Shown: positions 1 to 64,000 of the stretch, one piece after another
Layout: every line of letters begins with the position of its first letter
Position numbering within the stretch: position 1 is the first letter of the stretch
Assembly (NCBI RefSeq): GCF_003362725.1
Contig: NZ_QKTV01000001.1
Coordinates: 744,001 to 808,000, forward strand
Length of the DNA stretch: 64,000 bases
From: Winogradskyella aurantiaca
GTDB lineage: Bacteria; Bacteroidota; Bacteroidia; Flavobacteriales; Flavobacteriaceae
Reading direction: 5' to 3'
Program-made: the position numbers and the translations under genes
Notes under the pieces: generated by a model
The model's database searches: none
What the model saw: only the letters and a program-made list of their open reading frames with translations
What the model was told of the DNA's origin: nothing

Positions 1-1
1 A

Positions 2-70
2 CGACAAGAAATAAAAGAGGCGGAACAATCGGATGAAAACCCCTTAGAAATATTATCAGAAACGATTTAA
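2..70 (+). CDS. ftsW: FtsW/RodA-family protein, C-terminal tail only
   Basis: Only the last 22 codons and the TAA stop are inside the window; the gene begins off the left edge. The tail is hydrophilic and acidic (it contains [16 protein letters not shown]), as expected for the cytoplasmic C-terminus of the lipid II polymerase FtsW. No diagnostic motif is visible. The name rests on gene order: in Bacteroidetes the dcw cluster runs murD-ftsW-murG-murC-ftsQ-ftsA-ftsZ, and the next five genes match this exactly. murG follows after four bases, so the two are almost certainly co-transcribed. Confidence 0.55.
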
Positions 71-74
71 ATTA

Positions 75-1178
75 TTGAGTTCAGGTAACGGTACATATCG
101 CTTTATTTTATCTGGTGGGGGAACTGGAGGCCATATCTATCCGGCCATTGCAATAGCCAATGAGCTTAAACGGCGCTATTCTAATGCTGAGTTTTTATTT
201 GTTGGTGCCAGTGATCGTATGGAGATGGAGAAAGTACCTAAGGCAGGATACAAAATTGAAGGCCTCTGGATATCTGGTCTTCAGCGAAAACTAAGCCTAA
301 AGAACTTGATGTTTCCATTTAAGTTGGTTTCAAGTTTATGGAGGTCAAGATCCATAATCAAAAGCTTTAAACCAAATGTCGCTATTGGTACAGGTGGTTT
401 TGCTAGTGGGCCTTTACTGCAGGTTGCGATAAGGAATGGGATTCCGGCATTAATTCAGGAGCAGAATTCGTTCCCAGGAATAACCAATAAACTTTTAGCT
501 AAGAAAGCCAATGTTATTTGTGTGGCCTATGAAGGGTTGGAAGCATATTTTCCAAAAGATAAGGTGATATTGACAGGAAATCCAATTCGTCAGGATCTGG
601 CTTATAATGAAATGACTTCTGTTCAGGCCAAGGATGCCTTAAAACTGTCTCATGGAAAACATTGTTTGCTTGTTTTAGGAGGTAGTTTAGGATCCAGGCG
701 AATAAATCAATTAATTGAAGAGCACCTCTCTTTCATCAGTGAAAAGCAAATTGAATTGCTGTGGCAATGTGGCTCTTTTTATTACGATGATTACAGGAAA
801 TACAATCAAATGGAAGGGGTGTCTGTCATGCCTTTTATTGACGATATGAAGACCGCTTATGCGGCGGCTGATATTATAATTTCTAGATCTGGAGCCATTT
901 CGGTATCAGAACTATGTGTTATTGGTAAACCTGTTTTATTCATTCCATCGCCTAATGTTGCTGAGGATCATCAGACCAAAAATGCCAAGGCTATTGCAGA
1001 TAAATCTGCAGCTATTTACATATCGGAATCAGAGTTAGACGAAACTTTTGAAGATATATTTTCGAATCTTTTGGAATCCGAAGATTTAAGGAAACAACTT
1101 TCTGACAACATAAGGCTTTTAGCTAAGACAGGAGCAACAAAAGACATTGTTGATGAAATCGAAAAATTATTAAGGTAG
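75..1178 (+). CDS. murG: MurG, lipid II-forming GlcNAc transferase
   Basis: This peripheral membrane GT28 enzyme transfers GlcNAc from UDP-GlcNAc to lipid I, giving lipid II on the cytoplasmic face of the membrane. The 367-residue length is normal. The N-terminal Gly-rich loop GGGTGGH (residues 14-20) contacts the lipid-linked acceptor. The C-terminal half carries the donor-site elements [10 protein letters not shown] and RSGAISVSE, followed by an EDHQTKNA segment. The start is a TTG four bases after the ftsW stop; no in-frame ATG lies before the conserved loop, so TTG is the only sensible choice. The stop shares its last base with the murC GTG start. Confidence 0.97.
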
Positions 1179-2530
1179 TGGAGCTCGGTAGGTTTAGTCA
1201 TATATATTTTATTGGAATAGGGGGAATTGGTATGAGTGCCCTGGCCCTGTATTTCCATTCGACAGGTAAGATCGTAGCAGGATATGACCGAACAGAGACG
1301 GACATTACCAGAAACCTTATTAATTTAGGAATTGAGGTTCATTTTAAAGATGCTATTGAATCCATCCCAGTTAGTTTTAAAGACCCAAATACAACACTCA
1401 TTGTTTATACACCTGCCATCCCTGATTCTCATTTGGAATTTAATTTCTTTAAAGACAACAAGTTTCAGGTTCATAAAAGGGCTTTTATTCTGGGTGAGGT
1501 AACACGTCAAACGTTTTGTTTTGCTGTTGCAGGAACCCATGGAAAAACAACCACAACTTCAATTCTAGCACATTTATTAAAGGTGTGTGATGTATCCTTT
1601 TCAGCTTTTCTAGGAGGTATTAGTGAGAATTATGACTCTAATTTAATTCTAAATGGAAGCGATATTTCGGTTGTGGAGGCCGATGAATTTGATCGCTCCT
1701 TCTTAAACCTGTCCCCAGATTATGCTTGTATCACCTCCATGGACGCTGACCATTTAGATATTTACGGGAGTGATGAAGCCATAAAGGCATCCTTTCTGGA
1801 ATTTACCAAGTGTATCAAACCTCAAGGAAGATTATTTGTTAAAAACGGACTTCCTATTGACGGGATAACGTATGGAATAGAAGATAACGCTGATTACAGT
1901 GCTCAAAATATTAGAATAGTAGATGGATCTTATGTCTTTGACTTTAAGACTCCAACTGGTTTATTCGAACAATTCAAATTTAACCTACCTGGTAGACATA
2001 ATTTGTCGAATGCAATAATAGCCTTGGCGATGACTGCAGAATATGGCCTCCCTCAGCCGCAGCTCGCCAAGGGTATAGCATCTTTTAAAGGGGTTAAAAG
2101 AAGGTTTACGACGCATATAAAAACTAATGATTTGGTTTATGTGGATGATTATGCACACCATCCTGAAGAGATTAATGCAGTGTATAATGCCTTGCGTGAA
2201 ATGTATCCAGATGAACAAATAACTGCTGTTTTTCAACCGCATTTGTTCTCGCGAACTCGTGATTTTGCTGATGATTTTGCACAGGCTTTATCGCAGTTTG
2301 ATGAGCTCATAGTATTGGATATTTATCCAGCAAGGGAATTACCCATTGAAGGCGTGAGTTCTAGTTGGTTACTGAGTAAAATCGAAAATCAGAATAAACG
2401 ACTTTGTACCAAGGAACAAATGATAGAAGATATTATAACTTCAATGCCCAGAGTCTTTGTTACTATGGGGGCTGGTGATATAGGAGAGGAAGTGGGAAAA
2501 ATTAAAAAGGCCTTACTAAGTGAAGTCTAG
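1178..2530 (+). CDS. murC: MurC, UDP-N-acetylmuramate--L-alanine ligase
   Basis: MurC adds the first amino acid, L-Ala, to UDP-MurNAc using ATP in the cytoplasm. The 450-residue protein has the expected three parts: a Rossmann-like UDP-binding start (FIGIGGIGMSALA), the Mur-ligase ATP loop GTHGKTTTT near residue 119 with DADHLDIYG further on, and a C-terminal domain with VDDYAHHPEEI. The start is GTG, with its G shared with the murG stop codon TAG. Its end overlaps ftsQ by 11 bases. These overlaps indicate translational coupling through the operon. Confidence 0.97.
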   Translation: MELGRFSHIYFIGIGGIGMSALALYFHSTGKIVAGYDRTETDITRNLINLGIEVHFKDAIESIPVSFKDPNTTLIVYTPAIPDSHLEFNFFKDNKFQVHKRAFILGEVTRQTFCFAVAGTHGKTTTTSILAHLLKVCDVSFSAFLGGISENYDSNLILNGSDISVVEADEFDRSFLNLSPDYACITSMDADHLDIYGSDEAIKASFLEFTKCIKPQGRLFVKNGLPIDGITYGIEDNADYSAQNIRIVDGSYVFDFKTPTGLFEQFKFNLPGRHNLSNAIIALAMTAEYGLPQPQLAKGIASFKGVKRRFTTHIKTNDLVYVDDYAHHPEEINAVYNALREMYPDEQITAVFQPHLFSRTRDFADDFAQALSQFDELIVLDIYPARELPIEGVSSSWLLSKIENQNKRLCTKEQMIEDIITSMPRVFVTMGAGDIGEEVGKIKKALLSEV

Positions 2531-3236
2531 ATTCAACATACTAAAACTGATCTTTTTGGTGCTTATTTCATCCACACTTTTTGCATTTTCCAATTGGAAG
2601 AACAGAGATCGTAATGTAACTGATATTCATGTTGAATTTTATGGTGAAAACACCATGTTTATTACCCAATCTTCTGTTAGTAAATTGTTAATACAAAATC
2701 AAGAGGGGGTTACAGATAAGGCCAAAAGAATTATAGATTTGAACGAGTTAGAGGCTGCCCTAAAGTCTAACGAAATGATCAAAACAGCAGACGTTTACAT
2801 GTCAGTAGATGGTGAAATTTATGCTGAAATAGAACAGAAAAAACCTCTGGCTAGAGTGCTTTCTGAGAATTTTTACATTGACGAAATGGGATCGTGGATG
2901 CCATTATCCGAAAATTATTCAGCAAGAGTTCCATTAGTTACAGGTAACATAAACAAATCGGATTTAAAGGGGGTGTATGTGATTGCCAAACATATAGACC
3001 AAGATGAGTTTTTAAAAGAACACATTACAGAAATTCATCAAAACTCTAACTCGGATTTTAAACTCAGGTTAAGAACCAACAACATAATTATTGAACTTGG
3101 TGATACCACAGCGTTACAAACAAAATTTAACAACCTTAAAGCCTTTTACCAGAAAGCTCTTAAGGACAATATAATTGATAGTTACAGCAAATTAAATCTA
3201 AGGTTTACAAGTCAAGTGATTTGTACCAAAAAGTAA
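2520..3236 (+). CDS. ftsQ: FtsQ/DivIB-like cell division protein
   Basis: A bitopic divisome protein linking early cytoplasmic and late periplasmic division proteins. The 238-residue product has a short basic N-terminus, one membrane segment at about residues 6-23, and a periplasmic part beginning with a POTRA-like stretch (VTDIHVEFYGENTMFI). A beta-rich FtsQ-type domain follows, with QKKPLARVL and the YIDEMGSWMPLS segment typical of Bacteroidetes homologues. The start is a GTG inside the end of murC. Sequence conservation in this family is low, so context between murC and ftsA carries much of the weight. Confidence 0.9.
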   Translation: MKSRFNILKLIFLVLISSTLFAFSNWKNRDRNVTDIHVEFYGENTMFITQSSVSKLLIQNQEGVTDKAKRIIDLNELEAALKSNEMIKTADVYMSVDGEIYAEIEQKKPLARVLSENFYIDEMGSWMPLSENYSARVPLVTGNINKSDLKGVYVIAKHIDQDEFLKEHITEIHQNSNSDFKLRLRTNNIIIELGDTTALQTKFNNLKAFYQKALKDNIIDSYSKLNLRFTSQVICTKK

Positions 3237-3239
3237 GTC

Positions 3240-4574
3240 ATGGATAAACAGTCAATTGCCGTAGGGTTAGACATAGGAACAACAAAGATTGTTGCTATGA
3301 TAGGCCGTAAAAATGAATATGGCAAAGTAGAGATTTTAGGTCTTGGAAAATCCAAAAGTTTAGGGGTTCACCGGGGTGTGGTAAACAATATTACACAAAC
3401 GATCCAATCCATTCAACAGGCGGTTCAAGAGGCCGAGGCAGGTGCATCGGAACAAATTGAAGAAGTGACTGTTGGTATTGCAGGACAACACATTAGAAGT
3501 CTTCAACACAGTGATTACATAACCAGACCAAATTCTGATCAGGTAATTGATGCATCGGATATTGACCGATTGATTAACCAGGTCCATAAATTAGTGATGC
3601 TACCTGGAGAGGAAATTATTCATGTATTACCTCAAGAGTTTAAAGTCGACGGACAAGCAGAAATTAAGGAGCCTATTGGAATGTATGGTGGCCGTTTAGA
3701 AGCTAATTTTCATGTGGTAGTTGGTCAGGTATCTTCTATTAGAAATATTGGGCGATGTGTTAAAAGTTCTGGATTAGATCTTGAAGGCATAACCTTGGAA
3801 CCTTTGGCATCAGCTAATGCAGTGCTTAGTCAAGAGGAGAAAGAGGCAGGAGTAGCTCTTATAGATATTGGTGGGGGTACTACTGATTTGGCCGTTTTCA
3901 AAGATGGTATTATAAGACATACAGCGGTTATACCTTTTGGTGGTAATGTGATTACAGAGGATATTAAAGAGGGCTGTTCTATAATTGAAAAACAAGCTGA
4001 ACTTCTGAAAATAAAATTTGGATCAGCCTGGCCAGGGGAAAATAAAGACAATGAAATTGTCTCTATCCCCGGACTTAGAGGACGTGACCCCAAAGAAATC
4101 ACCTTAAAAAATCTTTCAAAAATTATCCATGCTCGTGTTGTTGAGATCATCGAACAGGTTTATGTTGAAATCAAGAACTATGGACATGAGGAGCAAAAGA
4201 AAAAACTAATTGCTGGAATTGTTTTAACGGGCGGTGGAAGCCAGGTTAAACACTTAAAACAGTTAGTAGAGTACATCACTGGAATGGATACTAGAATTGG
4301 TTACCCTAATGAGCATATTGCCGGTGATAGTGATGAAGAAATAGCCAGTCCTTTATATGCCACAGCAGTTGGTTTAGTTATGGATGGCTTAAAACGAAAA
4401 GAACGAGAGCAGAAAGAGCTTACTAATCAAGAGAGTGAACTTGCTGAATCAGATTCTAATGAAACGGACGTTGTTGATGAATTGAATTTGGCTACAGAAA
4501 CCACAAAAGAACGCAAGTCATTCTTAGATAAATTAACAGAACGAGTAAAAGAATTTTTAGATAACGCAGAATAA
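3240..4574 (+). CDS. ftsA: FtsA, actin-like cell division protein
   Basis: FtsA is the ATP-binding actin homologue that anchors FtsZ filaments to the inner membrane and recruits the divisome. The phosphate loops are visible at GLDIGTTKIVA (residues 9-19) and LIDIGGGTTDLAVF (about 207-220), and the adenosine loop near the C-terminus is VLTGGGSQVKHL. After a charged, Glu-rich linker the protein ends in an amphipathic helix (KSFLDKLTERVKEFL), the usual membrane-targeting sequence. At 444 residues it is slightly long because of that linker. It starts with ATG three bases after ftsQ and is followed 36 bases later by ftsZ. Confidence 0.97.
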   Translation: MDKQSIAVGLDIGTTKIVAMIGRKNEYGKVEILGLGKSKSLGVHRGVVNNITQTIQSIQQAVQEAEAGASEQIEEVTVGIAGQHIRSLQHSDYITRPNSDQVIDASDIDRLINQVHKLVMLPGEEIIHVLPQEFKVDGQAEIKEPIGMYGGRLEANFHVVVGQVSSIRNIGRCVKSSGLDLEGITLEPLASANAVLSQEEKEAGVALIDIGGGTTDLAVFKDGIIRHTAVIPFGGNVITEDIKEGCSIIEKQAELLKIKFGSAWPGENKDNEIVSIPGLRGRDPKEITLKNLSKIIHARVVEIIEQVYVEIKNYGHEEQKKKLIAGIVLTGGGSQVKHLKQLVEYITGMDTRIGYPNEHIAGDSDEEIASPLYATAVGLVMDGLKRKEREQKELTNQESELAESDSNETDVVDELNLATETTKERKSFLDKLTERVKEFLDNAE

Positions 4575-4610
4575 TTAATTAGTCCAAAAACCCCATAATT
4601 ATCAGTCAAT

Positions 4611-6491
4611 ATGAGCAACAATAACGATTTTGAGAATATCGCATTTGATCTTCCAAAAAACCAATCTAATGTTATTAAAGTCATTGGTGTTGGCGGTGGT
4701 GGAAGTAATGCTATCAATCACATGTTTCATCAAGGAATTAAAGGTGTTGATTTTGTTATTTGCAATACCGATGCACAGGCTTTACAAAATAGTGGCGTTC
4801 CCAATAAAATTCAATTAGGTGTAAATTTAACTGAAGGTCTAGGTGCTGGCGCTAATCCTGATGTTGGTGAGCAGGCTGCAGTGGAGAGTTTAGAGGATAT
4901 TAGACGCATGCTGGACACAAATACTAAGATGGTATTTATTACCGCTGGCATGGGTGGTGGTACAGGTACAGGAGCAGCACCAATTATTGCTAAGATGGCT
5001 AAGGAACTAGACATTTTAACTGTTGGAATTGTAACTATGCCATTTCAGTTTGAAGGGAAAATGAGAAACCATCAGGCGCAACGCGGTATCGATAACCTTA
5101 GGCAACATGTAGATTCTTTAATTGTAATTAATAATAATAAACTTCGTGAGGTGTACGGAAATCTTGGATTTAAGGCAGGGTTCTCAAAAGCAGACGAGGT
5201 CCTTGCTACAGCTTCTCGGGGAATTGCAGAAGTAATTACACATCACTATACTCAGAATATTGACTTGAGAGATGCTAAAACAGTGTTGAGTAATAGTGGC
5301 ACTGCCATAATGGGGTCTGCAACTGCTTCCGGACAAACTAGAGCCCAGGAGGCCATAATGAAGGCTCTTGATTCTCCATTACTTAACGACAATAAAATCA
5401 CCGGTGCTAAAAATGTGCTTTTATTAATCGTTTCTGGATCTCAGGAGATTACCATTGATGAAATAGGCGAAATTAATGATCATATTCAGGATGAAGCTGG
5501 TTATGGTGCCAATATTATAATGGGGGTAGGTGAAGATGAAGCATTAGAAGAATCTATCTCAGTAACAATAATAGCTACTGGTTTTGATCAAGATCAACAA
5601 AACGAATTGTCAAATACTGAAGCTAAAAAGGTTATACACTCTCTAGAAGAAGAGAATTCAGACGAGCGCAAAATTGAGGCTGAACCTGCTATAATCACAC
5701 CTGATATTGTTTTGGAAACTGAATCTGAAAAGATCATTCATACACTTGAGGAGGATATAGAAGAAGCTGAAGATGAACTTATTACTACAACTGATGAGTT
5801 AAGAAATATGAATGTCATTTACGATGAAGTATTGGATATAATCGAGCCAGTTGAAGATTTCATAATATCTACCAATCAAGTCGAGCTTAATGAAACAAAA
5901 GACGTGAAAGATGCAGAAGAACAGATAACCTTAACTTTCGATCTGCCTATTTCTAAAAGTAATGAGGAGGAATCTTCTGATGAGAAGATCCTGTTTCAAT
6001 TAGACGAAGATGTTAAAGATATGTCCGTTAATGAGCCTGTAGAAATTATTCCTATTACTGAGGCTAATGAAGAAGGTGAAAAACGGTATACTTTAGAGGA
6101 CTATGAAACGTTTGAATCATCTTTGAATTCAGCTTCGAGTCCTGAGACTAAGGTTCAGGAGGAGGTGGTTTTTGAAAAGAAAACCCTTCCAGTTGAAGAG
6201 ACGTCTAATGAACCAGAAGAGATTGACCCTTTTAATACACCAATTTCAGAATTAATGAAGGCCAGAGCTGATGAGCGCAGGAGAATGATGAAGGATTTTA
6301 ATTATAAATTCAATAATGCTAAGATTGACGAGATTGAGAAAGAGCCAGCTTATAAACGACAAGGTGTAAATCTGGAAAATACCCAACATTCCTCTGAAAC
6401 TAGTAATTCTAGAATGTCTTTAGGAACGGATGATAACGACGACTTGCAATTACGTAGCAATAATTCGTTCTTACATGACAATGTAGATTAG
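4611..6491 (+). CDS. ftsZ: FtsZ, tubulin-like division GTPase with extended acidic linker
   Basis: FtsZ polymerises with GTP into the Z ring at midcell. The globular domain occupies roughly residues 1-330, with the N-terminal GVGGGGSNA loop, the tubulin signature GMGGGTGTGAAP at about 111-122 and the T7-loop region NIDLRDAKTVLSN. Beyond it lies a Glu/Asp-rich, low-complexity linker of nearly 250 residues, then a conserved tail that ends in RSNNSFLHDNVD. At 626 residues the protein is much longer than the approximately 380 of E. coli FtsZ; long linkers are common in Flavobacteriia. It is the last gene of the dcw block and is followed by a terminator hairpin. Confidence 0.98.
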   Translation: MSNNNDFENIAFDLPKNQSNVIKVIGVGGGGSNAINHMFHQGIKGVDFVICNTDAQALQNSGVPNKIQLGVNLTEGLGAGANPDVGEQAAVESLEDIRRMLDTNTKMVFITAGMGGGTGTGAAPIIAKMAKELDILTVGIVTMPFQFEGKMRNHQAQRGIDNLRQHVDSLIVINNNKLREVYGNLGFKAGFSKADEVLATASRGIAEVITHHYTQNIDLRDAKTVLSNSGTAIMGSATASGQTRAQEAIMKALDSPLLNDNKITGAKNVLLLIVSGSQEITIDEIGEINDHIQDEAGYGANIIMGVGEDEALEESISVTIIATGFDQDQQNELSNTEAKKVIHSLEEENSDERKIEAEPAIITPDIVLETESEKIIHTLEEDIEEAEDELITTTDELRNMNVIYDEVLDIIEPVEDFIISTNQVELNETKDVKDAEEQITLTFDLPISKSNEEESSDEKILFQLDEDVKDMSVNEPVEIIPITEANEEGEKRYTLEDYETFESSLNSASSPETKVQEEVVFEKKTLPVEETSNEPEEIDPFNTPISELMKARADERRRMMKDFNYKFNNAKIDEIEKEPAYKRQGVNLENTQHSSETSNSRMSLGTDDNDDLQLRSNNSFLHDNVD

Positions 6492-6512
6492 CGTATATAA
6501 AATGTATATGTC

Positions 6513-6546
6513 AGCCCTGATAAATCTTAATTTGTCAGGGCTTTTT
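6513..6546 (+). terminator. Rho-independent terminator after ftsZ
   Basis: A perfect 7-bp stem, GCCCTGA (6514-6520) with TCAGGGC (6535-6541), encloses an A/T-rich loop and is followed directly by five T. It lies 22 bases after the ftsZ stop and closes the dcw operon. Confidence 0.85.
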
Positions 6547-6572
6547 AAGTTTTATAAACTGCATTTCTTTAC

Positions 6573-6580
6573 TATCTTCG
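6573..6580 (+). promoter_or_regulatory. Candidate Bacteroidetes -7 element for yqeY
   Basis: TATCTTCG fits the Bacteroidetes -7 consensus TAnnTTTG except for one base. It lies 20 bases upstream of the yqeY ATG and just downstream of the ftsZ terminator. The -33 position, 19 bases further up, reads TTT rather than TTG, so only half of the promoter is convincing. Confidence 0.5.
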
Positions 6581-6600
6581 TGCTCTTATAAATTTATACA

Positions 6601-7047
6601 ATGGGTTTACAATCGGATGTAATGACTGCTATGAAAGTAGCTATGAAAGATAAAGACCAAATGGCACTTCAGGCATTAAGAGCTATTAAATCTGAGATTT
6701 TATTGGCTCAAACTTCTGGAAGTGGGGCGGAATTAACGGAAGCTGATGAGATAAAAATTCTATCAAAATTAGTTAAGCAGCGGAAGGATAGTGCGGAGAT
6801 ATTTGCTCAGCAAAATCGATCCGACCTGGCTGAACCAGAATTATTACAAGCCGAAGTTATTTCTCAATTTCTTCCAGAACAAATGAGTGAGGAGGAAGTA
6901 CAGGGCGTTATTACAAAAATAATCGACCAAGTTGGAGCCAATAGTATGAAAGATATGGGCAAGGTTATGGGTTTAGCTAATAAAGAACTTGCTGGTAAAA
7001 CCGATGGCAAAACTATTGCCGCAATAGTTAAATCTAAATTAGCCTAA
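6601..7047 (+). CDS. yqeY: YqeY / GatB-YqeY domain protein
   Basis: A cytoplasmic 148-residue protein of the YqeY family, related to the C-terminal helical domain of the GatB subunit of the tRNA-dependent amidotransferase. Recognisable features are the N-terminal KDKDQMALQALRAIKSE helix, LVKQRKDSAEIF, the FLPEQMSEEE turn and the C-terminal DMGKVMGLANKELAGKTDG stretch. The exact role is not settled; binding to tRNA-related complexes has been proposed from the GatB similarity. It is a single-gene unit between the ftsZ terminator and a tRNA gene, with its own candidate promoter. Confidence 0.9.
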   Translation: MGLQSDVMTAMKVAMKDKDQMALQALRAIKSEILLAQTSGSGAELTEADEIKILSKLVKQRKDSAEIFAQQNRSDLAEPELLQAEVISQFLPEQMSEEEVQGVITKIIDQVGANSMKDMGKVMGLANKELAGKTDGKTIAAIVKSKLA

Positions 7048-7058
7048 GCACAAATAAT

Positions 7059-7132
7059 GGCCTCGTAGTTCAACTGGATAGAATATCAGATTTCGGCTCT
7101 GAGGGTTGGGGGTTCGAATCCCTTCGAGGTCA
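7059..7132 (+). tRNA. tRNA-Arg, anticodon TCG
   Basis: A full cloverleaf can be drawn. The acceptor stem GGCCTCG (7059-7065) pairs with CGAGGTC (7125-7131) with one G-U pair. The anticodon stem TCAGA/TCTGA encloses the seven-base loop TTTCGGC, whose middle three bases are TCG, so it reads CGA arginine codons. The T arm contains GGTTCGAATCC. The discriminator base is A at 7132; a full CCA is not encoded. It begins 11 bases after yqeY, and a terminator follows. Confidence 0.95.
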
Positions 7133-7140
7133 CAAAATAG

Positions 7141-7168
7141 GGTTCGTTATATTTACGAACCTTTTTTT
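7141..7168 (+). terminator. Terminator of the tRNA-Arg transcript
   Basis: A perfect 7-bp stem, GGTTCGT (7141-7147) with ACGAACC (7155-7161), has a TATATTT loop and seven T at 7162-7168. The T run directly abuts an ATG at 7169, the first candidate start of the next gene. Confidence 0.88.
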
Positions 7169-8029
7169 ATGATGTATTTCTCTATTGTTCTTCAGGAAAT
7201 GAACCCCATATTAAGAACGGTGTTCTTGATTCTCTTTTTTTTGGGAATGTTCTTAGTGGTTTTCAGTCGTTTGTGGATATTTGCAGAGCAGCAGTTTGCC
7301 GAACGAATTCATCGTCCTTTTTTCCTCTATTCAATTCTTCTTAGAAAGAAACTAAAACCGCGTGAGATTGCTGTTTTGGAAACCAAATTTTCTTTTTATA
7401 CTTCTCTTAACCTAAAACAACAGAAACGCTTTAGGCATAGGGTAGCAAACTTGAAGGAACAGTTTTTGTTTCATCCTCGAGAGGCACTTGTTTTAACAGA
7501 TGAAATGCGAGTCTTAGTTACAGCTACTGCTGTAATGATTTCATTTGGCTTTAGAGACTATTCACTTCCAAATCTGGAGAATATTATCTTGTACCCTGGA
7601 CCATATCATTCAGAGTTGGGAGGTGGTGATCTGCATAAGGGTGAGTATAGCCCAGCCTATAAAACGCTAGTCTTTTCCTGGCCTGATTTTTTAAATGGAT
7701 ATGATATTAGTAATGACAATTTAAACCTTGGTATTCATGAATTAAGTCATGTTCTCCATATTAAATGCCATTTTAGTTCTGATATTAGTTCACAGATATA
7801 TAATGAAGGTTTCCATAGCCTCAAGAATTTTCTGAAGAGCCATGAGGAATTGAGACAAAACTTGGTCCAAACCAGTTACTTTAGAGCATATGCTTTCAAC
7901 AATGAGGTGGAATTTATTGCGGTATTAATCGAATGTTATTTTGAAACTCCTTCTGAGTTCCAGAGGCGATTCCCAGACATATACCACTACGTAGAACGCA
8001 TGTTAAACTTCAGTAGGTACGGTGGTTAA
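7169..8029 (+). CDS. MtfA-like zinc metallopeptidase, membrane-anchored
   Basis: This resembles the M90/MtfA family of zincin peptidases. The zinc motif HELSH lies at about residues 190-194 (LGIHELSHVLH), and a conserved downstream acidic segment with EFIAVLIECYFETPSEF matches the third-ligand region of that family. Unlike E. coli MtfA, it has an N-terminal hydrophobic segment (about residues 15-32), suggesting a membrane anchor. E. coli MtfA binds the repressor Mlc; no such partner is visible here. The open frame extends upstream into the tRNA, which is not credible. Candidate ATG starts are 7169, 7172 and 7199; the last lies clear of the terminator and may be the true one. The gene converges on the minus-strand barrel protein with 13 bases between. 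Confidence 0.82.
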   Translation: MMYFSIVLQEMNPILRTVFLILFFLGMFLVVFSRLWIFAEQQFAERIHRPFFLYSILLRKKLKPREIAVLETKFSFYTSLNLKQQKRFRHRVANLKEQFLFHPREALVLTDEMRVLVTATAVMISFGFRDYSLPNLENIILYPGPYHSELGGGDLHKGEYSPAYKTLVFSWPDFLNGYDISNDNLNLGIHELSHVLHIKCHFSSDISSQIYNEGFHSLKNFLKSHEELRQNLVQTSYFRAYAFNNEVEFIAVLIECYFETPSEFQRRFPDIYHYVERMLNFSRYGG

Positions 8030-8042
8030 ATTAAAGGAAGCA

Positions 8043-8612
8043 TTATAAACGCCAAACAGCGTGCAGCCCATATTGATAGTGGTTATTCTCAAAACCACTG
8101 GAGTCATTATTAAGGGCAAATTTACCTACAACCTGAAGTCGAAGTCCGAAGGTGTTGTTTTCGTTCAGCCAAAAAAGAGCTGCTCCCCCAAGATTAAATG
8201 ATAGGTTGGAGCCGTCAATCCTAAAAAATCCAGCTCCCCCAATGGCAGAGAAATCTATTTTATCATAACCACGGCGAAAGATTAATCTTCCAAAGTTATA
8301 CCTAACATTGGTGTCAAATGAGATGTATGTAAAATCACTTGTTGCTGGAACAGGGTCAAAACGTTCTCCCTGGTTGATGCCATTAAGGTTTAAAGCAAAT
8401 TCAAAATTAAAGTCGCGCGCAAATTGACGTTCTGCAGAAACGGTGAACGGATTTTTAAACATCCAGTCTCCGGGACTTTCAAATGGATTTAATGTTCCTA
8501 ATGAATTGACAGCGTTAAATCCACCTGCAATAAACCAATCATCGAAAACTGCTCGCTGACTATTACCTACAAATCCTGTTATAAGTAGGATGATGATCGT
8601 AAATTTTTTCAT
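8043..8612 (-). CDS. Small outer-membrane beta-barrel protein
   Basis: A 189-residue secreted protein. The N-terminus from ATG 8612 (MKKFTIIILLITGFVGNSQ) is a Sec signal peptide. The rest consists of alternating, aromatic-rich beta strands (FNFEFALNLNGI, YISFDTNVRYNFG, NTFGLRLQVVGKFAL) and ends in HAVWRL, the pattern of an eight-stranded OmpA/OmpX-type barrel. The longer open frame to 8654 would place 14 extra residues before the signal peptide, so 8612 is preferred. It has no identifiable partner gene, and its function is unknown. Confidence 0.8.
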   Translation of the reverse strand: MKKFTIIILLITGFVGNSQRAVFDDWFIAGGFNAVNSLGTLNPFESPGDWMFKNPFTVSAERQFARDFNFEFALNLNGINQGERFDPVPATSDFTYISFDTNVRYNFGRLIFRRGYDKIDFSAIGGAGFFRIDGSNLSFNLGGAALFWLNENNTFGLRLQVVGKFALNNDSSGFENNHYQYGLHAVWRL

Positions 8613-8642
8613 AGATAAATTTGTTTGCCCAAAAGACAAAAC

Positions 8643-8650
8643 CAAAAATA
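8643..8650 (-). promoter_or_regulatory. Candidate -7 element for the barrel protein gene
   Basis: Read on the minus strand this is TATTTTTG, a perfect TAnnTTTG match, 31 bases upstream of the ATG at 8612. The base triplet at -33 is GGT rather than TTG, so the call is moderate. Confidence 0.45.
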
Positions 8651-8671
8651 GCATATTCTGTTAAAAATAAC

Positions 8672-9697
8672 CTAATTAAAAAATGGAAATATCTTATTTT
8701 TAAAGACATGCCTTCTATACGAGCTATTGTTTAAGAATATGGTAATTCTTTCTCTAATATTGAAAAAAAACCATTTTATTTTCAACAATAAACCGAATAT
8801 TCTGGGATGTATAAATCTCAGTTTAATCCATTTCAAGTGCTTAGAGTAAAAATTGTACTCTTTTAAATAGTCGAAGTCTTTAAAAAGGTAAGCGGCTGTT
8901 GTTAAGAAAAAATGAAATAAACGCTCTTTTATAATGCTCGTTATTAAACTACTGTTGTTTGGTAGTCCATAAAAAATGATATCATAGATCTGCTTCATGT
9001 GCAGACTGTAGTAATAGCGTCCGTGGCTATTAATTTGTGATGAGAGTATGGTGCTAATAATTAAGTGATCCTTTGAAGGTAATTGAAACCCTTCAAATTC
9101 TTCTTTCTGGTTAAAAATGTCCTTAGTGGACAAGATATCCTGTTTTCCAGGATTAATTATGGAGGAATGTAATTCTACTGCGGCAATTTCATCCGGGCAT
9201 ATCATCCTAGGAGCATGTCTGAAGTTTTTAACTTCATAGTTGAATGTGGCACCTGTTTGGTAACCATTGTGCTTCATTAATTCTACAGCTTCATCTAATT
9301 GATCAGGTTTGATGAGTATATCAATATCACCAATCATTCTTATCCCTTTATCCAAGTTTGGAAAGAGTGTTATAAATGCTGCCCCTTTTAATAACACATA
9401 GTTAATGTTATTGTCCTTAAATAGTTTTGCTATGGAGTTTAATTGTGCAGAAATGCTCGTATTTCGATTGGAATTGATATCATGAATCTCAGTTAAGAAT
9501 GACGTTAAGTCCTCTGGGAGAAAATCGATTAATTCTTTTTTTCGGAGGGACCAGAATATAGATGGTAACAGTAATTGCTCACTTGAGATTTTAACCAAGT
9601 CCTCCCAAGAAGAAAAATCGATGAGTTCATTGGAGAGAAGTACGTTATTATAAGTAGGACTCAGTATTCTTCCAATAAGAACATAAATATCTTTCAT
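8672..9697 (-). CDS. NTP_transf_5-type nucleotidyltransferase
   Basis: A 341-residue cytoplasmic protein of the uncharacterised nucleotidyltransferase family (PF14907 type). The signature is NYVLLKGAA (about residues 99-107), followed by the metal-binding GDIDILI (about 123-129), with a mostly helical C-terminal half. Members of this family sit beside HPr-kinase-like proteins in some lasso-peptide clusters, where they are thought to modify a phosphorylated peptide or its product; that is family knowledge, not shown here. It starts one base after the kinase-like gene ends and is the last gene of the three-gene minus-strand unit that begins with a 54-residue peptide. The substrate is unknown. 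Confidence 0.8.
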   Translation of the reverse strand: MKDIYVLIGRILSPTYNNVLLSNELIDFSSWEDLVKISSEQLLLPSIFWSLRKKELIDFLPEDLTSFLTEIHDINSNRNTSISAQLNSIAKLFKDNNINYVLLKGAAFITLFPNLDKGIRMIGDIDILIKPDQLDEAVELMKHNGYQTGATFNYEVKNFRHAPRMICPDEIAAVELHSSIINPGKQDILSTKDIFNQKEEFEGFQLPSKDHLIISTILSSQINSHGRYYYSLHMKQIYDIIFYGLPNNSSLITSIIKERLFHFFLTTAAYLFKDFDYLKEYNFYSKHLKWIKLRFIHPRIFGLLLKIKWFFFNIRERITIFLNNSSYRRHVFKNKIFPFFN

Positions 9698-9698
9698 T

Positions 9699-10832
9699 TC
9701 ATCTATCGGATTCAGTTAATTGTTCTAGGATAGGAATTACCTCTTTAAAATTACTGTAATTTAAGTTGAAGAAACGTAATTTATCTAACCAATTAAAAAA
9801 CACATGTGCATGCTCAGCATTAGGTGAAATCCAAGATTCCCTAATCACTTCTTGGATAACCTCTTCCAGTCCAACTTCAGTGAATTCTGTTTCTATGTTA
9901 GGTTGATAATTTACTTTAATAAGGTATTTGCAATCGGCGCCGCTTTTAACAAAGTCTTTGTGCATGGGAATGTACGTGATAGCACCCTTACTTTTAGACC
10001 TTAATCCTTTTGTATAGCTGCTCTCATTAGGCCAGTATTTAGAAACAAGCGAAAGAGCAGAGGCTTTTACCGAAACGGCTCCAGGATTATGATATAACCT
10101 AGAATCATCTGCTCTTAGTGGTACCGTATCATCTGCTATGAGCTCAAAACCATGACTAACTAGCAAACTTACAAGTGTACTTTTCCCACTTCCCGAAGAC
10201 CCTGTGAATAATATGCCCAGTTTATGTTTAGAAACGGCGGAAGCATGTAGTAAACCAACCCAATCTTGATCTGTGGTTTCATGAAGTAGGTTTATTACTT
10301 GCATGATTAATTTGCCTTGAATTTTATGGTAGTCTGAAGTTTGGCATTGGATAGTCAGCGTATCATTAAGGCTCATAATAAGCTTTTTTTCAGCCAGTTT
10401 TATACGCACATGTTCATCTGGCTGGGATAAGTCGTTATTTATGTGCAAATGGGCAATTAACGGGTGGAATAACTGTTGAATACGCTGATCGTTGTATTGA
10501 ATTTCTAATACTTTTGACCCAATTTGATAGTATTTAGAATTGGCCAAGGGTTCAATTTCAATTAAATCAGGGGATTTGGTATCAGAATCGGTTAAGGTGT
10601 GACAGGTGGTCAGGTAGTCCTCAATTCTTTGGTATTGGCTTTTTAAGAAGGTAGTGGAAAAACCTGTTTCAACCTGCAATGATTTTATGAAAGACGACTG
10701 GGATTTGGAAGTCAGATATACATTCAGGATTTCCTGAAAATCAGTGTCAATTATAGAATAGGTGTTGGTTTTAGCAAACCATAATAAAAAATGGGATCCA
10801 AAAGAATTTACAATATCTGGACCATGAATCAT
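9699..10832 (-). CDS. HPr-kinase-like protein with PqqD-like N-terminus
   Basis: A 377-residue protein in two parts. Residues 1-90 resemble a PqqD/RRE-like winged-helix fold (inference from pattern and context, no strict motif). Residues 190-370 form a P-loop domain of the HPr-kinase type, with the loop GSSGSGKST at 211-219, a HASAV segment just before it and an ELIADDTVPL strand after it. HPr-like kinases in lasso-peptide clusters such as that of paeninodin phosphorylate a serine of the precursor. Here the upstream neighbour, 14 bases away, is a 54-residue peptide gene with Ser/Thr in its C-terminal part. No PTS protein HPr gene is nearby, so phosphorylation of a small peptide is the more likely role. 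Confidence 0.75.
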   Translation of the reverse strand: MIHGPDIVNSFGSHFLLWFAKTNTYSIIDTDFQEILNVYLTSKSQSSFIKSLQVETGFSTTFLKSQYQRIEDYLTTCHTLTDSDTKSPDLIEIEPLANSKYYQIGSKVLEIQYNDQRIQQLFHPLIAHLHINNDLSQPDEHVRIKLAEKKLIMSLNDTLTIQCQTSDYHKIQGKLIMQVINLLHETTDQDWVGLLHASAVSKHKLGILFTGSSGSGKSTLVSLLVSHGFELIADDTVPLRADDSRLYHNPGAVSVKASALSLVSKYWPNESSYTKGLRSKSKGAITYIPMHKDFVKSGADCKYLIKVNYQPNIETEFTEVGLEEVIQEVIRESWISPNAEHAHVFFNWLDKLRFFNLNYSNFKEVIPILEQLTESDR

Positions 10833-10846
10833 TTTAAACTAATAAA

Positions 10847-11011
10847 CTAACCTCCTACTCCTAAAGGATCTCCTCCTGGATCTGGTGGAGATGTTACCTG
10901 TGCTTTTAAAGGGTTCAATATGGTATAGGTTCCAACCGCTGTAATGGCTGCATATTTACCCATTTTTTTGATGGCTTCCTTACGTGTTATGCCTTTTTTC
11001 TGATTTTTCAT
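10847..11011 (-). CDS. 54-residue putative precursor peptide, Gly/Pro-rich C-terminus
   Basis: This short gene has not been recognised by size-filtered ORF calling, but it is a complete frame from ATG (11009-11011) to TAG (10847-10849). The N-terminal half is basic and starts MKNQKKGITRKEAIKKMGKY, then a hydrophobic stretch AAITAVGTYTILNP, then LKAQVTSPPDPGGDP and a final LGVGG. A leader-like helix followed by a short Pro/Gly/Asp-rich tail is what a modified-peptide (RiPP) precursor looks like. The TRKEAIKK plus hydrophobic segment ending in KAQ also resembles a Tat or Sec export signal. A perfect -7 element lies 18 bases upstream, and the kinase-like gene follows after 14 bases, so the three genes look like one transcription unit. 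The function is inferred only. Confidence 0.7.
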   Translation of the reverse strand: MKNQKKGITRKEAIKKMGKYAAITAVGTYTILNPLKAQVTSPPDPGGDPLGVGG

Positions 11012-11028
11012 GGAGCTTTTATTCCTGT

Positions 11029-11036
11029 CAAAAATA
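11029..11036 (-). promoter_or_regulatory. Candidate -7 element for the peptide-kinase-nucleotidyltransferase unit
   Basis: On the minus strand this reads TATTTTTG, a perfect TAnnTTTG, with the peptide ATG 18 bases downstream. The -33 region, about 19 bases further up, reads TGT, a poor match to TTG. Its placement supports the short gene being real and transcribed as the first gene of the unit. Confidence 0.5.
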
Positions 11037-11187
11037 ATAAACTATTATAAAACCGACATATTTTGACCTAATAATTGCAAGGGATTGGTAATAATCTAAA
11101 TACAACAACAAATAATTACGCTTTCTTGGTGTATTACTAATTTTTAGGCCTAATCTTTAAAATAATTTTAGTTTGACAATAAAAATT

Positions 11188-14100
11188 TTATTTCAATATT
11201 ATTTTAACCGTGTGTTCTGATATACCGTTGTTCAGTTTTACTAAATAGATACCGCTATTTAGCTGTGTACCATTGATGGTTTGCCTAGTCTTACTAGTAT
11301 TCAAGTCTCGCTTTATAACAAGGCGTCCTTGCAAATCATAGACTAAAGCTTTAGTATCTAATTCCAGCTGACCATCAACATAAATTTGCTTGCTATTATC
11401 CCCGTATATATGAAGATTCTTCAGGTCTCTTTCCGGGGTGCTTAAGGAATTTGATCCAAAATTCAGATAGAATCTACCCGTACCTGATAAAGCACTATTG
11501 CTTGTAATAACGTAGTCACTTGAACCTAACCTGGTAAACGTGTTAGTTTCTGCATCCTCTAAAATAACTTCAATGTCTGATGGTAAGTTTGAATAGTCTG
11601 CAGCAAATCTAATTTGCTGTCCCTGGCCCGCATGAACCCCTAGTGGTATTCTAATATTTTCTATGTGAATAGAATTTAGCGTTTGAACCATCATAGGGAA
11701 TCCAGCATTTTCTTCAATGAGATGTGAATAAAGGTCAAAGTTGCCTATACTATTGCCAAACGTTGTGCCGTCATAGCCGGGGTCCAATCCTAAGGAACCA
11801 TTTTCATGGAAATAGATGTCAGTGATCTTAACATTGCTGCCAGAACTTAGGCTCAATTTAAAATTTAGATTCTCAAGATTTGATTCGGTAAAACCAAGAA
11901 TAAAATCGTCGTCCCCAGTTAAGGTTCTCATGCTACTTGTAAAATCAATAGTACCACTAGAACCAGGTGTTCCAGGGGCGGCTACAAAAAATGCTTGACC
12001 TGGCGCAAGATTTATTGTTGGGTTGGAGATAAAATTGATAATGGTGAAATTGCCTGCGGTTCCCGCTCCAGGGAACGTACCGTTATTATAACCATAAATA
12101 CTAACAGCAAATGGTTCAAGAGCAGCTGCATTGGCCGCAAGAAACGCTTGCGAATCCAAATAACTGGGGTAGGGGTTACCCAATAGGTTCCATTGAGACC
12201 CGCCCACGGGTGTGGATATAGGGACTCCCGTTAAGTCCCCTGTAAATATATCACCGGAAAAGGTTAGGGTCTCACCGGTGGTAGTGGCTACTCTATAACC
12301 GACTCCTCTACTAAGGGCATCCGTTCCGCTAGTAGCAAAATTCTCGTAACTATTGGTTGTATTGTTAAACGGAGCAAAGGCATAAACAGATCCATTGGTA
12401 GCTAGCTTATCTGCATTGGTTGTAGGACTACCAAGACCAATATACTCATCAAAAGTCTGCCCATTATCTGGCATTAACGGAATGGACACGAGATCGTTAC
12501 CTCCACTGCTACCTGATCCAACGATGTTTACGAATCTGTTGTAATTAACCGTGCCGTTGGCCCCGACTAATGCAGGTAGAATACTTGAATAGGCAGATGA
12601 GGATGAATTAAGCGTCAGTGTTCCGTTATTGGTAAGGGTACCATTGGTGCGGAGTGTCTGCCCAGGATCGATTTCAACAGAAGAACCAGGTTCAATCGTA
12701 AAGTCATTTACTTCTATGGGTGCATCTACGGTATAGGTGCCGCTATTAACTATAACATCTTCTGTCCCAGTACCAGAGGTGGGAGGGCTTGGGAACCAAG
12801 TACCATCCCTGTAAATAAGTCCATCGAATTCTGAGACAACTCTAAAATTATCAAAGGCCGAATACCCTGAAACATCAGCATTTCGAGACTCAATCCAAAA
12901 GCCCACATTAGTGGTGCCGTCAGGTAAGTCAATAACAACTCTTCCCTCAGCATCAGGAATACCGTTAGCACCATCAAACAGGTTAACGACAGTTTGTTGC
13001 GTCCCATTGATTCTTACTCTATACCTCACATCATCTCTAGTGGCTGTATAGCCTTTCACTTGCCAATCAAAGACTATCTTGATATTTGAGAAGCCAGTCA
13101 CATCTACATTATCGAATGTTAATCTGGCCCATCCAGTTGATCCATTATCGTTTTCTCCAAGTATAGTACCTGAGAAAAACGGCCAGTCAATTGGAGATGC
13201 CGAAGCTATGTCGATTGGACCATAAAAGCCACTAACTCCCCATCCATTGTCATAAAAGGGACGATTGTAAGTCACATTCCATTCTGGACCACTGCCATCA
13301 AAATCTTGAATCCATAGAGCTAAATAGGGATTTAAAACATCAAAGAATGCACTTGGTGTATTGATAAAGCCAGTAGCAAAAGCAGTGATTGTAAACCCTG
13401 TTCCTTTTTCAGAAAAAGCCAAATTAGAGAAGGTGGCAACCCCGTTTGTTGCACTGGTCGATGTGGTAGCTGACGGATCAAATGTTCCTGAAGTAAAGAA
13501 TGAAACTGTATCTGTATAATCTAAATCAAGATTACTGTTACTATCCACGGCATATATTTCTACAGCCGGTACCATTGGTTCAAACTGGTTGACGTCTGTG
13601 GCATTTTGATTGTAAATAAAACTTGTTGCGTCTACCTCAAGCCTATTAGCATCTCCTGTAATGGAAGTTTGCGCTCCACCAGCATCACCAAACTCAAAAA
13701 GAGAGCTTCCTGAAGATGGCGTTATTGCCGAATTCACAGAGAGTTGAATTTGTTCGTTATCCGTGACAGAGGATGTAAAAGTGGCGTATACGTCAAAACT
13801 CTTAGTGCCGTTATCGGGTGCAGAGATTCCAGAGCCACCATTTAGATTTGTGAATTCTGTTAAGTCCGTTACACTTGTCACTTCGCCCATTGATACTCCA
13901 CCGTTAAATATGGCTAGTGCGGCGATAAAGCTGGGATTAGTCACTGTAAATGTAATGTCTGATAAAATCGTTGGGTCACTATCGGTATCGGAACCAGCAG
14001 CACCTCCATCGCGAATGGTAAAGGAGCCGATTTGCACGGCATTAGCGGTTGTTAATCCAGATGTAGCATCAAAAGAAATATAATCAATATTATCCGTTTC

Positions 14101-14769
14101 ACCCCCATTGGTAACAATGTCTGAGTCCGTACTATTAGTTGAACTTGTTACAGCTGTACCAACAATTCGCGCTCCAGGTGAAGCAATACCCAAATCTGCC
14201 CATCCAGAGCCAGCTCCATTGGCAATTCGGAACCATCCCCCATTGGTATTTGAGTTCCAGGCATATAATCTGAAGGTTATGGTACCTCCCTCTGTTGGAT
14301 TAATCAAAGGTAAGCTTGGTGTATTCCCCGAATCAAAAAAGAAATTGGTAGCCGAAGAAGGGGTGACCTCCTCATTTGTAAAAGGAATCCCCGCAGTAGC
14401 AAAGCCATCAAAGCTATAAAAGATTTGCCATGCTTGAGGTCCATTATTATTTCGTCGAACTCTAATGTCCAGATCACTAATGGTAATTGTATAAGTTGGT
14501 AATGCAGTAATGGACCATTGGATATACTCACCTGCTGCTTCTGCTGATGCTGCATCAGTTGCGTTCCAACTGTTAGAGGTATGGTTTCCACCGCTGGCTT
14601 GACCTATTCCTGAACCTCTTGTAAACCCTACAGAACTAACACCTGCTGTATTTCCTGTATCTGTAGATCCCGTTGTTATATTGGATCTATCTATTACTAC
14701 TAAATTGGTTTGGGCACTTACAAAGGCACTAAACATAATAAGTGCAGCCAACAAGAGTTTTTTTATCAT
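11188..14769 (-). CDS. Giant T9SS-secreted surface protein, copy 1
   Basis: A 1193-residue exported protein. A Sec signal peptide (MIKKLLLAALIMFSAFVSAQ) is followed by a beta-rich domain of about 190 residues (RNNNGPQAWQIFYSFDGF, GGTITFRLYAWN), Ig-like segments with DNIDYISFDATSGL, a carbohydrate-binding-like beta-sandwich (about 480-650: IQDFDGSGPEW, GWARLTFDNVDVTG), a Thr/Asn-rich repeat (RTNGTLTNNGTLTLNSSS) and a globular C-terminal part. The last 75 residues (ALVYDLQGRLVIKRDL, LNSGIYLVKLNNG, HTVKIILK) are a type A T9SS sorting domain, which routes the protein through the outer membrane and is then cleaved. No enzyme motif is seen; adhesin or glycan-binding roles are guesses. It is a tandem paralogue of the next minus-strand gene upstream. 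Confidence 0.88.
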   Translation of the reverse strand: MIKKLLLAALIMFSAFVSAQTNLVVIDRSNITTGSTDTGNTAGVSSVGFTRGSGIGQASGGNHTSNSWNATDAASAEAAGEYIQWSITALPTYTITISDLDIRVRRNNNGPQAWQIFYSFDGFATAGIPFTNEEVTPSSATNFFFDSGNTPSLPLINPTEGGTITFRLYAWNSNTNGGWFRIANGAGSGWADLGIASPGARIVGTAVTSSTNSTDSDIVTNGGETDNIDYISFDATSGLTTANAVQIGSFTIRDGGAAGSDTDSDPTILSDITFTVTNPSFIAALAIFNGGVSMGEVTSVTDLTEFTNLNGGSGISAPDNGTKSFDVYATFTSSVTDNEQIQLSVNSAITPSSGSSLFEFGDAGGAQTSITGDANRLEVDATSFIYNQNATDVNQFEPMVPAVEIYAVDSNSNLDLDYTDTVSFFTSGTFDPSATTSTSATNGVATFSNLAFSEKGTGFTITAFATGFINTPSAFFDVLNPYLALWIQDFDGSGPEWNVTYNRPFYDNGWGVSGFYGPIDIASASPIDWPFFSGTILGENDNGSTGWARLTFDNVDVTGFSNIKIVFDWQVKGYTATRDDVRYRVRINGTQQTVVNLFDGANGIPDAEGRVVIDLPDGTTNVGFWIESRNADVSGYSAFDNFRVVSEFDGLIYRDGTWFPSPPTSGTGTEDVIVNSGTYTVDAPIEVNDFTIEPGSSVEIDPGQTLRTNGTLTNNGTLTLNSSSSAYSSILPALVGANGTVNYNRFVNIVGSGSSGGNDLVSIPLMPDNGQTFDEYIGLGSPTTNADKLATNGSVYAFAPFNNTTNSYENFATSGTDALSRGVGYRVATTTGETLTFSGDIFTGDLTGVPISTPVGGSQWNLLGNPYPSYLDSQAFLAANAAALEPFAVSIYGYNNGTFPGAGTAGNFTIINFISNPTINLAPGQAFFVAAPGTPGSSGTIDFTSSMRTLTGDDDFILGFTESNLENLNFKLSLSSGSNVKITDIYFHENGSLGLDPGYDGTTFGNSIGNFDLYSHLIEENAGFPMMVQTLNSIHIENIRIPLGVHAGQGQQIRFAADYSNLPSDIEVILEDAETNTFTRLGSSDYVITSNSALSGTGRFYLNFGSNSLSTPERDLKNLHIYGDNSKQIYVDGQLELDTKALVYDLQGRLVIKRDLNTSKTRQTINGTQLNSGIYLVKLNNGISEHTVKIILK

Positions 14770-15177
14770 TTGTATTTATTCTGAATTAATAAAGCAAATC
14801 GCGTTAATAAATACCATCTGATTAATGCACCTACATGACCCATGCATTTTAATTTTACTTAAAAACAAAAAACAAAATGGTACAGAAGCCTTAACTTCCT
14901 ATAATTCAGCTTTCAAACAGGTTAAATTCCCCTGCCAGAGCCATAATTAATCCCGGCGAAAATAACAAAAAATAACAAAATATTAAGAGAAAATCTACAG
15001 TTCTAAACAACCTTCGGATGAACTGTCTTTGAATGTAAAAATTCTATGCTTTAGATTGTTGTTTTTAAATTGAAGCCACTTGTTAAATTTCACTTATAAT
15101 CTATTAGCATTTATGTTGCGAAAGTCAAGCTTTTCCATTTCATTAATTCACTTTATAAATAGGTATAAATCTTTGTT
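14770..15177. other. Intergenic region between the two T9SS paralogues
   Basis: A 408-base A/T-rich stretch between the stop of the upstream copy and the start of the downstream copy. I find no open frame with coding character, no tRNA, no strong hairpin with a T run and no clear TAnnTTTG element on the minus strand. It presumably holds the promoter of copy 1, but I cannot place it. Confidence 0.6.
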
Positions 15178-18100
15178 TTATTTCAAAATAATTTTTACCG
15201 AATGTTCAGAGATTCCATTGTCAATTTTTACCAAGTAAATTCCACTATCTAACTGAGAAGCGTCAATAGTTTGGCGTGTGTTGTTAATTACTAATTCTCG
15301 CTGAATAACCAGTCTGCCTTGCAAATCATATACTAATGCTTTCGTAGCAGATTCTAATTGACCATCAATATGGATTAGTTTGTCATAGTCTCCATATACC
15401 TGTAGATTAAGTAAGTCTCGTTCTGTAGTGCTCAACGCATTGGATCCAAAATTCAAATAGAACCTACCAGTTCCAGATACACTATTGTTCAGTGTAAGGA
15501 CATAGTCTCCTGCATTGAGCCTTATAAAGGAATTGTTGAAGGTATCTTCCAAGATCACCTCGATATCCGATGGCAAATTCGAATAAGAGGATTTAAAGGT
15601 CAATTGCTGGCCCTGAGAGGCATGAACGCCCAAAGGTATTCGGACATTTTCTATGTGAATCGAGTTGAGCGTCTGCACCATCATGGGCAGTCCTGCATTT
15701 TCTTCAACAAGATGTGTGTAGAGGTCGAAGTTGCCAATGCTGTTGCCAAACGTTGCGGAATCATAACCTGGATCCAGGCCTAGAGAGCCATTTTCATGGA
15801 AATATATATCTGTAATTCTAACATTACTGCTGGATCTCAGACTTAGTTTAAAGTTTGGATTCTCATTGTTAGATTCAGTAAAACCAAGAATAAAGTCATC
15901 ATCCCCTGTGACGGTTCTCATACCACTGGTAAAATCAATAGTACCACTGGAACCTGGTATTCCTGGGGAGGCTACAAAAAATGCCTGACCAGGAGCTAGG
16001 TTTATCGAAGGGTTGGAAACACGATTGATAATTGTAAAATTTCCTATGGTTCCCGCTCCAGGGAAGGTGCCATTATTATAGCCGTAGATACTGGCAGCGC
16101 TGGGCTCCAGGGCCGCTTCATTGGCGTCAAGAAATGCTTGCGAGTCCAAATAGCTGGGGTAAGGGTTGCCCATCAGGTTCCATTGCGACCCACCAGCAGG
16201 TGTGGAAATTGGTATTCCAATAATGTCACCTGTAAAGATATCGCCAGAAAAAGTTAAAGTCTCGCCGGTGGTAGTGGCCATTCTATAGCCAATTCCTCTG
16301 CTAAGGGCATCGGTTCCGGTTGTAGCAAAATTGACGTAACTGTTGTTAGTGTTATTAAAAGGTCCAAAGACATAAACAGAACCATTGGTTGCTAGCTTGT
16401 CTGCATTAGTTGTTGGACTGCCTAGGCTAAGTAACTCATCAAAAGTCTGACCGCTATCAGGCATCAATGGAATGGACACGAGGTCGTTGCCACCACTGCC
16501 ACCGGATCCTGCAATGTTTACGTATCTATTGTAGTTAACTGTGCCGTTTACGGCAACTGCCGCAGGTACAATACTTGAGTAGGCAGATGACGATGAATTA
16601 AGTGTCAGTGTACCGTTATTAGTGAGGGAACTATTGGTGCGGAGTGTCTGTCCGGGGTCGATTTCAACAAAAGAGCCTGGGTCCACAGTCAAGTTGTTTA
16701 CTTCTACGGGGGCATCCACAGTATAGGTTCCGCTATTTATGATAGCATCAAGAGCACCGGTTTCAGAAGTTGGTGCACTAGGGAACCAGGTATTATTTCT
16801 ATAGATGAGTCCATCAAATTCAGAGACCACCCTAAAATTATCAAGGGCTGAAAACCCTGAAGTATCATTATTACGAGTCTCAATCCAAAAGCCTACATTG
16901 GTGGTACCATCAGGTATGTCAATAACAACTCTTCCCTCAGCATCTGGAATGCCATTAGCACCATCAAACAGATTGACAACTGTTTGTTGGGTATTATTAA
17001 TTTTCACCCTATATCTCACATCATCTGAAGTGGCAGTATAGCCCTTCACCTGCCAATCAAAAACTATTTTTAAGTTATCAAATCCAGTAACATCTACATC
17101 GTTAAATGTGAGTCTTGCCCATCCATTGGTTCCGTTATCATTTTCGCCAAGAATAGTTCCCGAGAAAAATGGCCAATCAATTGGTGATGCTTGGGATGCA
17201 TCAATAAGACCATAATAGCCACTGCCCCATCCATTATCATAGAAGGGGAGATTATTGGAGTAATTCCACACAGGTCCACTGCCGTCAAAATCCTGTATAG
17301 CAAGCACCAGATAAGGGTCAAAGACATCAAAAGAGGCACTTGGTGTATTAAGAATTCCTGTTGCAAATGCAGAAATCGTAAAATTGGTTCCTTTCTCCTC
17401 AAATCTCAAATCAGAAAACGTGGCAATCCCGTTTACAGCATTAATGGAAGTTATGGCTGATGGATCAAATGTTCCATTAGTAGATAAAGAAACCGTATCT
17501 GAATAGTCCACATCTAAATTGAAATTGGTATCCTCCGCTAATATTTCAACGGCAGGAACCATGGGTTCAAATTGATTGACATCCGTGGTATTTTGACTGT
17601 ATACGAAGACGCTGGCGACAACCTCAATTTTGTTGTTATCACCGGCTACAGAGGTAGAAGCACCTCCGGCATTTGAAAATTCGAATAATGAACTACCTGA
17701 AGTAGGATTGGTTGCAGAATTTATTGTCAGTTGAAATTGGCCATTATCTTCCACGGCTGAGGTAAACGTAGCATAGACTTCAAAGGTATTCTCTCCGTCA
17801 TCTGGAGCTTCGATCCCTGTTGGGCTGTTTAAATTAGAAAACGTTGTTATATCAGTAATGGTAGTTACTTCACTTACCAAACTTCCATCATCATAAATGG
17901 CAATGGCGGCAATATAACCTGGATTGGTAATGCTAAAGGAAATGTCAGTAAGGCCAGTGGGTAGCGCATCAGAATCCGGACTAGTAGCACCGCCATCTCT
18001 TATGGTGAATTCCCCTATTTGTAGCGCATTGGCGGGCGTCAATCCTGAGGTATCGTCGTAGTCCATGTAGTTAATATTCTCCTCGTATGTAAACGTTGGA

Positions 18101-18744
18101 CTTTCTATAATATCCGATTCAAAACTGTTTGATGATGTTGAAGTGGCCTCACCTATGAGATTGGCACAGGCGTCGGTAATACCGAGTCCATTAAGGCTTG
18201 GCCAATAATTAATTCTAAACTGACCATTTTCATTGTTCGCGTTCCAGGCAAAAAGTCTAAAAGTGATGGTTCCTCCTTCAGGGGATGTAATATTTAGGCC
18301 AGAGTAAGTATCATTTACAAAGGTAGTTGCGGGCAATAATTTTTCAGCTGATAAAGCTACTCCTGGTGTTGCAAAGCCATCAAGACTATATAGAATCTGG
18401 TAGGATCCAGGACCATTGCTACTTCTGTATACTCTTATGTTTAATTCGTCTAAATCGACTGTGAACGTTGGTAAAGCAGATATAGACCATTCAATGTAAT
18501 CATTTGAAGCTTCTGCCCCAGAAAGGTCAGTGGTATTCCAGCCATTGGACGTATGATTAGGGTCTGATCCGCTTTTTTGTATTCCAGCTCCTCTGGTGAG
18601 TCCTTGAGAACTAACTCCAGTGGCATTACCTGTTGGTGATGATCCGGATGATACATTTTGCCTAGAAATTACAACAAGCTCTGATTGCGAAAAAGACCAA
18701 AAGCTAATTAACAAAAAACATACAAATAAGTAATATGACTTCAT
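15178..18744 (-). CDS. Giant T9SS-secreted surface protein, copy 2
   Basis: A 1188-residue paralogue of the neighbouring 1193-residue protein with the same domain order throughout: signal peptide (MKSYYLFVCFLLISFWSFSQ), the N-terminal beta domain, Ig-like region, carbohydrate-binding-like sandwich, Asn/Thr/Ser-rich repeat, and a T9SS type A sorting domain ending HSVKIILK. The two proteins align end to end with few gaps; the C-terminal halves are clearly more alike than the first 250 residues, which also differ in length. The gene lies upstream of copy 1 in the same direction and diverges from the polysaccharide locus. No catalytic motif is visible. It probably arose by tandem duplication, with the N-terminal region diversifying. 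Confidence 0.88.
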   Translation of the reverse strand: MKSYYLFVCFLLISFWSFSQSELVVISRQNVSSGSSPTGNATGVSSQGLTRGAGIQKSGSDPNHTSNGWNTTDLSGAEASNDYIEWSISALPTFTVDLDELNIRVYRSSNGPGSYQILYSLDGFATPGVALSAEKLLPATTFVNDTYSGLNITSPEGGTITFRLFAWNANNENGQFRINYWPSLNGLGITDACANLIGEATSTSSNSFESDIIESPTFTYEENINYMDYDDTSGLTPANALQIGEFTIRDGGATSPDSDALPTGLTDISFSITNPGYIAAIAIYDDGSLVSEVTTITDITTFSNLNSPTGIEAPDDGENTFEVYATFTSAVEDNGQFQLTINSATNPTSGSSLFEFSNAGGASTSVAGDNNKIEVVASVFVYSQNTTDVNQFEPMVPAVEILAEDTNFNLDVDYSDTVSLSTNGTFDPSAITSINAVNGIATFSDLRFEEKGTNFTISAFATGILNTPSASFDVFDPYLVLAIQDFDGSGPVWNYSNNLPFYDNGWGSGYYGLIDASQASPIDWPFFSGTILGENDNGTNGWARLTFNDVDVTGFDNLKIVFDWQVKGYTATSDDVRYRVKINNTQQTVVNLFDGANGIPDAEGRVVIDIPDGTTNVGFWIETRNNDTSGFSALDNFRVVSEFDGLIYRNNTWFPSAPTSETGALDAIINSGTYTVDAPVEVNNLTVDPGSFVEIDPGQTLRTNSSLTNNGTLTLNSSSSAYSSIVPAAVAVNGTVNYNRYVNIAGSGGSGGNDLVSIPLMPDSGQTFDELLSLGSPTTNADKLATNGSVYVFGPFNNTNNSYVNFATTGTDALSRGIGYRMATTTGETLTFSGDIFTGDIIGIPISTPAGGSQWNLMGNPYPSYLDSQAFLDANEAALEPSAASIYGYNNGTFPGAGTIGNFTIINRVSNPSINLAPGQAFFVASPGIPGSSGTIDFTSGMRTVTGDDDFILGFTESNNENPNFKLSLRSSSNVRITDIYFHENGSLGLDPGYDSATFGNSIGNFDLYTHLVEENAGLPMMVQTLNSIHIENVRIPLGVHASQGQQLTFKSSYSNLPSDIEVILEDTFNNSFIRLNAGDYVLTLNNSVSGTGRFYLNFGSNALSTTERDLLNLQVYGDYDKLIHIDGQLESATKALVYDLQGRLVIQRELVINNTRQTIDASQLDSGIYLVKIDNGISEHSVKIILK

Positions 18745-19087
18745 GATTGATTTGTTTCAAAATATAAGCAGGTATCATAATTACTCTCATAAGAGTTGAA
18801 TTCACCTACTAAATCAAAGTTAATATTTTTTTCTGTTAAGGCGGTAGATGCCCAATGATTCTCGATAAAATGTCGTTTTTACGGCTTTAGACATTTTTTT
18901 CTGATAACTTGTTAAGGATATTGTAATTATAAGATCATTTTCTTGCGAATTACGAGATTTTTTGAGGCTCAAATATCAATTTTGAACACCTTGGTTTTAT
19001 TAATAAATATTGTATTTTCGCCCAAAATAACACCTCAAAAAGCCAAAGGATAAGATGGTTTTTTCTCCACAGGATACACTATCTTAG
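18745..19087. other. Divergent intergenic region with the polysaccharide-locus promoter
   Basis: 343 bases separate the start of the T9SS copy 2 gene from gmd. A good plus-strand promoter lies at 18991-19020 (separate entry). Nearer the T9SS gene the minus strand has only a one-mismatch TATATTTT element at about 18757-18764. The middle holds T- and A-runs and no open frame with coding character. Confidence 0.6.
18991..19020 (+). promoter_or_regulatory. Bacteroidetes-type promoter for the polysaccharide locus
   Basis: TTG at 18991-18993, a 19-base spacer, then TATTTTCG at 19013-19020 match the Bacteroidetes -33/-7 arrangement (TTG-N19-TAnnTTTG) with one mismatch in the -7 box. The gmd start is 67 bases downstream, leaving a leader of about 60 bases. 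No other comparably good promoter was seen before 53036. Confidence 0.7.
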
Positions 19088-20209
19088 ATGATTATGAAAA
19101 AAGTTGCTTTAATTACCGGAATTACCGGTCAGGATGGAGCTTATTTAGCAGAATTTTTACTCAAGAAAGGATACGAAGTTCACGGTGTGAAAAGACGGTC
19201 GTCTTTATTCAATACAGACCGGATTGATCATTTGTATCAGGACCCCCATGAAAAGGATACGCGGTTTTTTCTGCATTACGGGGACTTAACTGATAGTACC
19301 AATCTCATTCGTTTGATCCAAACAATAAAACCCATTGAGATCTACAACCTGGCAGCAATGAGTCATGTACGTGTCTCGTTTGAAATTCCAGAATACACTG
19401 GTAATACAGATGGATTAGGGACGTTAAGAATACTTGAAGCGGTTAGGATGTTGGGCATGGAATCAACCACGCGTATTTATCAAGCCTCAACCTCTGAGCT
19501 TTATGGTAAGGTTCAGGAGGTGCCACAATCTGAGACCACACCATTTTATCCAAGATCGCCCTATGCGGTGGCTAAAATGTACGCCTATTGGATTACTGTT
19601 AATTATCGAGAGGCTTATAATATGTATGCTTGTAATGGGATTTTGTTTAACCATGAATCGCCAATTCGTGGAGAAACATTTGTAACCAGGAAAATCACCA
19701 GAGCAGTATCCAGAATTGCTTTAGGTCAGCAAAACAAAATGTACCTAGGGAATTTGGATGCTAAACGAGATTGGGGTCATGCCAAGGATTATGTGAGAAT
19801 GATGTGGATGATATTACAAGCGGATGAACCTGAAGATTGGGTGATTGCCACGGGCAAGACAACTTCGGTAAGAGATTTTGTGAGAATGAGTTTTACGTAC
19901 GTTGGTGTAGAATTAGAATTTAAAGGGTCCGGAAAGGAGGAAAAAGCATATGTGAAGTCGTGTGGTAATCCGGATTATCAATTGGAAATTGGTAAAGAGG
20001 TGTTATCTGTAGATCCTAAATATTACAGACCAACTGAGGTGGATTTATTAATTGGGGATCCTTCTAAAGCGAAAAACAAATTAGGATGGATTCCGGAATA
20101 CGAACTCAAAGACCTTGTTGACGATATGATGCAAAGTGATTTAAAGCTAATGAAGCGAGATCAGTATTTAAAAGAAGGTGGATTTGAAACGCTTAATTAT
20201 TTTGAGTGA
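19088..20209 (+). CDS. gmd: GDP-mannose 4,6-dehydratase
   Basis: Converts GDP-D-mannose to GDP-4-keto-6-deoxy-mannose, the first step to GDP-L-fucose, in the cytoplasm. This 373-residue extended short-chain dehydrogenase shows the nucleotide-binding [15 protein letters not shown] (residues 9-23), the HGVKRRSS segment specific to Gmd, the catalytic STSELYGK and the [10 protein letters not shown] Tyr-Lys pair. Length is standard. ATG 19088 or the in-frame ATG at 19094 are both possible. Its stop overlaps the fcl start, as expected for consecutive steps of one pathway, and it is the first gene after the locus promoter. Confidence 0.97.
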
Positions 20210-21162
20210 TGGATAGGCAAGCTAGAATATATATTGCAGGCCATCGCGGCATGGTAGGTTCGGCTATTTGGAGTCTTCTCGAAAGAAAGGGGTTTAAGAA
20301 TCTCATTGGAAAAAGCAGAGGTGAATTAGATCTTAAAAATCAAGATGATGTCATCCAGTTCTTTAAAGAGAATAAACCGCAGATTGTCATTGATGCAGCA
20401 GCACGAGTGGGAGGTATACTTGCAAATAACGATTATCCTTATCAGTTTCTTATGGATAATCTTCTCATTCAAAACAACTTAATAGAGGCTTCTATTAAAT
20501 ATGATGTTGAGAAATTTATATTTCTTGGTAGTTCTTGTATTTATCCCAAATTAGCCCCGCAACCCTTAAATGAAAACGCTTTATTAACGGCTTCCCTTGA
20601 ACCAACAAATCAATGGTATGCAATAGCTAAGATTGCTGGGGTTAAGGCGTGTGAGGCAGCGAGAGTTCAATACAACAGGGATTTTGTGAGTTTGATGCCA
20701 ACTAACCTTTATGGTCCTAATGATAATTTTGATTTAGAGACCTCCCATGTATTGCCCGCAATGATTAGGAAATTTAATGAGGCGAAGGAAAACAATAATG
20801 CGACAGTTACACTATGGGGCTCAGGTGAACCTATGCGGGAATTTCTTCATGTCAATGATTTGGCATTGGCAGTTGAGTTTGCTTTGACAAATACGTTACC
20901 AGATAATTTATATAACGTTGGAACGGGGGTTGATCTGAGTATAAAGGCATTGGCTTTAATGATACAAGAGGTTGTTGGGCATAAAGGAACTATTGTTTGG
21001 GACGATTCGAAACCAGATGGAACTCCAAGAAAACTGATGGATGTTTCTAAGATTAATGCCCTTGGTTGGCAACATCGCATCGACTTAAAAGACGGTATTA
21101 ATAAAACCTATGAGTGGTTTTTAAATAATCAGAATACTTTTAAAACAGTAAAAATTAGCTAA
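20209..21162 (+). CDS. fcl: GDP-L-fucose synthase
   Basis: The epimerase-reductase that takes the product of Gmd to GDP-L-fucose with NADPH. Features are the cofactor loop GHRGMVGSAIW near the N-terminus, GSSCIYPK with the catalytic Ser/Cys, YAIAKIAG with the Tyr-Lys pair, and PTNLYGPNDNFD, all diagnostic for the family. The length, 317 residues, is normal. An in-frame GTG sits just before the chosen ATG; the ATG at 20209 shares one base with the gmd TGA stop and is preferred. Together with gmd it makes L-fucose a likely sugar of the polymer. Confidence 0.96.
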   Translation: MDRQARIYIAGHRGMVGSAIWSLLERKGFKNLIGKSRGELDLKNQDDVIQFFKENKPQIVIDAAARVGGILANNDYPYQFLMDNLLIQNNLIEASIKYDVEKFIFLGSSCIYPKLAPQPLNENALLTASLEPTNQWYAIAKIAGVKACEAARVQYNRDFVSLMPTNLYGPNDNFDLETSHVLPAMIRKFNEAKENNNATVTLWGSGEPMREFLHVNDLALAVEFALTNTLPDNLYNVGTGVDLSIKALALMIQEVVGHKGTIVWDDSKPDGTPRKLMDVSKINALGWQHRIDLKDGINKTYEWFLNNQNTFKTVKIS

Positions 21163-21171
21163 AACGAACTA

Positions 21172-22563
21172 ATGAAAGTAACGAACATTTGCTGTATTGG
21201 CGCGGGATACGTTGGTGGACCTACTATGGCGGTTATTGCACAAAAAAATCCGCACATAAAGGTAACTGTTGTTGATTTGAATGAACAGCGAATTGCTGAT
21301 TGGAATGATGAGGATTTGAGTCGACTACCAATATATGAACCAGGGTTGGATGCAATTGTAAAAGAGGCCCGAGGGAGAAATCTGTTTTTTTCTACAGAGG
21401 TGGATGACGCGATCGATGCAGCAGAAATGGTATTTATTTCGGTGAACACCCCAACCAAAACCTATGGAACAGGTAAAGGAATGGCATCTGATTTAAAGTA
21501 TGTTGAACTATGCGCTCGTCAAATAGCTCGCGTGGCTAAATCTGATAAAATCGTTGTAGAAAAATCCACTCTGCCTGTAAAAACAGCCGAAGCCATTAAG
21601 AGTATTCTGGACAATACCGGAAATGGTGTCAGGTATCAAATTTTATCAAATCCCGAATTCCTGGCAGAAGGAACAGCGGTAAGTGATTTATTGGAACCAG
21701 ATCGCGTGCTTATTGGGGGAACACCTACGGCTGAAGGCCAAGAAGCAGTGAAGGCCTTAGCGGATATTTATGGCTCTTGGGTTGATAGTAATCGAATTAT
21801 TACTACAAATCTTTGGTCATCTGAGCTTTCTAAACTGACGGCCAACGCTTTTCTTGCGCAACGCGTGTCATCTATCAATGCCATATCGGAGCTATGTGAA
21901 GCTACAGGGGCAGACGTCAATGAAGTGGCTAAGGCTATTGGAATGGATTCCAGAATTGGTCCTAAGTTTTTAAAGGCTTCTGTAGGTTTTGGGGGATCTT
22001 GTTTCCAGAAGGATATTTTAAATATGGTTTACATATCCAAATCACTAGGTTTAAATGAAGTTGCTGATTATTGGGAACAGGTTATTATTATGAATAATCA
22101 TCAAAGAAACCGATTTGCACGAAAGATTGTATCGACCCTATATAATACCATCAGTGGAAAGAAAATCGCCTTTTTAGGATGGGCATTCAAAAAAGACACT
22201 AATGATACGCGAGAGTCAGCCGCAATTTATGTAGCTGACCAATTAATGGATGAACGTGCTGAGATTTCGGTATACGATCCAAAGGTGTCACAGGAACAAA
22301 TGTTGGCGGATCTTGATTATTTGGGGTCAAGAGAGGCAGATCAAAATGCAATGTTGCTAACTGGTGAAGAAGATGTTTACGAAGCTTGCAAAAATGCGCA
22401 TGCCATTGCTGTTCTTACTGAATGGGATGAGTTTAAATTGTTGGACTGGCAACGGATCTATGATTCAATGAAGAAGCCAGCATTTATTTTTGATGGTAGA
22501 AAATTACTTGACTCCGATATATTGACTGAGATTGGATTTGAATATTATGCCATAGGGTCATAA
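21172..22563 (+). CDS. ugd: UDP-glucose 6-dehydrogenase
   Basis: Oxidises UDP-glucose twice to UDP-glucuronate using NAD. The 463-residue protein matches the longer, animal-like type of UDP-glucose dehydrogenase: the N-terminal [48 protein letters not shown], the [10 protein letters not shown] segment and the catalytic cysteine in [10 protein letters not shown] (around residue 280). The C-terminal domain has [16 protein letters not shown]. It provides the glucuronate precursor for the following epimerase and for the UDP-xylose synthase at 50706. Confidence 0.96.
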
Positions 22564-22575
22564 AAAGTGACATTT

Positions 22576-23550
22576 ATGAAAGTACTAATAACAGGATCTG
22601 CTGGTTTCATTGGTTTTCATCTTTCAAAGGCTTTATTGAAGATGGGATTTGAGGTAGTTGGAATAGATTCAATGAATAATTACTATGACACCAAACTCAA
22701 ATTTGATCGAATCGAAATTTTATATGGTTACTCCAATTATTCATTCTTCAATATAAATATCGTTGATCGTGACGAACTTTTTGAATTATTTGATTCTACT
22801 AAGTTTGATTTAGTTATTAATCTTGCTGCACAAGCAGGGGTGAGGTTTAGTATTGAAAAACCTCATAAATATGTAAATAGCAATCTGATTGGCTTTGTCA
22901 ATATTTTAGAAGCTTGTAGAAATTACAAGGTTGATAAATTATTATTCGCATCTTCTAGTTCAGTGTATGGTAATAATGTTGAAGTCCCATTTAGTGAGAA
23001 CCAAAACACCGATAAACCTGAATCCTTATATGCTGCAACTAAAAAATCAAATGAATTAATGGCCTATAGCTATTCTCAGTTATATGGTATAAAATCTATT
23101 GGACTTCGCTTTTTCACGGTATATGGTCCTATGGGACGTCCAGATATGGCTTATTTTTCGTTTACGAATAAAATATATCAAGGAGAGGAAATTCAGGTGT
23201 TCAATGAAGGCAATTTAAGTAGAGACTTCACATACATTGATGATGTTATTGATGGGATTATTAATTTGATTGATAAACTTGATCATATCGATGACAACTA
23301 TAAGGTCTACAATCTTGGCAATAATGCACCAGTACGTTTGATAGATTTCATTAATACCTTAGAAAAATCGATTGGGAAAAAGGCCAACTTAAAAATGTAT
23401 CCCATGCAACCAGGTGATGTTTTGATGACTTGTGCGGATATTGAGGAATCTCGTAAGGATTTCAACTATAGTCCAGAAACAAATATTGAAGTTGGTTTAG
23501 GACGATTCGTTGATTGGTATACATCGTATTATCAAAAATCAACTAAATAG
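22576..23550 (+). CDS. UDP-glucuronate 4-epimerase-like SDR
   Basis: An extended short-chain dehydrogenase of 324 residues, close to the UDP-GlcA 4-epimerases of capsule loci, which make UDP-galacturonate. The cofactor loop is GSAGFIGFHLSKALL, the early motif GIDSMNNYYDTKLK is characteristic of that group, and SSSSVYGNN plus YAATKKSNEL give the Ser/Tyr/Lys catalytic set. Its place directly after ugd supports UDP-GlcA as substrate. A GTG lies nine bases upstream in frame; the ATG at 22576 directly precedes the conserved KVLITGSAG and is preferred. A related activity on another UDP-sugar cannot be excluded. Confidence 0.85.
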   Translation: MKVLITGSAGFIGFHLSKALLKMGFEVVGIDSMNNYYDTKLKFDRIEILYGYSNYSFFNINIVDRDELFELFDSTKFDLVINLAAQAGVRFSIEKPHKYVNSNLIGFVNILEACRNYKVDKLLFASSSSVYGNNVEVPFSENQNTDKPESLYAATKKSNELMAYSYSQLYGIKSIGLRFFTVYGPMGRPDMAYFSFTNKIYQGEEIQVFNEGNLSRDFTYIDDVIDGIINLIDKLDHIDDNYKVYNLGNNAPVRLIDFINTLEKSIGKKANLKMYPMQPGDVLMTCADIEESRKDFNYSPETNIEVGLGRFVDWYTSYYQKSTK

Positions 23551-23556
23551 ATTTTA

Positions 23557-24399
23557 TTGTTGGAACAAAGGATATACAGAAAGTCAAGCAAGGACGGGTT
23601 TTTCACCTTAATGAGGGCATCAATTAGAGATCTGTTTTCATCTAATTTTATTGCGCTTCAGTTTGCAAAAAGAGATATAAAAGCTCAATATCGTCAGTCG
23701 TACTTAGGTCTTTTATGGCTATTTATAACTCCTGTTGCTAACGCAGCAATTTGGATGGTTCTAAAAAACAGCGGAACAATTGCAATTTCAGATACCGGTA
23801 TGCCCTATCCTGTTTATGCGTTTTCAGGGACATTATTATGGTCGATCTTGGTAGAATCTATAAATGCGCCAACCCAAAGCACCAATGCATCGAGAACAAT
23901 ATTGTCCAAAATTAATTTCCCAAAAGAAGCGTTAATACTGTCAGGGGTTTATAAACTGGTTTTTAATAGTAGTGTGAAAATTCTATTGCTGTTTGTACTG
24001 GTTTTTGTTTTGGGCGTTGGTTTTAATTGGTCACTCCTTATGTTTCCAATTGCAGTCCTTGGTTTGGTTCTTTTTGGTACAGCAATAGGATTGTTTTTAA
24101 CTCCTTTAGGGTTACTATATAATGATATTTCTAGATTAGTCTCGATGGGGCTATCTTTGTTAATGTATTTGACTCCAGTAGTGTATGGCATCCCAAAAAG
24201 TGGTATTATGAGAGTTATGATGGTCTATAACCCCTTTACACCACTACTTACAACTCTTAGAGCCTTGTTGGTGGGGCAGCATCCTCCCTTTTTAGAGTAT
24301 TTTCTAATATTGATATTCATAGGTGGCATACTTTTGCTATTTAGTTTAACAATATATAGGTTAGCTATTCCAATAATAGTTGAACGAATAAGTGCATAA
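23557..24399 (+). CDS. wzm: ABC-2 type polysaccharide exporter permease (Wzm-like)
   Basis: The 280-residue membrane component of an ABC exporter that moves an undecaprenyl-linked glycan across the inner membrane. The N-terminal cytoplasmic part contains FAKRDIKAQYRQSYLGLLW, the usual helix just before the first of about six membrane segments; others include YKLVFNSSVKILLLFVLVFVL and YFLILIFIGGILLLFSLTI. The start is a TTG at 23557, with a second TTG codon straight after it. It is paired with the ATPase gene three bases downstream. Confidence 0.9.
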   Translation: MLEQRIYRKSSKDGFFTLMRASIRDLFSSNFIALQFAKRDIKAQYRQSYLGLLWLFITPVANAAIWMVLKNSGTIAISDTGMPYPVYAFSGTLLWSILVESINAPTQSTNASRTILSKINFPKEALILSGVYKLVFNSSVKILLLFVLVFVLGVGFNWSLLMFPIAVLGLVLFGTAIGLFLTPLGLLYNDISRLVSMGLSLLMYLTPVVYGIPKSGIMRVMMVYNPFTPLLTTLRALLVGQHPPFLEYFLILIFIGGILLLFSLTIYRLAIPIIVERISA

Positions 24400-24401
24400 G
24401 T

Positions 24402-25613
24402 ATGGCCGGTGAAGTATTAGTTAAGGTAGAAGGGTTATCGAAGAAATTCTGTAAAGATCTTAAAACTAGTCTTTGGTACGGTGTCAAGGACTTGTTTTTT
24501 CGTTTTCAGAATGATGAGAAGGAGGGTCAACTTAGACCAAAAGAGTTTTGGGCGGTTAAAGACGTGAGTTTTGAGCTGCGTAGAGGAGAATGTCTTGGCT
24601 TAATAGGGCATAATGGGGCTGGTAAATCTACCTTATTGAAAATCCTCAATGGGCTCATAAACCCAGATGAAGGGCAGGTTACCATGAATGGCAGAGTAGG
24701 TGCTCTAATAGAATTAGGGGCTGGTTTTAACCCAATATTAACTGGAAGAGAAAACATTTACAATAATGCCGCCATTTTAGGATTTACTAGAAAGGAGATA
24801 GACGATAAGATTCATGAAATTATAGAGTTCTCAGAAATAGAGGAGTTTATTGATATGCCAGTACAGAATTACAGCTCTGGTATGAAGGTGAGATTGGGAT
24901 TTTCTATTGCTGCCCAAATGAAGCCAGATATCTTGATTATTGATGAAGTACTGGCGGTTGGTGATGTTGCATTTAGATTAAAATGTTTGAATAAAATTTC
25001 CAAATTATTGGACAGTTCGGCTGTAATCTTTGTCTCGCATTCTATGCCTCAAATATTTAGAATAGCCAATGAAGTCTTGGTTATGTCATCGGGCAAAGCT
25101 ATCTGTAAAACAAATGATATTGGTCTGGGAATAGACCAATACTATAATCTAGTTAAGAAATCAAAGGTGAGTGTCAGCGGTGGACAAAATGTTAGTCTAC
25201 TGAAATTTACTGGTGAGACAGTTGAAGCAAGCGCAAATTTTGGCGAAACGCTTGATCTAAGTCATGGACAGGATATTCGTTTTAAGCTGACCTTTCAGAA
25301 ACATGTTGATATTGATAGCTTACATTTACAAATTATAATTTGGAACCCTGAGTTAGTACCAGTTATTGATATCATTGGAAATGGTGGTAAGGGATATATT
25401 CTGGATTGTTCAGAAAATTCAAATCCAGAAGTCGAGGTTAATATTCCAAACCTTTACTTAAACACAGGAAAACACGCAGTGACAATTATTGTTTATTCCG
25501 GTGACATGATGACTCCATATTTAAGAGTTGATAATGCGTTGACGATTTCTGTGAAATCGCATTTTCCAAGTGGATCTAATATTATTTTTCCAGCCAAATG
25601 GAAAACATTGTAA
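24402..25613 (+). CDS. wzt: ABC exporter ATPase (Wzt-like) with C-terminal glycan-binding-type domain
   Basis: The ATPase partner of the preceding permease. In 403 residues it has Walker A GHNGAGKST (about residues 69-77), the ABC signature YSSGMKVRLGF, Walker B DILIIDEVLAVGD and the switch His in FVSHS. After about residue 250 comes a beta-sandwich extension (KLTFQKHVDIDSLHLQIIIW) of the kind that recognises the chain end in Wzt of ABC-dependent O antigens. The extension suggests that export depends on a terminal modification, which I cannot identify. Confidence 0.93.
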   Translation: MAGEVLVKVEGLSKKFCKDLKTSLWYGVKDLFFRFQNDEKEGQLRPKEFWAVKDVSFELRRGECLGLIGHNGAGKSTLLKILNGLINPDEGQVTMNGRVGALIELGAGFNPILTGRENIYNNAAILGFTRKEIDDKIHEIIEFSEIEEFIDMPVQNYSSGMKVRLGFSIAAQMKPDILIIDEVLAVGDVAFRLKCLNKISKLLDSSAVIFVSHSMPQIFRIANEVLVMSSGKAICKTNDIGLGIDQYYNLVKKSKVSVSGGQNVSLLKFTGETVEASANFGETLDLSHGQDIRFKLTFQKHVDIDSLHLQIIIWNPELVPVIDIIGNGGKGYILDCSENSNPEVEVNIPNLYLNTGKHAVTIIVYSGDMMTPYLRVDNALTISVKSHFPSGSNIIFPAKWKTL

Positions 25614-25633
25614 ACAATAAAATATAGGAAACT

Positions 25634-26719
25634 TTGAACAAACTTACGGTTGCCATTTGTCCAGATGGATATGCGGGTGTTGGTAATTCAAGAGATTCAG
25701 ACTGCTCGTCTGATAAGTGGATATCTATCTTAAAAGCAAAGGGGCATGAGGTAAAAATTGTTGATGTCAAGTCGCCGTATCTTTTTGAAGAGTTAAAAGG
25801 TGTTGATGCTTTTATGTGGCGTTGGGCACATTTATCTAATATGAGAGATATAGCGTTAAGGATATTTCCTGTAATTGAAAATTATCTGAAAATTCCATGC
25901 TTTCCAAACCTAATGACCAGTTGGCACTACGACGATAAAATTGCTCAAGCGTATTTGCTCGAGACACATAATATGCCCATACCTAAAACATGGATTTGGT
26001 ATGATTATGATAGTTTGTCGGAATGGGTGGAAAACGAAGCAACTTATCCGCTCGTATTAAAACTTTATAATGGTGCCGGCTCAAAAAATGTTAAATTAAT
26101 AAAATCCTCATCTAAGTTATTAGATTGGGCTCAAAAGTTGTTTTCTCATGGGGTATTTGATTTATCAGAAGAATCCCTTTTCAAACTTGATAATTTTAGT
26201 TTAGGCTATTACTTAAGATTCCGGGCTGCTTTGAAAACGCTGAAAAATGGGAGGGCATTCTTCGGTCAAAAAGTTACCGTTAATCCTAATAAGAGTTTTG
26301 CTTTTCATAAAAACTATTTATTAGTTCAAGAGTTCCTTCCTGGCAATGAATTTGACACAAGAGTAACAGTTATTGGAAATAGAGCATTTGCTTTTCGTAG
26401 ATTTAATAGGCCAAATGATTTTCGTGCTAGCGGTTCAGGTAACATAGATTTTGAATACCAAAACATTGATGTTCGCTTTGTCAAATTGGCATTTGAAGTG
26501 GCAAAAAAACTGCAGATGCAGAGTTGTGCTATTGATGGTCTGTATAAAAACTCGGAACCTATTATATGTGAAATAAGCTATACCTTTGCAAATTGGGCAG
26601 TACATAATTGTCCAGGACATTGGGAGCAAGATGTTGACGGTACTTTAATTTGGAAAAGTGGTCAAATGTGGCCTGAAGTAGCTCAGTTGGAAGATTTTTT
26701 AGAAAGTATCGAACACTAG
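25634..26719 (+). CDS. ATP-grasp ligase of the RimK/glutathione-synthetase type
   Basis: A 361-residue cytoplasmic enzyme that probably joins a carboxylate to an amine via an acyl phosphate. Support comes from the order of ATP-grasp elements: the ATP-binding lysine in YPLVLKLYNGAGSKNVKLI (about residues 145-163), the hinge region NYLLVQEFLPGNEFDTRVTVIG, then RRFNRPNDFRASGSG and the metal-binding CAIDGL ... PIICEISYTFAN. The start is a TTG 20 bases after wzt. Its position inside the polysaccharide locus suggests amidation of a uronic acid by an amino acid or amine, but the substrate is not known. Confidence 0.75.
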   Translation: MNKLTVAICPDGYAGVGNSRDSDCSSDKWISILKAKGHEVKIVDVKSPYLFEELKGVDAFMWRWAHLSNMRDIALRIFPVIENYLKIPCFPNLMTSWHYDDKIAQAYLLETHNMPIPKTWIWYDYDSLSEWVENEATYPLVLKLYNGAGSKNVKLIKSSSKLLDWAQKLFSHGVFDLSEESLFKLDNFSLGYYLRFRAALKTLKNGRAFFGQKVTVNPNKSFAFHKNYLLVQEFLPGNEFDTRVTVIGNRAFAFRRFNRPNDFRASGSGNIDFEYQNIDVRFVKLAFEVAKKLQMQSCAIDGLYKNSEPIICEISYTFANWAVHNCPGHWEQDVDGTLIWKSGQMWPEVAQLEDFLESIEH

Positions 26720-26871
26720 GAGCAGATATCAAGAAAATCTCAAATTGTCATAGCGCTAATTGTGAAGAAAAACTTTGAGAACTGCGGGAAAATTTAATTT
26801 TACAAGTTTGATTAATTTTTGTTAAATGGGTGATTTAATCAATTATATACTCCGAAGAATTTTTAGGTTAA

Positions 26872-28050
26872 GTGAATACAGGTAATATTTCAGTCGACGA
26901 TCGTTCAATGCTTTCCAATCTTAGATACATTTTTGTGGTTAACACCGTCGGTCCTTTTGGCGGCGCAGAGCGCCAGGCATTAATTTTGGCCGATTACTTG
27001 AAAACTAATGTTTCGAGACATGTAAAATTTCTTGCTTTAGAAGATGGGCAAGAATTTAGGCAAAAACTGGAAAGTAAGGGGATTGAGATTATTGTGTTTC
27101 CATTTAAACATCATTCAGGCAAATTAAAAAAGGTGTTTAATTATTACCGATTAATTAAGTTGCTTAAGAAAGAAAAGCCAGATGTACTTATTCCTTATGT
27201 GGCGGAATCCAACAAGGTCGTAGCTCAAATTTGGAGTTTTTCTGGAGCACGGTTTGCTTTTTGGAATCAACGGGAGGAAGGAAGAAACCTTTATGGCACT
27301 TCACATGAGAAGAACCTTATCAATAAAGTGCCATCTATTGTGTCCAATTCATTTGAGGGTAAAAACGCTTTAATTAAAGCCTATGGCTTAACAGAGGGGA
27401 GAATAACAGTTATAAACAATGGTGTTATTCCATACATGGGTGATATTCAGAAAATTGATTGGCATAAAAAACTAGGTGTTGACCCTGGTCGACCATTAGT
27501 TGCAATGATAGCCAATATTACAGAGCGAAAAGATCACGATACCTTAATAAGAGCCTGGTCAGAGGTGATTAGGTCATGTCGTCAAGCTGAGGAACAGTTG
27601 CCTTTTTTGATACTCGCTGGTCGCAAAGCGCGAACTTATGATCAACTCCGCCTTTTAGCTTTTGATCTTAAATTATCGGATCATATAGCTTTTACGGGTT
27701 CATTAAAAAATGTTCAAGAGCTTATAGAGGCTATGGATTTTTGTGTTTTTAGTTCAAATTTAGAGGGTTGTCCAAATGGTGTTCTGGAATGTATGGAAAG
27801 AGGAAAAACAGTAGTTGGTACTCATATTTCTGGTATGGAACAAGCCCTAGGACTTAAATACAAAAAACACGTTTTAGTCCCTCCAAATGACTATAAAACA
27901 TTTTCAGATAAAGTACTGGGTATTTTAAGAGATCCGAAATTAAAGCAAGACATCGGAGATTATAACAAAAAACGAATTTCAAGCGAGTTTTCAGTTCAAA
28001 AAATGGCCGATACTCACCTTAAATTGGTTGAGAAAGGATTAAGGCAATGA
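26872..28050 (+). CDS. Glycosyltransferase, GT4-like
   Basis: A 392-residue GT-B transferase. The N-terminal VVNTVGPFGGAERQALILA is the acceptor-domain loop of GT4 enzymes; the C-terminal half has MIANITERKDHDTLIRAW, LILAGRKAR and the nucleotide-sugar signature NLEGCPNGVLECMERG (E-x7-E). The start is GTG 26872 or the in-frame ATG at 26908; the protein is convincing from either. A 152-base gap precedes it, the longest within the front part of the locus, without a convincing promoter. It overlaps the next gene by four bases. Sugar and linkage cannot be predicted. Confidence 0.88.
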   Translation: MNTGNISVDDRSMLSNLRYIFVVNTVGPFGGAERQALILADYLKTNVSRHVKFLALEDGQEFRQKLESKGIEIIVFPFKHHSGKLKKVFNYYRLIKLLKKEKPDVLIPYVAESNKVVAQIWSFSGARFAFWNQREEGRNLYGTSHEKNLINKVPSIVSNSFEGKNALIKAYGLTEGRITVINNGVIPYMGDIQKIDWHKKLGVDPGRPLVAMIANITERKDHDTLIRAWSEVIRSCRQAEEQLPFLILAGRKARTYDQLRLLAFDLKLSDHIAFTGSLKNVQELIEAMDFCVFSSNLEGCPNGVLECMERGKTVVGTHISGMEQALGLKYKKHVLVPPNDYKTFSDKVLGILRDPKLKQDIGDYNKKRISSEFSVQKMADTHLKLVEKGLRQ

Positions 28051-29342
28051 GAATCTTGTTTTGCGCCTATGATACCCCTGGGTTAGTCGCTTCAGGTCCA
28101 AATGCTTGGATCCAAAGACTTATTCCTGATCTCAGGGTAATACATGGGATGGATGTTGAAGTCTTATTTGTATATAAGGAATCTCTAGAGACCTGTCCAA
28201 CAATTAATTTTTTTAAGGCGAATAACTTACCATATCATTTAATTTCAAGAACTAAATTCCCTTTTATTGAGGATCAGCTAAAATTATTATTGCAAGTTGT
28301 CAAAGCGAAATCCTTTGACATGTTAGTCGCTAATCTCGTAATTCCAGCGCTATATAGTGCCAGATATTTAAATAAAAGTAACATTCCAGTAGTTGGAGTT
28401 TTACACTCACATGATCAGTTCTATGATTCGGTAATATATAATTTCGGTGATCGATCAAGTAAAGGACGGCTTACAGAATTTGTTGCCGTGTCTGACTATA
28501 TTAAAAAAAAATATTTCAACCCTAAATCAAATCTACAATGCTCGGTTATTCCTTGTGGAACAAGACTACCTCAAATAGAATTTAACAAGGAATTAGATTC
28601 GAGCCTGAAAATTGTATATGCTGGAAGACTGGTTAAGGAGGCAAAACAGATAGAACGTTTGGTTGAAAGGTTTATTAAAACATCGCAAGCCGACCCAAGA
28701 TTGGAATTTACTATATATGGTTCTGGAGAGGAAAAAGATAAAGTTGTATCTCGTATTTCCGATGAAAAAGGTCATAAAGTTACTTATGGTGGTGTGATAC
28801 CCCCAGAAAAAATACTTTCGGAAGTATCAAAGCACCACGTGTTTACTTTGATGAGCGATTATGAAGGAATGCCAATTGCTTTAATGGAAGCAATGGCCTG
28901 TGGATTAGTCCCGGTATGTTATGTTGGACAAGGGGGAATTCATGAAATTATTGATGAAGGTAAAAATGGATTTGTACTAAATTCTTTGGAGGATGATTAT
29001 CTAGGTTGTTTACAAAAATTGATTAACAATCCCGATATATATTCTCAATTGAGCAAAAATGCACGGATTAAAATTATAGATGAATTCAGCAGTGAGGTCA
29101 CTAGCAGTAAATGGGCTAAATTGTTATGGTCATATGCAACAAATTCAACGGCTTATCTTCGGATTCCTTGGTTTATAAATCTACCTAAGGAACGACTCTA
29201 TTATGGGGATGCACGTAAACCTTCAATTTATTCAAGATTTAAAATAAGTTTTGAGTCTAATTGGTTGAAATTACGTTTATTTGTGCGCCCAAGGGCACGT
29301 TTAAGAACTGTATTTCAATTGATAAAAAGAAACAACAAATGA
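28047..29342 (+). CDS. Glycosyltransferase, GT4-like
   Basis: A 431-residue GT-B enzyme starting in an ATGA overlap with the preceding transferase. The N-terminal part contains GVLHSHDQFYDSV, the middle YAGRLVKEAKQIERLVERF, and the donor-site signature is SDYEGMPIALMEAMACGLV near residue 270. A basic C-terminal extension of about 60 residues after the GT fold (LRLFVRPRARLRTVFQLIK) may bind the membrane. It is followed by wecB in another ATGA overlap, so these genes are translationally coupled. Confidence 0.88.
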   Translation: MRILFCAYDTPGLVASGPNAWIQRLIPDLRVIHGMDVEVLFVYKESLETCPTINFFKANNLPYHLISRTKFPFIEDQLKLLLQVVKAKSFDMLVANLVIPALYSARYLNKSNIPVVGVLHSHDQFYDSVIYNFGDRSSKGRLTEFVAVSDYIKKKYFNPKSNLQCSVIPCGTRLPQIEFNKELDSSLKIVYAGRLVKEAKQIERLVERFIKTSQADPRLEFTIYGSGEEKDKVVSRISDEKGHKVTYGGVIPPEKILSEVSKHHVFTLMSDYEGMPIALMEAMACGLVPVCYVGQGGIHEIIDEGKNGFVLNSLEDDYLGCLQKLINNPDIYSQLSKNARIKIIDEFSSEVTSSKWAKLLWSYATNSTAYLRIPWFINLPKERLYYGDARKPSIYSRFKISFESNWLKLRLFVRPRARLRTVFQLIKRNNK

Positions 29343-30460
29343 AGAATGTTTTGTTTGTTTTTGGCACAAGGCCTGAGGCTATTAAAATGGCGCCTGTCAT
29401 TCATGAGTTAAAGGAATATCCAGAATTATTTAATGTCACCGTTTGTTTAACAGGACAGCACAAAGAAATGTTGTTTCAGGTGCTTGATTTTTTTGACTTA
29501 TCCTACGATTACAATCTGGATATCATGAAAGCGAATCAGTCTTTAAATTCCATTACAGCCTCTGTTATTAATGAGTTGAAGCCTGTTTTAGAGAAAACTC
29601 AACCACATGTGGTTTTAGTCCACGGTGACACAACGACCACGCTTGCTGCTAGTTTAGCTTCATTTTATTTTGGAGCAAAAATCGGACATGTGGAGGCAGG
29701 GCTTAGAACGTATAATAAATGGTCGCCATTCCCTGAGGAAATGAATAGGCAACTTACCGATAAATTGACGGATTTTCACTTTGCACCAACAACAACCTCT
29801 GCTGAAAATTTGATTCAAGAAGGAACTTCTTCTTCATCTATTTTCATTACAGGGAATACTGTTATAGATGCTTTGCTCATGGGGGTTAAAAAACTTAAAA
29901 TGGAAGGTTACTCGGGTGATGATATTTTAAGAGGTGTTAATAGAGATAAGAAAATAATTCTCGTAACAGGTCATAGACGCGAAAACCACGGGGATGGATT
30001 TATGTCCATTTGCGATGCAATCTTGGAAATAAGTAGGCGAAAAGATGTGCATGTAGTGTATCCGGTACACTTAAATCCCAACGTAAAAGATGTTGTCTAT
30101 GAAAGATTATCTAATCAACCTAATATTTCCTTGATTGAACCATTAGATTACAAGGAATTTATATGGCTAATGAATAAGGCGCATATCATATTGACGGATA
30201 GCGGTGGTGTTCAAGAGGAAGCGCCTAGCTTAGGCAAGCCGGTACTAGTAATGAGAGATACGACAGAACGACCAGAAGCAGTAGAGGCAGGGACAGTGAT
30301 TCTTGTAGGTACAGACAGAAAAAAGATTGTATCAGAGTTGAGTATGTTATTGGATAATGACTCTAAATATTTGTCAATGAGCAATAAGCATAATCCATAT
30401 GGTGATGGTAAGGCTTCTGAAAAAATTATTAAGGAATTAAAAATACAATTTGGTATATGA
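29339..30460 (+). CDS. wecB: UDP-N-acetylglucosamine 2-epimerase (non-hydrolysing)
   Basis: Interconverts UDP-GlcNAc and UDP-ManNAc. The 373-residue protein carries the family marks FGTRPEAIKMAPVI at the very start, VHGDTTTTLAAS, HVEAGLRT, VTGHRRENHG and DSGGVQEEAPSLGKPVLVMR. An open frame extends 26 codons upstream inside the preceding gene, but the ATG at 29339, overlapping that gene's TGA, is the clear start. wecC follows in a further four-base overlap; the pair makes UDP-ManNAcA from UDP-GlcNAc. Confidence 0.97.
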   Translation: MKNVLFVFGTRPEAIKMAPVIHELKEYPELFNVTVCLTGQHKEMLFQVLDFFDLSYDYNLDIMKANQSLNSITASVINELKPVLEKTQPHVVLVHGDTTTTLAASLASFYFGAKIGHVEAGLRTYNKWSPFPEEMNRQLTDKLTDFHFAPTTTSAENLIQEGTSSSSIFITGNTVIDALLMGVKKLKMEGYSGDDILRGVNRDKKIILVTGHRRENHGDGFMSICDAILEISRRKDVHVVYPVHLNPNVKDVVYERLSNQPNISLIEPLDYKEFIWLMNKAHIILTDSGGVQEEAPSLGKPVLVMRDTTERPEAVEAGTVILVGTDRKKIVSELSMLLDNDSKYLSMSNKHNPYGDGKASEKIIKELKIQFGI

Positions 30461-31665
30461 TAGTAAGTGTAGTGGGTTTAGGATATATTGGGTTGCCTAC
30501 AGCAGCCTTATTAGCTTCAAATAATATTCAAGTCTTTGGAATGGATGTTAATGAAAAGGTTGTTGATACTATTAATAAAGGGCAAATACATATTGTTGAG
30601 ACCGATCTTTTACAGCATGTTCAAACATCAGTAGCGAATAAGTTATTAGAGGCTAATACGTTCATAAAGATGGCAGATGTTTATTTGGTGGTAGTTCCCA
30701 CTCCATTTGTCAATAATTTTGAACCCGACATTTCATTTGTACAAAATGCTGTGGAAGCTATAATTCCGCTTCTAAAAGAAGACGATTTAGTTATTATTGA
30801 ATCTACTTCACCCGTAGGGACCACTGATAAAATGTTACAGCTAATTCTTGAGAGCAGACCAGAACTTAATGGGAGTATTAAAATGGCCTATTGTCCTGAA
30901 AGGGTTCTTCCAGGAAATATTATGGAAGAATTGGTGAATAATGATCGTGTAATAGGTGGTGTAGATAATACTTCAACTGAAAGGGCCATGTCGTTTTATT
31001 CCAAATTTGTTAAGGGTGAATTGTTTGGTACTAATGCCCGAACGGCTGAAATGTGTAAGTTAGTAGAAAATGCATCAAGAGATTCTCAGATTGCTTTTGC
31101 CAATGAATTATCTATTATTTGTGACAAAGCGAACATTAATGTTTGGGAACTTATCCGTTTAGCTAACAAGCATCCAAGAGTTAATATATTAAATCCAGGT
31201 TGTGGGGTTGGAGGCCACTGTATTGCGGTAGATCCTTATTTTATAGTTTCTGAGTTTCCTTTTGAATCTCAAATAATCGCCAAAGCAAGAGAGGTGAATA
31301 ATTACAAGGCGTTTTGGGTAGCTGAAAAAATACAAAACGCAATTCTTCAGTATAGAATTGACAATGGTATAAAACCCAAAGTGGCCTTGATGGGCTTGGC
31401 TTTTAAGCCTAATATCGATGACTTGCGAGAATCACCAGCTAAATATGTAGCTCAGAAAATATTACAGAACACAAATAATGAGGATGAGATCTACTTTGTG
31501 GAACCGAATATTACCTCTCATTCAGTGTTTAAGCTTACGCCCTACCAGCAGGCTTTTGATAAAGCAGATATTGTAGCCTATTTGGTGGCTCATAACGAAT
31601 TCAGAAACTTAGAAAATAATACAACTACAAAAGTTGTTCTAGATTTTTGCGGCGTTTCTCAATAG
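30457..31665 (+). CDS. wecC: UDP-N-acetyl-D-mannosaminuronate dehydrogenase
   Basis: Oxidises UDP-ManNAc to UDP-ManNAcA with NAD. In 402 residues there is the cofactor loop VVGLGYIGLPTAALLA, STSPVGTTDKM, the CPERVLPGNIMEEL segment typical of WecC rather than UDP-glucose dehydrogenase, the catalytic cysteine in NPGCGVGGHCIAVDPYF (around residue 250), and GLAFKPNIDDLRESPA in the C-terminal domain. It directly follows wecB, which makes its substrate. The gene adds a second acidic sugar to the repertoire of the locus. Confidence 0.95.
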   Translation: MIVSVVGLGYIGLPTAALLASNNIQVFGMDVNEKVVDTINKGQIHIVETDLLQHVQTSVANKLLEANTFIKMADVYLVVVPTPFVNNFEPDISFVQNAVEAIIPLLKEDDLVIIESTSPVGTTDKMLQLILESRPELNGSIKMAYCPERVLPGNIMEELVNNDRVIGGVDNTSTERAMSFYSKFVKGELFGTNARTAEMCKLVENASRDSQIAFANELSIICDKANINVWELIRLANKHPRVNILNPGCGVGGHCIAVDPYFIVSEFPFESQIIAKAREVNNYKAFWVAEKIQNAILQYRIDNGIKPKVALMGLAFKPNIDDLRESPAKYVAQKILQNTNNEDEIYFVEPNITSHSVFKLTPYQQAFDKADIVAYLVAHNEFRNLENNTTTKVVLDFCGVSQ

Positions 31666-31678
31666 TAAATAGATAAAC

Positions 31679-32824
31679 TTGTCCATAACTAAAAATATAC
31701 TAATTGTTTCCCCTACAAGGATAGGCCTAACGGAAACTTTTATAAGGGCCCATATCGACCGATTAAATGGTACGATTTATTATTTGTATGGCTGGGATTT
31801 AGATTTTAAAAATGAGGCAGGGCAAAGTCTTCTGGAAGTGTATAAACCGAAACTTGGAATTACTGATAGGCTTAAAAAAATATTGCCACATCATCTTTAT
31901 TTCAAAATCGATCTTAAAAACAAGGCAAAGCTTACAAAGGAGGCCTTAATTGAACGTTATATTCGAGACAATAATATAAGTACTGTGTTGGCAGAATACG
32001 GAACTGCGGGTAGTTTTATTGCTCCAATTTGTGTGAAGTTGCAGATTCCCTTAATTGTTCATTTTCACGGTATTGATGCTTCAAGTTTCCGAACCATCGA
32101 GAGATTCAAACAGGGTTATAAATACATGTTTGAAAACGCATACAAAATAATAGCGGTTTCTAGGGCAATGTCTTTGGCTTTACAGGACATAGGATGTCCT
32201 GATTATAAGATTGTTTTAAATACATATGGTCCTCATCCAGACTATACTGAGGTAGCTGTTGATTATGAATCAGATTATTTAATTTCTGTTGGACGACACA
32301 CCTATAAAAAAGCGCCTTACCTAACTATTTTGGCATTTAAGAAGGTCTTGGAAAAATTACCAAACCTAAAATTAAAAATGATTGGTGATGGCGAATTGTT
32401 TGATGTTAGTCAAAACTTGGTGAAGAGTTTAGGTTTGGAAGATAGTGTTCTTTTGTTAGGAAGCTTGGAAAGAAAGTATATTATTGAGCACTTGCGCACA
32501 GCATTTCTTTTTGTTCAACATTCTTTAGTGGCGCATAATGGTGATAGCGAAGGTACCCCAGTTGGTATAATTGAAGCTATGGCAGCAGGATTGCCGGTTG
32601 TTTCCACTTTTCATGCTGGAATTCCTGACGTTGTTGAGCATGAAGAAACTGGATTATTAGTTAAGGAAAATGATATTGATGCAATGGCAGATGCCATGAT
32701 TAAAATGGCAAATGACAGAGCTTTGGTTAAAGAGTTCGGATTTAAAGGAAAAGAAAAAATTACTTCTAAATATACTATGGAGAACCATTTAGCAACCATA
32801 AATGATATAATTAGTGAACTCTAA
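31679..32824 (+). CDS. Glycosyltransferase, GT4-like
   Basis: A 381-residue GT-B enzyme. The sequence begins with SPTRIGLTETFIRAHIDRL, has IPLIVHFHGIDAS in the acceptor half and, in the donor half, SVGRHTYKKAPYLTILAFKKV and the signature GDSEGTPVGIIEAMAAGLPVV near residue 285. The start is TTG. The last 11 bases overlap the next gene. The general similarity is to WcaL/AmsK-type transferases of exopolysaccharide loci; the specificity is unknown. Confidence 0.88.
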   Translation: MSITKNILIVSPTRIGLTETFIRAHIDRLNGTIYYLYGWDLDFKNEAGQSLLEVYKPKLGITDRLKKILPHHLYFKIDLKNKAKLTKEALIERYIRDNNISTVLAEYGTAGSFIAPICVKLQIPLIVHFHGIDASSFRTIERFKQGYKYMFENAYKIIAVSRAMSLALQDIGCPDYKIVLNTYGPHPDYTEVAVDYESDYLISVGRHTYKKAPYLTILAFKKVLEKLPNLKLKMIGDGELFDVSQNLVKSLGLEDSVLLLGSLERKYIIEHLRTAFLFVQHSLVAHNGDSEGTPVGIIEAMAAGLPVVSTFHAGIPDVVEHEETGLLVKENDIDAMADAMIKMANDRALVKEFGFKGKEKITSKYTMENHLATINDIISEL

Positions 32825-33827
32825 TCAAAAATTTGAAGTTTCTATTGTTATTCCGGTATACAACGCCGAACCTTTTTTAAGAAAGGCGGTTGAGAGTGCG
32901 GAGTCTCATGATGTTGTTAAAGAAATAATTCTTGTAGAGGATAAATCTCCAGATGAATCATGGAAACTGTGTTTGCAATTAGCTAAGGAGTATAGTAAAG
33001 TAAAAGCTTTTCAACATCCAGATAATGAGAATCATGGATGCGGTGCCACGAGAAATTATGGGTTATCATTAGCTAAATGTGATTATATCACATTCGCAGA
33101 TGCGGATAATTATTTACTTCCAAATAGGTACGAAAAGGACAAAGTAATATTTGAGAAGCATCCAGAGGCGGATGGGGTCTACAACTGTATGGGTATTCAT
33201 TATTATAGCGATCAATCTAAGGAGATCTTTTTAAATACAGTGAATCAAGAAGTGTTGACTTTCTCGGATGTTGTGAAACCATCAGAAGTACCTTTAGTAT
33301 TTATTTCTGAGCATCCAAGAAAAGTTGAAGGCTCATGGGGGATAGACGGTTTAACAATAAAAAAAGAAGTATTTAATAAATCTGGAATTTTTAATACAGC
33401 ATTAAAATTGCAGCAAGATGTGGATCTTTTTATTAAGATGAGTCTTACGGCTAATTTTTTTCCAGGTGAGTTAAACGAAGCAACTTGTATTCGTGGGGTA
33501 CATGATCAACAACGATCAACTAGTGTACAGGACATGGACAAGTTTCGCCTAGAGCGTTGGAAAAGTGTCATGAGTTGGTTGAGAAAAAATCGAGATATTG
33601 ATAAAATTACGAAGGATCTTTTTGAGCAAAAATATTTATATTTTCAGGTCTTAAGTCTTAAAGGCTTAAAGCCCAAAATGCTGGTGTTGACTTCGATTTT
33701 TAAATATCCTGAGGGATTAAAAAAACGCTATGGTCTGTTTGATTTGAATTTTTTTAATGCCTTTGGGAGAAATGCTATTACCAATAGATTGATTTCAATA
33801 AAGAACAAAATTCTTAGCAATTCATAA
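32814..33827 (+). CDS. Glycosyltransferase family 2
   Basis: A GT-A transferase of 337 residues. EVSIVIPVYNAEPFLRKAVES opens the nucleotide-binding fold, LVEDKSPDESW follows, and the metal-binding DxD region is FADADNYLL near residue 100. Substrate-loop residues include GSWGIDGLTIKKEVF and LQQDVDLFIKMS. The start is GTG inside the preceding gene. A 43-base gap without obvious signals separates it from the next gene. The donor and acceptor are not predictable. Confidence 0.88.
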   Translation: MNSNQKFEVSIVIPVYNAEPFLRKAVESAESHDVVKEIILVEDKSPDESWKLCLQLAKEYSKVKAFQHPDNENHGCGATRNYGLSLAKCDYITFADADNYLLPNRYEKDKVIFEKHPEADGVYNCMGIHYYSDQSKEIFLNTVNQEVLTFSDVVKPSEVPLVFISEHPRKVEGSWGIDGLTIKKEVFNKSGIFNTALKLQQDVDLFIKMSLTANFFPGELNEATCIRGVHDQQRSTSVQDMDKFRLERWKSVMSWLRKNRDIDKITKDLFEQKYLYFQVLSLKGLKPKMLVLTSIFKYPEGLKKRYGLFDLNFFNAFGRNAITNRLISIKNKILSNS

Positions 33828-33870
33828 TCTGAAATAAATTTAATATTACAATATAAATTAGTCCTATCTA

Positions 33871-34935
33871 ATGAAAATACATTTAATATCCGGTGGTTGT
33901 GGTTTTGTTGGCCGTAATATGGTAAAACGCCTTTACAAGAATACTAATGATTACATTCTGTTCATTGATAATTTATCTGTCGGTAAACACCCTAAGACTT
34001 GGCTAGATCATGAATTGCAAAACAAGAATGGTGCTGTCGAAGTGTATGGAGAAGATCGTCGCCTCTTTTTTATTGAAGAGGATTTTAGAGTTACCTTGAA
34101 AAATTTGGTACATCAGCCAAACTATATAAAGGAACAGCTCAATTTAAATCTCACAAAGTTTTCCAACGTATATCACTTTGCAGCGATCGTCGGGGGAAGG
34201 GCAATGATCGATGGAGATCCTATTCAAGTAGCCTTGGATTTGTCAATTGATGCGGAGTTCTTTTACTGGGTGAGTCGGCATAAACCGGATCGAGTTCTTT
34301 ACCCTAGTTCAAGTGCTGCCTATCCGATAGATTTACAAACAGAAGATAACACTATTCAATTGAAAGAGTCCGATATAGATTTTACTAGGATGGGCCAGCC
34401 TGATATGACTTATGGATGGACAAAGCTTACAGGTGAGTTTTTAGCACAAATAACTGCAAAACATTATGATGTAAGCATTACTTGCATACGACCATTCTCA
34501 GGATATGGTGAGGATCAGGATTATTCATATCCAACCCCAGCGATTGCGAGACGAGCAGTGTTCAAAGAAGAACCTTTTGAAGTGTGGGGGTCAGGTCATC
34601 AAGGTAGAGACTTTGTACACATTGATGATGTTTTGGATTGTATTGAAGTGGCTATGGACAAAATTCACGATGGTACAGCTATAAATATTGGACAAGGGAT
34701 TCTCACTAGTTTTAGGGACTTAATAAAAATATTTACAAAGTTCGCTGACTATGAACCTGAGATTAAACCACTTCTAGATAAACCTGTAGGAGTTCACAGT
34801 CGCTATTGTGATATGACCTGGGTGAGAGAGAATTTGGGATGGGAGCCAAAAATTTCTATCGAAGAGGGGATGAGACGCGTTTATGAGGCAGTTAAAAAGA
34901 GGGAGATAGCAGAAGGAAATTTAGTGATAAAATAG
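33871..34935 (+). CDS. NAD-dependent sugar epimerase/dehydratase
   Basis: A 354-residue extended short-chain dehydrogenase acting on a nucleotide sugar. SGGCGFVGRNMVKRLY is the cofactor loop, VYHFAAIVGGRAMIDGDP takes the usual NLAA position, PSSSAAYP supplies the catalytic Ser and YGWTKLTGEF the Tyr-Lys pair. GRDFVHIDDVLDCI is the standard late motif. The GGRAMIDGDP segment differs from the typical dTDP-glucose dehydratase or UDP-GlcA epimerase, so the substrate is left open; this enzyme adds a further sugar modification to those named elsewhere in the locus. Confidence 0.8.
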   Translation: MKIHLISGGCGFVGRNMVKRLYKNTNDYILFIDNLSVGKHPKTWLDHELQNKNGAVEVYGEDRRLFFIEEDFRVTLKNLVHQPNYIKEQLNLNLTKFSNVYHFAAIVGGRAMIDGDPIQVALDLSIDAEFFYWVSRHKPDRVLYPSSSAAYPIDLQTEDNTIQLKESDIDFTRMGQPDMTYGWTKLTGEFLAQITAKHYDVSITCIRPFSGYGEDQDYSYPTPAIARRAVFKEEPFEVWGSGHQGRDFVHIDDVLDCIEVAMDKIHDGTAINIGQGILTSFRDLIKIFTKFADYEPEIKPLLDKPVGVHSRYCDMTWVRENLGWEPKISIEEGMRRVYEAVKKREIAEGNLVIK

Positions 34936-34945
34936 TACATCAAAC

Positions 34946-36028
34946 ATGAAGATATTATTTGCCAATTTTGTTCTTCAGGGCAACCGATTTATGGAGGACT
35001 TGAAACTAGGTCTTGAAAAGCATGCAGAAGTTGTTTACAATTATAAAGAGTTCTGGAGATGCGAGAACGACTATGATGTTGTTCACTTGCATTGGCCTGA
35101 ATTTTTATCCTATGATGTGCAGAAATATGTTTTTAGAACGGAGCCTTTTCCTGCTGAATTATTCAATAAAATTGAGACCTGTTTAAAATATTGGAAAGAG
35201 CATTCTACCATTATTTATACGAGACACGTTCAATATCCACATAGAAGGCATGATCAAGATTTCTTGAATTTATATAAAATGGTTAGTTCTTACAGCGATA
35301 CTGTTGTTCATTTTGCCAATTATAGTATAAAGCAATTTAAGGAGTGGTATCCAGAACATAAGGACATTCACCATGTTGTTATACCGCATCAAAATTATGC
35401 TGCAATACCCAATTCATCTACTAAATCGAGCGCTCGCAAACAGCTAAAAATTGGTGATGATAAGTTTGTGATGTTAGTTTTTGGGACAGTTTTTGAGCAA
35501 GAGAAAGAATTTATAAAAAAAGCTTTTTCCTTCATCCCTACTGAAAATAAAATCCTCTTATCCCCAAGTTGGAAAGTATCCAGAAGGAAAATAGGCTACA
35601 TCCGATTGAGAGAGTGGGTGTGGAAATTGGATAGATGGTTTGCTAAGAGGAATAAAACGTTACAAATAGAAAAGGGGTTTATCAAGGAGGAGGATGCACA
35701 CTTATATATTAATTCAGCTGATTTTATGCTCATACCCAGACAAAAGGAGCTAAATTCTGGAAACATAACCCTGGCTTTCACTTTTTCAAAAGTCGTTGTT
35801 GGAAGAAATGGTGGTGATATTGGAGAATTATTAAATGAAACTGGAAATCCTACATTTATAGAAGGTTATGAATTAAGTTTAAAACAAGCAATTGAAAAAG
35901 CCGTAACATTATCAAAAACCGATCTGGGTGAAAAGAATCAAGAGCTTGCCATTGAAGAATGGGGGGTAGACACCATTTCAAAGATGTACATTGATGAAAT
36001 GAAGAAAGCTATAGAGAGAAAGAAATAA
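34946..36028 (+). CDS. Probable glycosyltransferase, GT-B type
   Basis: A 360-residue protein with GT-B features: KILFANFVLQGNRFMEDLKLGL, YDVVHLHWPEFL and STIIYTRHVQYPHRR in the first half, and VMLVFGTVFEQEKEFIKKAF starting the second Rossmann domain. The usual E-x7-E signature is degraded: the equivalent region reads RQKELNSGNITLAFTFSKVVVG. Similar proteins occur in exopolysaccharide clusters as group 1-like transferases. It sits 10 bases after the epimerase. Assignment as a transferase is likely, specificity unknown. Confidence 0.72.
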   Translation: MKILFANFVLQGNRFMEDLKLGLEKHAEVVYNYKEFWRCENDYDVVHLHWPEFLSYDVQKYVFRTEPFPAELFNKIETCLKYWKEHSTIIYTRHVQYPHRRHDQDFLNLYKMVSSYSDTVVHFANYSIKQFKEWYPEHKDIHHVVIPHQNYAAIPNSSTKSSARKQLKIGDDKFVMLVFGTVFEQEKEFIKKAFSFIPTENKILLSPSWKVSRRKIGYIRLREWVWKLDRWFAKRNKTLQIEKGFIKEEDAHLYINSADFMLIPRQKELNSGNITLAFTFSKVVVGRNGGDIGELLNETGNPTFIEGYELSLKQAIEKAVTLSKTDLGEKNQELAIEEWGVDTISKMYIDEMKKAIERKK

Positions 36029-36043
36029 CATCAATAGATTTAA

Positions 36044-37366
36044 GTGGGGAGAAAGAGAGACCCAAAAAATATTATCATGGTGGCCTATGCCTTTCCACCG
36101 ATAAACTATAGTGGAACAGAACGACCTTTTCAATTTGTAAAGCATATAAGTTCTTATGGTTATTACCCTCAAGTAATTAGTCAAGTTGATTATATCAACT
36201 ATTATGTTGAAAAAAGTGATGCCTATAAGCTTAAGGAATTACATCCAAAAACTCGAGTTTATAGATTACAATCTATAAAGACAAAACTTGAAGAATTTAA
36301 ACTCATCTCTTATTTTGATCGATTACTCAATCAGGTAACTGGTAAAGTCAAAATTTTATCAAGATTGCTGTATCTTCCATTTCAGCTAACCCTAGGGGAA
36401 AAAGAATGGGAAGTTAGAGCAGTTCTTCGAATATTACGATTAAACTTGTCTAAAGACTTTCAATTGATTTGGGCAACAGGTCCGGCTTGGCAAGATCTTA
36501 CAGTTGGTTATTGGTCTTCTAGACTTTTGAAGTTACCTTATGTGATGGATTTACGGGACCCTTTAACCTATGGGGTACTCTGGAGAACAGATGATGAAAA
36601 AGAAAAAATCACTCTAAAGCAGCGGGAAACAAAATATTTAAAACATGCATCACTAGTGGTCTTTACAAGTCCGTTGACTGAAAAGGAGTATGTAAGAAGA
36701 TATCCGTTTATTTCAGGTAAGACTACCACTATTACTAATGGATTTGAAGTTTCTAATGCAGTTAGGAGAAAAGATAAAGTGCAAAAGGACAAATTCGTAA
36801 TTAGTTATATAGGAAGGCTAACCGCGGGCATTAGGGATCCAGAGTTTTTTTTAGAGGGGTTCAAGTTGGCTTGTACCAATAAAGAATTTAGTGAGGCGGT
36901 TGAATTAAGAATAATTGGATATGTAGATGAATTTCGTGAATTGATTGAAAGTTACAATTCACAAAATAATATTAAAATAACTGGTGTGGTTTCCAGAAAA
37001 GAGAGTTTTGATCTAATGACAAATTCAGATGCCTTGATTCTTATCCAAAGCATTTCAGGTGAGGGTTCTGATGTTATTTCAGGAAAGATTTATGACTATC
37101 TAAATGCTAATAAGTGGATGATTGCCATAGTGGATGAAGACGGGGGGGATAGTTGGTTGATTAACCGTTTAAAATGTGGTGAAGTCTCAGGTCTTAAGAA
37201 TATTGAGAAGGTAAGAGACGTACTCATAAATGCATATTTGAAATGGCGAGAAGGGAAAATAGAGTTAGATTACAGTAATAAATTTGCTGAGTTCGATAGA
37301 AAACAACTGACAAAAACTTTAGCTCATCAGTTTGATAAGGTATTAACAAATGATAGTTTGCAATAA
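36044..37366 (+). CDS. Glycosyltransferase, GT4-like
   Basis: A 440-residue GT-B transferase with NIIMVAYAFPPINYSGTERPFQF at its start, the motif of GT4 enzymes that bind long-chain acceptors, then LPYVMDLRDPLTYG, and a donor domain with SYIGRLTAGIRDPEFFLEG and a late QSISGEGSDVISGKIYDYL. The first possible start is GTG 36044; an ATG at 36077 lies right before the conserved segment and is an alternative. It follows the preceding gene after 15 bases. Confidence 0.85.
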   Translation: MGRKRDPKNIIMVAYAFPPINYSGTERPFQFVKHISSYGYYPQVISQVDYINYYVEKSDAYKLKELHPKTRVYRLQSIKTKLEEFKLISYFDRLLNQVTGKVKILSRLLYLPFQLTLGEKEWEVRAVLRILRLNLSKDFQLIWATGPAWQDLTVGYWSSRLLKLPYVMDLRDPLTYGVLWRTDDEKEKITLKQRETKYLKHASLVVFTSPLTEKEYVRRYPFISGKTTTITNGFEVSNAVRRKDKVQKDKFVISYIGRLTAGIRDPEFFLEGFKLACTNKEFSEAVELRIIGYVDEFRELIESYNSQNNIKITGVVSRKESFDLMTNSDALILIQSISGEGSDVISGKIYDYLNANKWMIAIVDEDGGDSWLINRLKCGEVSGLKNIEKVRDVLINAYLKWREGKIELDYSNKFAEFDRKQLTKTLAHQFDKVLTNDSLQ

Positions 37367-37376
37367 TCAATTTTAG

Positions 37377-38276
37377 ATGTTAGAAAAAACAAAAGTCAGT
37401 CCTTTAGTTTCAATTATCGTAACCTGTTATAATCAGGAAAAGTACATTGGTAGAACCCTACAAAGTGTTTTAGATCAGACTTATTCTAATTGGGAGTGTA
37501 TCGTTGTGGATGATGGATCACAAGATAAGAGTCGGGAAATTATAAGCAAACAAACTTCTGAGGATCAAAGATTTAAATATATATATAAAAAGAACGCTGG
37601 TGTATCTGCTGCTCGAAACACGGGTTTTCAAATAGCAGAAGGTAGATACATAAACTTTTTGGACGGGGATGATACGCTGTTACCTGAAAAATTAACGAAA
37701 CAAATTGGAGCGTTAATAACTAATGAAGGGTTTTCTATTTGTGTATGCGATCATCAATATTATTACGAAAAGAACAACAAGTACGCTTATTATCCATTCG
37801 AAATTATAAAAGAAAAACCACTAAGGCAATTATTGTTTGGGTGGCACAATGGCGTTGCTTTTCCGCCTCATGCTGTATTATACAAACGAGATTTATGGTC
37901 TGAGAACGAGATACCATTCCCTGAAGACTATAGGTATCGTTGTGAAGATTGGGTGTTTAATGTGATTGTCGCCTTAAAGGGTTCATCATACCTGTGGCTG
38001 GATGAAGTACTATGTAATTATCATATGTCCTCAGATAATTATACTGCAAATTCAAAAAACTTGGCAAAAGCATTTATAAGAGCTGCCTATTATTTGAATC
38101 CTCGTATTCCGGAAGCATATCAAAAAGAATTCATAGATGAAACAATGGACAATGCACTAAAAATGGTTATAGCGAATGAAAAAGTGAATATATTAAGAGC
38201 TTCTGGCAATTGGCGGTTAGGAAACCGTATTACCAAACCCTTCTATTGGTTGAAAAGTAAAATAAAACCTAATTAG
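37377..38276 (+). CDS. Glycosyltransferase family 2
   Basis: A 299-residue GT-A transferase. LVSIIVTCYNQEKYIGRTLQSVLDQ begins the fold, VVDDGSQDKSREII follows, GVSAARNTGFQIAEG is the typical third element and FLDGDDTLLPEKL holds the metal-binding aspartates near residue 100. A conserved GWHNGVAFPPHAVLYKR region and RCEDWVFNV follow, as in capsule GT2 proteins. It precedes the sulfotransferase gene after 35 bases. Confidence 0.9.
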   Translation: MLEKTKVSPLVSIIVTCYNQEKYIGRTLQSVLDQTYSNWECIVVDDGSQDKSREIISKQTSEDQRFKYIYKKNAGVSAARNTGFQIAEGRYINFLDGDDTLLPEKLTKQIGALITNEGFSICVCDHQYYYEKNNKYAYYPFEIIKEKPLRQLLFGWHNGVAFPPHAVLYKRDLWSENEIPFPEDYRYRCEDWVFNVIVALKGSSYLWLDEVLCNYHMSSDNYTANSKNLAKAFIRAAYYLNPRIPEAYQKEFIDETMDNALKMVIANEKVNILRASGNWRLGNRITKPFYWLKSKIKPN

Positions 38277-38311
38277 GCTCAAACATCTATTCATTGAATG
38301 CCTTTACTCAT

Positions 38312-39142
38312 ATGAAAATGAATCAAGTACGTCCGATAATGTTAATAGGTTCTATGAAGTGTGGGACTTCTAAGTTATACGATTACCTAGCACAACATCC
38401 CGAAATATGCCCATGTAACATCAAAGAACCACAGTACTTTTCAGAGTACTATTCAGATTATCAGAAAGCTAATAGGTCCTATGAAAGTTTTTTTGATTTT
38501 AATCCCCCCAAACATAAATACGTTTTAGATGGATCTACTGGATATGCAAAATATCCTACTGTAACAGGCGTACCTAATAGAATAAAGGAGTATGGCTTGG
38601 ATCCCTTTTTTATAATGATTGTGAGAAATCCATTCGATAGAATAAGGTCCCATTACAACTTCATGCAAAATGATTTAAGTTGGAAATATAAAATTACGTC
38701 TCCGCATCTAATTAATACATCCAAATACTACATGCAGTTGCAACAATATGTGGCAGAATTTGCTGAAAAAAACATACTTGTGGTTGATTTTGATGAGTTA
38801 AAAAAAGATCCAATAAGCCTTAGTAATAAAGTATTTGATTTTGTTGGAGCTGGTAAGTTTAAAATTAATTTAAAGCTCTCGGCGTACCAGAATAAAACGC
38901 AACCTGTGAATAGAAAAAAAATGAAAATTGATCTATTTTTTGATCGAATGGGTTTGTATCGTATTGAATTATTGAAGAAAGTTCTAAAAAAAATTCTAAT
39001 CATTTCTTTTCCGAGCAGACAAAAACTTTTGTCTGAAAAAGAAAGTAAGTTTATTAAAAAAGAATTACAGCAAGACATGAGCCAGTTATATGAGCATTAT
39101 GGAATCGATATAAAAAAATGGGGATTCACAGTAAGTAATTAA
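38312..39142 (+). CDS. PAPS-dependent carbohydrate sulfotransferase
   Basis: Transfers sulfate from PAPS to a hydroxyl or amino group of a sugar. The 276-residue protein has the 5'-phosphosulfate loop GSMKCGTSKLYDYL at residues 13-26, EPQYFSEYY, and the 3'-phosphate-binding IVRNPFDRIRSHY near residue 105, the two hallmark elements of the heparan-sulfate type (Sulfotransfer_1) family. A TTG at 38294 would add six residues; the ATG at 38312 is preferred but uncertain. PAPS synthesis genes are not in the window. It is the strongest evidence that the polymer is sulfated, as is common for marine glycans. Confidence 0.88.
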   Translation: MKMNQVRPIMLIGSMKCGTSKLYDYLAQHPEICPCNIKEPQYFSEYYSDYQKANRSYESFFDFNPPKHKYVLDGSTGYAKYPTVTGVPNRIKEYGLDPFFIMIVRNPFDRIRSHYNFMQNDLSWKYKITSPHLINTSKYYMQLQQYVAEFAEKNILVVDFDELKKDPISLSNKVFDFVGAGKFKINLKLSAYQNKTQPVNRKKMKIDLFFDRMGLYRIELLKKVLKKILIISFPSRQKLLSEKESKFIKKELQQDMSQLYEHYGIDIKKWGFTVSN

Positions 39143-39160
39143 TCGTAACAATTAGTCTGT

Positions 39161-40108
39161 TTGGAAAGTCATGTAACATATATTAAGCCAGTTGAGAAAG
39201 ACCTTAATCGTCCTCTATGGAGCGTAGTTATACCTACTTATAATTGCGCTAATTATTTGAGATATACTTTGGAGTCTGTATTGTCTCAAGATCCTGGGCC
39301 AGAGCAAATGGAGATTATTGTTGTTGATGATTGCTCTACTAAAGATGATCCTGAAGCTATAATTAAGAAGCATGGCAATGGGCGGGTGAAATTTATAAGA
39401 CAGAAGCAAAATGTAGGGAAGGTACGCAATTATGAATCTGGGTTGCAAGCTAGCAGAGGATACCTTGTGCATCAATTGCATGGTGATGATATGGTAAGGG
39501 AAGGGTTTTATGAAATCATGGCTCATATTTTTGAGCGGCATCCACAAGTAGGAGCGGCTTTTTGCCGTTCGATTTACATAGACGCGGCTAATAAATGGAC
39601 TGGTTTAACAGGGATGCTTAAACAAGAAGATGGCGTTATTGAAAATATTCTTGATCAACTCTATGTAGAACAACTTATCCAAACACCTTCAATGGTTGTT
39701 AAAAGAAACGTTTACGAGAAAATTGGGGTTTTCGATAGGCGACTTGATTGTATGGAAGATCGTGAGATGTGGATTCGAATAGCGAACCATTACGAAATAG
39801 CCCATACGAATCAAGTTCTCGCGATGTATCGAAGGCATGATAATAATGCAACTAATCTTACTTACCTTAATGGTGTGGCACTTGATACGTTTCAAAGGGT
39901 GAATGACATTGTGGATAGTTACGTAGATGCGCAAGTTAAGGCACGAAATAGCAAAAGGAGAAAACAGAAACAAGCCGATTTTTGGTTGCTGTCTTACACC
40001 TACATGAGACCGAGATTGAATAAAAAACAAAGGCTGCAATACATGAAGTTCATATTATCTAAATACCCTAGCATCAAGGCATTCTATCAATTTATTAAGG
40101 CTTTTTAA
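39161..40108 (+). CDS. Glycosyltransferase family 2
   Basis: A 315-residue GT-A transferase: LWSVVIPTYNCANYLRYTLES, VVDDCSTKDDPEAII, the element NVGKVRNYESGL, and QLHGDDMVREGFYEIM with the metal-binding GDD near residue 105. C-terminal residues CMEDREMWIRIANHYEIA fit the acceptor-binding region of GT2 enzymes, and the tail is basic. The start is a TTG 18 bases after the sulfotransferase gene. The specificity is unknown. Confidence 0.88.
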   Translation: MESHVTYIKPVEKDLNRPLWSVVIPTYNCANYLRYTLESVLSQDPGPEQMEIIVVDDCSTKDDPEAIIKKHGNGRVKFIRQKQNVGKVRNYESGLQASRGYLVHQLHGDDMVREGFYEIMAHIFERHPQVGAAFCRSIYIDAANKWTGLTGMLKQEDGVIENILDQLYVEQLIQTPSMVVKRNVYEKIGVFDRRLDCMEDREMWIRIANHYEIAHTNQVLAMYRRHDNNATNLTYLNGVALDTFQRVNDIVDSYVDAQVKARNSKRRKQKQADFWLLSYTYMRPRLNKKQRLQYMKFILSKYPSIKAFYQFIKAF

Positions 40109-40150
40109 TTATGAAAATTTTGTAATTGATACTCCATTAGACAGACAAAG

Positions 40151-41653
40151 ATGCTTTTTAATTCACTTGATTTTGCCATTTTTCTACCGATAGTTTTCGG
40201 GCTTTATTGGTTTGTTTTTAACAAATCAATCAAAGTGCAAAATATCTTAATTCTTTTAGCGAGCTATGTGTTTTATGGTTGGTGGGATTGGCGTTTTCTG
40301 GCTTTGATCGCATTTAGCACCATATTGGATTATTTTATTGGTATATCGATTATTAGAGCCAATATGAAAGGGCAAAAAAGAGGGTTGCTAGCCTTAAGTA
40401 TTATTGTAAATATTGGCTTTCTGGCTTTCTTTAAGTATTACAATTTTTTTGTAGATAGTTTTATTGATGCCTTCAGTTTTTTTGGTCATTCCTTATCATT
40501 GACGAGCTTGAATATTATTCTTCCTGTTGGAATCAGCTTTTATACTTTTCAAACCTTGAGCTATACAATTGATGTTTATAGAGGTACTCTTAAACCAACT
40601 AAGAATTTTGTTGCTTTTGCATCATTTGTAAGCTTCTTTCCGCAGCTTGTCGCGGGTCCTATTGAGCGGGCGTCTAATTTATTGCCCCAATTTTATAAGC
40701 AAAGAAAATTTATATATCGCGACGCTGTAGATGGAATGAGGCAGATATTATGGGGGTTGTTTAAGAAGGTTGTTATTGCGGATAACTGTGCGATTTACGT
40801 GAATGAAATTTTTGGTAATTCAGAAACCTACAATGGAAGTACCATCTTTCTGGGTTCTATTTTCTTTGCGTTTCAGATTTATGGTGATTTTTCAGGGTAT
40901 TCAGATATCGCCATCGGTACAGCTAGGCTTTTTGGATTTGATTTGAAGCAAAATTTCGCCTTTCCTTATTTTTCAAGGGATATAGCAGAGTTTTGGAGGC
41001 GATGGCACATAAGTTTATCTACTTGGTTTAGAGATTACTTATACATTCCGCTAGGTGGAAGTAGAGGGGGCAGATTCTTAGCTGTAAGGAATACAATAAT
41101 TGTCTTTGTGGTAAGTGGTTTTTGGCATGGGGCCAATTGGACTTTCATCTTCTGGGGGGCAATAAACGCATTTTGCTTTTTACCCTTATTACTAACTTCA
41201 AGAAATAGGAGAAATATTCAAATTGTTGCTACTGATCGAATTTTTCCAAAGTTAAGAGAGCTTGTTAGTATAGTTGTTACATTTTTGATGGTGGTGCTTA
41301 TTTGGATCATGTTTAGAGCTGATACATTGAGTCATGCATTGCACTTATATTCGAAGATCTTTTCTTTAGGTTTTTTCGAATTGCCAAGTTCAGAGTTATT
41401 TTTGAATAATAGCATAAGACTATTTACTTTAACCTATCTAAGCCCTGCAATTCAAGAACTGCTCTTTATGATTGTATTGTTAGTAGTATTTAACGTTATT
41501 GAATGGTTTGGCCGCAATCAAAAGTATGCCATCCAGAAGTGTGGGTTCTTGAAAACGACCTTTTTACGTTGGGGATTTTATTTGTTAATTGTTTTAATTA
41601 TAATTATGTATTCTAACGGAGAACCTCAGGAGTTTATATATTTTCAGTTTTAA
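40151..41653 (+). CDS. MBOAT-family membrane O-acyltransferase (AlgI-like)
   Basis: A 500-residue polytopic membrane protein that passes acyl groups, usually acetyl, across the inner membrane for glycan modification, as AlgI does in alginate acetylation. Characteristic are FVFYGWWDWRFLALIAFS, YYNFFVDSF, LPVGISFYTFQTLSYTIDVYRG, FPQLVAGPIERA, EFWRRWHISLSTWFRDYLYIPLGGSRGG and the conserved MBOAT histidine in GFWHGANWTFIFWG. Length and order match AlgI/PatA-type proteins. It is followed after two bases by a DltD/AlgJ-like protein, the usual partner that places the acyl group on the sugar. Confidence 0.93.
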   Translation: MLFNSLDFAIFLPIVFGLYWFVFNKSIKVQNILILLASYVFYGWWDWRFLALIAFSTILDYFIGISIIRANMKGQKRGLLALSIIVNIGFLAFFKYYNFFVDSFIDAFSFFGHSLSLTSLNIILPVGISFYTFQTLSYTIDVYRGTLKPTKNFVAFASFVSFFPQLVAGPIERASNLLPQFYKQRKFIYRDAVDGMRQILWGLFKKVVIADNCAIYVNEIFGNSETYNGSTIFLGSIFFAFQIYGDFSGYSDIAIGTARLFGFDLKQNFAFPYFSRDIAEFWRRWHISLSTWFRDYLYIPLGGSRGGRFLAVRNTIIVFVVSGFWHGANWTFIFWGAINAFCFLPLLLTSRNRRNIQIVATDRIFPKLRELVSIVVTFLMVVLIWIMFRADTLSHALHLYSKIFSLGFFELPSSELFLNNSIRLFTLTYLSPAIQELLFMIVLLVVFNVIEWFGRNQKYAIQKCGFLKTTFLRWGFYLLIVLIIIMYSNGEPQEFIYFQF

Positions 41654-41655
41654 TA

Positions 41656-42561
41656 ATGAAGCGTTTTATTTCCCTTGTATTAGTGTTTTCCGGACTTATT
41701 TGTTTGTTGTTGGTTTGGGTTTTCTCGTGGGCAGATGGGCATTCAGATCCTTATTATTTGAGATTTACAACATCAAAACAAAGTGATCTTATTCTTGGTA
41801 CATCCAAAGCTGCTCAAGGATTGCAGCCTACTGTCATTGATGAAGTTCTAGGCACTAGTATGTTTAATTATTCATTTACAGTTGGAACAAGTCCATTTGG
41901 GGATGTGTATTTTAACAGCATTAAGAAGAAGTTGAATAAGAGGGGAGGGAAAGGCACCTATATTATTACCATTGATCCATGGAGTATTTCATCTAAACGT
42001 TTAGATCCAAATGATAGTTCGGTATTTAGAGAGAATACAGGCTTTTTAAATAAAGTGTCATATGTAAATTTGAACCCAAATCCATTTTACCTTTTGCGAG
42101 CTTATAATGGGAGATTTGGGGATCTTATTGAAAAACAACAACAATGGTATTATTTGCATGATAATGGTTGGCTTGAGGTGTTTGCCAAAATCGATAGTAT
42201 TAGTTTGATTAATAATAGAAAGAGAAATCTGGATAGTTGGATAGAATCCAACGAAGGAAAGTATTTTTTTTCGAAATATAGATTAAGAGTATTAGGTGAA
42301 ATGATCGAATATCTTCAAGAATTTGGAGAGGTGTATTTGGTTAGGTTACCAGTATCAGAAGAAATGCTAGCTGCTGAGAACAAGTTAATGCATGACTTTG
42401 ATACTAGAATAACTAAAATTATAGCTAAGTCAAACGGCTATTTAGATTTAACTGAAAGGCATGAGAACTTTGTGTTTCATGACGGTATTCATTTGTATAA
42501 ATCCTCTGGAGAAACTGTATCAAAAATTATAGCAGAATGGATTCAGCAACACAGAAAATAA
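41656..42561 (+). CDS. AlgJ/DltD-like SGNH-type partner of the MBOAT acyltransferase
   Basis: A 301-residue protein with one N-terminal membrane segment (ISLVLVFSGLICLLLVWVFSW), so the rest lies on the periplasmic side. SDLILGTSKAAQGL (about residues 43-56) resembles the nucleophile block of SGNH-like AlgJ/AlgX/DltD proteins, and FVFHDGIHLYKSSGE near the end resembles their Asp-x-x-His block. Family members receive the acyl group from the MBOAT protein and transfer it to the glycan. Pairing with the upstream gene makes this role likely; the similarity is remote and the sugar target unknown. The 3' end overlaps the next gene by 25 bases. Confidence 0.75.
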   Translation: MKRFISLVLVFSGLICLLLVWVFSWADGHSDPYYLRFTTSKQSDLILGTSKAAQGLQPTVIDEVLGTSMFNYSFTVGTSPFGDVYFNSIKKKLNKRGGKGTYIITIDPWSISSKRLDPNDSSVFRENTGFLNKVSYVNLNPNPFYLLRAYNGRFGDLIEKQQQWYYLHDNGWLEVFAKIDSISLINNRKRNLDSWIESNEGKYFFSKYRLRVLGEMIEYLQEFGEVYLVRLPVSEEMLAAENKLMHDFDTRITKIIAKSNGYLDLTERHENFVFHDGIHLYKSSGETVSKIIAEWIQQHRK

Positions 42562-43436
42562 ATCACCGTATGTTCCCAAAAGTTTCGGTACTTACTACTG
42601 TTTATAATCGGGAAAAATACCTAGAGGATTGTATCAAGAGCGTTTTAAATTCAACCTATCAAAATTGGGAGATGATCATCGTTGATGATCAATCACATGA
42701 TCGATCAGTAGAAATTGCTCAGAATTATGCTCAAATTGATAAACGCATAAAAGTGTTTATAAATGAAGTCAACCTTGGGGATTACCCAAATAGGAATAAG
42801 GCGGCATCGTTGGCAAAAGGACAATATTTAAAATATTTGGATGCGGATGACATTATATATCCTAATGGATTAGAGATTATGGTTGACTCAATGGATTCCT
42901 TTCCTAGCGCTGCGCTAGGTATATCACAAAAGGTGGTGGAAGACGTAAAACCATATCCTTTTCTACTTTCTCCTAAAGAATCTTATTATAGAGAATTTGT
43001 TATGCGAGGGGTTATGGGCGCGCCACCCACTAATACTATTATAAGAAAGGATATCTTTGAAGCTTTGGGCGGTTTTACAGGAGAACGATATGTAGGAGAC
43101 ACAGAATTTTGGTTTAGAATAGCCCAGCAACATGATATTCTAAAAATTGTTCCAGATCTTGTCTTTTGGAGAGAACATGAAAATCAGGAGTATAAAAAAG
43201 GTATGGTTACCAATAGTTACCTTGTAAATAACTATCGAATAGTAATGCAAATGCTAGGTTCAGATTTATGCCCTCTTGAGGAAAATGAAAGAAGACTAGC
43301 GATTAATAAGTACAATCATAGGCTCTCAAGAGATTTAATAAGACTTTTGATAAATCAAAAAAGTATAATAAAGGTAAATCAAATAAGAAAATCATGCAAT
43401 AGATCATGGTTAGAAGTCTTGAAATCAGCATTTTAA
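42537..43436 (+). CDS. Glycosyltransferase family 2
   Basis: A 299-residue GT-A enzyme with KVSVLTTVYNREKYLEDCIKS, VDDQSHDRSVEIA, LGDYPNRNKAASLAKG and YLDADDIIYPNGLE (metal-binding aspartates near residue 102), followed by GGFTGERYVGDTEFWFRIAQ. The start is ATG 42537 inside the end of the preceding gene, or the in-frame ATG at 42570 just before the conserved strand. The tail is rich in Lys/Asn/Ser. Specificity unknown. Confidence 0.88.
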   Translation: MDSATQKINHRMFPKVSVLTTVYNREKYLEDCIKSVLNSTYQNWEMIIVDDQSHDRSVEIAQNYAQIDKRIKVFINEVNLGDYPNRNKAASLAKGQYLKYLDADDIIYPNGLEIMVDSMDSFPSAALGISQKVVEDVKPYPFLLSPKESYYREFVMRGVMGAPPTNTIIRKDIFEALGGFTGERYVGDTEFWFRIAQQHDILKIVPDLVFWREHENQEYKKGMVTNSYLVNNYRIVMQMLGSDLCPLEENERRLAINKYNHRLSRDLIRLLINQKSIIKVNQIRKSCNRSWLEVLKSAF

Positions 43437-43440
43437 ATTA

Positions 43441-44478
43441 TTGAAATTGATATCTAAAACAATAATAGTTAGCCCATCCGGAAATTTTTATGGAAGTGAA
43501 CAGGTGCTTTATGATTTTCTTTCCTTTACGAAGAATAAGTATTTGGTTTTTGTGCCTAAAGACTCCAGTTTTTATAACAAGTTAATCACTCAAGACAAGC
43601 ATGACATAAAAGGATTTGATAACTTATCATTATTGTACGTAAAGATTCTATTATTGTTTATTTTTAAAAAGTACTCCTCGCTATATATCAATGAAGGCGG
43701 ACATATAAAATATGCGAAACTTGCTGCGAAAATCTTGAAATCAAAGAAAATCATTCTTCATATAAGACTCTTAGAAGACTGTAAGAAAGAACGATTAGGT
43801 TCTATACCGCCTAATCTACGATTAGTAAGCATTTCAGCTTTTATTTCATCACACCTTAAGTCTTACAATCATATTCAGATTTATGATCCAATTAGTACAA
43901 AAAGAGATGTTCCTCTTTCCAATAACGAAATCAAGACACTACCAACTATTGGAATAATTGGACGTGTTTCACAGACAAAGGGAATTTCCAATTACAATCA
44001 GTTATTTGATTTCTTAAAAGTGGGAGGTCAAATTAATAGTTTCGTTTTTAAGTTCTACGGGGATATAGTTATAGAAGAATCATCAACCTTCGATTTTTAT
44101 AATCATTTCAATTCTAGCACATACCCTACAATTATATTTGAGGGATTTGTAACTGACCAAGATAAAATGTATAATGATTTGGATGTGGTGCTTCACCTTA
44201 ATGATAACGAACCTCTTGGTAGGATTGGACTTGAGAGTTGGTCTAGAGGTATTCCATTTATAAGCTTCAATAAAGGCGGTACAGGTGAGATTAATACCGC
44301 TTTAAACCTTAACAAGTTTTTAGTGGAAAAAGAAACGGGATGGGAAATGAAATTGCTAAAACTGCTACTAAATAATCTGATTGTGCTTACTGAAAAAGAA
44401 AGGAAGGAGATTAGACAGCGATTAGTGGATCTTTTCGGGGTAGAAAGATATGTTAGAGAATTAGAAATGGAATTTTAA
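43441..44478 (+). CDS. Glycosyltransferase, GT4-like
   Basis: A 345-residue protein beginning with TIIVSPSGNFYGSEQVLYDF, a GT4-type acceptor loop, then IILHIRLLEDCKKERLG, GIIGRVSQTKGISNYNQLF and a donor region with DVVLHLNDNEPLGRIGLESWSRG and FISFNKGGTGEI, equivalent to the E-x7-E segment. Slightly shorter than most GT4 enzymes. The start is TTG, four bases after the preceding stop. Codon use looks AT-rich, as in the following genes up to about 47285. Confidence 0.8.
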   Translation: MKLISKTIIVSPSGNFYGSEQVLYDFLSFTKNKYLVFVPKDSSFYNKLITQDKHDIKGFDNLSLLYVKILLLFIFKKYSSLYINEGGHIKYAKLAAKILKSKKIILHIRLLEDCKKERLGSIPPNLRLVSISAFISSHLKSYNHIQIYDPISTKRDVPLSNNEIKTLPTIGIIGRVSQTKGISNYNQLFDFLKVGGQINSFVFKFYGDIVIEESSTFDFYNHFNSSTYPTIIFEGFVTDQDKMYNDLDVVLHLNDNEPLGRIGLESWSRGIPFISFNKGGTGEINTALNLNKFLVEKETGWEMKLLKLLLNNLIVLTEKERKEIRQRLVDLFGVERYVRELEMEF

Positions 44479-44484
44479 GTCAGT

Positions 44485-45498
44485 TTGAAAGTATTATACA
44501 TTGGACAATACAACAACGGGAGCACTTCTCGTATGCGTGGTGAAATGCTTCAGAAGCTCTCACATCATTCTAAGTTTGATGTCATTGATACCCGAGTATT
44601 AATGGATCAAGTCACACGATTTTGGCGCACAATGTCCTTTAGGTTTAATTTTGGTGTATTAGTTCAAAAAATAAATACTACTATCTTATCTCAAACCAAA
44701 GGTGAGAACTATGATCTTATATGGGTGGATAAGGGAACTTATATTAAACCAACTACAACAAGAGTTCTTAAATCTATTTGTAAGACATTAGTACATTTCA
44801 CACCTGATATGGCCTTTTATTCAAATAAATCGAGGTTGTTTATTAAATCGCTGCCTTACTATGATTTTGTAATTTCTACAAAATTCCATGAACAGAAATT
44901 TTACCTTGATCTAATTGATGAAAGTAAACTATTGATGGTTTCGCAGGGTTATTCAAAAGAATTGCATCAGAATAAGATTAGTTATTCAAATAAATCAGAT
45001 GGTGTAGTCTTTATAGGATTGGGTGAATTGCACAGGTATAATATTGTTCAAAAACTCATCGACAACGAGATTCCTGTGAAACTTGCTGGTTATAAATGGG
45101 ATAGGTTTGTACAGAAGAATCAAGGCAATACATCTTTGAATTTTGTTGGAAATGTGTTGCTGGGGGAAGATTACGTTCATTTAATAGGGGGATCTAAAAT
45201 TGCTTTGGGATTATTGTCAAAAAGATTTCCTGAATTGCATACTACAAGAACTTTTGAAATTCCAGCTATTGGTACGGCATTGCTCACTGAAAGAAACTCA
45301 GAAATTGAATCATTCTATTCAGACGATGAAGTTATTTTTTATGATAGCCTTGATGAAATGGCACAAAAAGTAAAATACTATTTAAATAACAAAGACGAAT
45401 TGGAAGCCTTATCTAATAGGGGGCATAAAAGAGCGACCACTTCAGGTTACGATTATGAATCTATTCTTTCGGGATTGTTGTCTAAGGTAATGGTATGA
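44485..45498 (+). CDS. Glycosyltransferase, group 1-like (Glyco_trans_1_2 type)
   Basis: A 337-residue protein. The first half contains YIGQYNNGSTSRMRGEML and YDLIWVDKGTYIKP; the second half has VVFIGLGELHRYNIVQKLI, NFVGNVLLGEDYVHLIGGSKIALG and HTTRTFEIPAIGTALLTERNSE with a closing YYLNNKDELEALSNRGHKR. This second half matches the CgeB-like C-terminal domain found in spore-coat and capsule transferases. The start is TTG 44485; it overlaps the next gene by four bases. Confidence 0.78.
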   Translation: MKVLYIGQYNNGSTSRMRGEMLQKLSHHSKFDVIDTRVLMDQVTRFWRTMSFRFNFGVLVQKINTTILSQTKGENYDLIWVDKGTYIKPTTTRVLKSICKTLVHFTPDMAFYSNKSRLFIKSLPYYDFVISTKFHEQKFYLDLIDESKLLMVSQGYSKELHQNKISYSNKSDGVVFIGLGELHRYNIVQKLIDNEIPVKLAGYKWDRFVQKNQGNTSLNFVGNVLLGEDYVHLIGGSKIALGLLSKRFPELHTTRTFEIPAIGTALLTERNSEIESFYSDDEVIFYDSLDEMAQKVKYYLNNKDELEALSNRGHKRATTSGYDYESILSGLLSKVMV

Positions 45499-46604
45499 AA
45501 AAGGTAGCGATAGTACATTTTTTACCGGTTGAGTATTACCCCCCTATTACAAATTTATTGAACTACTTTTCCCTACGTAATGATCTGTCAATTCGGGTTT
45601 GGACTAGCACCAATACTCAAGGCCGTATTTCTTATAAAAAGAATGATAGGACTAAAATTTATAGGACTCCCTTCACTACGCAAAGGGATTTGCAATTAAA
45701 TAGACTATTTAAGTATTTTTATTTTAATTGTGTTACTTTTTTTGGTCTTCTAAAATACCGACCTACGCACATTCTATACTATGAGAGTTACTCAGCATTC
45801 CCAATTTATTTATATAAATTGTTATTTAAAGGATCATTTAAGCTATACATCCATTTTCATGAATATGCTGGTCCGGCTTGGTATGAAAACGGTATGAAGG
45901 TTGTCAAACTATACCATAAATATGAAAAGTCACATTTGTTTAAGGCTGCTGATTGGATTTCTCAAACCAATAATAAAAGACTAGAACTCTTCCATGAGGA
46001 TCATCCAAACATTGAATCTTCAAATCTAAAAGTCTTAGCTAATTATCCACCTAAATCCTGGGCTGTAAACCCAGACAAAAGAATAAGGCATACGTTTCCT
46101 TTAAAATTTGTATATGTTGGGTCCTTATCATTACAAGATACATATATAAAGGAATTTTGTGATTGGGTGAATTCTCAGGAAGGAAATGCATTATTAGATA
46201 TATACGCTTATAACCTACATGAAGATACGGTACAATATTTATCTAATTTGAATTCGTCCTATATAACTTTTTTTAGAGACGGAATCGAATATGATAATAT
46301 ACCTGCTATCTTATTGGGATACGATATAGGACTAATTTTATACAAGGCCAAAACAGATAATTATAAGTTTAATGCATCAAATAAGTTGTTTGAATATTTG
46401 GCTTTAAATTTATGCGTAATGTATTCAGACAAAATGCTTGGAGTTAAACCTTATGATTCTGGGTTGGTACAGTCGTTTAATTTTTCTGATTTACCGGATT
46501 TAAATGACGTTACAAATCGATTTAATTTTGAACTAAGGAAAAAAGAGGAATATTTCGCTGAAAATGAGTATGATAAACTTTATTTAGCCATGATTAAAGA
46601 CTAG
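45495..46604 (+). CDS. Probable glycosyltransferase
   Basis: A 369-residue protein with a divergent GT-B pattern: KVAIVHFLPVEYYPPITNLLN, YRPTHILYYESYSAF, LYIHFHEYAGPAWYENG, then LKFVYVGSLSLQDTYIKEFC and ASNKLFEYLALNLCVMYSD, where NKLFEYLA occupies the nucleotide-sugar binding position of many Wzy-locus transferases. The canonical E-x7-E signature is absent, so the assignment is moderate. It begins in an ATGA overlap with the previous gene and touches the DUF1919 gene at its end. Confidence 0.68.
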   Translation: MKKVAIVHFLPVEYYPPITNLLNYFSLRNDLSIRVWTSTNTQGRISYKKNDRTKIYRTPFTTQRDLQLNRLFKYFYFNCVTFFGLLKYRPTHILYYESYSAFPIYLYKLLFKGSFKLYIHFHEYAGPAWYENGMKVVKLYHKYEKSHLFKAADWISQTNNKRLELFHEDHPNIESSNLKVLANYPPKSWAVNPDKRIRHTFPLKFVYVGSLSLQDTYIKEFCDWVNSQEGNALLDIYAYNLHEDTVQYLSNLNSSYITFFRDGIEYDNIPAILLGYDIGLILYKAKTDNYKFNASNKLFEYLALNLCVMYSDKMLGVKPYDSGLVQSFNFSDLPDLNDVTNRFNFELRKKEEYFAENEYDKLYLAMIKD

Positions 46605-47285
46605 ATGATAGATAAGATAATTTGGAGGCTAAGACAGCCCTTAAAACGGATTACTTCAAAAAAAGATATTGATTTTCTTAATGGGGGGGCTATTCCACCA
46701 ATAGTTGCCAATAATTGTTTTGGAGGTGAAATTTATAAGCGATTGAAACAGCCTTTTAACACCCCATTTATCGGCCTATTTGTTTATGGGTCTGACTTTG
46801 TGAAATTGGTAGGTGATTTGGAAAATTATTTATCATTTTCATTGTATTTCGTAGACAGGTCTAAATGGACCGATAACGACATTGATTATCCAGTAGGCTT
46901 ACTCAATGATGTGGAGATTCACTTTATGCATTATGAGAATGAAGCCATAGCAGGAGAAAAATGGGAACGACGGGTTAAAAGGCTATTGGCCTATGAGGCT
47001 AAGGAAGATTTTATTATTAAATTCTGTGATCGGGATGGGGGGGCAGATCAAGATTTCAAGTCTTTTCACGAGCTTAGTTATGAGCATAAAATATCCTTTG
47101 GAACGAATAATTATGACCACAAAAATCATATTAAAATAAATAAGAATGATAATGGAAGGGTGCCTGACGGCGTAGACTTGTATAGAATTTGCCAATATTA
47201 TTTTGATTTATATCATTGGATTAAAACAGGAGATGTACAGTTTTCTTTATACAGTTGGACCAAAGCATTATTACGAATTGCTTAA
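46605..47285 (+). CDS. DUF1919 exopolysaccharide-locus protein
   Basis: A 226-residue soluble protein I recognise as the DUF1919 family from PPIVANNCFGGEIYKRLKQPFNTPFIGLFV, where the NNCxGG ... YxxLxxPxxTPFxGL pattern is diagnostic, and from the central FKSFHELSYEHKISF and YDLYHWIKTGD-like end. These proteins occur in capsule and exopolysaccharide loci, often near serine O-acetyltransferase-like or glycosyltransferase genes; their biochemical role is not established. The gene starts directly at the base after the previous stop and is followed by the Wzy-like gene. Confidence 0.8.
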   Translation: MIDKIIWRLRQPLKRITSKKDIDFLNGGAIPPIVANNCFGGEIYKRLKQPFNTPFIGLFVYGSDFVKLVGDLENYLSFSLYFVDRSKWTDNDIDYPVGLLNDVEIHFMHYENEAIAGEKWERRVKRLLAYEAKEDFIIKFCDRDGGADQDFKSFHELSYEHKISFGTNNYDHKNHIKINKNDNGRVPDGVDLYRICQYYFDLYHWIKTGDVQFSLYSWTKALLRIA

Positions 47286-47306
47286 TTTGTTTGAATATTT
47301 CTAGCG

Positions 47307-48587
47307 ATGGATATGTGGAGTTATTTGGGATTGGCAATGGTAAGCTTTGTAGCAATTAGATTATTGCTAGAAATAGGGAAGAGCGTACCAATTATAGAAT
47401 TAATGCTTTTGATCGCTGGACTGCAATGGATAGTTGGTCCCATTATCGAGTATAATTCCCCTAGCTTTCATTTTAAATATTACATGTACGTCGACCAAGA
47501 TCGCTATATGTCCTTTGTTTCTCCGGCCTATATTTTATTTTCTCTGGTTTCTTTACTAGGCCTTAGAAAACGAATTTATTTGAGAGATGCGGTCGTTGAG
47601 CTTAAAAGATTTAAGAATTATGGATTATTAATATTTCTGATAGGAGTCGTATTTGATTTACTATCTGGTTTTGTTCCAGGCTCTCTTGGTTTTTTTGTTT
47701 TTATCGTTAGTAATTTTAAATATGCTGGTGCCATAATTCTATTTTTTTCTGAGGACAAAAGACTCAAACAAATTTTTTATGGGGCCTTGGTTTATTTGTT
47801 AATTAATTCAATTCGTAATGCCTTATTCCATGATCTTGTCTTGTGGTCGGTCTTTTTCTTTTTGTTTTGGGCTGTTAAGTACAAGCCAACTAAGAAAACA
47901 GTAATCTTAATAGTTTTTGCTGGTCTTATGTCTCTTACCACTTTGCAAACTATAAAAGCTGCATATAGAGCGCAAGTATGGAATGGATATTCAGGAAACA
48001 AGTTCGAATTGTTTTATTCACTTATCGTGGATGCTATTTTTTTAGAAGGAACCTATGAAGATGAGGATAGCACAGAATCCAATAATATCAGACTTAATCA
48101 AGGGTGGATTATAAGTGCCATAATTGATCATGTACCTAAGAATGTTGGATATGCAGGTGGAAGCACTGTTAAAGAGGCATTTTTTGCTTCTATTTTGCCA
48201 CGTTTTCTAAATCCTAATAAAAAGAAGGCAGGGGGTCAGGAAAACTTTGAACGCTATACTGGCTTATTGTTAGGGGAGAATACATCAATGGGTATTAGTA
48301 TTATTGGTGAGTCTTATGCTAATTACGGTAATTTTTGGGGTGCTATTTTTATGGGTTTATGGGGATTTATTCTTGTTAGGATCTGGCTTTGGTTATCACG
48401 AATAGCAATAAAAAATAACTTAATAGTTGCATTTATGCCGCTTGTTTTTCTTCAGGTGGTTAAAGCCGAAACAGAATTGGTAGTGGTGTTGAATCATTTA
48501 ATAAAATCGTTGATAGTGGTTTTTGCATTTTTTTGGGCTGCACGTCGCTTTTTAAATTGGAATTTTAGTATTGAAACTTCACATTAA
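47307..48587 (+). CDS. wzy: Wzy-like polysaccharide polymerase, polytopic membrane protein
   Basis: A 426-residue protein with about ten hydrophobic segments and a large loop between residues 235 and 330. The stretch IIGESYANYGNFWGAIFMGLWGF (about 330-352) is a common element of oligosaccharide-repeat polymerases, which join undecaprenyl-linked repeats in the periplasm. Sequence conservation of Wzy proteins is very low, so membrane topology and locus context are the main support; an O-antigen ligase-like or unknown transporter role is possible. Its 3' end overlaps the next gene by 17 bases. Confidence 0.68.
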   Translation: MDMWSYLGLAMVSFVAIRLLLEIGKSVPIIELMLLIAGLQWIVGPIIEYNSPSFHFKYYMYVDQDRYMSFVSPAYILFSLVSLLGLRKRIYLRDAVVELKRFKNYGLLIFLIGVVFDLLSGFVPGSLGFFVFIVSNFKYAGAIILFFSEDKRLKQIFYGALVYLLINSIRNALFHDLVLWSVFFFLFWAVKYKPTKKTVILIVFAGLMSLTTLQTIKAAYRAQVWNGYSGNKFELFYSLIVDAIFLEGTYEDEDSTESNNIRLNQGWIISAIIDHVPKNVGYAGGSTVKEAFFASILPRFLNPNKKKAGGQENFERYTGLLLGENTSMGISIIGESYANYGNFWGAIFMGLWGFILVRIWLWLSRIAIKNNLIVAFMPLVFLQVVKAETELVVVLNHLIKSLIVVFAFFWAARRFLNWNFSIETSH

Positions 48588-49566
48588 TTATATTTTCAGA
48601 AAGAGACAGCCTCAATATCATAGTATTGAAGGGCTTTTTAACTCTATTGCAGATGAGCTTAGCAAGGGCTTTAAAGTGGATTGCATTGAGATGCCTTATC
48701 CAGGGGCTTCTTTAAAGTCCTTATTGGGAAATTTATTGAGTATACAAAAAAATAAAAACGTGGTATATCATGTTACTGGTGATATCAACTACATCTGTTT
48801 AAAATTAGGGAAAAAGTCAGTTCTAACCGTGCACGATGTTAATTCTGCTTTGAAGGGAAATGCTTTAAAAAGAATGCTTAAAAGATATTTCTGGTTTAAA
48901 TGGCCAGCAATGAAGGTGTCGGTCATCACAGTAATATCGGAGTTTACTAAAATAGAATTGTCTAAGCTAATTCCAAATCAAGCTCACAAGATTCGTGTAA
49001 TCCCTAATCCAGTTAATAAGATGATCACACCAAATCTGAATAAGAATTTTAATGAAAGTAAACCCAAGATTCTGCTTTTAGGAACAAAACAAAATAAGAA
49101 TCTGGAAAGATCATTAAATGCAATTAAAGGGATGAGTGTTGAACTGATTATTATTGGAAAATTAACCGAAAATCAAGGCAAACTGCTAGAGGAATACAAC
49201 CTAAACTATGAAAACTTTAGCTCTTTAAGTTTTAGTGATGTAATTAATTGTTACAAACGGTCGGATCTTTTGTGTTTTCCATCACTTTACGAAGGTTTTG
49301 GAATGCCTATTATTGAAGCACAGGGAATTGGCCGACCTGTTATAACATCAAATTTTGGTGCTATGAAAGAAGTTGCTGGAAATAGCGCATGTTTGGTTGA
49401 TCCTCTTAATATCGATCAAATTAGGAATGCAGTCAATAAAATTATCAAAGATTCGGTTTATCGTGAGGATTTAATTCAAAAGGGATTGAAGAATGTTGAG
49501 AGATTTCAAATGTCAAGAATATCAAAACTATATGCGAACATTTATAATGAAGTTAATCAGCTATGA
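48571..49566 (+). CDS. Glycosyltransferase, GT4-like
   Basis: A 331-residue GT-B enzyme with VVYHVTGDINYICL, KKSVLTVHDVNSAL, TVISEFTKIELSKL and PNPVNKMITP in the acceptor half, and a strong donor signature FPSLYEGFGMPIIEAQGIGRP near residue 232 followed by VITSNFGAMKEVAG. This resembles mannosyl/rhamnosyl-type GT4 enzymes of capsule loci. The start is TTG inside the Wzy-like gene. It ends in an ATGA overlap with the following transferase. Confidence 0.9.
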   Translation: MKLHINYIFRKRQPQYHSIEGLFNSIADELSKGFKVDCIEMPYPGASLKSLLGNLLSIQKNKNVVYHVTGDINYICLKLGKKSVLTVHDVNSALKGNALKRMLKRYFWFKWPAMKVSVITVISEFTKIELSKLIPNQAHKIRVIPNPVNKMITPNLNKNFNESKPKILLLGTKQNKNLERSLNAIKGMSVELIIIGKLTENQGKLLEEYNLNYENFSSLSFSDVINCYKRSDLLCFPSLYEGFGMPIIEAQGIGRPVITSNFGAMKEVAGNSACLVDPLNIDQIRNAVNKIIKDSVYREDLIQKGLKNVERFQMSRISKLYANIYNEVNQL

Positions 49567-50696
49567 GTAAAACTTCAGTTCTCATATCAATTGATTGGTT
49601 TTTACCTGGTACAAAGTCAGGAGGGCCTGTTCGAAGTTATTCTAACCTAATAGATCACCTAAGTTCTGAAATAGACTTTTATGTTCTTACAAGAAATACT
49701 GATTATTGCGAGATTACGCCTTACGAGGGAATTGAATCTGATCAATGGGTTGATTTAAAGCCTGGATTAAAGGTGTATTATTTATCTTCAAATCGCACTA
49801 ATCGTTCAGGTATATCAAAGGTTCTTAAATCAAAACATTTTGATTTTGTCCTTATCAATGGAATCTATAGCTGGAATTTTTCCATTTTACCGTTATTAAT
49901 CTTAAAAAAACATCCCAATGTCATAGTTTCGGCAAGAGGAATGTTGAATGAGCAAGCTTTTTCTGTGAAACCTTTCAAGAAAAAATTTTTCTTGATGGCA
50001 GCTAGAGTATTCGGTTTTTATAATAATGCGGTATTACACGCTACCAATGAGACCGAAGCAGAGAGAGTTAGGCAGTGGATAGGAAAAGATGTAAGAGTTA
50101 AAATTGCGCCTAATCTTGCTAGAAAAATTGAAAAGCAATTTCATTATGAGGGATTGGAGGTGCCAGTAAAATTGGTGAATGTTGCAAGAATAGCCAGAGA
50201 AAAAGGAACATTAAGAATGTTAAAGGCCATTTCTAAGGTTAAATATCCTTTAGCTCTTGATATCTATGGTTCTATTTACGATCAGGAATATTGGGCCCAG
50301 TGTCTTGGCATAATAAATGGGATGCCCACTCATATTAATATACAGTATAAAGGAATAGCTGATAGCGAACAAATTCCTCATATAATGAGTGCTTATAATT
50401 TTTTCATTATGTTATCTGAGGGTGAGAATTTTGGGCATGCAATATTGGAAGCATTATCAGTTGGATTACCAGTAATTATTTCTAATAAAACACCATGGCA
50501 AAATTTAAAAGATAAGAAAGTAGGTTGGGATCTTGATATAGATAAAGAGGAAACGATAGTGGGAGTATTAGAGCAAATTACCCAAATAACTCTTTCTCAA
50601 TATGAAAAATTATCCAAAAACGCTTTCTTATTTGCGAACGAATTCATTAATGATAATAGCGTTATTGATGCAAATAAAAATTTATTTTTGCCCTAA
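49563..50696 (+). CDS. Glycosyltransferase, GT4-like
   Basis: A 377-residue GT-B enzyme. [20 protein letters not shown] forms the acceptor loop, [20 protein letters not shown] follows, [16 protein letters not shown] is a characteristic linker of this subgroup, and the donor signature is [21 protein letters not shown] near residue 285. The sequence is close to a group of flavobacterial GT4 proteins that often precede a terminal UXS or WcaF gene. The gene precedes the UXS gene after nine bases. Confidence 0.9.
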
Positions 50697-50705
50697 TTAA
50701 ATAAT

Positions 50706-51641
50706 ATGAAACGAATTTTAGTCACTGGCGGAGCAGGTTTTGTAGGTTCACATTTATGTGAACGACTGCTTAACGAAGGTAATGAGGTAATATGTCTTGA
50801 TAACTATTTTACTGGATCAAAAAGGAACATCGAACATCTAATGGATCACCATTTTTTCGAATTGGTTAGACACGATGTAACCAATCCTTACATGATTGAA
50901 GTGGATGAAATCTATAATCTGGCTTGTCCGGCTTCACCCGTCCATTACCAGTACAACCCAATTAAAACTATCAAAACCTCCGTAATGGGCGCCATAAATA
51001 TGTTGGGGCTGGCAAAACGAGTGAAAGCAAAGATTCTCCAGGCATCCACCTCAGAAGTTTATGGAGATCCCAAAGTTCACCCCCAGCCAGAATCTTATTG
51101 GGGCCATGTGAATCCCATTGGAAGTAGATCTTGTTACGACGAAGGTAAAAGATGCGCTGAGACATTATTTATGGATTATAAGAATCAAAATGATGTTGAT
51201 ATAAAGATTGTTAGAATATTTAATACCTATGGACCTAGAATGAATCCTCAGGATGGACGTGTGGTTTCTAACTTCATTGTTCAGGCCTTAAGGGGTGAAG
51301 ATATAACTGTTTTTGGTGATGGTACTCAAACACGAAGTTTTCAATATGTTGATGATCTAATTGAAGGTATGATAAGGATGATGAATTCTGAGCAAGGATT
51401 TTGGGGACCAGTTAATATTGGAAATCCAGGAGAGTTTACCATGGTTGAGTTAGCTAAAAAAATACTCCAATTAACTAACTCCAAGTCCAAGCTTGTATTT
51501 CAACCATTACCTCAGGACGACCCCATGCAAAGACGTCCAGATATTTCCCTTGCCAAGGAAAAATTAGGTGGTTGGACACCAAAGATTCAGTTAGAAGAAG
51601 GGTTATTAAAAACAATCGAGTACTTTGAAAAGGTAATTTAG
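50706..51641 (+). CDS. uxs: UDP-glucuronate decarboxylase (UDP-xylose synthase)
   Basis: Converts UDP-GlcA to UDP-xylose with NAD in the cytoplasm. The 311 residues match the family closely: [53 protein letters not shown], the catalytic [30 protein letters not shown] with Tyr/Lys, and [21 protein letters not shown]. The bifunctional ArnA formyltransferase domain is absent. With ugd upstream, the locus can make UDP-xylose from UDP-glucose. It shares one base with the acetyltransferase start. Confidence 0.95.
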
Positions 51642-52213
51642 TGGAGAGTCAATCAAATTTAGACGTAGATCTATCCAAATATGACAATTCTTGGTATGAC
51701 CCGGGATCACGTTTTAAAAGGTTGACCTGGTATTTCTGTAATTTAATCTTCCTTAATAATGGATGGTTTCCGTTTAATACTATAAAGATTTTTATTCTAC
51801 GTAAGTATGGTGCAAGGATAGGTAAGAATGTAGTGATCAAACCACATGTTAATATTAAGTATCCTTGGTTTCTTGTAGTTGGAGACAATAGTTGGCTAGG
51901 GGAGGGGGTATGGATTGATTGTTTAGCAATTGTGGATATTGGGGATAATGTATGTATTTCTCAAGGGGCACTAATATTGAGTGGCAATCATAATTATAAG
52001 AAACCAACCTTTGACCTAATTGTAAAACCAATTCAAATAAAAAGCGGTTCATGGATAGGTGCAAAATCTGTTGTAACCCAGGGTGTTATTGTAGGTCCGC
52101 ATGCTGTGCTGACAGCAGGGTCTGTGGTTTCCCAGTCCATGGACTCTTATGGTATTTACAAAGGGGTACCAGCTGTAAAAGTCAATGAACGTAGAATTAA
52201 TACTGAAAAGTGA
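51641..52213 (+). CDS. WcaF-like LbetaH acetyltransferase
   Basis: A 190-residue left-handed beta-helix enzyme using acetyl-CoA to acetylate a sugar in the cytoplasm. The N-terminus LSKYDNSWYDPGSRFKRLTW is typical of WcaF-type colanic acid acetyltransferases; hexapeptide coils run from about residue 75 (VGDNSWLGEGVWIDC, IGDNVCISQGALILSG) to 175 (SWIGAKSVVTQGVIVG), with the catalytic His in SGNHNYKKP. It starts with GTG one base before the UXS stop ends and overlaps the next transferase by four bases. It could act on a nucleotide sugar or on the lipid-linked repeat. Confidence 0.88.
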   Translation: MESQSNLDVDLSKYDNSWYDPGSRFKRLTWYFCNLIFLNNGWFPFNTIKIFILRKYGARIGKNVVIKPHVNIKYPWFLVVGDNSWLGEGVWIDCLAIVDIGDNVCISQGALILSGNHNYKKPTFDLIVKPIQIKSGSWIGAKSVVTQGVIVGPHAVLTAGSVVSQSMDSYGIYKGVPAVKVNERRINTEK

Positions 52214-52965
52214 AAGTTTCTCTTATTACAGCGACCTTCAACAGCGAATTTACAATTAAATCGTGTTTGGATTCAGTGGCTTCTCAGTCTTATGATGATA
52301 TTGAGCACCTAATTATTGATGGGGGTTCAACGGATCAAACTGTGAGTATTGTTGAAGATCATGCCACTATTCATACGAATGTATCAGTAGTCTCTGAACC
52401 TGACAATGGGATTTATGACGCTTTAAATAAAGGAATTGATAGGGCTTCTGGTGACATTATAGGATTTGTTCATTCGGATGATGTTTTAAATTCCCCTGAT
52501 ACAATTAGTTTAATTATTGAAAACTTTCAAAAAAATAACCCCGATGGTGTTTACGGAGACTTAAAATATGTGGATCATAGGGACTTAGCAAAGACAAAAC
52601 GGTATTGGAAATCTTCAAAATTCCATAAGAATCTATTAAACCGGGGATGGATGCCCCCACATCCTACTTTATTTTTAAGGAATCAGATCTATGCCTCTTA
52701 CGGTTTATTTGATACCAAGTTTAAAATTGCAGCTGACTATGATTTTATCTTACGTATTTTTAATAAGCCAGGTCATACATATAATTATATCCCTGAAGTA
52801 TTCGTATTAATGCGAGTTGGTGGGGAAAGTAATAAATCGATAAGAAATATTATTGAAAAAAGCAAAGAGGACTATTTAGCCTTGAAAGGAAACAACATGC
52901 GATTTCCGTTTTTGATACTCTTGAAGAAAAATATTCAAAAAGTTCCGCAATGGTTCATTAAATAA
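52210..52965 (+). CDS. Glycosyltransferase family 2, WcaA-like
   Basis: A 251-residue GT-A enzyme starting with GTG in a GTGA overlap. KVSLITATFNSEFTIKSCLDSVASQ, HLIIDGGSTDQTVSIVE, SEPDNGIYDALNKGIDRASGD and GFVHSDDVLNSPDT, where the metal-binding SDD replaces DxD near residue 96, match the GT2 subgroup close to colanic-acid WcaA/WcaE. GWMPPHPTLFLR and AADYDFILRIF complete the acceptor-binding region. It is the last gene of the tightly packed run; a 147-base gap with a possible promoter follows. Confidence 0.9.
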   Translation: MKVSLITATFNSEFTIKSCLDSVASQSYDDIEHLIIDGGSTDQTVSIVEDHATIHTNVSVVSEPDNGIYDALNKGIDRASGDIIGFVHSDDVLNSPDTISLIIENFQKNNPDGVYGDLKYVDHRDLAKTKRYWKSSKFHKNLLNRGWMPPHPTLFLRNQIYASYGLFDTKFKIAADYDFILRIFNKPGHTYNYIPEVFVLMRVGGESNKSIRNIIEKSKEDYLALKGNNMRFPFLILLKKNIQKVPQWFIK

Positions 52966-53035
52966 TGTACTATTTATATTGTTATTAAAATGTTAATTTA
53001 TTGATTGTGAGCAATTCTTAAAATTATCAGATAAC

Positions 53036-53066
53036 TTGTTTTTGCCAATTAATTACGTTTAATTTG
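53036..53066 (+). promoter_or_regulatory. Possible promoter before the WecA-like gene
   Basis: TTG at 53036-53038, a 20-base spacer and TTAATTTG at 53059-53066 (TAnnTTTG with one mismatch) resemble a Bacteroidetes promoter. It lies in the 147-base gap after the last glycosyltransferase, 47 bases before the start at 53113. Confidence 0.45.
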
Positions 53067-53112
53067 TGTTCTCAATCAGTCTTAATAAGACCGTAACTAA
53101 AGGCCTAACCAC

Positions 53113-54258
53113 ATGATTCAAAGCCTGTTAGAATATTTTAATCCGCTAGATTACAAGTATTTATGGTTATTAATTACTTTCTCACTCGCCTTTATAGTTT
53201 CGTTTAGCTCTTTTCCAGCTATTCTAAGGGTAGCAGAAGCTAAACACCTTATGGATGAGCCAGACGAGAGAAGTACTCATTCTTCAAATGTTCCTACTTT
53301 AGGTGGTATTGGAATCTATATGAGTATGGTGGTTGTCATAACTCTGATTGGGGCCTTGTTGGATACCAAGGTTTTACTACTAATCTTAGGAGGTATGACC
53401 TTTCTGTTTTTTTTAGGATTAAAAGATGACTTGTTAATTCTATCTCCTAGAAAGAAGTTTATTGGTCAGTTGATTGTTGCGTTGTTACTAATAATTTTTA
53501 CTGATACTCGAATAGTTGGATTATCAGGAATCTTTGGCGTTGCGATTATGCCTTATTGGGTATCAGTTATATTTACGTTATTTGTTTATTTAGTAATTAT
53601 TAATGGTTATAATTTAATAGATGGTGTAGATGGCCTTGCTGGTACTTTGGGTCTTTTTGCTAGTGCCTGTTTTGCGGTTATTTTTATGAGTTTAGGTGAT
53701 ATAAGTATTGCGACATTAGCAGTTGGCCTAGTTGGATCCCTTATTCCATTTTTAAGACTTAATTTTTCAAAAAGACGCAAATTGTTCATGGGAGATACTG
53801 GTTCCATGTTAGTAGGTTTTTTAATAGCTTTTTTTGTGGTTCGATTTATAGGGCAAGTTCAGCTACTTAATGTAGAATCATTTGAAGCTTATGCACCAGT
53901 CCTTGCGCTATCCATTGTGTTTTTTCCACTTTTGGACACCCTTAGAATATTTATAGTCCGAGCTTTTATCTACAAGAAAAGTCCTTTCATAGCTGATAAA
54001 AACCATTTGCACCATCGATTTTTGCAATTGGGTTTTTCACATGGAAAAACAACACTTTCAATTGTTGCTGTTAATTTTGCCATTGTATGTATGGTGATTT
54101 TGGGTAAGGACTTAGACATACACTCCCAATTAATTCTACTTCTTGTCTTTGGAAGCCTTTTTTACTACGCCTTCTTCATTTATTTTTGGGCGAAACGGTT
54201 TAAGTATAAAACTAGAAGATTACGTTACAGGTCTAAATTGATCAAACGCTTTAGTTAA
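53113..54258 (+). CDS. WecA/MraY-like polyprenyl-phosphate sugar-1-phosphate transferase
   Basis: A polytopic membrane enzyme of 381 residues that loads the first sugar-1-phosphate, probably GlcNAc-1-P or a related HexNAc, onto undecaprenyl phosphate and thus starts the repeat unit. Motifs are PDERSTHSSNVPTLGGIGIY (about residues 52-71), GLKDDLLILSPRKKFIGQ, NGYNLIDGVDGLAGTLG with the metal-binding Asp cluster, LFMGDTGSMLVGF, and the cytoplasmic KNHLHHRFLQLGFSH (HxHHR-type, WecA group). At least ten membrane segments are visible. It is unlikely to be the housekeeping MraY, which belongs upstream in the dcw cluster. Confidence 0.92.
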   Translation: MIQSLLEYFNPLDYKYLWLLITFSLAFIVSFSSFPAILRVAEAKHLMDEPDERSTHSSNVPTLGGIGIYMSMVVVITLIGALLDTKVLLLILGGMTFLFFLGLKDDLLILSPRKKFIGQLIVALLLIIFTDTRIVGLSGIFGVAIMPYWVSVIFTLFVYLVIINGYNLIDGVDGLAGTLGLFASACFAVIFMSLGDISIATLAVGLVGSLIPFLRLNFSKRRKLFMGDTGSMLVGFLIAFFVVRFIGQVQLLNVESFEAYAPVLALSIVFFPLLDTLRIFIVRAFIYKKSPFIADKNHLHHRFLQLGFSHGKTTLSIVAVNFAIVCMVILGKDLDIHSQLILLLVFGSLFYYAFFIYFWAKRFKYKTRRLRYRSKLIKRFS

Positions 54259-54285
54259 GAAGGTCAAAAGCCTTTTCCTATTCTT

Positions 54286-54315
54286 TTGTAAGTTGTAGAA
54301 TAGCAGCTATATTTG
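54286..54315 (+). promoter_or_regulatory. Consensus Bacteroidetes promoter for the export genes
   Basis: TTG at 54286-54288, a 19-base spacer and TATATTTG at 54308-54315 match the TTG-N19-TAnnTTTG consensus exactly. Transcription would begin about 14 bases before the ATG of the Wza-like gene. It is the best promoter in the window. Confidence 0.8.
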
Positions 54316-54335
54316 TTTCAATTCATATCTTCACT

Positions 54336-55094
54336 ATGAGGTTACTTTTAATGGCCCTTATCATCCTGAGTCTGGCGTCCTGTGCTACTAAAAAAGATGT
54401 TCATTATTTTCAGGATAGTGCCACCTATGAGTCGGAACCTTTAGTTTATGAAGATGCAACTATTCAGCCTAATGACATCTTAAATATTAAAGTTAGTGCT
54501 TTACAGATGGAGGTTGCTGCTCCCTATAACTTTCAATTGCCTAATACAGGACAAAATAACAATCAAAATCAAGTTTTTGATGGCTATGTGGTGAATAAAG
54601 ATTTTGAAATTAACTTTCCTATACTTGGTACAATCACGGTTGAAGGGCTCACAACGGAGCAATTAGAAAAAGAGTTAACATCAATGTTAATTGATGGTAA
54701 TCATATAAAAGATCCTACTGTTAGAGTTCGTTTAATGAATGCTAAATTTACAGTTCTAGGTTCGGTAGGAAGCCCTGGGACAATTAATTTTACAGATCAA
54801 AATTTGACCATTATTCAAGCCTTAGGTCTTGCTGGGGATTTAACATTAAACGGTGTTAGAGAAGATGTTTTACTAATTCGTGAGGTTGATGGGATGAGGC
54901 GAGTCACCCATTTAGACTTAACTTCAATGGATATTACCTCTAGTCCTTATTATTTTATAAAACCAAACGACATTATCTACATTAAACAAAACGGGCCTGA
55001 GGTAAAACGAGCTGGTTATATTCCAAGTTTAACTGCCTTGTTAGGGTTTGCAACCTTTGCAATTGGTATTATCGCTCTACTTTCAGCTAATTAA
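54336..55094 (+). CDS. wza: Wza-like outer-membrane polysaccharide export lipoprotein
   Basis: A 252-residue lipoprotein that forms the outer-membrane channel for the polymer. The N-terminal signal MRLLLMALIILSLASC contains a lipobox with the lipidated Cys at residue 16. YEDATIQPNDILNIKVSAL and the following GYVVNKDFEINFPILG belong to the polysaccharide export (Poly_export) domain, and FTVLGSVGSPGTINFTDQNLTIIQALGLAGDL is the SLBB domain. The end YIPSLTALLGFATFAIGIIALL is a hydrophobic segment as in Bacteroidetes homologues. It lies directly upstream of the Wzc-like gene, its usual partner, with its own consensus promoter. Confidence 0.93.
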   Translation: MRLLLMALIILSLASCATKKDVHYFQDSATYESEPLVYEDATIQPNDILNIKVSALQMEVAAPYNFQLPNTGQNNNQNQVFDGYVVNKDFEINFPILGTITVEGLTTEQLEKELTSMLIDGNHIKDPTVRVRLMNAKFTVLGSVGSPGTINFTDQNLTIIQALGLAGDLTLNGVREDVLLIREVDGMRRVTHLDLTSMDITSSPYYFIKPNDIIYIKQNGPEVKRAGYIPSLTALLGFATFAIGIIALLSAN

Positions 55095-55106
55095 TAGCCA
55101 AGATTT

Positions 55107-57425
55107 ATGAAAAATAAATCAACATCTCATCAGGTTAGTCAAATAAAAAAAGAAATCAAAAAATATTTGAGGTATTGGTATTTCTTCCTATTATCTCTTG
55201 TTATTGTTATTTCTTTAATATTTCTTAAGTTACGTTATACCAAGAAAGAGTTTCAGACAGTATCGAAAATAAAGATTCTCGATAAAAGTAAGGGGCTAGA
55301 GTTACCTTCAGCGGCTTTTATTTTTAACAGAAGAAATATCAACCTAGATAACGAAATTGAACTTATTAAATCATACGATGTATTGGAAAAGGTCGTTGAC
55401 CGTACCAATCTTACATACCGATGGTTTGACCAAGGCAATGTGCTCACTACTGAAATTGCTAGTGTTCCTTTCAAGATTGATAAGCGGATAAAAAACAAAG
55501 ATGTCAAATGGAATACATTTAAGTTCTCTATTCACGCCAAGGGGATTGACATATTGAATTTTGATGATGAGTTGTTATTGGAATTGCCCAATTACAGTTC
55601 CCGATCTATCTCTCACACGCTCCCATTTGATATTCATGTCTTTGATAAAGAAACTATAGTGCGCTTCATTGGGAAGACCTATGAATTAAAGATGGTACCT
55701 ATGGAAGCGGCTACCAATCAGCTTAAGAATTCTTTGAATGTGGAGATAACTGGCCGATCAAGTGACGTTCTACAATTAACTCTTAAAGGTGAAAATGGAC
55801 TTCGTATGGAGGAGGTTTTAAATACGCTACATGAAGTTGTAAAAGAGGATGGTAGAAACGATAGGAAAGCAGTTCTTGAAAACACGCTTGATTTTATTGA
55901 TGAACGATTTAAAATTTTAGTTGAAGAATTAGATACCATTGAAATTAACAAGCAAGATTTTAAGATTGATAACAGATTTATTTCACCAGAGGCTGATTTG
56001 CAAAGAGGCGTTTCTTCAGCAATTCAATCGGAAGAAGAACTGTTTAAATTGAATAGTCAGTTAAGTTTATTGGAGTTTATAATTAAACAACTAGATAGTG
56101 AAACAGAAGAACTGACTTTATTGCCTAATAGTTTTAACTCAGAAGAACTAAATCTGAATACTCTTATAATGGAGTATAATACCATGATTTTTGAAAGGAT
56201 AAGATTGGTAAAGAGTGGTGGTCCTAATAATCCTGAAATTGTTAGATTAAATCAAAGTTTAGCAGATTTAAGAGCAAATATTTTTGAAACAGTTAGATCT
56301 TCAATTGATCAATTGACATTGTTAAAAGAACAATTAGAGAGTCGGGATGATAAAATAAATCAGCAATTTGCTTCCCTTCCTGAAAAGGAACGGCTATTTA
56401 GAAATATTGAGCGACAGCAGAGTATAAAAGAAACCTTATATCTGTTCTTATTTCAAAAAAGAGAAGAAGCTTTGATCAATATTGCAAATATCGAATCATC
56501 TATTAAAGTGATTGAAGCACCACTTTCAAAGGAAATAAAATCAGGTCTGGGTGGAAAAAATGCTGTTTTTATCGCTATTCTAATCGGATTTGGAATCCCA
56601 GCAGGAATACTGTATTTGGTGTTTCTACTAGATACCAAATTATATGATAAAAGCGATATTATAGAAGCAAACCCTGAAATACCATTAGTTGGTGAAATAC
56701 CAGACACTAGAAAGTCCAAGAATACGATTTTCAATAATCCAAATGATCGCTCAATATTGGCGGAGGCATTTAGAATATTATCTGCAAATGTTGATTTCCT
56801 TTTGCCTTTGCGTGAGAATAAAGAAGGGCAGGTTATTTTTTGCACGTCTACAATTAAGGGTGAAGGCAAAACCTATGTTAGTATGAACTTATCTTTGGCC
56901 TTGTCTAGTATAAATAAAAAAGTTCTCTTAATAGGTGCTGACTTAAGGAACCCTCAAGTACATTCATTGATAGACTCAGATAAGCATCAGGCAGGGCTTT
57001 CAAATTATTTGCATGATTTAGACTTTGATTGGAGAGATGGTTTGATTCAGGCTTTTGATAAGCATTCTAATCATAGTATTTTACTTTCAGGAAGTATACC
57101 TCCAAACCCAGCCCAGCTATTAACGAACGGTCGTTTTGAAAAACTAATTGAGGAAGCTAGAGTTGAGTACGATTATATCATTGTAGATACAGCACCAACA
57201 ATACTAGTTACAGACACTATGCTAATCTCAAAATTAGCAGATGCCACCATTTATATTGCTAGAGCAAACTTCACAGATAAGAGTTTACTGGCTTTTTCAA
57301 AAGAGCTTTATGAGTCTGGTAAACTTAAGAATATGGCTTATGTGTTAAATGGTGTAGGTGCTAGTAAGGGCTATGGTTATTCTTATAACTATGGTTACGG
57401 CTATGGCTATGGTAGTCAGGCTTAA
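55107..57425 (+). CDS. wzc: Wzc-like tyrosine autokinase / chain-length regulator
   Basis: A 772-residue inner-membrane protein. A Wzz-type periplasmic part lies between membrane segments at about residues 23-43 and 484-506, with coiled-coil stretches between 250 and 470. The cytoplasmic BY-kinase domain has Walker A GEGKT (about 585-589), Walker A-prime VLLIGADLRNPQ and Walker B YDYIIVDTAPTIL. The C-terminal tail is a Tyr/Gly cluster ending GYGYGYGSQA, with eight tyrosines in the last 18 or so residues for autophosphorylation. It controls export and chain length with the Wza-like protein. No matching phosphatase (Wzb) gene is in the window. Confidence 0.94.
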   Translation: MKNKSTSHQVSQIKKEIKKYLRYWYFFLLSLVIVISLIFLKLRYTKKEFQTVSKIKILDKSKGLELPSAAFIFNRRNINLDNEIELIKSYDVLEKVVDRTNLTYRWFDQGNVLTTEIASVPFKIDKRIKNKDVKWNTFKFSIHAKGIDILNFDDELLLELPNYSSRSISHTLPFDIHVFDKETIVRFIGKTYELKMVPMEAATNQLKNSLNVEITGRSSDVLQLTLKGENGLRMEEVLNTLHEVVKEDGRNDRKAVLENTLDFIDERFKILVEELDTIEINKQDFKIDNRFISPEADLQRGVSSAIQSEEELFKLNSQLSLLEFIIKQLDSETEELTLLPNSFNSEELNLNTLIMEYNTMIFERIRLVKSGGPNNPEIVRLNQSLADLRANIFETVRSSIDQLTLLKEQLESRDDKINQQFASLPEKERLFRNIERQQSIKETLYLFLFQKREEALINIANIESSIKVIEAPLSKEIKSGLGGKNAVFIAILIGFGIPAGILYLVFLLDTKLYDKSDIIEANPEIPLVGEIPDTRKSKNTIFNNPNDRSILAEAFRILSANVDFLLPLRENKEGQVIFCTSTIKGEGKTYVSMNLSLALSSINKKVLLIGADLRNPQVHSLIDSDKHQAGLSNYLHDLDFDWRDGLIQAFDKHSNHSILLSGSIPPNPAQLLTNGRFEKLIEEARVEYDYIIVDTAPTILVTDTMLISKLADATIYIARANFTDKSLLAFSKELYESGKLKNMAYVLNGVGASKGYGYSYNYGYGYGYGSQA

Positions 57426-57487
57426 TAAGATATTATTTTAATTCTAATTATGCGCTGATAAAAGTCATGGTTTTTCAGCTATATCTC

Positions 57488-57512
57488 CTTTAATTTTAGT
57501 ATTGAATTAAAG
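57488..57512. repeat. Perfect A/T-rich inverted repeat upstream of the CBS gene
   Basis: CTTTAATT (57488-57495) and AATTAAAG (57505-57512) form an 8-bp stem around a nine-base loop, ending nine bases before the CBS-domain ATG. It lacks a T run on either side, so it is not a standard terminator; a leader hairpin or operator is possible. Confidence 0.4.
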
Positions 57513-57521
57513 ACCGGAATT

Positions 57522-57941
57522 ATGAGACGAGATGTACCAGTGTCTGAAATAATGACCAAAGATATTATTGCCCTAAGTAGAGGAGATGATCTAGAACGCG
57601 CGGAAATGTTGTTTAAACGTCATAAAATTAGACATATTCCGGTTGTTTCTGAGGAAGTTATTATTGGAATGTTGAGTTATTCGGATTTACTTAGAATTAG
57701 CTTTGCCGATGCTGTGGATGAAAGCGAAACAGAGGTTGATACATTGGTATACAACATGTTTAGTATTGAGCAGGTAATGGTCAAAAACGTAACTACTGTT
57801 ACCGCTGATACTACCATTAAAGAGGTTGCCAAAATACTTGCAAAAGAAGAATTTCACGCTTTACCTGTAATAGAAAACGATTATTTGGTTGGGATAGTTA
57901 CAACCACCGACCTCATAAATTATATGTTGCGTTTTATTTGA
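57522..57941 (+). CDS. Two-CBS-domain protein
   Basis: A 139-residue cytoplasmic protein made of a tandem CBS (Bateman) pair with no attached catalytic domain. The first CBS shows SEIMTKDIIALSRGDDLERAEMLFKRHKIRHIPVV, the second EQVMVKNVTTVTADTTIKEVAKIL and EFHALPVIENDYLVGIVTTTDL. Such stand-alone modules bind adenine nucleotides and act as energy or redox sensors for partners that cannot be named here. A perfect inverted repeat lies just upstream. It converges with rpe after 26 bases. Confidence 0.9.
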   Translation: MRRDVPVSEIMTKDIIALSRGDDLERAEMLFKRHKIRHIPVVSEEVIIGMLSYSDLLRISFADAVDESETEVDTLVYNMFSIEQVMVKNVTTVTADTTIKEVAKILAKEEFHALPVIENDYLVGIVTTTDLINYMLRFI

Positions 57942-57967
57942 TTGATTACTAAAGCAGATTAGTTAGA

Positions 57968-58630
57968 TCAGGTATTGACAATGGACTTTAAGTTTGAAAT
58001 TGTCGCTGCCTGATCTTCACTTTTAAAAACAAAACTTCCAGCAACTAAAACATCGGCACCTGCATCAACTAATTTTTTTGCATTTCTGTCATTTACACCG
58101 CCATCAATTTCAATTAAAGTAGCGGCATTTTTTTTATCAATCAGTTCCTTTAGGGCTTCAATCTTTTGGTAAGTATTTTCAATAAACGATTGTCCACCAA
58201 ATCCGGGATTCACACTCATTAGACATACCAAATCCAAATCTGTAATAATATCTTCTAGCCCATTAATGTTGGTATGGGGATTTAAAGCTACCCCAGCCTT
58301 CATACCCTCATTTTTTATAGCCTGAACAGTTCGGTGCAAATGGGTGCATGCTTCGAAGTGTACGGTGAGATTGTTACTACCTAAATCTGCGAAAGTCTTA
58401 ATATATCTGTCAGGATCTACAATCATTAAGTGAACATCAATAGTTTTGGAAGCATGCTCTGCAATGGCTTTTAGTACCGGCATTCCGAAAGAAATATTAG
58501 GTACAAAAACTCCATCCATGATGTCAATATGAAACCAGTCAGCTTCACTGGAATTCACCATTTCAACATCTCTTTGAAGGTTTCCGAAGTCTGCTGCCAA
58601 TATTGATGGAGCAATAAGTTTTGATGCCAT
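57968..58630 (-). CDS. rpe: Ribulose-phosphate 3-epimerase
   Basis: Interconverts ribulose-5-phosphate and xylulose-5-phosphate in the pentose phosphate pathway. This 220-residue TIM barrel has the N-terminal KLIAPSILAADFGNL, the metal-binding WFHIDIMDGVFVPNISFG, IDVHLMIVDPDRY, LMSVNPGFGGQSFIENT and IEIDGGVNDRNAKKLVDAGAD, all standard for Rpe. Length is normal. It is a single minus-strand gene with its own -7 element just upstream. Confidence 0.96.
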   Translation of the reverse strand: MASKLIAPSILAADFGNLQRDVEMVNSSEADWFHIDIMDGVFVPNISFGMPVLKAIAEHASKTIDVHLMIVDPDRYIKTFADLGSNNLTVHFEACTHLHRTVQAIKNEGMKAGVALNPHTNINGLEDIITDLDLVCLMSVNPGFGGQSFIENTYQKIEALKELIDKKNAATLIEIDGGVNDRNAKKLVDAGADVLVAGSFVFKSEDQAATISNLKSIVNT

Positions 58631-58653
58631 AAATCCTATTTAAAAGTTGCTTG

Positions 58654-58661
58654 CAAAATTA
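58654..58661 (-). promoter_or_regulatory. Candidate -7 element for rpe
   Basis: On the minus strand this reads TAATTTTG, a perfect TAnnTTTG, 24 bases upstream of the rpe ATG. A TTG occurs upstream at a 16-base spacing, shorter than the usual 19, so the -33 is doubtful. Confidence 0.5.
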
Positions 58662-58704
58662 ATTAAAATCGTCCAATCAAAATTAGAAGAATTAGTATAA
58701 AAGC

Positions 58705-58731
58705 GAACCCACGGTAATCAGCCGTGGGTTC
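58705..58731 (-). terminator. Terminator of the sigma factor gene
   Basis: A perfect 10-bp stem (58705-58714 with 58722-58731, GAACCCACGG and its complement) encloses a seven-base loop. On the minus strand it is followed by GCTTTTAT. It lies 72 bases past the sigma factor stop and before rpe. Confidence 0.8.
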
Positions 58732-58802
58732 TTTCATCAATCAAAAAACGAACAGTTATGTTTTGTAACTGTTGTTGCCTTATATAGGTCGTAAATAAGC
58801 TA

Positions 58803-59666
58803 CTAACCTAAATATGTCTTTAGAATTTTACTTCTAGACGTATGCTTTAAACGTCTTATTGCTTTTTCTTTTATTTGTCTTACACGTTCTCGAGTAAGGT
58901 CAAAAGTCTCTCCGATTTCTTCTAAGGTCATTGGATGTTGATTTCCTAAACCAAAATAAAGACGAATAACATCTGCTTCTCGAGGAGTCAAAGTTTCAAG
59001 AGCACGCTCAATTTCTGTGCGCAAAGACTCATGCAACAATTCCTTATCTGGATTTGGAGATTCACCACTTCTCAATACATCGTAAAGATTTGAATCTTCT
59101 CCTTCAACCAATGGAGCATCCATAGATACATGACGACCAGAATTCTTCATTGATTCTTTAACGTCATTAATAGTCATATCCAATTCCTTGGCAATCTCTT
59201 CAGCACTTGGGGGACGTTCATGACTTTGCTCTAAAAATGCAAAGGTCTTATTGATCTTATTGATAGATCCAATTTTATTTAAAGGTAATCTAACAATACG
59301 TGATTGTTCTGCTAAAGCCTGAAGAATCGACTGTCTAATCCACCATACAGCATACGAGATGAACTTAAATCCTCGAGTTTCATCGAAACGTTGTGCTGCT
59401 TTAATCAATCCTAGGTTACCCTCGTTAATCAAATCCGGAAGGGTTAAACCTTGATTCTGATATTGCTTTGCTACGGAAACAACGAATCTTAAATTGGCTT
59501 TTGTTAATTTTTCAAGTGCAATTTGGTCACCCGCTTTAATTCTTTGAGCCAATTCCACCTCTTCATCAGCCGTGATAAGATCTACCTTACCAATTTCCTG
59601 CAAATATTTATCTAACGATGCAGTCTCCCTGTTGGTAACCTGCTTCGTAATTTTTAGTTGTCTCAT
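58803..59666 (-). CDS. rpoD: Primary sigma factor of RNA polymerase (RpoD/SigA)
   Basis: The housekeeping sigma factor that directs RNA polymerase to TTG/TAnnTTTG promoters in this phylum. The protein starts with [18 protein letters not shown] and contains region 1.2 ([24 protein letters not shown]), region 2 ([53 protein letters not shown]), region 3 ([20 protein letters not shown]) and region 4 ([28 protein letters not shown]). The 287 residues lack region 1.1 and the long insertion of proteobacterial RpoD, the normal form in Bacteroidetes. A 243-base upstream gap has no clear promoter that I could place. Confidence 0.96.
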
Positions 59667-59838
59667 GTACTATTTGATTTCTACAATGATTTGAGCAACT
59701 GTCTGCTGCCTGGTGGTTATACGGTAAATCTAAAGAAAATGTTACAAAATTTACACTCTTTCTTTACAATTTCTTCATATAAATGGATAAGATTCGGATT
59801 AAATCGTTGAAAAATAGAAATATATCCTGTATAAAATA

Positions 59839-59870
59839 AAAGAGCCTATTCAAAATTTGATATAGGCTCT
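59839..59870 (-). terminator. Terminator downstream of pnp
   Basis: AAGAGCCTAT (59839-59848) pairs with ATAGGCTCTT (59861-59870), a perfect 10-bp stem with a 12-base loop. Both flanks are A/T-rich: on the minus strand a TTATTTTATA run follows, on the plus strand TTTTATT. It starts 40 bases past the pnp stop and would work best for the minus-strand transcript. Confidence 0.8.
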
Positions 59871-59884
59871 TTTTTATTATCTCA

Positions 59885-59932
59885 ATTAATCTTCTTTTTA
59901 ATCTTCTTTTTAATCTTCTTTTTGATCTTCTC
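59885..59932 (-). repeat. 12-bp tandem repeat spanning the end of pnp
   Basis: Consecutive 12-base units on the minus strand read GAAGATTAAAAA or GAAGATCAAAAA. The units encode K-E-D followed by Gln (59922-59924) in the first copy and by TAA at 59910-59912, 59898-59900 and 59886-59888 in the next three. The first TAA ends the enzyme; the other two are in-frame reserve stops. The pattern suggests slippage during replication. Confidence 0.75.
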
Positions 59933-62159
59933 TTGGTTTTCTTTGGTCCCTTCTATTATCTCGGTTTCTATTATCTCTACCTCGATTATCGCGACCTCTA
60001 TTACCATTTTTGTTATTATTTCTTGGGCGATCTTCCCAGCCTTCTGGTTTTGGTAAAATTGCTTTACGTGAAACCTTTTCTTTACGCGTTCTAGGATCTA
60101 CTCCAAAATACTTAACATCAAAAACATCACCCATATTTACAACATCAGTAACGTTCTCGGTGCGTTCCCACGCCAGCTCGCTTACATGTAACAACACTTC
60201 ATTTCCTGGTGCTTCCGTGTACTCTACAACTGCGCCAAAGTCAAGAATTTTAATAACCTTAACCTCGTAAACACTTCCTTTTTCTGGTTTGAACATTAAA
60301 GAATCAATACTAGCTAGAACCGCATCAATGCCGGCTTGGTCCGTTCCAAGAATTTCAACAATTCCTTCCTCAGTAACAGGATCTTCATTAATAACAATGG
60401 TTGTTCCTGTCTCCTTCTGAAGTTCTTGAATAACTTTTCCACCAGGTCCAATAAAGGCACCAATAAGATCATTTGGAAGAATCGCGGTTACCATTTTAGG
60501 TGCATGAGCTTTCACATCTTCATTTGGTTCAGCGATGGTATCAGTTAGTTTTCCTAATATATGAAGCCTTCCATCTTTTGCTTGCATTAAAGCATTTACA
60601 AGAATTTCATATGATAAGCCTTTAACTTTTATATCCATTTGGCATGCAGTAATACCATCTTTGGTTCCTGTAACTTTAAAGTCCATATCACCAAGATGAT
60701 CTTCATCACCTAAAATATCAGATAGTACAGCATACTTATCTCCTTCTGAAATTAATCCCATAGCAATTCCTGAGACTGGTTTGCTAATTTGAATACCAGC
60801 ATCCATTAACGCCATTGTACCGGCACAAACAGTCGCCATCGAAGACGATCCGTTTGATTCTAATACTTCAGATACAACTCTTACAGTGTATGGACAGTCA
60901 TCTGGAACCATTCCTTTAAGCGCGCGTTGCGCAAGGTTTCCGTGACCAACTTCACGTCTAGAAGTTCCTCTTATAGGACGCGCTTCTCCAGTTGAAAATG
61001 GAGGGAAGTTGTAATGCAAATAGAAACGCTCTTCACCTTCATAAGATGGCATGTCAATAATATTGGCGTCTCTAGAAGTTCCTAGAGTCACTGTTGCCAA
61101 GGCTTGAGTTTCACCTCTTGTGAAAATTGACGAACCATGCGTAGATGGTAAGTAATCCACCTCACACCAAATCGGTCTGATATCAGTGGTTTGTCTACCG
61201 TCCAGACGTAAGCCTTCGTTAAGTGTTAAGTCTCGTACCGCTTTTTTCTGAGCCTTTGCTACATATTTATGAATCAGCTTACCAAGTTCTTCTTGCTCTT
61301 CTTCAGAAAAAGATTCAAATACAGCTTCTTTAATTTCGCTAAATGCTAGTCCGCGCTCTTGCTTACTCGACCCTTGCTTAGCAATGTCATAGGTTTTATC
61401 ATAAACCAAATCATGTATCTTGGCCGCTAATTCTTCGTCCTCGACTTCAGGTTCGTATTCTCTAGTTGCTTTTTTACCTACAGCTTCAGCCAATCTTAAC
61501 TGAGCAGCACATTGTACTTTAATAGCTTCATGAGCTGCCTTAATGGCTTCTGTCATTTCCTCTTCACTAATCTCATCCATTTCACCCTCAACCATCATCA
61601 CCGAGTCAGCAGAAGCACCAATCATCATATCGATATCTGATTCTTCTAGTTGTGCTCTGGTTGGATTAATTATGAATTCACCGTTTACACGTCCAACGCG
61701 TACTTCTGATATGGCGCATTCAAATGGGAAATCTGAAAGCTGAATTGCGGCAGAGGCAGCTAATCCGGCCATGGCATCTGGCATCACGTTCTCATCATGA
61801 GACATTAGTTGAATCATTACCTGTGTTTCAGCATGGTAGTCTTTAGGGAATAAAGGTCTAAGAACACGGTCTACTAAACGCATGGTCAATACCTCGCCAT
61901 CGCTTGGTCTGGCTTCACGCTTAAAAAATCCTCCAGGGTATCTTCCTGCTGCTGCAAATTTCTCTCTATAATCGACAGTTAGAGGTAAAAAGTCAACATC
62001 AGCTTGATGGTAGTTTGAGACAACTGTACATAATAACATACATTTGCCTGATTGAACAACCACACTACCATGTGCTTGTTTTGCTAGTTTTCCGGTTTCA
62101 ATAGAAATTTCTCTACCGTCACCAAGGTCAATGACCTCTTTAAATGTTTGTGGAATCAT
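59910..62159 (-). CDS. pnp: Polynucleotide phosphorylase
   Basis: A 3'-5' phosphorolytic exoribonuclease, also capable of adding nucleotides, in RNA turnover. The 749-residue protein has two RNase PH-type domains ([54 protein letters not shown], with [21 protein letters not shown]), then a KH domain ([21 protein letters not shown]) and an S1 domain ([20 protein letters not shown]). It ends in an Arg/Asn/Gly-rich tail that continues into a 12-bp tandem repeat at the stop. The open frame extends seven codons upstream from a TTG, but the ATG at 62159 is preferred. It lies downstream of rpsO, a common pairing. Confidence 0.95.
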
Positions 62160-62324
62160 TAATTTTTTTTTCTGTCTCAATTACTGTATGAGACTTGTTA
62201 AACAATGGTCGTTGTGTTGTTGTGTAGTGATGAGACCAATGAAAAACTTATGTTCTAAAACTATTTAGAACGCTGCTTAATTTTAAAGTTCAGCTGTTAT
62301 ACTCTTCTGAATGAGTTAATGTAT

Positions 62325-62352
62325 AAAAAAACCACGCACAAGGGCGTGGTTT
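62325..62352 (-). terminator. Terminator after rpsO
   Basis: AAACCACGC (62329-62337) pairs with GCGTGGTTT (62344-62352) around a six-base loop; on the minus strand the stem is followed by six or seven T. It begins five bases past the rpsO stop, so rpsO and pnp are separated by a terminator, or partial readthrough links them. Confidence 0.85.
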
Positions 62353-62356
62353 CGTA

Positions 62357-62626
62357 TTATTTTCTTAAGCCTAACTCCTTAACAATGGCACGATATCTTA
62401 AGATATCTACTTTAGTTAAGTAATCTAGTAAGGCACGTCTCTTACCTACCAATTTCACAAGGGCACGCTCTGTATTATAATCTTTACGATTTTGTTTAAG
62501 GTGCCCAGTCAGGTGATTAATTCGGTGAGTAAATAACGCGATTTGACCTTCGGCAGAACCGGTATCGTTTTTTCCTTTCCCGTGTTTAGCGAAGATTTCT
62601 TCTTTTGTCTCTTTTGTTAAATACAT
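62357..62626 (-). CDS. rpsO: 30S ribosomal protein S15
   Basis: A component of the small-subunit platform that binds 16S rRNA early in assembly. The 89 residues match the family: MYLTKETKEEIFAKHGKGKN, DTGSAEGQIALFTHRINHLTGHLKQNRKDY with the conserved His/Lys RNA contacts, and RRALLDYLTKVDILRYRAIVKELGLRK. Length is exact. A -7 promoter element lies at 62681-62688 and a hairpin in the leader between it and the start. S15 commonly represses its own translation through its leader; whether this hairpin does so is inference. Confidence 0.98.
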   Translation of the reverse strand: MYLTKETKEEIFAKHGKGKNDTGSAEGQIALFTHRINHLTGHLKQNRKDYNTERALVKLVGKRRALLDYLTKVDILRYRAIVKELGLRK

Positions 62627-62657
62627 TCCAATATTATTTCAATGATTATTATGTATA

Positions 62658-62676
62658 CTGAAAGTCTTTCTTTCAG
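62658..62676 (-). promoter_or_regulatory. Leader hairpin of rpsO
   Basis: CTGAAAG (62658-62664) and CTTTCAG (62670-62676) form a perfect 7-bp stem with a five-base loop in the predicted 5' leader, about 32 bases before the rpsO ATG and right at the expected transcript start. It may stabilise the message or serve S15 autoregulation. Confidence 0.4.
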
Positions 62677-62680
62677 GCGG

Positions 62681-62688
62681 CAAATATA
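62681..62688 (-). promoter_or_regulatory. Candidate -7 element for rpsO
   Basis: On the minus strand this reads TATATTTG, identical to the -7 element found in front of the Wza-like gene. The -33 site at a 19-base spacing is not TTG. The leader to the rpsO ATG would be about 45-50 bases. Confidence 0.5.
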
Positions 62689-62812
62689 AGTATTTTAATT
62701 AGATGGACTTTAGATAATTACTAAAAAGATTAATAATGATTTTTTCTTCAGTATTAAACCATTTCTCTGATCAGCAGTCTTATAACCACATTAACTCAAA
62801 AAATATTAAATC

Positions 62813-63658
62813 ATGAATCCTTATCAAAGAAAATTTCTATCCTTAGTTATTGTTGCGGGTCTAGTTCTAATGCCGACCTCCTGTTCAGATACGATTGATA
62901 CTAATGAAGACAATGCATTAATTGATGATACCTCAGAGATTATCAACTCTACTGAAATTGACGAGTTGGACAGTGTGTTGGCCGATTTGGTAATTGACAC
63001 TTATGAAACCTACGAAACCAATGATGCTGGTAGAATTTCTCAACCTCCTTCATTACCGGAGTGTGTAACTGTGCAATTAACGACACAACAAAACTATAGA
63101 GAATTAGTAATCGATTTTGGTAATGAGGGCTGTTTGGTGAGAGATCATTTATTAAGAGGTCAGATTGTTGTTACGTACACTAGAGATCCCGAAGCGCAGG
63201 AACTGCTTATTAACTACGTTTTAATCAATTTCTTCTTTAATGCAAAAGGTATTGAAGCTAATAGAACCATTCTAAGGGAACGCAGTAATGAGAATGGTAA
63301 TCCAATGTTTACACATAATCTTGACGTTACAGTGACTTGGCCAAATGGCATGCAAGCCTCAAGAACCGGGACAAAAATAAGAGAGTGGATTGAAGGTGCT
63401 GGAAGTGGTTTGTTTAGTGATAATGTATACGAAGTTACTGGGAACTGGACGACAACATTCGTTAACGGCAATACGCATACATACGAGGTGATTGAACCTC
63501 TTAGAAGAGAAGTTGTTTGTATCTACTTTGTTTCAGGTTCCTTTGAAGTACAACGCACAAATTTTGGAGGTGTGTTTGACTTTGGTGATGGCGGTTGTGA
63601 TAACAATGCGACATTCACCTTTAATAACGGTCAAGAAATTCCTATAACGCTCAATTAG
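62813..63658 (+). CDS. Secreted lipoprotein of unknown function
   Basis: A 281-residue protein with a lipoprotein signal: KFLSLVIVAGLVLMPTSC, lipobox Cys at about residue 24, followed by an acidic, Asp/Glu/Thr-rich linker to residue 75. The folded part has beta-rich stretches (CVTVQLTTQQNYRELVIDFG, VTVTWPNGMQASRTGTKIREW, VYEVTGNWTTTFVNGNTHTY) and paired cysteines. The pattern resembles repeated secreted lipoproteins of flavobacteria; no catalytic motif is evident. The Asp at position +2 after the Cys region may influence sorting. No clear promoter was placed; a good terminator follows. Confidence 0.8.
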   Translation: MNPYQRKFLSLVIVAGLVLMPTSCSDTIDTNEDNALIDDTSEIINSTEIDELDSVLADLVIDTYETYETNDAGRISQPPSLPECVTVQLTTQQNYRELVIDFGNEGCLVRDHLLRGQIVVTYTRDPEAQELLINYVLINFFFNAKGIEANRTILRERSNENGNPMFTHNLDVTVTWPNGMQASRTGTKIREWIEGAGSGLFSDNVYEVTGNWTTTFVNGNTHTYEVIEPLRREVVCIYFVSGSFEVQRTNFGGVFDFGDGGCDNNATFTFNNGQEIPITLN

Positions 63659-63683
63659 AACGTTAGTTTAAGTTGGTTGGTTT

Positions 63684-63720
63684 GAAGCGAGTGAATCTTA
63701 GTTTACTCGCTTCTCTTTTT
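63684..63720 (+). terminator. Terminator after the lipoprotein gene
   Basis: GAAGCGAGT (63684-63692) pairs with ACTCGCTTC (63705-63713) with a 12-base loop, followed by TCTTTTT. It ends at the stop of the converging minus-strand gene, so it may serve both. Confidence 0.8.
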
Positions 63721-64000
63721 TAAACAAGGTCTACAGTAACAGTAGTCTCAAGAGTAATAATAATGTCAAATTGTACAGGCGTTCCGTTTACTGTTCCAGT
63801 AATACCAATACTAATTTCATTGTTATTTTCAAGTGCATTGCCAATAGCGGTTAAAAGGTCTGTGTTCTCAATTTCATAGACTGTGTTATTAGAATCAGAA
63901 TTGGGTAAGTTAATGTCACTAACCCCTATAGACTCTCCATTAAAAGTAACTGAAGCCTCGGTAATGGTGCCATTTTCTATTCCACTGTAATTATTAATCT
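63720..64000 (-). CDS. Unidentified protein, C-terminal part only
   Basis: An open frame enters from the right edge on the minus strand and ends at TAA (63720-63722); 93 codons are visible with no interruption. Visible segments include SVTFNGESIGVSDINLPNSD, NNNEISISITGTVNGTPVQ and the final FDIIITLETTVTVDL. The alternation of hydrophobic and polar residues and the Asn/Thr-rich composition suggest a secreted beta-sandwich protein, possibly a lipoprotein, but there is no recognisable family motif. The start is outside the window. Confidence 0.65.
   Translation of the reverse strand, partial: INNYSGIENGTITEASVTFNGESIGVSDINLPNSDSNNTVYEIENTDLLTAIGNALENNNEISIGITGTVNGTPVQFDIIITLETTVTVDLV

Follow-up and report, generated by a model that had tools for sequence, protein, structure and literature searches.

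The window (the whole 64,000-nucleotide stretch analysed) carries on its minus strand a real gene for a 54-residue peptide. We consider it probable that this gene encodes a linear RiPP precursor, whose S41 would be phosphorylated by a kinase with a fused RiPP recognition element (RRE), whose phosphate would be elaborated by an NTP_transf_5 enzyme, and whose Sec-like leader would be cut during export. The results point to phosphorylated peptides of a type not described before, which may act together with large proteins of the cell surface. The features are listed below, all on the minus strand, with the evidence for each.

8043–8654 (−): secreted or outer-membrane-type protein (type assigned by eye), about 200 aa, optional neighbour; relative in 70 of 79 loci
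8672–9697 (−): NTP_transf_5 nucleotidyltransferase, 341 aa; PF14907 at 98 bits, GDIDILI site, co-occurrence
9699–10832 (−): HprK-like kinase, 377 aa, carrying a fused RRE-like domain; family matches, homologue alignment, predicted structure
10593–10832 (−): predicted N-terminal RRE-like domain, kinase residues 1–80; AlphaFold2, Foldseek, VIA-align
10847–11011 (−): candidate precursor peptide gene, 54 aa; translation, conserved family, purifying selection
10850–10900 (−): predicted core QVTSPPDPGGDPLGVGG; variable region, valid if the cut falls between A37 and Q38
10889–10891 (−): codon of S41, the invariant Ser and predicted phosphorylation site; 115 of 115 peptides with the motif, 127 of 129 copies
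10901–11011 (−): leader, residues 1–37 (RK-x-A…KYAALTA-x-GT…LNP-x-x-A); column conservation and Sec-like composition, end point inferred
11029–11036 (−): −7 promoter element TATTTTTG; sequence, position conserved in homologues
11188–14769 (−): type IX secretion (T9SS) cargo, 1193 aa; TIGR04183 and PF18962, upstream of the peptide gene with a gap of 176 nt
15178–18744 (−): second, paralogous T9SS cargo, 1188 aa

A conserved peptide gene with an invariant serine

The complete small gene that the earlier note had described was recovered exactly as a 54-aa frame. As that note had stated, its tail has no hydroxyl residues other than T40 and S41, and 14 bases (10833–10846) separate its stop codon from the ATG of the kinase gene; the −7 element lies 17 bases before its own ATG. 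Short ORFs are plentiful in the region, with 50 of at least 40 aa across 5–18 kb, and comparison with relatives must therefore decide whether the frame is real. The peptide itself has no Pfam or NCBIfam match at E values up to 1. Clear homologues with 53–75% identity were obtained in a search of 99 genomes (its own and relatives). With a 10-row profile and a threshold of 0.01, the peptide was detected in 41 of 397 family genomes and 27 of 237 genera, counting two weak matches (G190 and G393). Among pattern-matching stretches in named genome contigs, 223 of 259 encode a relative; the best 80 of these 223 were retained and correspond to 79 loci, mostly from Winogradskyella and Psychroserpens and also from Gelidibacter, Subsaxibacter, Hanstruepera and others. 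Some stretches from the 397-genome set (e.g. L134, L136 and L151) are the same places as named-contig loci. A phylum-wide sample gave matches in 5 of 345 genomes, all of them from the family of the window, taken to be Flavobacteriaceae, to which Winogradskyella belongs and whose share of the sample is not given. The genome of the window holds a single peptide gene, and several genomes carry multiple copies, e.g. six in G358.

The peptide frame is under purifying selection. Over a 32-codon block (106 copies, 1635 pairs) pN/pS was 0.158 for the peptide frame; the two shifted frames gave 1.9 and 4.5. The earlier note had held that the lack of a small frame beside kinase homologues, or of codon bias within it, would speak against the gene; a conserved frame was found next to the kinase, and selection of this kind was seen in the peptide frame only. 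Conservation in relatives together with the in-frame pN/pS excludes a chance ORF. The TANNTTTG pattern of the promoter element is common in the window (79 matches against 86 expected). Where the gap to the upstream ORF is at least 60 nt (90 peptide genes), 68 genes have it 5–60 nt ahead of the start codon, against a chance level of 0.054 per site as determined by shuffling; of the 26 genes with a shorter gap none has it.

The first approximately 37 residues of the peptide are strongly conserved and the tail is variable. We aligned 116 distinct peptides, omitting entries that scored below 60, the frameshifted L129, and L103 and L021, which are recuts of the L007 gene. R10, A13, T24, L32 and P34 are invariant in this alignment, and K11, G18, K19, Y20, A22, A25, G27 and T28 nearly so. 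The leader block (32 aa including the Ser) is on average 81.7% identical between loci, compared with 41.7% for their kinases, and leader identity exceeds kinase identity in all 2485 pairs from 71 loci. The earlier note had asked whether the leader is conserved while the tail varies; this is the case, with 66 distinct tails among 102 loci. A ribosomal gene with a conserved leader and a variable core is what is expected of a RiPP.

Among the distinct peptides that have the motif, all 115 carry the Ser corresponding to S41, three residues past position 38 (Q38 in the window), next to residues that vary on either side; the remaining peptide of the alignment, L177, has a stop before the Ser and thus lacks the motif. 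Across 129 distinct leader blocks matching a set pattern, which leaves out damaged copies lacking it, the Ser is kept in 127, the exceptions being L177, with its stop, and G321, where Tyr stands in its place and no kinase was detected. All six Ser codons, TCN and AGY, are used at this position, no Thr was found there in the peptides examined, and 75 of the 115 peptides have no further hydroxyl residue after it.

The commonest tail, PPDPGGNPFD, recurs unchanged in 30 of 102 loci, and the ending GVGG occurs, among the copies listed, only in the window's own genome. A leader–core layout, variable tails and multiple copies in some genomes would also suit an antimicrobial or toxic small peptide, i.e. 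a bacteriocin-like RiPP directed against competitors. We give this explanation very little weight: an identical tail in so many loci is unlike an arms race, and inspection by eye of the neighbour families present in at least 5 of the 79 loci revealed neither an immunity gene nor a dedicated exporter. As a side observation, the precursors at L132 (10169–10459) and L133 (9172–9468) have long tails of a different type (PGK repeats, Ser/Thr-rich), a hint that one leader may carry diverse cores.

The composition of the peptide resembles that of a Sec signal. In 104 copies, the part before the hydrophobic stretch has a net charge of +2 to +8 (median +5), and the 11-residue hydrophobic stretch has a hydropathy of at least 1.35 (median 2.1). 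What follows A-Q is acidic, with a median charge of −2, and contains Cys in a single copy. The earlier note had offered Tat or Sec export as an alternative; the Sec-type shape was seen, and classic Tat export was rejected since a twin arginine occurs in none of the 116 distinct peptides (the invariant Arg is followed by K in 110, by N in five and by T in one). All 115 peptides with the motif have A, S or T at position 37; at position 38, Q occurs in 99 of them, H in 15 and A in one. A cut between A37 and Q38 would fit the Bacteroidetes Q-rule of signal peptidase I (described in PMC5837995), though residue −3 is then often Lys. An alternative A-x-A cut would lie two residues on, after residue 39, where the window's copy has Val at −1. 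From the sequence we infer an ambiguous signal peptidase site, at A37/Q38 or after residue 39.

The kinase, its N-terminal domain and the nucleotidyltransferase

The gene downstream of the peptide has a weak HprK signature (PF07475, 34.5 bits). Its best NCBIfam match is TIGR04352 (HprK-related kinase A) at 70.4 bits, which is far under the curated cut-off of 200. H196, the P-loop including K217, D234, D235, S254 and K256 are invariant in 36 aligned homologues. AlphaFold2 predicted the whole kinase with a pLDDT of 92 from 36 sequences, and residues 84–377 match PEPCK (Z 12–13) and, in Foldseek, HprK folds. The start codon is ATG in the window, and in many homologues, as read, likely TTG close behind the peptide stop.

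The N-terminal domain, which is barely probed in the VIA-align list of the whole kinase, was predicted and searched alone. AlphaFold2 gave three strands and three helices with a pLDDT of 89.7. TbiB1 with leader peptide takes Foldseek ranks 1–4 with probability 1.00 and E values of 0.011–0.044; across ranks 1–6 E ranges from 0.011 to 0.084, never below 0.001. In VIA-align, 6jx3, a structure of lasso B1 (taken to be FusB1) together with leader peptide, scored Z 8.8 and TbiB1 8.4 and 8.3, with 78 residues aligned for each at an rmsd of 2.5–2.6. Lower scores were obtained for a sactipeptide enzyme, presumably CteB (6.9 and 6.8), PqqD (5.9) and TigE (5.8), and also for a spliceosome chain (5.7). 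Winged-helix shapes are common. A PDB sequence search with the domain returned no relative (best E 0.11). A PqqD-family model matched one of 34 kinase members (WgkC, E 0.0032), and Pfam PqqD is absent among the matches listed for the 34, which covered 25 of 28 families. As a search for a discrete RRE in the window's genome, the Pfam PqqD model gave a best score of 13.4 bits against a cut-off of 23.4, a test of limited power because the fused domain also goes undetected by it. As sequence models do not confirm it, the RRE assignment rests on predicted structure, by which the domain is predicted to fold like RREs. The main text of the RRE-Finder paper (PMC7470986) mentions neither HPr, kinase nor Bacteroid.

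The NTP_transf_5 gene has an intact GDIDILI site, in which D124 and D126 are invariant in 16 sequences. The usual order in the 79 loci is T9SS cargo, peptide, kinase, NTP_transf_5, and this order recurs in other genera. Asking, as the earlier note had proposed, whether peptide homologues sit beside HprK-like and NTP_transf_5 genes, we found a kinase homologue in 72 of 79 loci, the nucleotidyltransferase in 70 and neither in seven. One of these seven (L082) stops at a contig edge; for the others (L038, L041, L053, L058, L067 and L068) the assemblies hold another kinase locus (L029, L047, L070 and L060). In L040 and L099 the kinase is present and the nucleotidyltransferase missing.

The nucleotidyltransferase gene is followed in the window by the gene at 8043–8654 (−), which has no Pfam match; this neighbour was not seen beside the nucleotidyltransferase gene in several distant genera. 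A different gene of about 300 aa follows the kinase in G054 and G362 (L184 1270–2178 and L188 7046–8994), with NTP_transf_5 elsewhere in the genome, and in G362 there is also a gene of about 346 aa after the kinase, whose product, judged by eye, resembles a sugar kinase.

Across the 397 genomes, the peptide was found in 41, the kinase in 35, the nucleotidyltransferase in 32 and all three in 31. The thresholds of our choice were 1e-12 for the kinase (weakest genome 5.9e-61) and 1e-15 for the nucleotidyltransferase (weakest 2.9e-66). Peptide and kinase occur together in 34 genomes, the peptide only in seven, the kinase only in one and neither in 355, with a kinase profile built only from kinases of peptide loci and an ascertainment that is one-sided in this respect. 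The kinase and the nucleotidyltransferase occur together in 32 genomes, the kinase only in three, the nucleotidyltransferase only in none and neither in 362. Fisher tests gave p-values from 3e-36 to 4e-44 for the co-occurrence of the three genes.

The co-occurrence holds also where the genes are unlinked. G358 carries its six peptides on contigs C1, C3 and C8 and the kinase and nucleotidyltransferase on C4; in G161 the peptides lie about 370 and 490 kb from the kinase–nucleotidyltransferase pair; in the draft assemblies of G054 and G187 all three are on different contigs; and in G362 the nucleotidyltransferase is about 78 kb away from the kinase. The peptide-only genomes are G174, G313, G321, G333, G353 and the weak G190 and G393, where a looser search returned P-loop kinase scraps in three and the nucleotidyltransferase in none. 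Several of their peptides are damaged: G353 is frameshifted, G333 has three stops in the match, and in G321 the Ser is replaced as described above. G174 and G313 have an intact peptide and no detected kinase, in assemblies that are 84 and 82% complete. The kinase occurs without the nucleotidyltransferase in G105, G189 and G409 (82–90% complete), and the peptide of G189 is the copy with the stop before the Ser. In G047, kinase and nucleotidyltransferase were found and no peptide, in an 82% complete assembly where the kinase lies right at the start of its contig.

The signal-peptide-like composition of the 104 copies would also fit an ordinary Sec-exported small peptide with unrelated neighbours. 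This explanation is highly improbable in our view, given the invariant Ser, the genome-wide co-occurrence with the kinase and the nucleotidyltransferase, in places unlinked, and a leader identity of 82% between loci with 42% kinase identity. The precursor layout proposed in the earlier note, a leader followed by a core, is supported by the conserved leader, the variable tail, the conserved kinase, the predicted RRE domain and the invariant Ser. The RRE-like domain, the invariance of S41 and the link to T9SS cargo genes go beyond what that note had described.

Pairing with type IX secretion cargo genes and a possible link to polysaccharide loci

We defined the upstream gene as the longest same-strand ORF of at least 80 aa ending within 1 kb of the peptide gene. 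The 126 entries represent 124 distinct peptide genes (three entries are one G012 gene), of which five lack upstream sequence, three have no such ORF and 116 were tested; for 105 of the 116 the upstream gene ends within 400 nt. TIGR04183 is carried by 108 of the 116 upstream genes and PF18962 by 107, and the pairing extends to scattered extra peptide copies. Among the eight without TIGR04183, single members match FolD-type, SRP-type and Lcl_C families. The upstream ORFs vary greatly in length and, as far as read, have mainly the sorting domain in common. The window's genome has 43 TIGR04183 matches in 3.1 Mb, 35 of them over the cut-off, from which we estimate that chance adjacency of peptide and cargo would amount to a few per cent at most. 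No description of T9SS cargo paired with a small peptide gene was found in the literature searched. This constant pairing suggests a cell-surface role of the peptide.

The same evidence could mean that the peptide is an accessory of the upstream cargo (a chaperone, anchor or assembly factor), with the kinase and the nucleotidyltransferase acting on the cargo or its glycan and not on the peptide. The 108 of 116 genes and the low chance of adjacency favour this explanation, as does G358, in which every one of the six peptides is preceded by a gene like the window's cargo, far from the kinase. We nevertheless regard it as unlikely. It leaves unexplained the RRE-like domain on the kinase and the invariant Ser within the peptide, the leader is conserved beyond the needs of a signal peptide, and the Ser is lost in a genome without kinase (G321). 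Moreover, eight upstream genes lack TIGR04183 and three more peptide genes have no upstream ORF.

Under the phosphorylated-precursor reading, a broader arrangement is possible, if on the doubtful side: one pair of RRE-kinase and nucleotidyltransferase may serve several precursors behind T9SS cargos, and the resulting phospho- or phosphoglyco-peptide may work with the cargo at the surface, for example as the partner of the cargo, as an anchor or as a link to surface polysaccharide. If true, RiPP machinery would build part of the cell surface and not an antibiotic.

A long cluster of polysaccharide genes at 19088–57425 (+) diverges from the T9SS–peptide–kinase unit. By eye it includes GDP-mannose dehydratase, fucose synthase, UDP-glucose dehydrogenase, an ABC export pair, glycosyltransferases and Wza- and Wzc-like genes. 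At least one gene like those of this cluster was present in 8 of 22 kinase loci versus 1 of 14 peptide-only loci, counted in stretches of 8.5–19 kb. A general link to polysaccharide loci is thus partly supported.

Proposed mechanism and comparison with known phosphorylated peptides

In the mechanism we propose, the kinase would hold the conserved N-terminal leader with its fused RRE-like domain, and the HprK-like domain would phosphorylate S41 in the cytoplasm, perhaps several times. The NTP_transf_5 enzyme would then probably add a sugar or nucleotide to the phosphate, by analogy with the systems below. The leader would serve as a Sec signal (net positive N-region, 11-residue hydrophobic stretch, LNP, A-Q or A-x-A) that ordinary signal peptidase I may cut during export, and the released product would be an acidic Pro/Gly/Asp-rich peptide of about 15–17 residues.

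Among the closest known systems are the linear polyphosphorylated peptides (LPPs) of Bacillota (PMC13381572, Nat Commun 2026). Both systems have an HprK-like kinase and an uncharacterised NTP transferase, combine a conserved leader with a variable C-terminus, and in some cases lie at polysaccharide loci; a macrolactam cyclase was seen in neither, here as judged from the conserved neighbours. In both a Ser lies just past the leader: S3 of the core AQSNWK in LPP and A-Q-x-x-S here. LppK places several phosphates on S3 and none on the variants S3T and S3Y (PMC13381572), in agreement with our failure to find Thr at the Ser position. The two systems also differ. The RRE is discrete there and an RRE-like domain is fused to the kinase here; the leader motif YxxPxVLxHQxIxFETxxS described there is absent from our alignment columns; an SpI-like peptidase and an MsbA-like exporter are present there; and LPP comes from Bacillota, as opposed to Bacteroidota with T9SS cargo genes here. 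LPPs and paeninodins are restricted to Bacillota according to PMC13381572. In our data, neither an SpI-like peptidase nor an MsbA-like exporter was recognised by eye among neighbour families of at least 5 of the 79 loci, and no small same-strand gene that could be a discrete RRE was seen among such families (ORFs of at least 60 aa). Because a discrete RRE, the peptidase, the exporter and the leader motif were not found, the family is not filed as LPP. As far as tested, it would work like LPP but without several of its defining parts; by analogy, the fused domain may replace the discrete RRE, and a general signal peptidase may replace LppS.

The kinases of the lasso peptides paeninodin and pseudomycoidin (PadeK, ThcoK and PsmK) are likewise of HprK type and carry a His-Lys-Asp-Asp motif, as reported in PMC9266682, which H196, K217, D234 and D235 resemble by residue type and order only. 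The lasso nucleotidyltransferase PsmN is a partner of the kinase, as is the case here, a comparison made by role and not by Pfam family. Hexose addition to phosphorylated Ser has been reported for PsmN (PMC9266682), and the partner nucleotidyltransferase of lasso kinases is reported to add hexoses to the phosphate (PMC8498205). Deletion of LppN, however, made no change in a heterologous host (PMC13381572), and the second modification thus lacks support even in LPP. The Ser is C-terminal in the lasso peptides and internal here. A lasso peptide was rejected, as the best score for the lasso protease PF13471 in the window's genome, 14.2 bits, stays below the cut-off of 26; no macrolactam cyclase was recognised among neighbour families of at least 5 of the 79 loci.

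We found no description of a Bacteroidota peptide–kinase system of this kind in a literature search that covered few subscription papers. If our reading is right, the novelty would lie in the fusion of an RRE to an HprK-like kinase that acts on a Sec-type leader, and in the pairing of the peptide with T9SS cargo genes. There would be a Bacteroidota branch of phosphorylated RiPPs in which the recognition element is built into the kinase. The reading also makes a concrete single-residue prediction, phosphorylation of the Ser, in cultured bacteria. The link to T9SS cargo would offer a handle on the purpose of phosphorylated peptides, a question left open in PMC13381572.

Two further sequences were observed in genomes of the set. 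In G086 (L009 1432–1692, reverse strand) a frame of 86 residues, counted from the stop codon, contains a similar Pro/Asp/Gly stretch, PSLPPDPGGENLPVGGEAPIDG, with a different N-terminus and a C-terminal hydrophobic stretch; we take it to resemble PID-CTERM proteins. In G161 (L145 3080–5003) at least four near-identical frames of 119 aa lie at a spacing of 391 bases where consecutive, possibly tRNA-linked GIY-YIG-like units.
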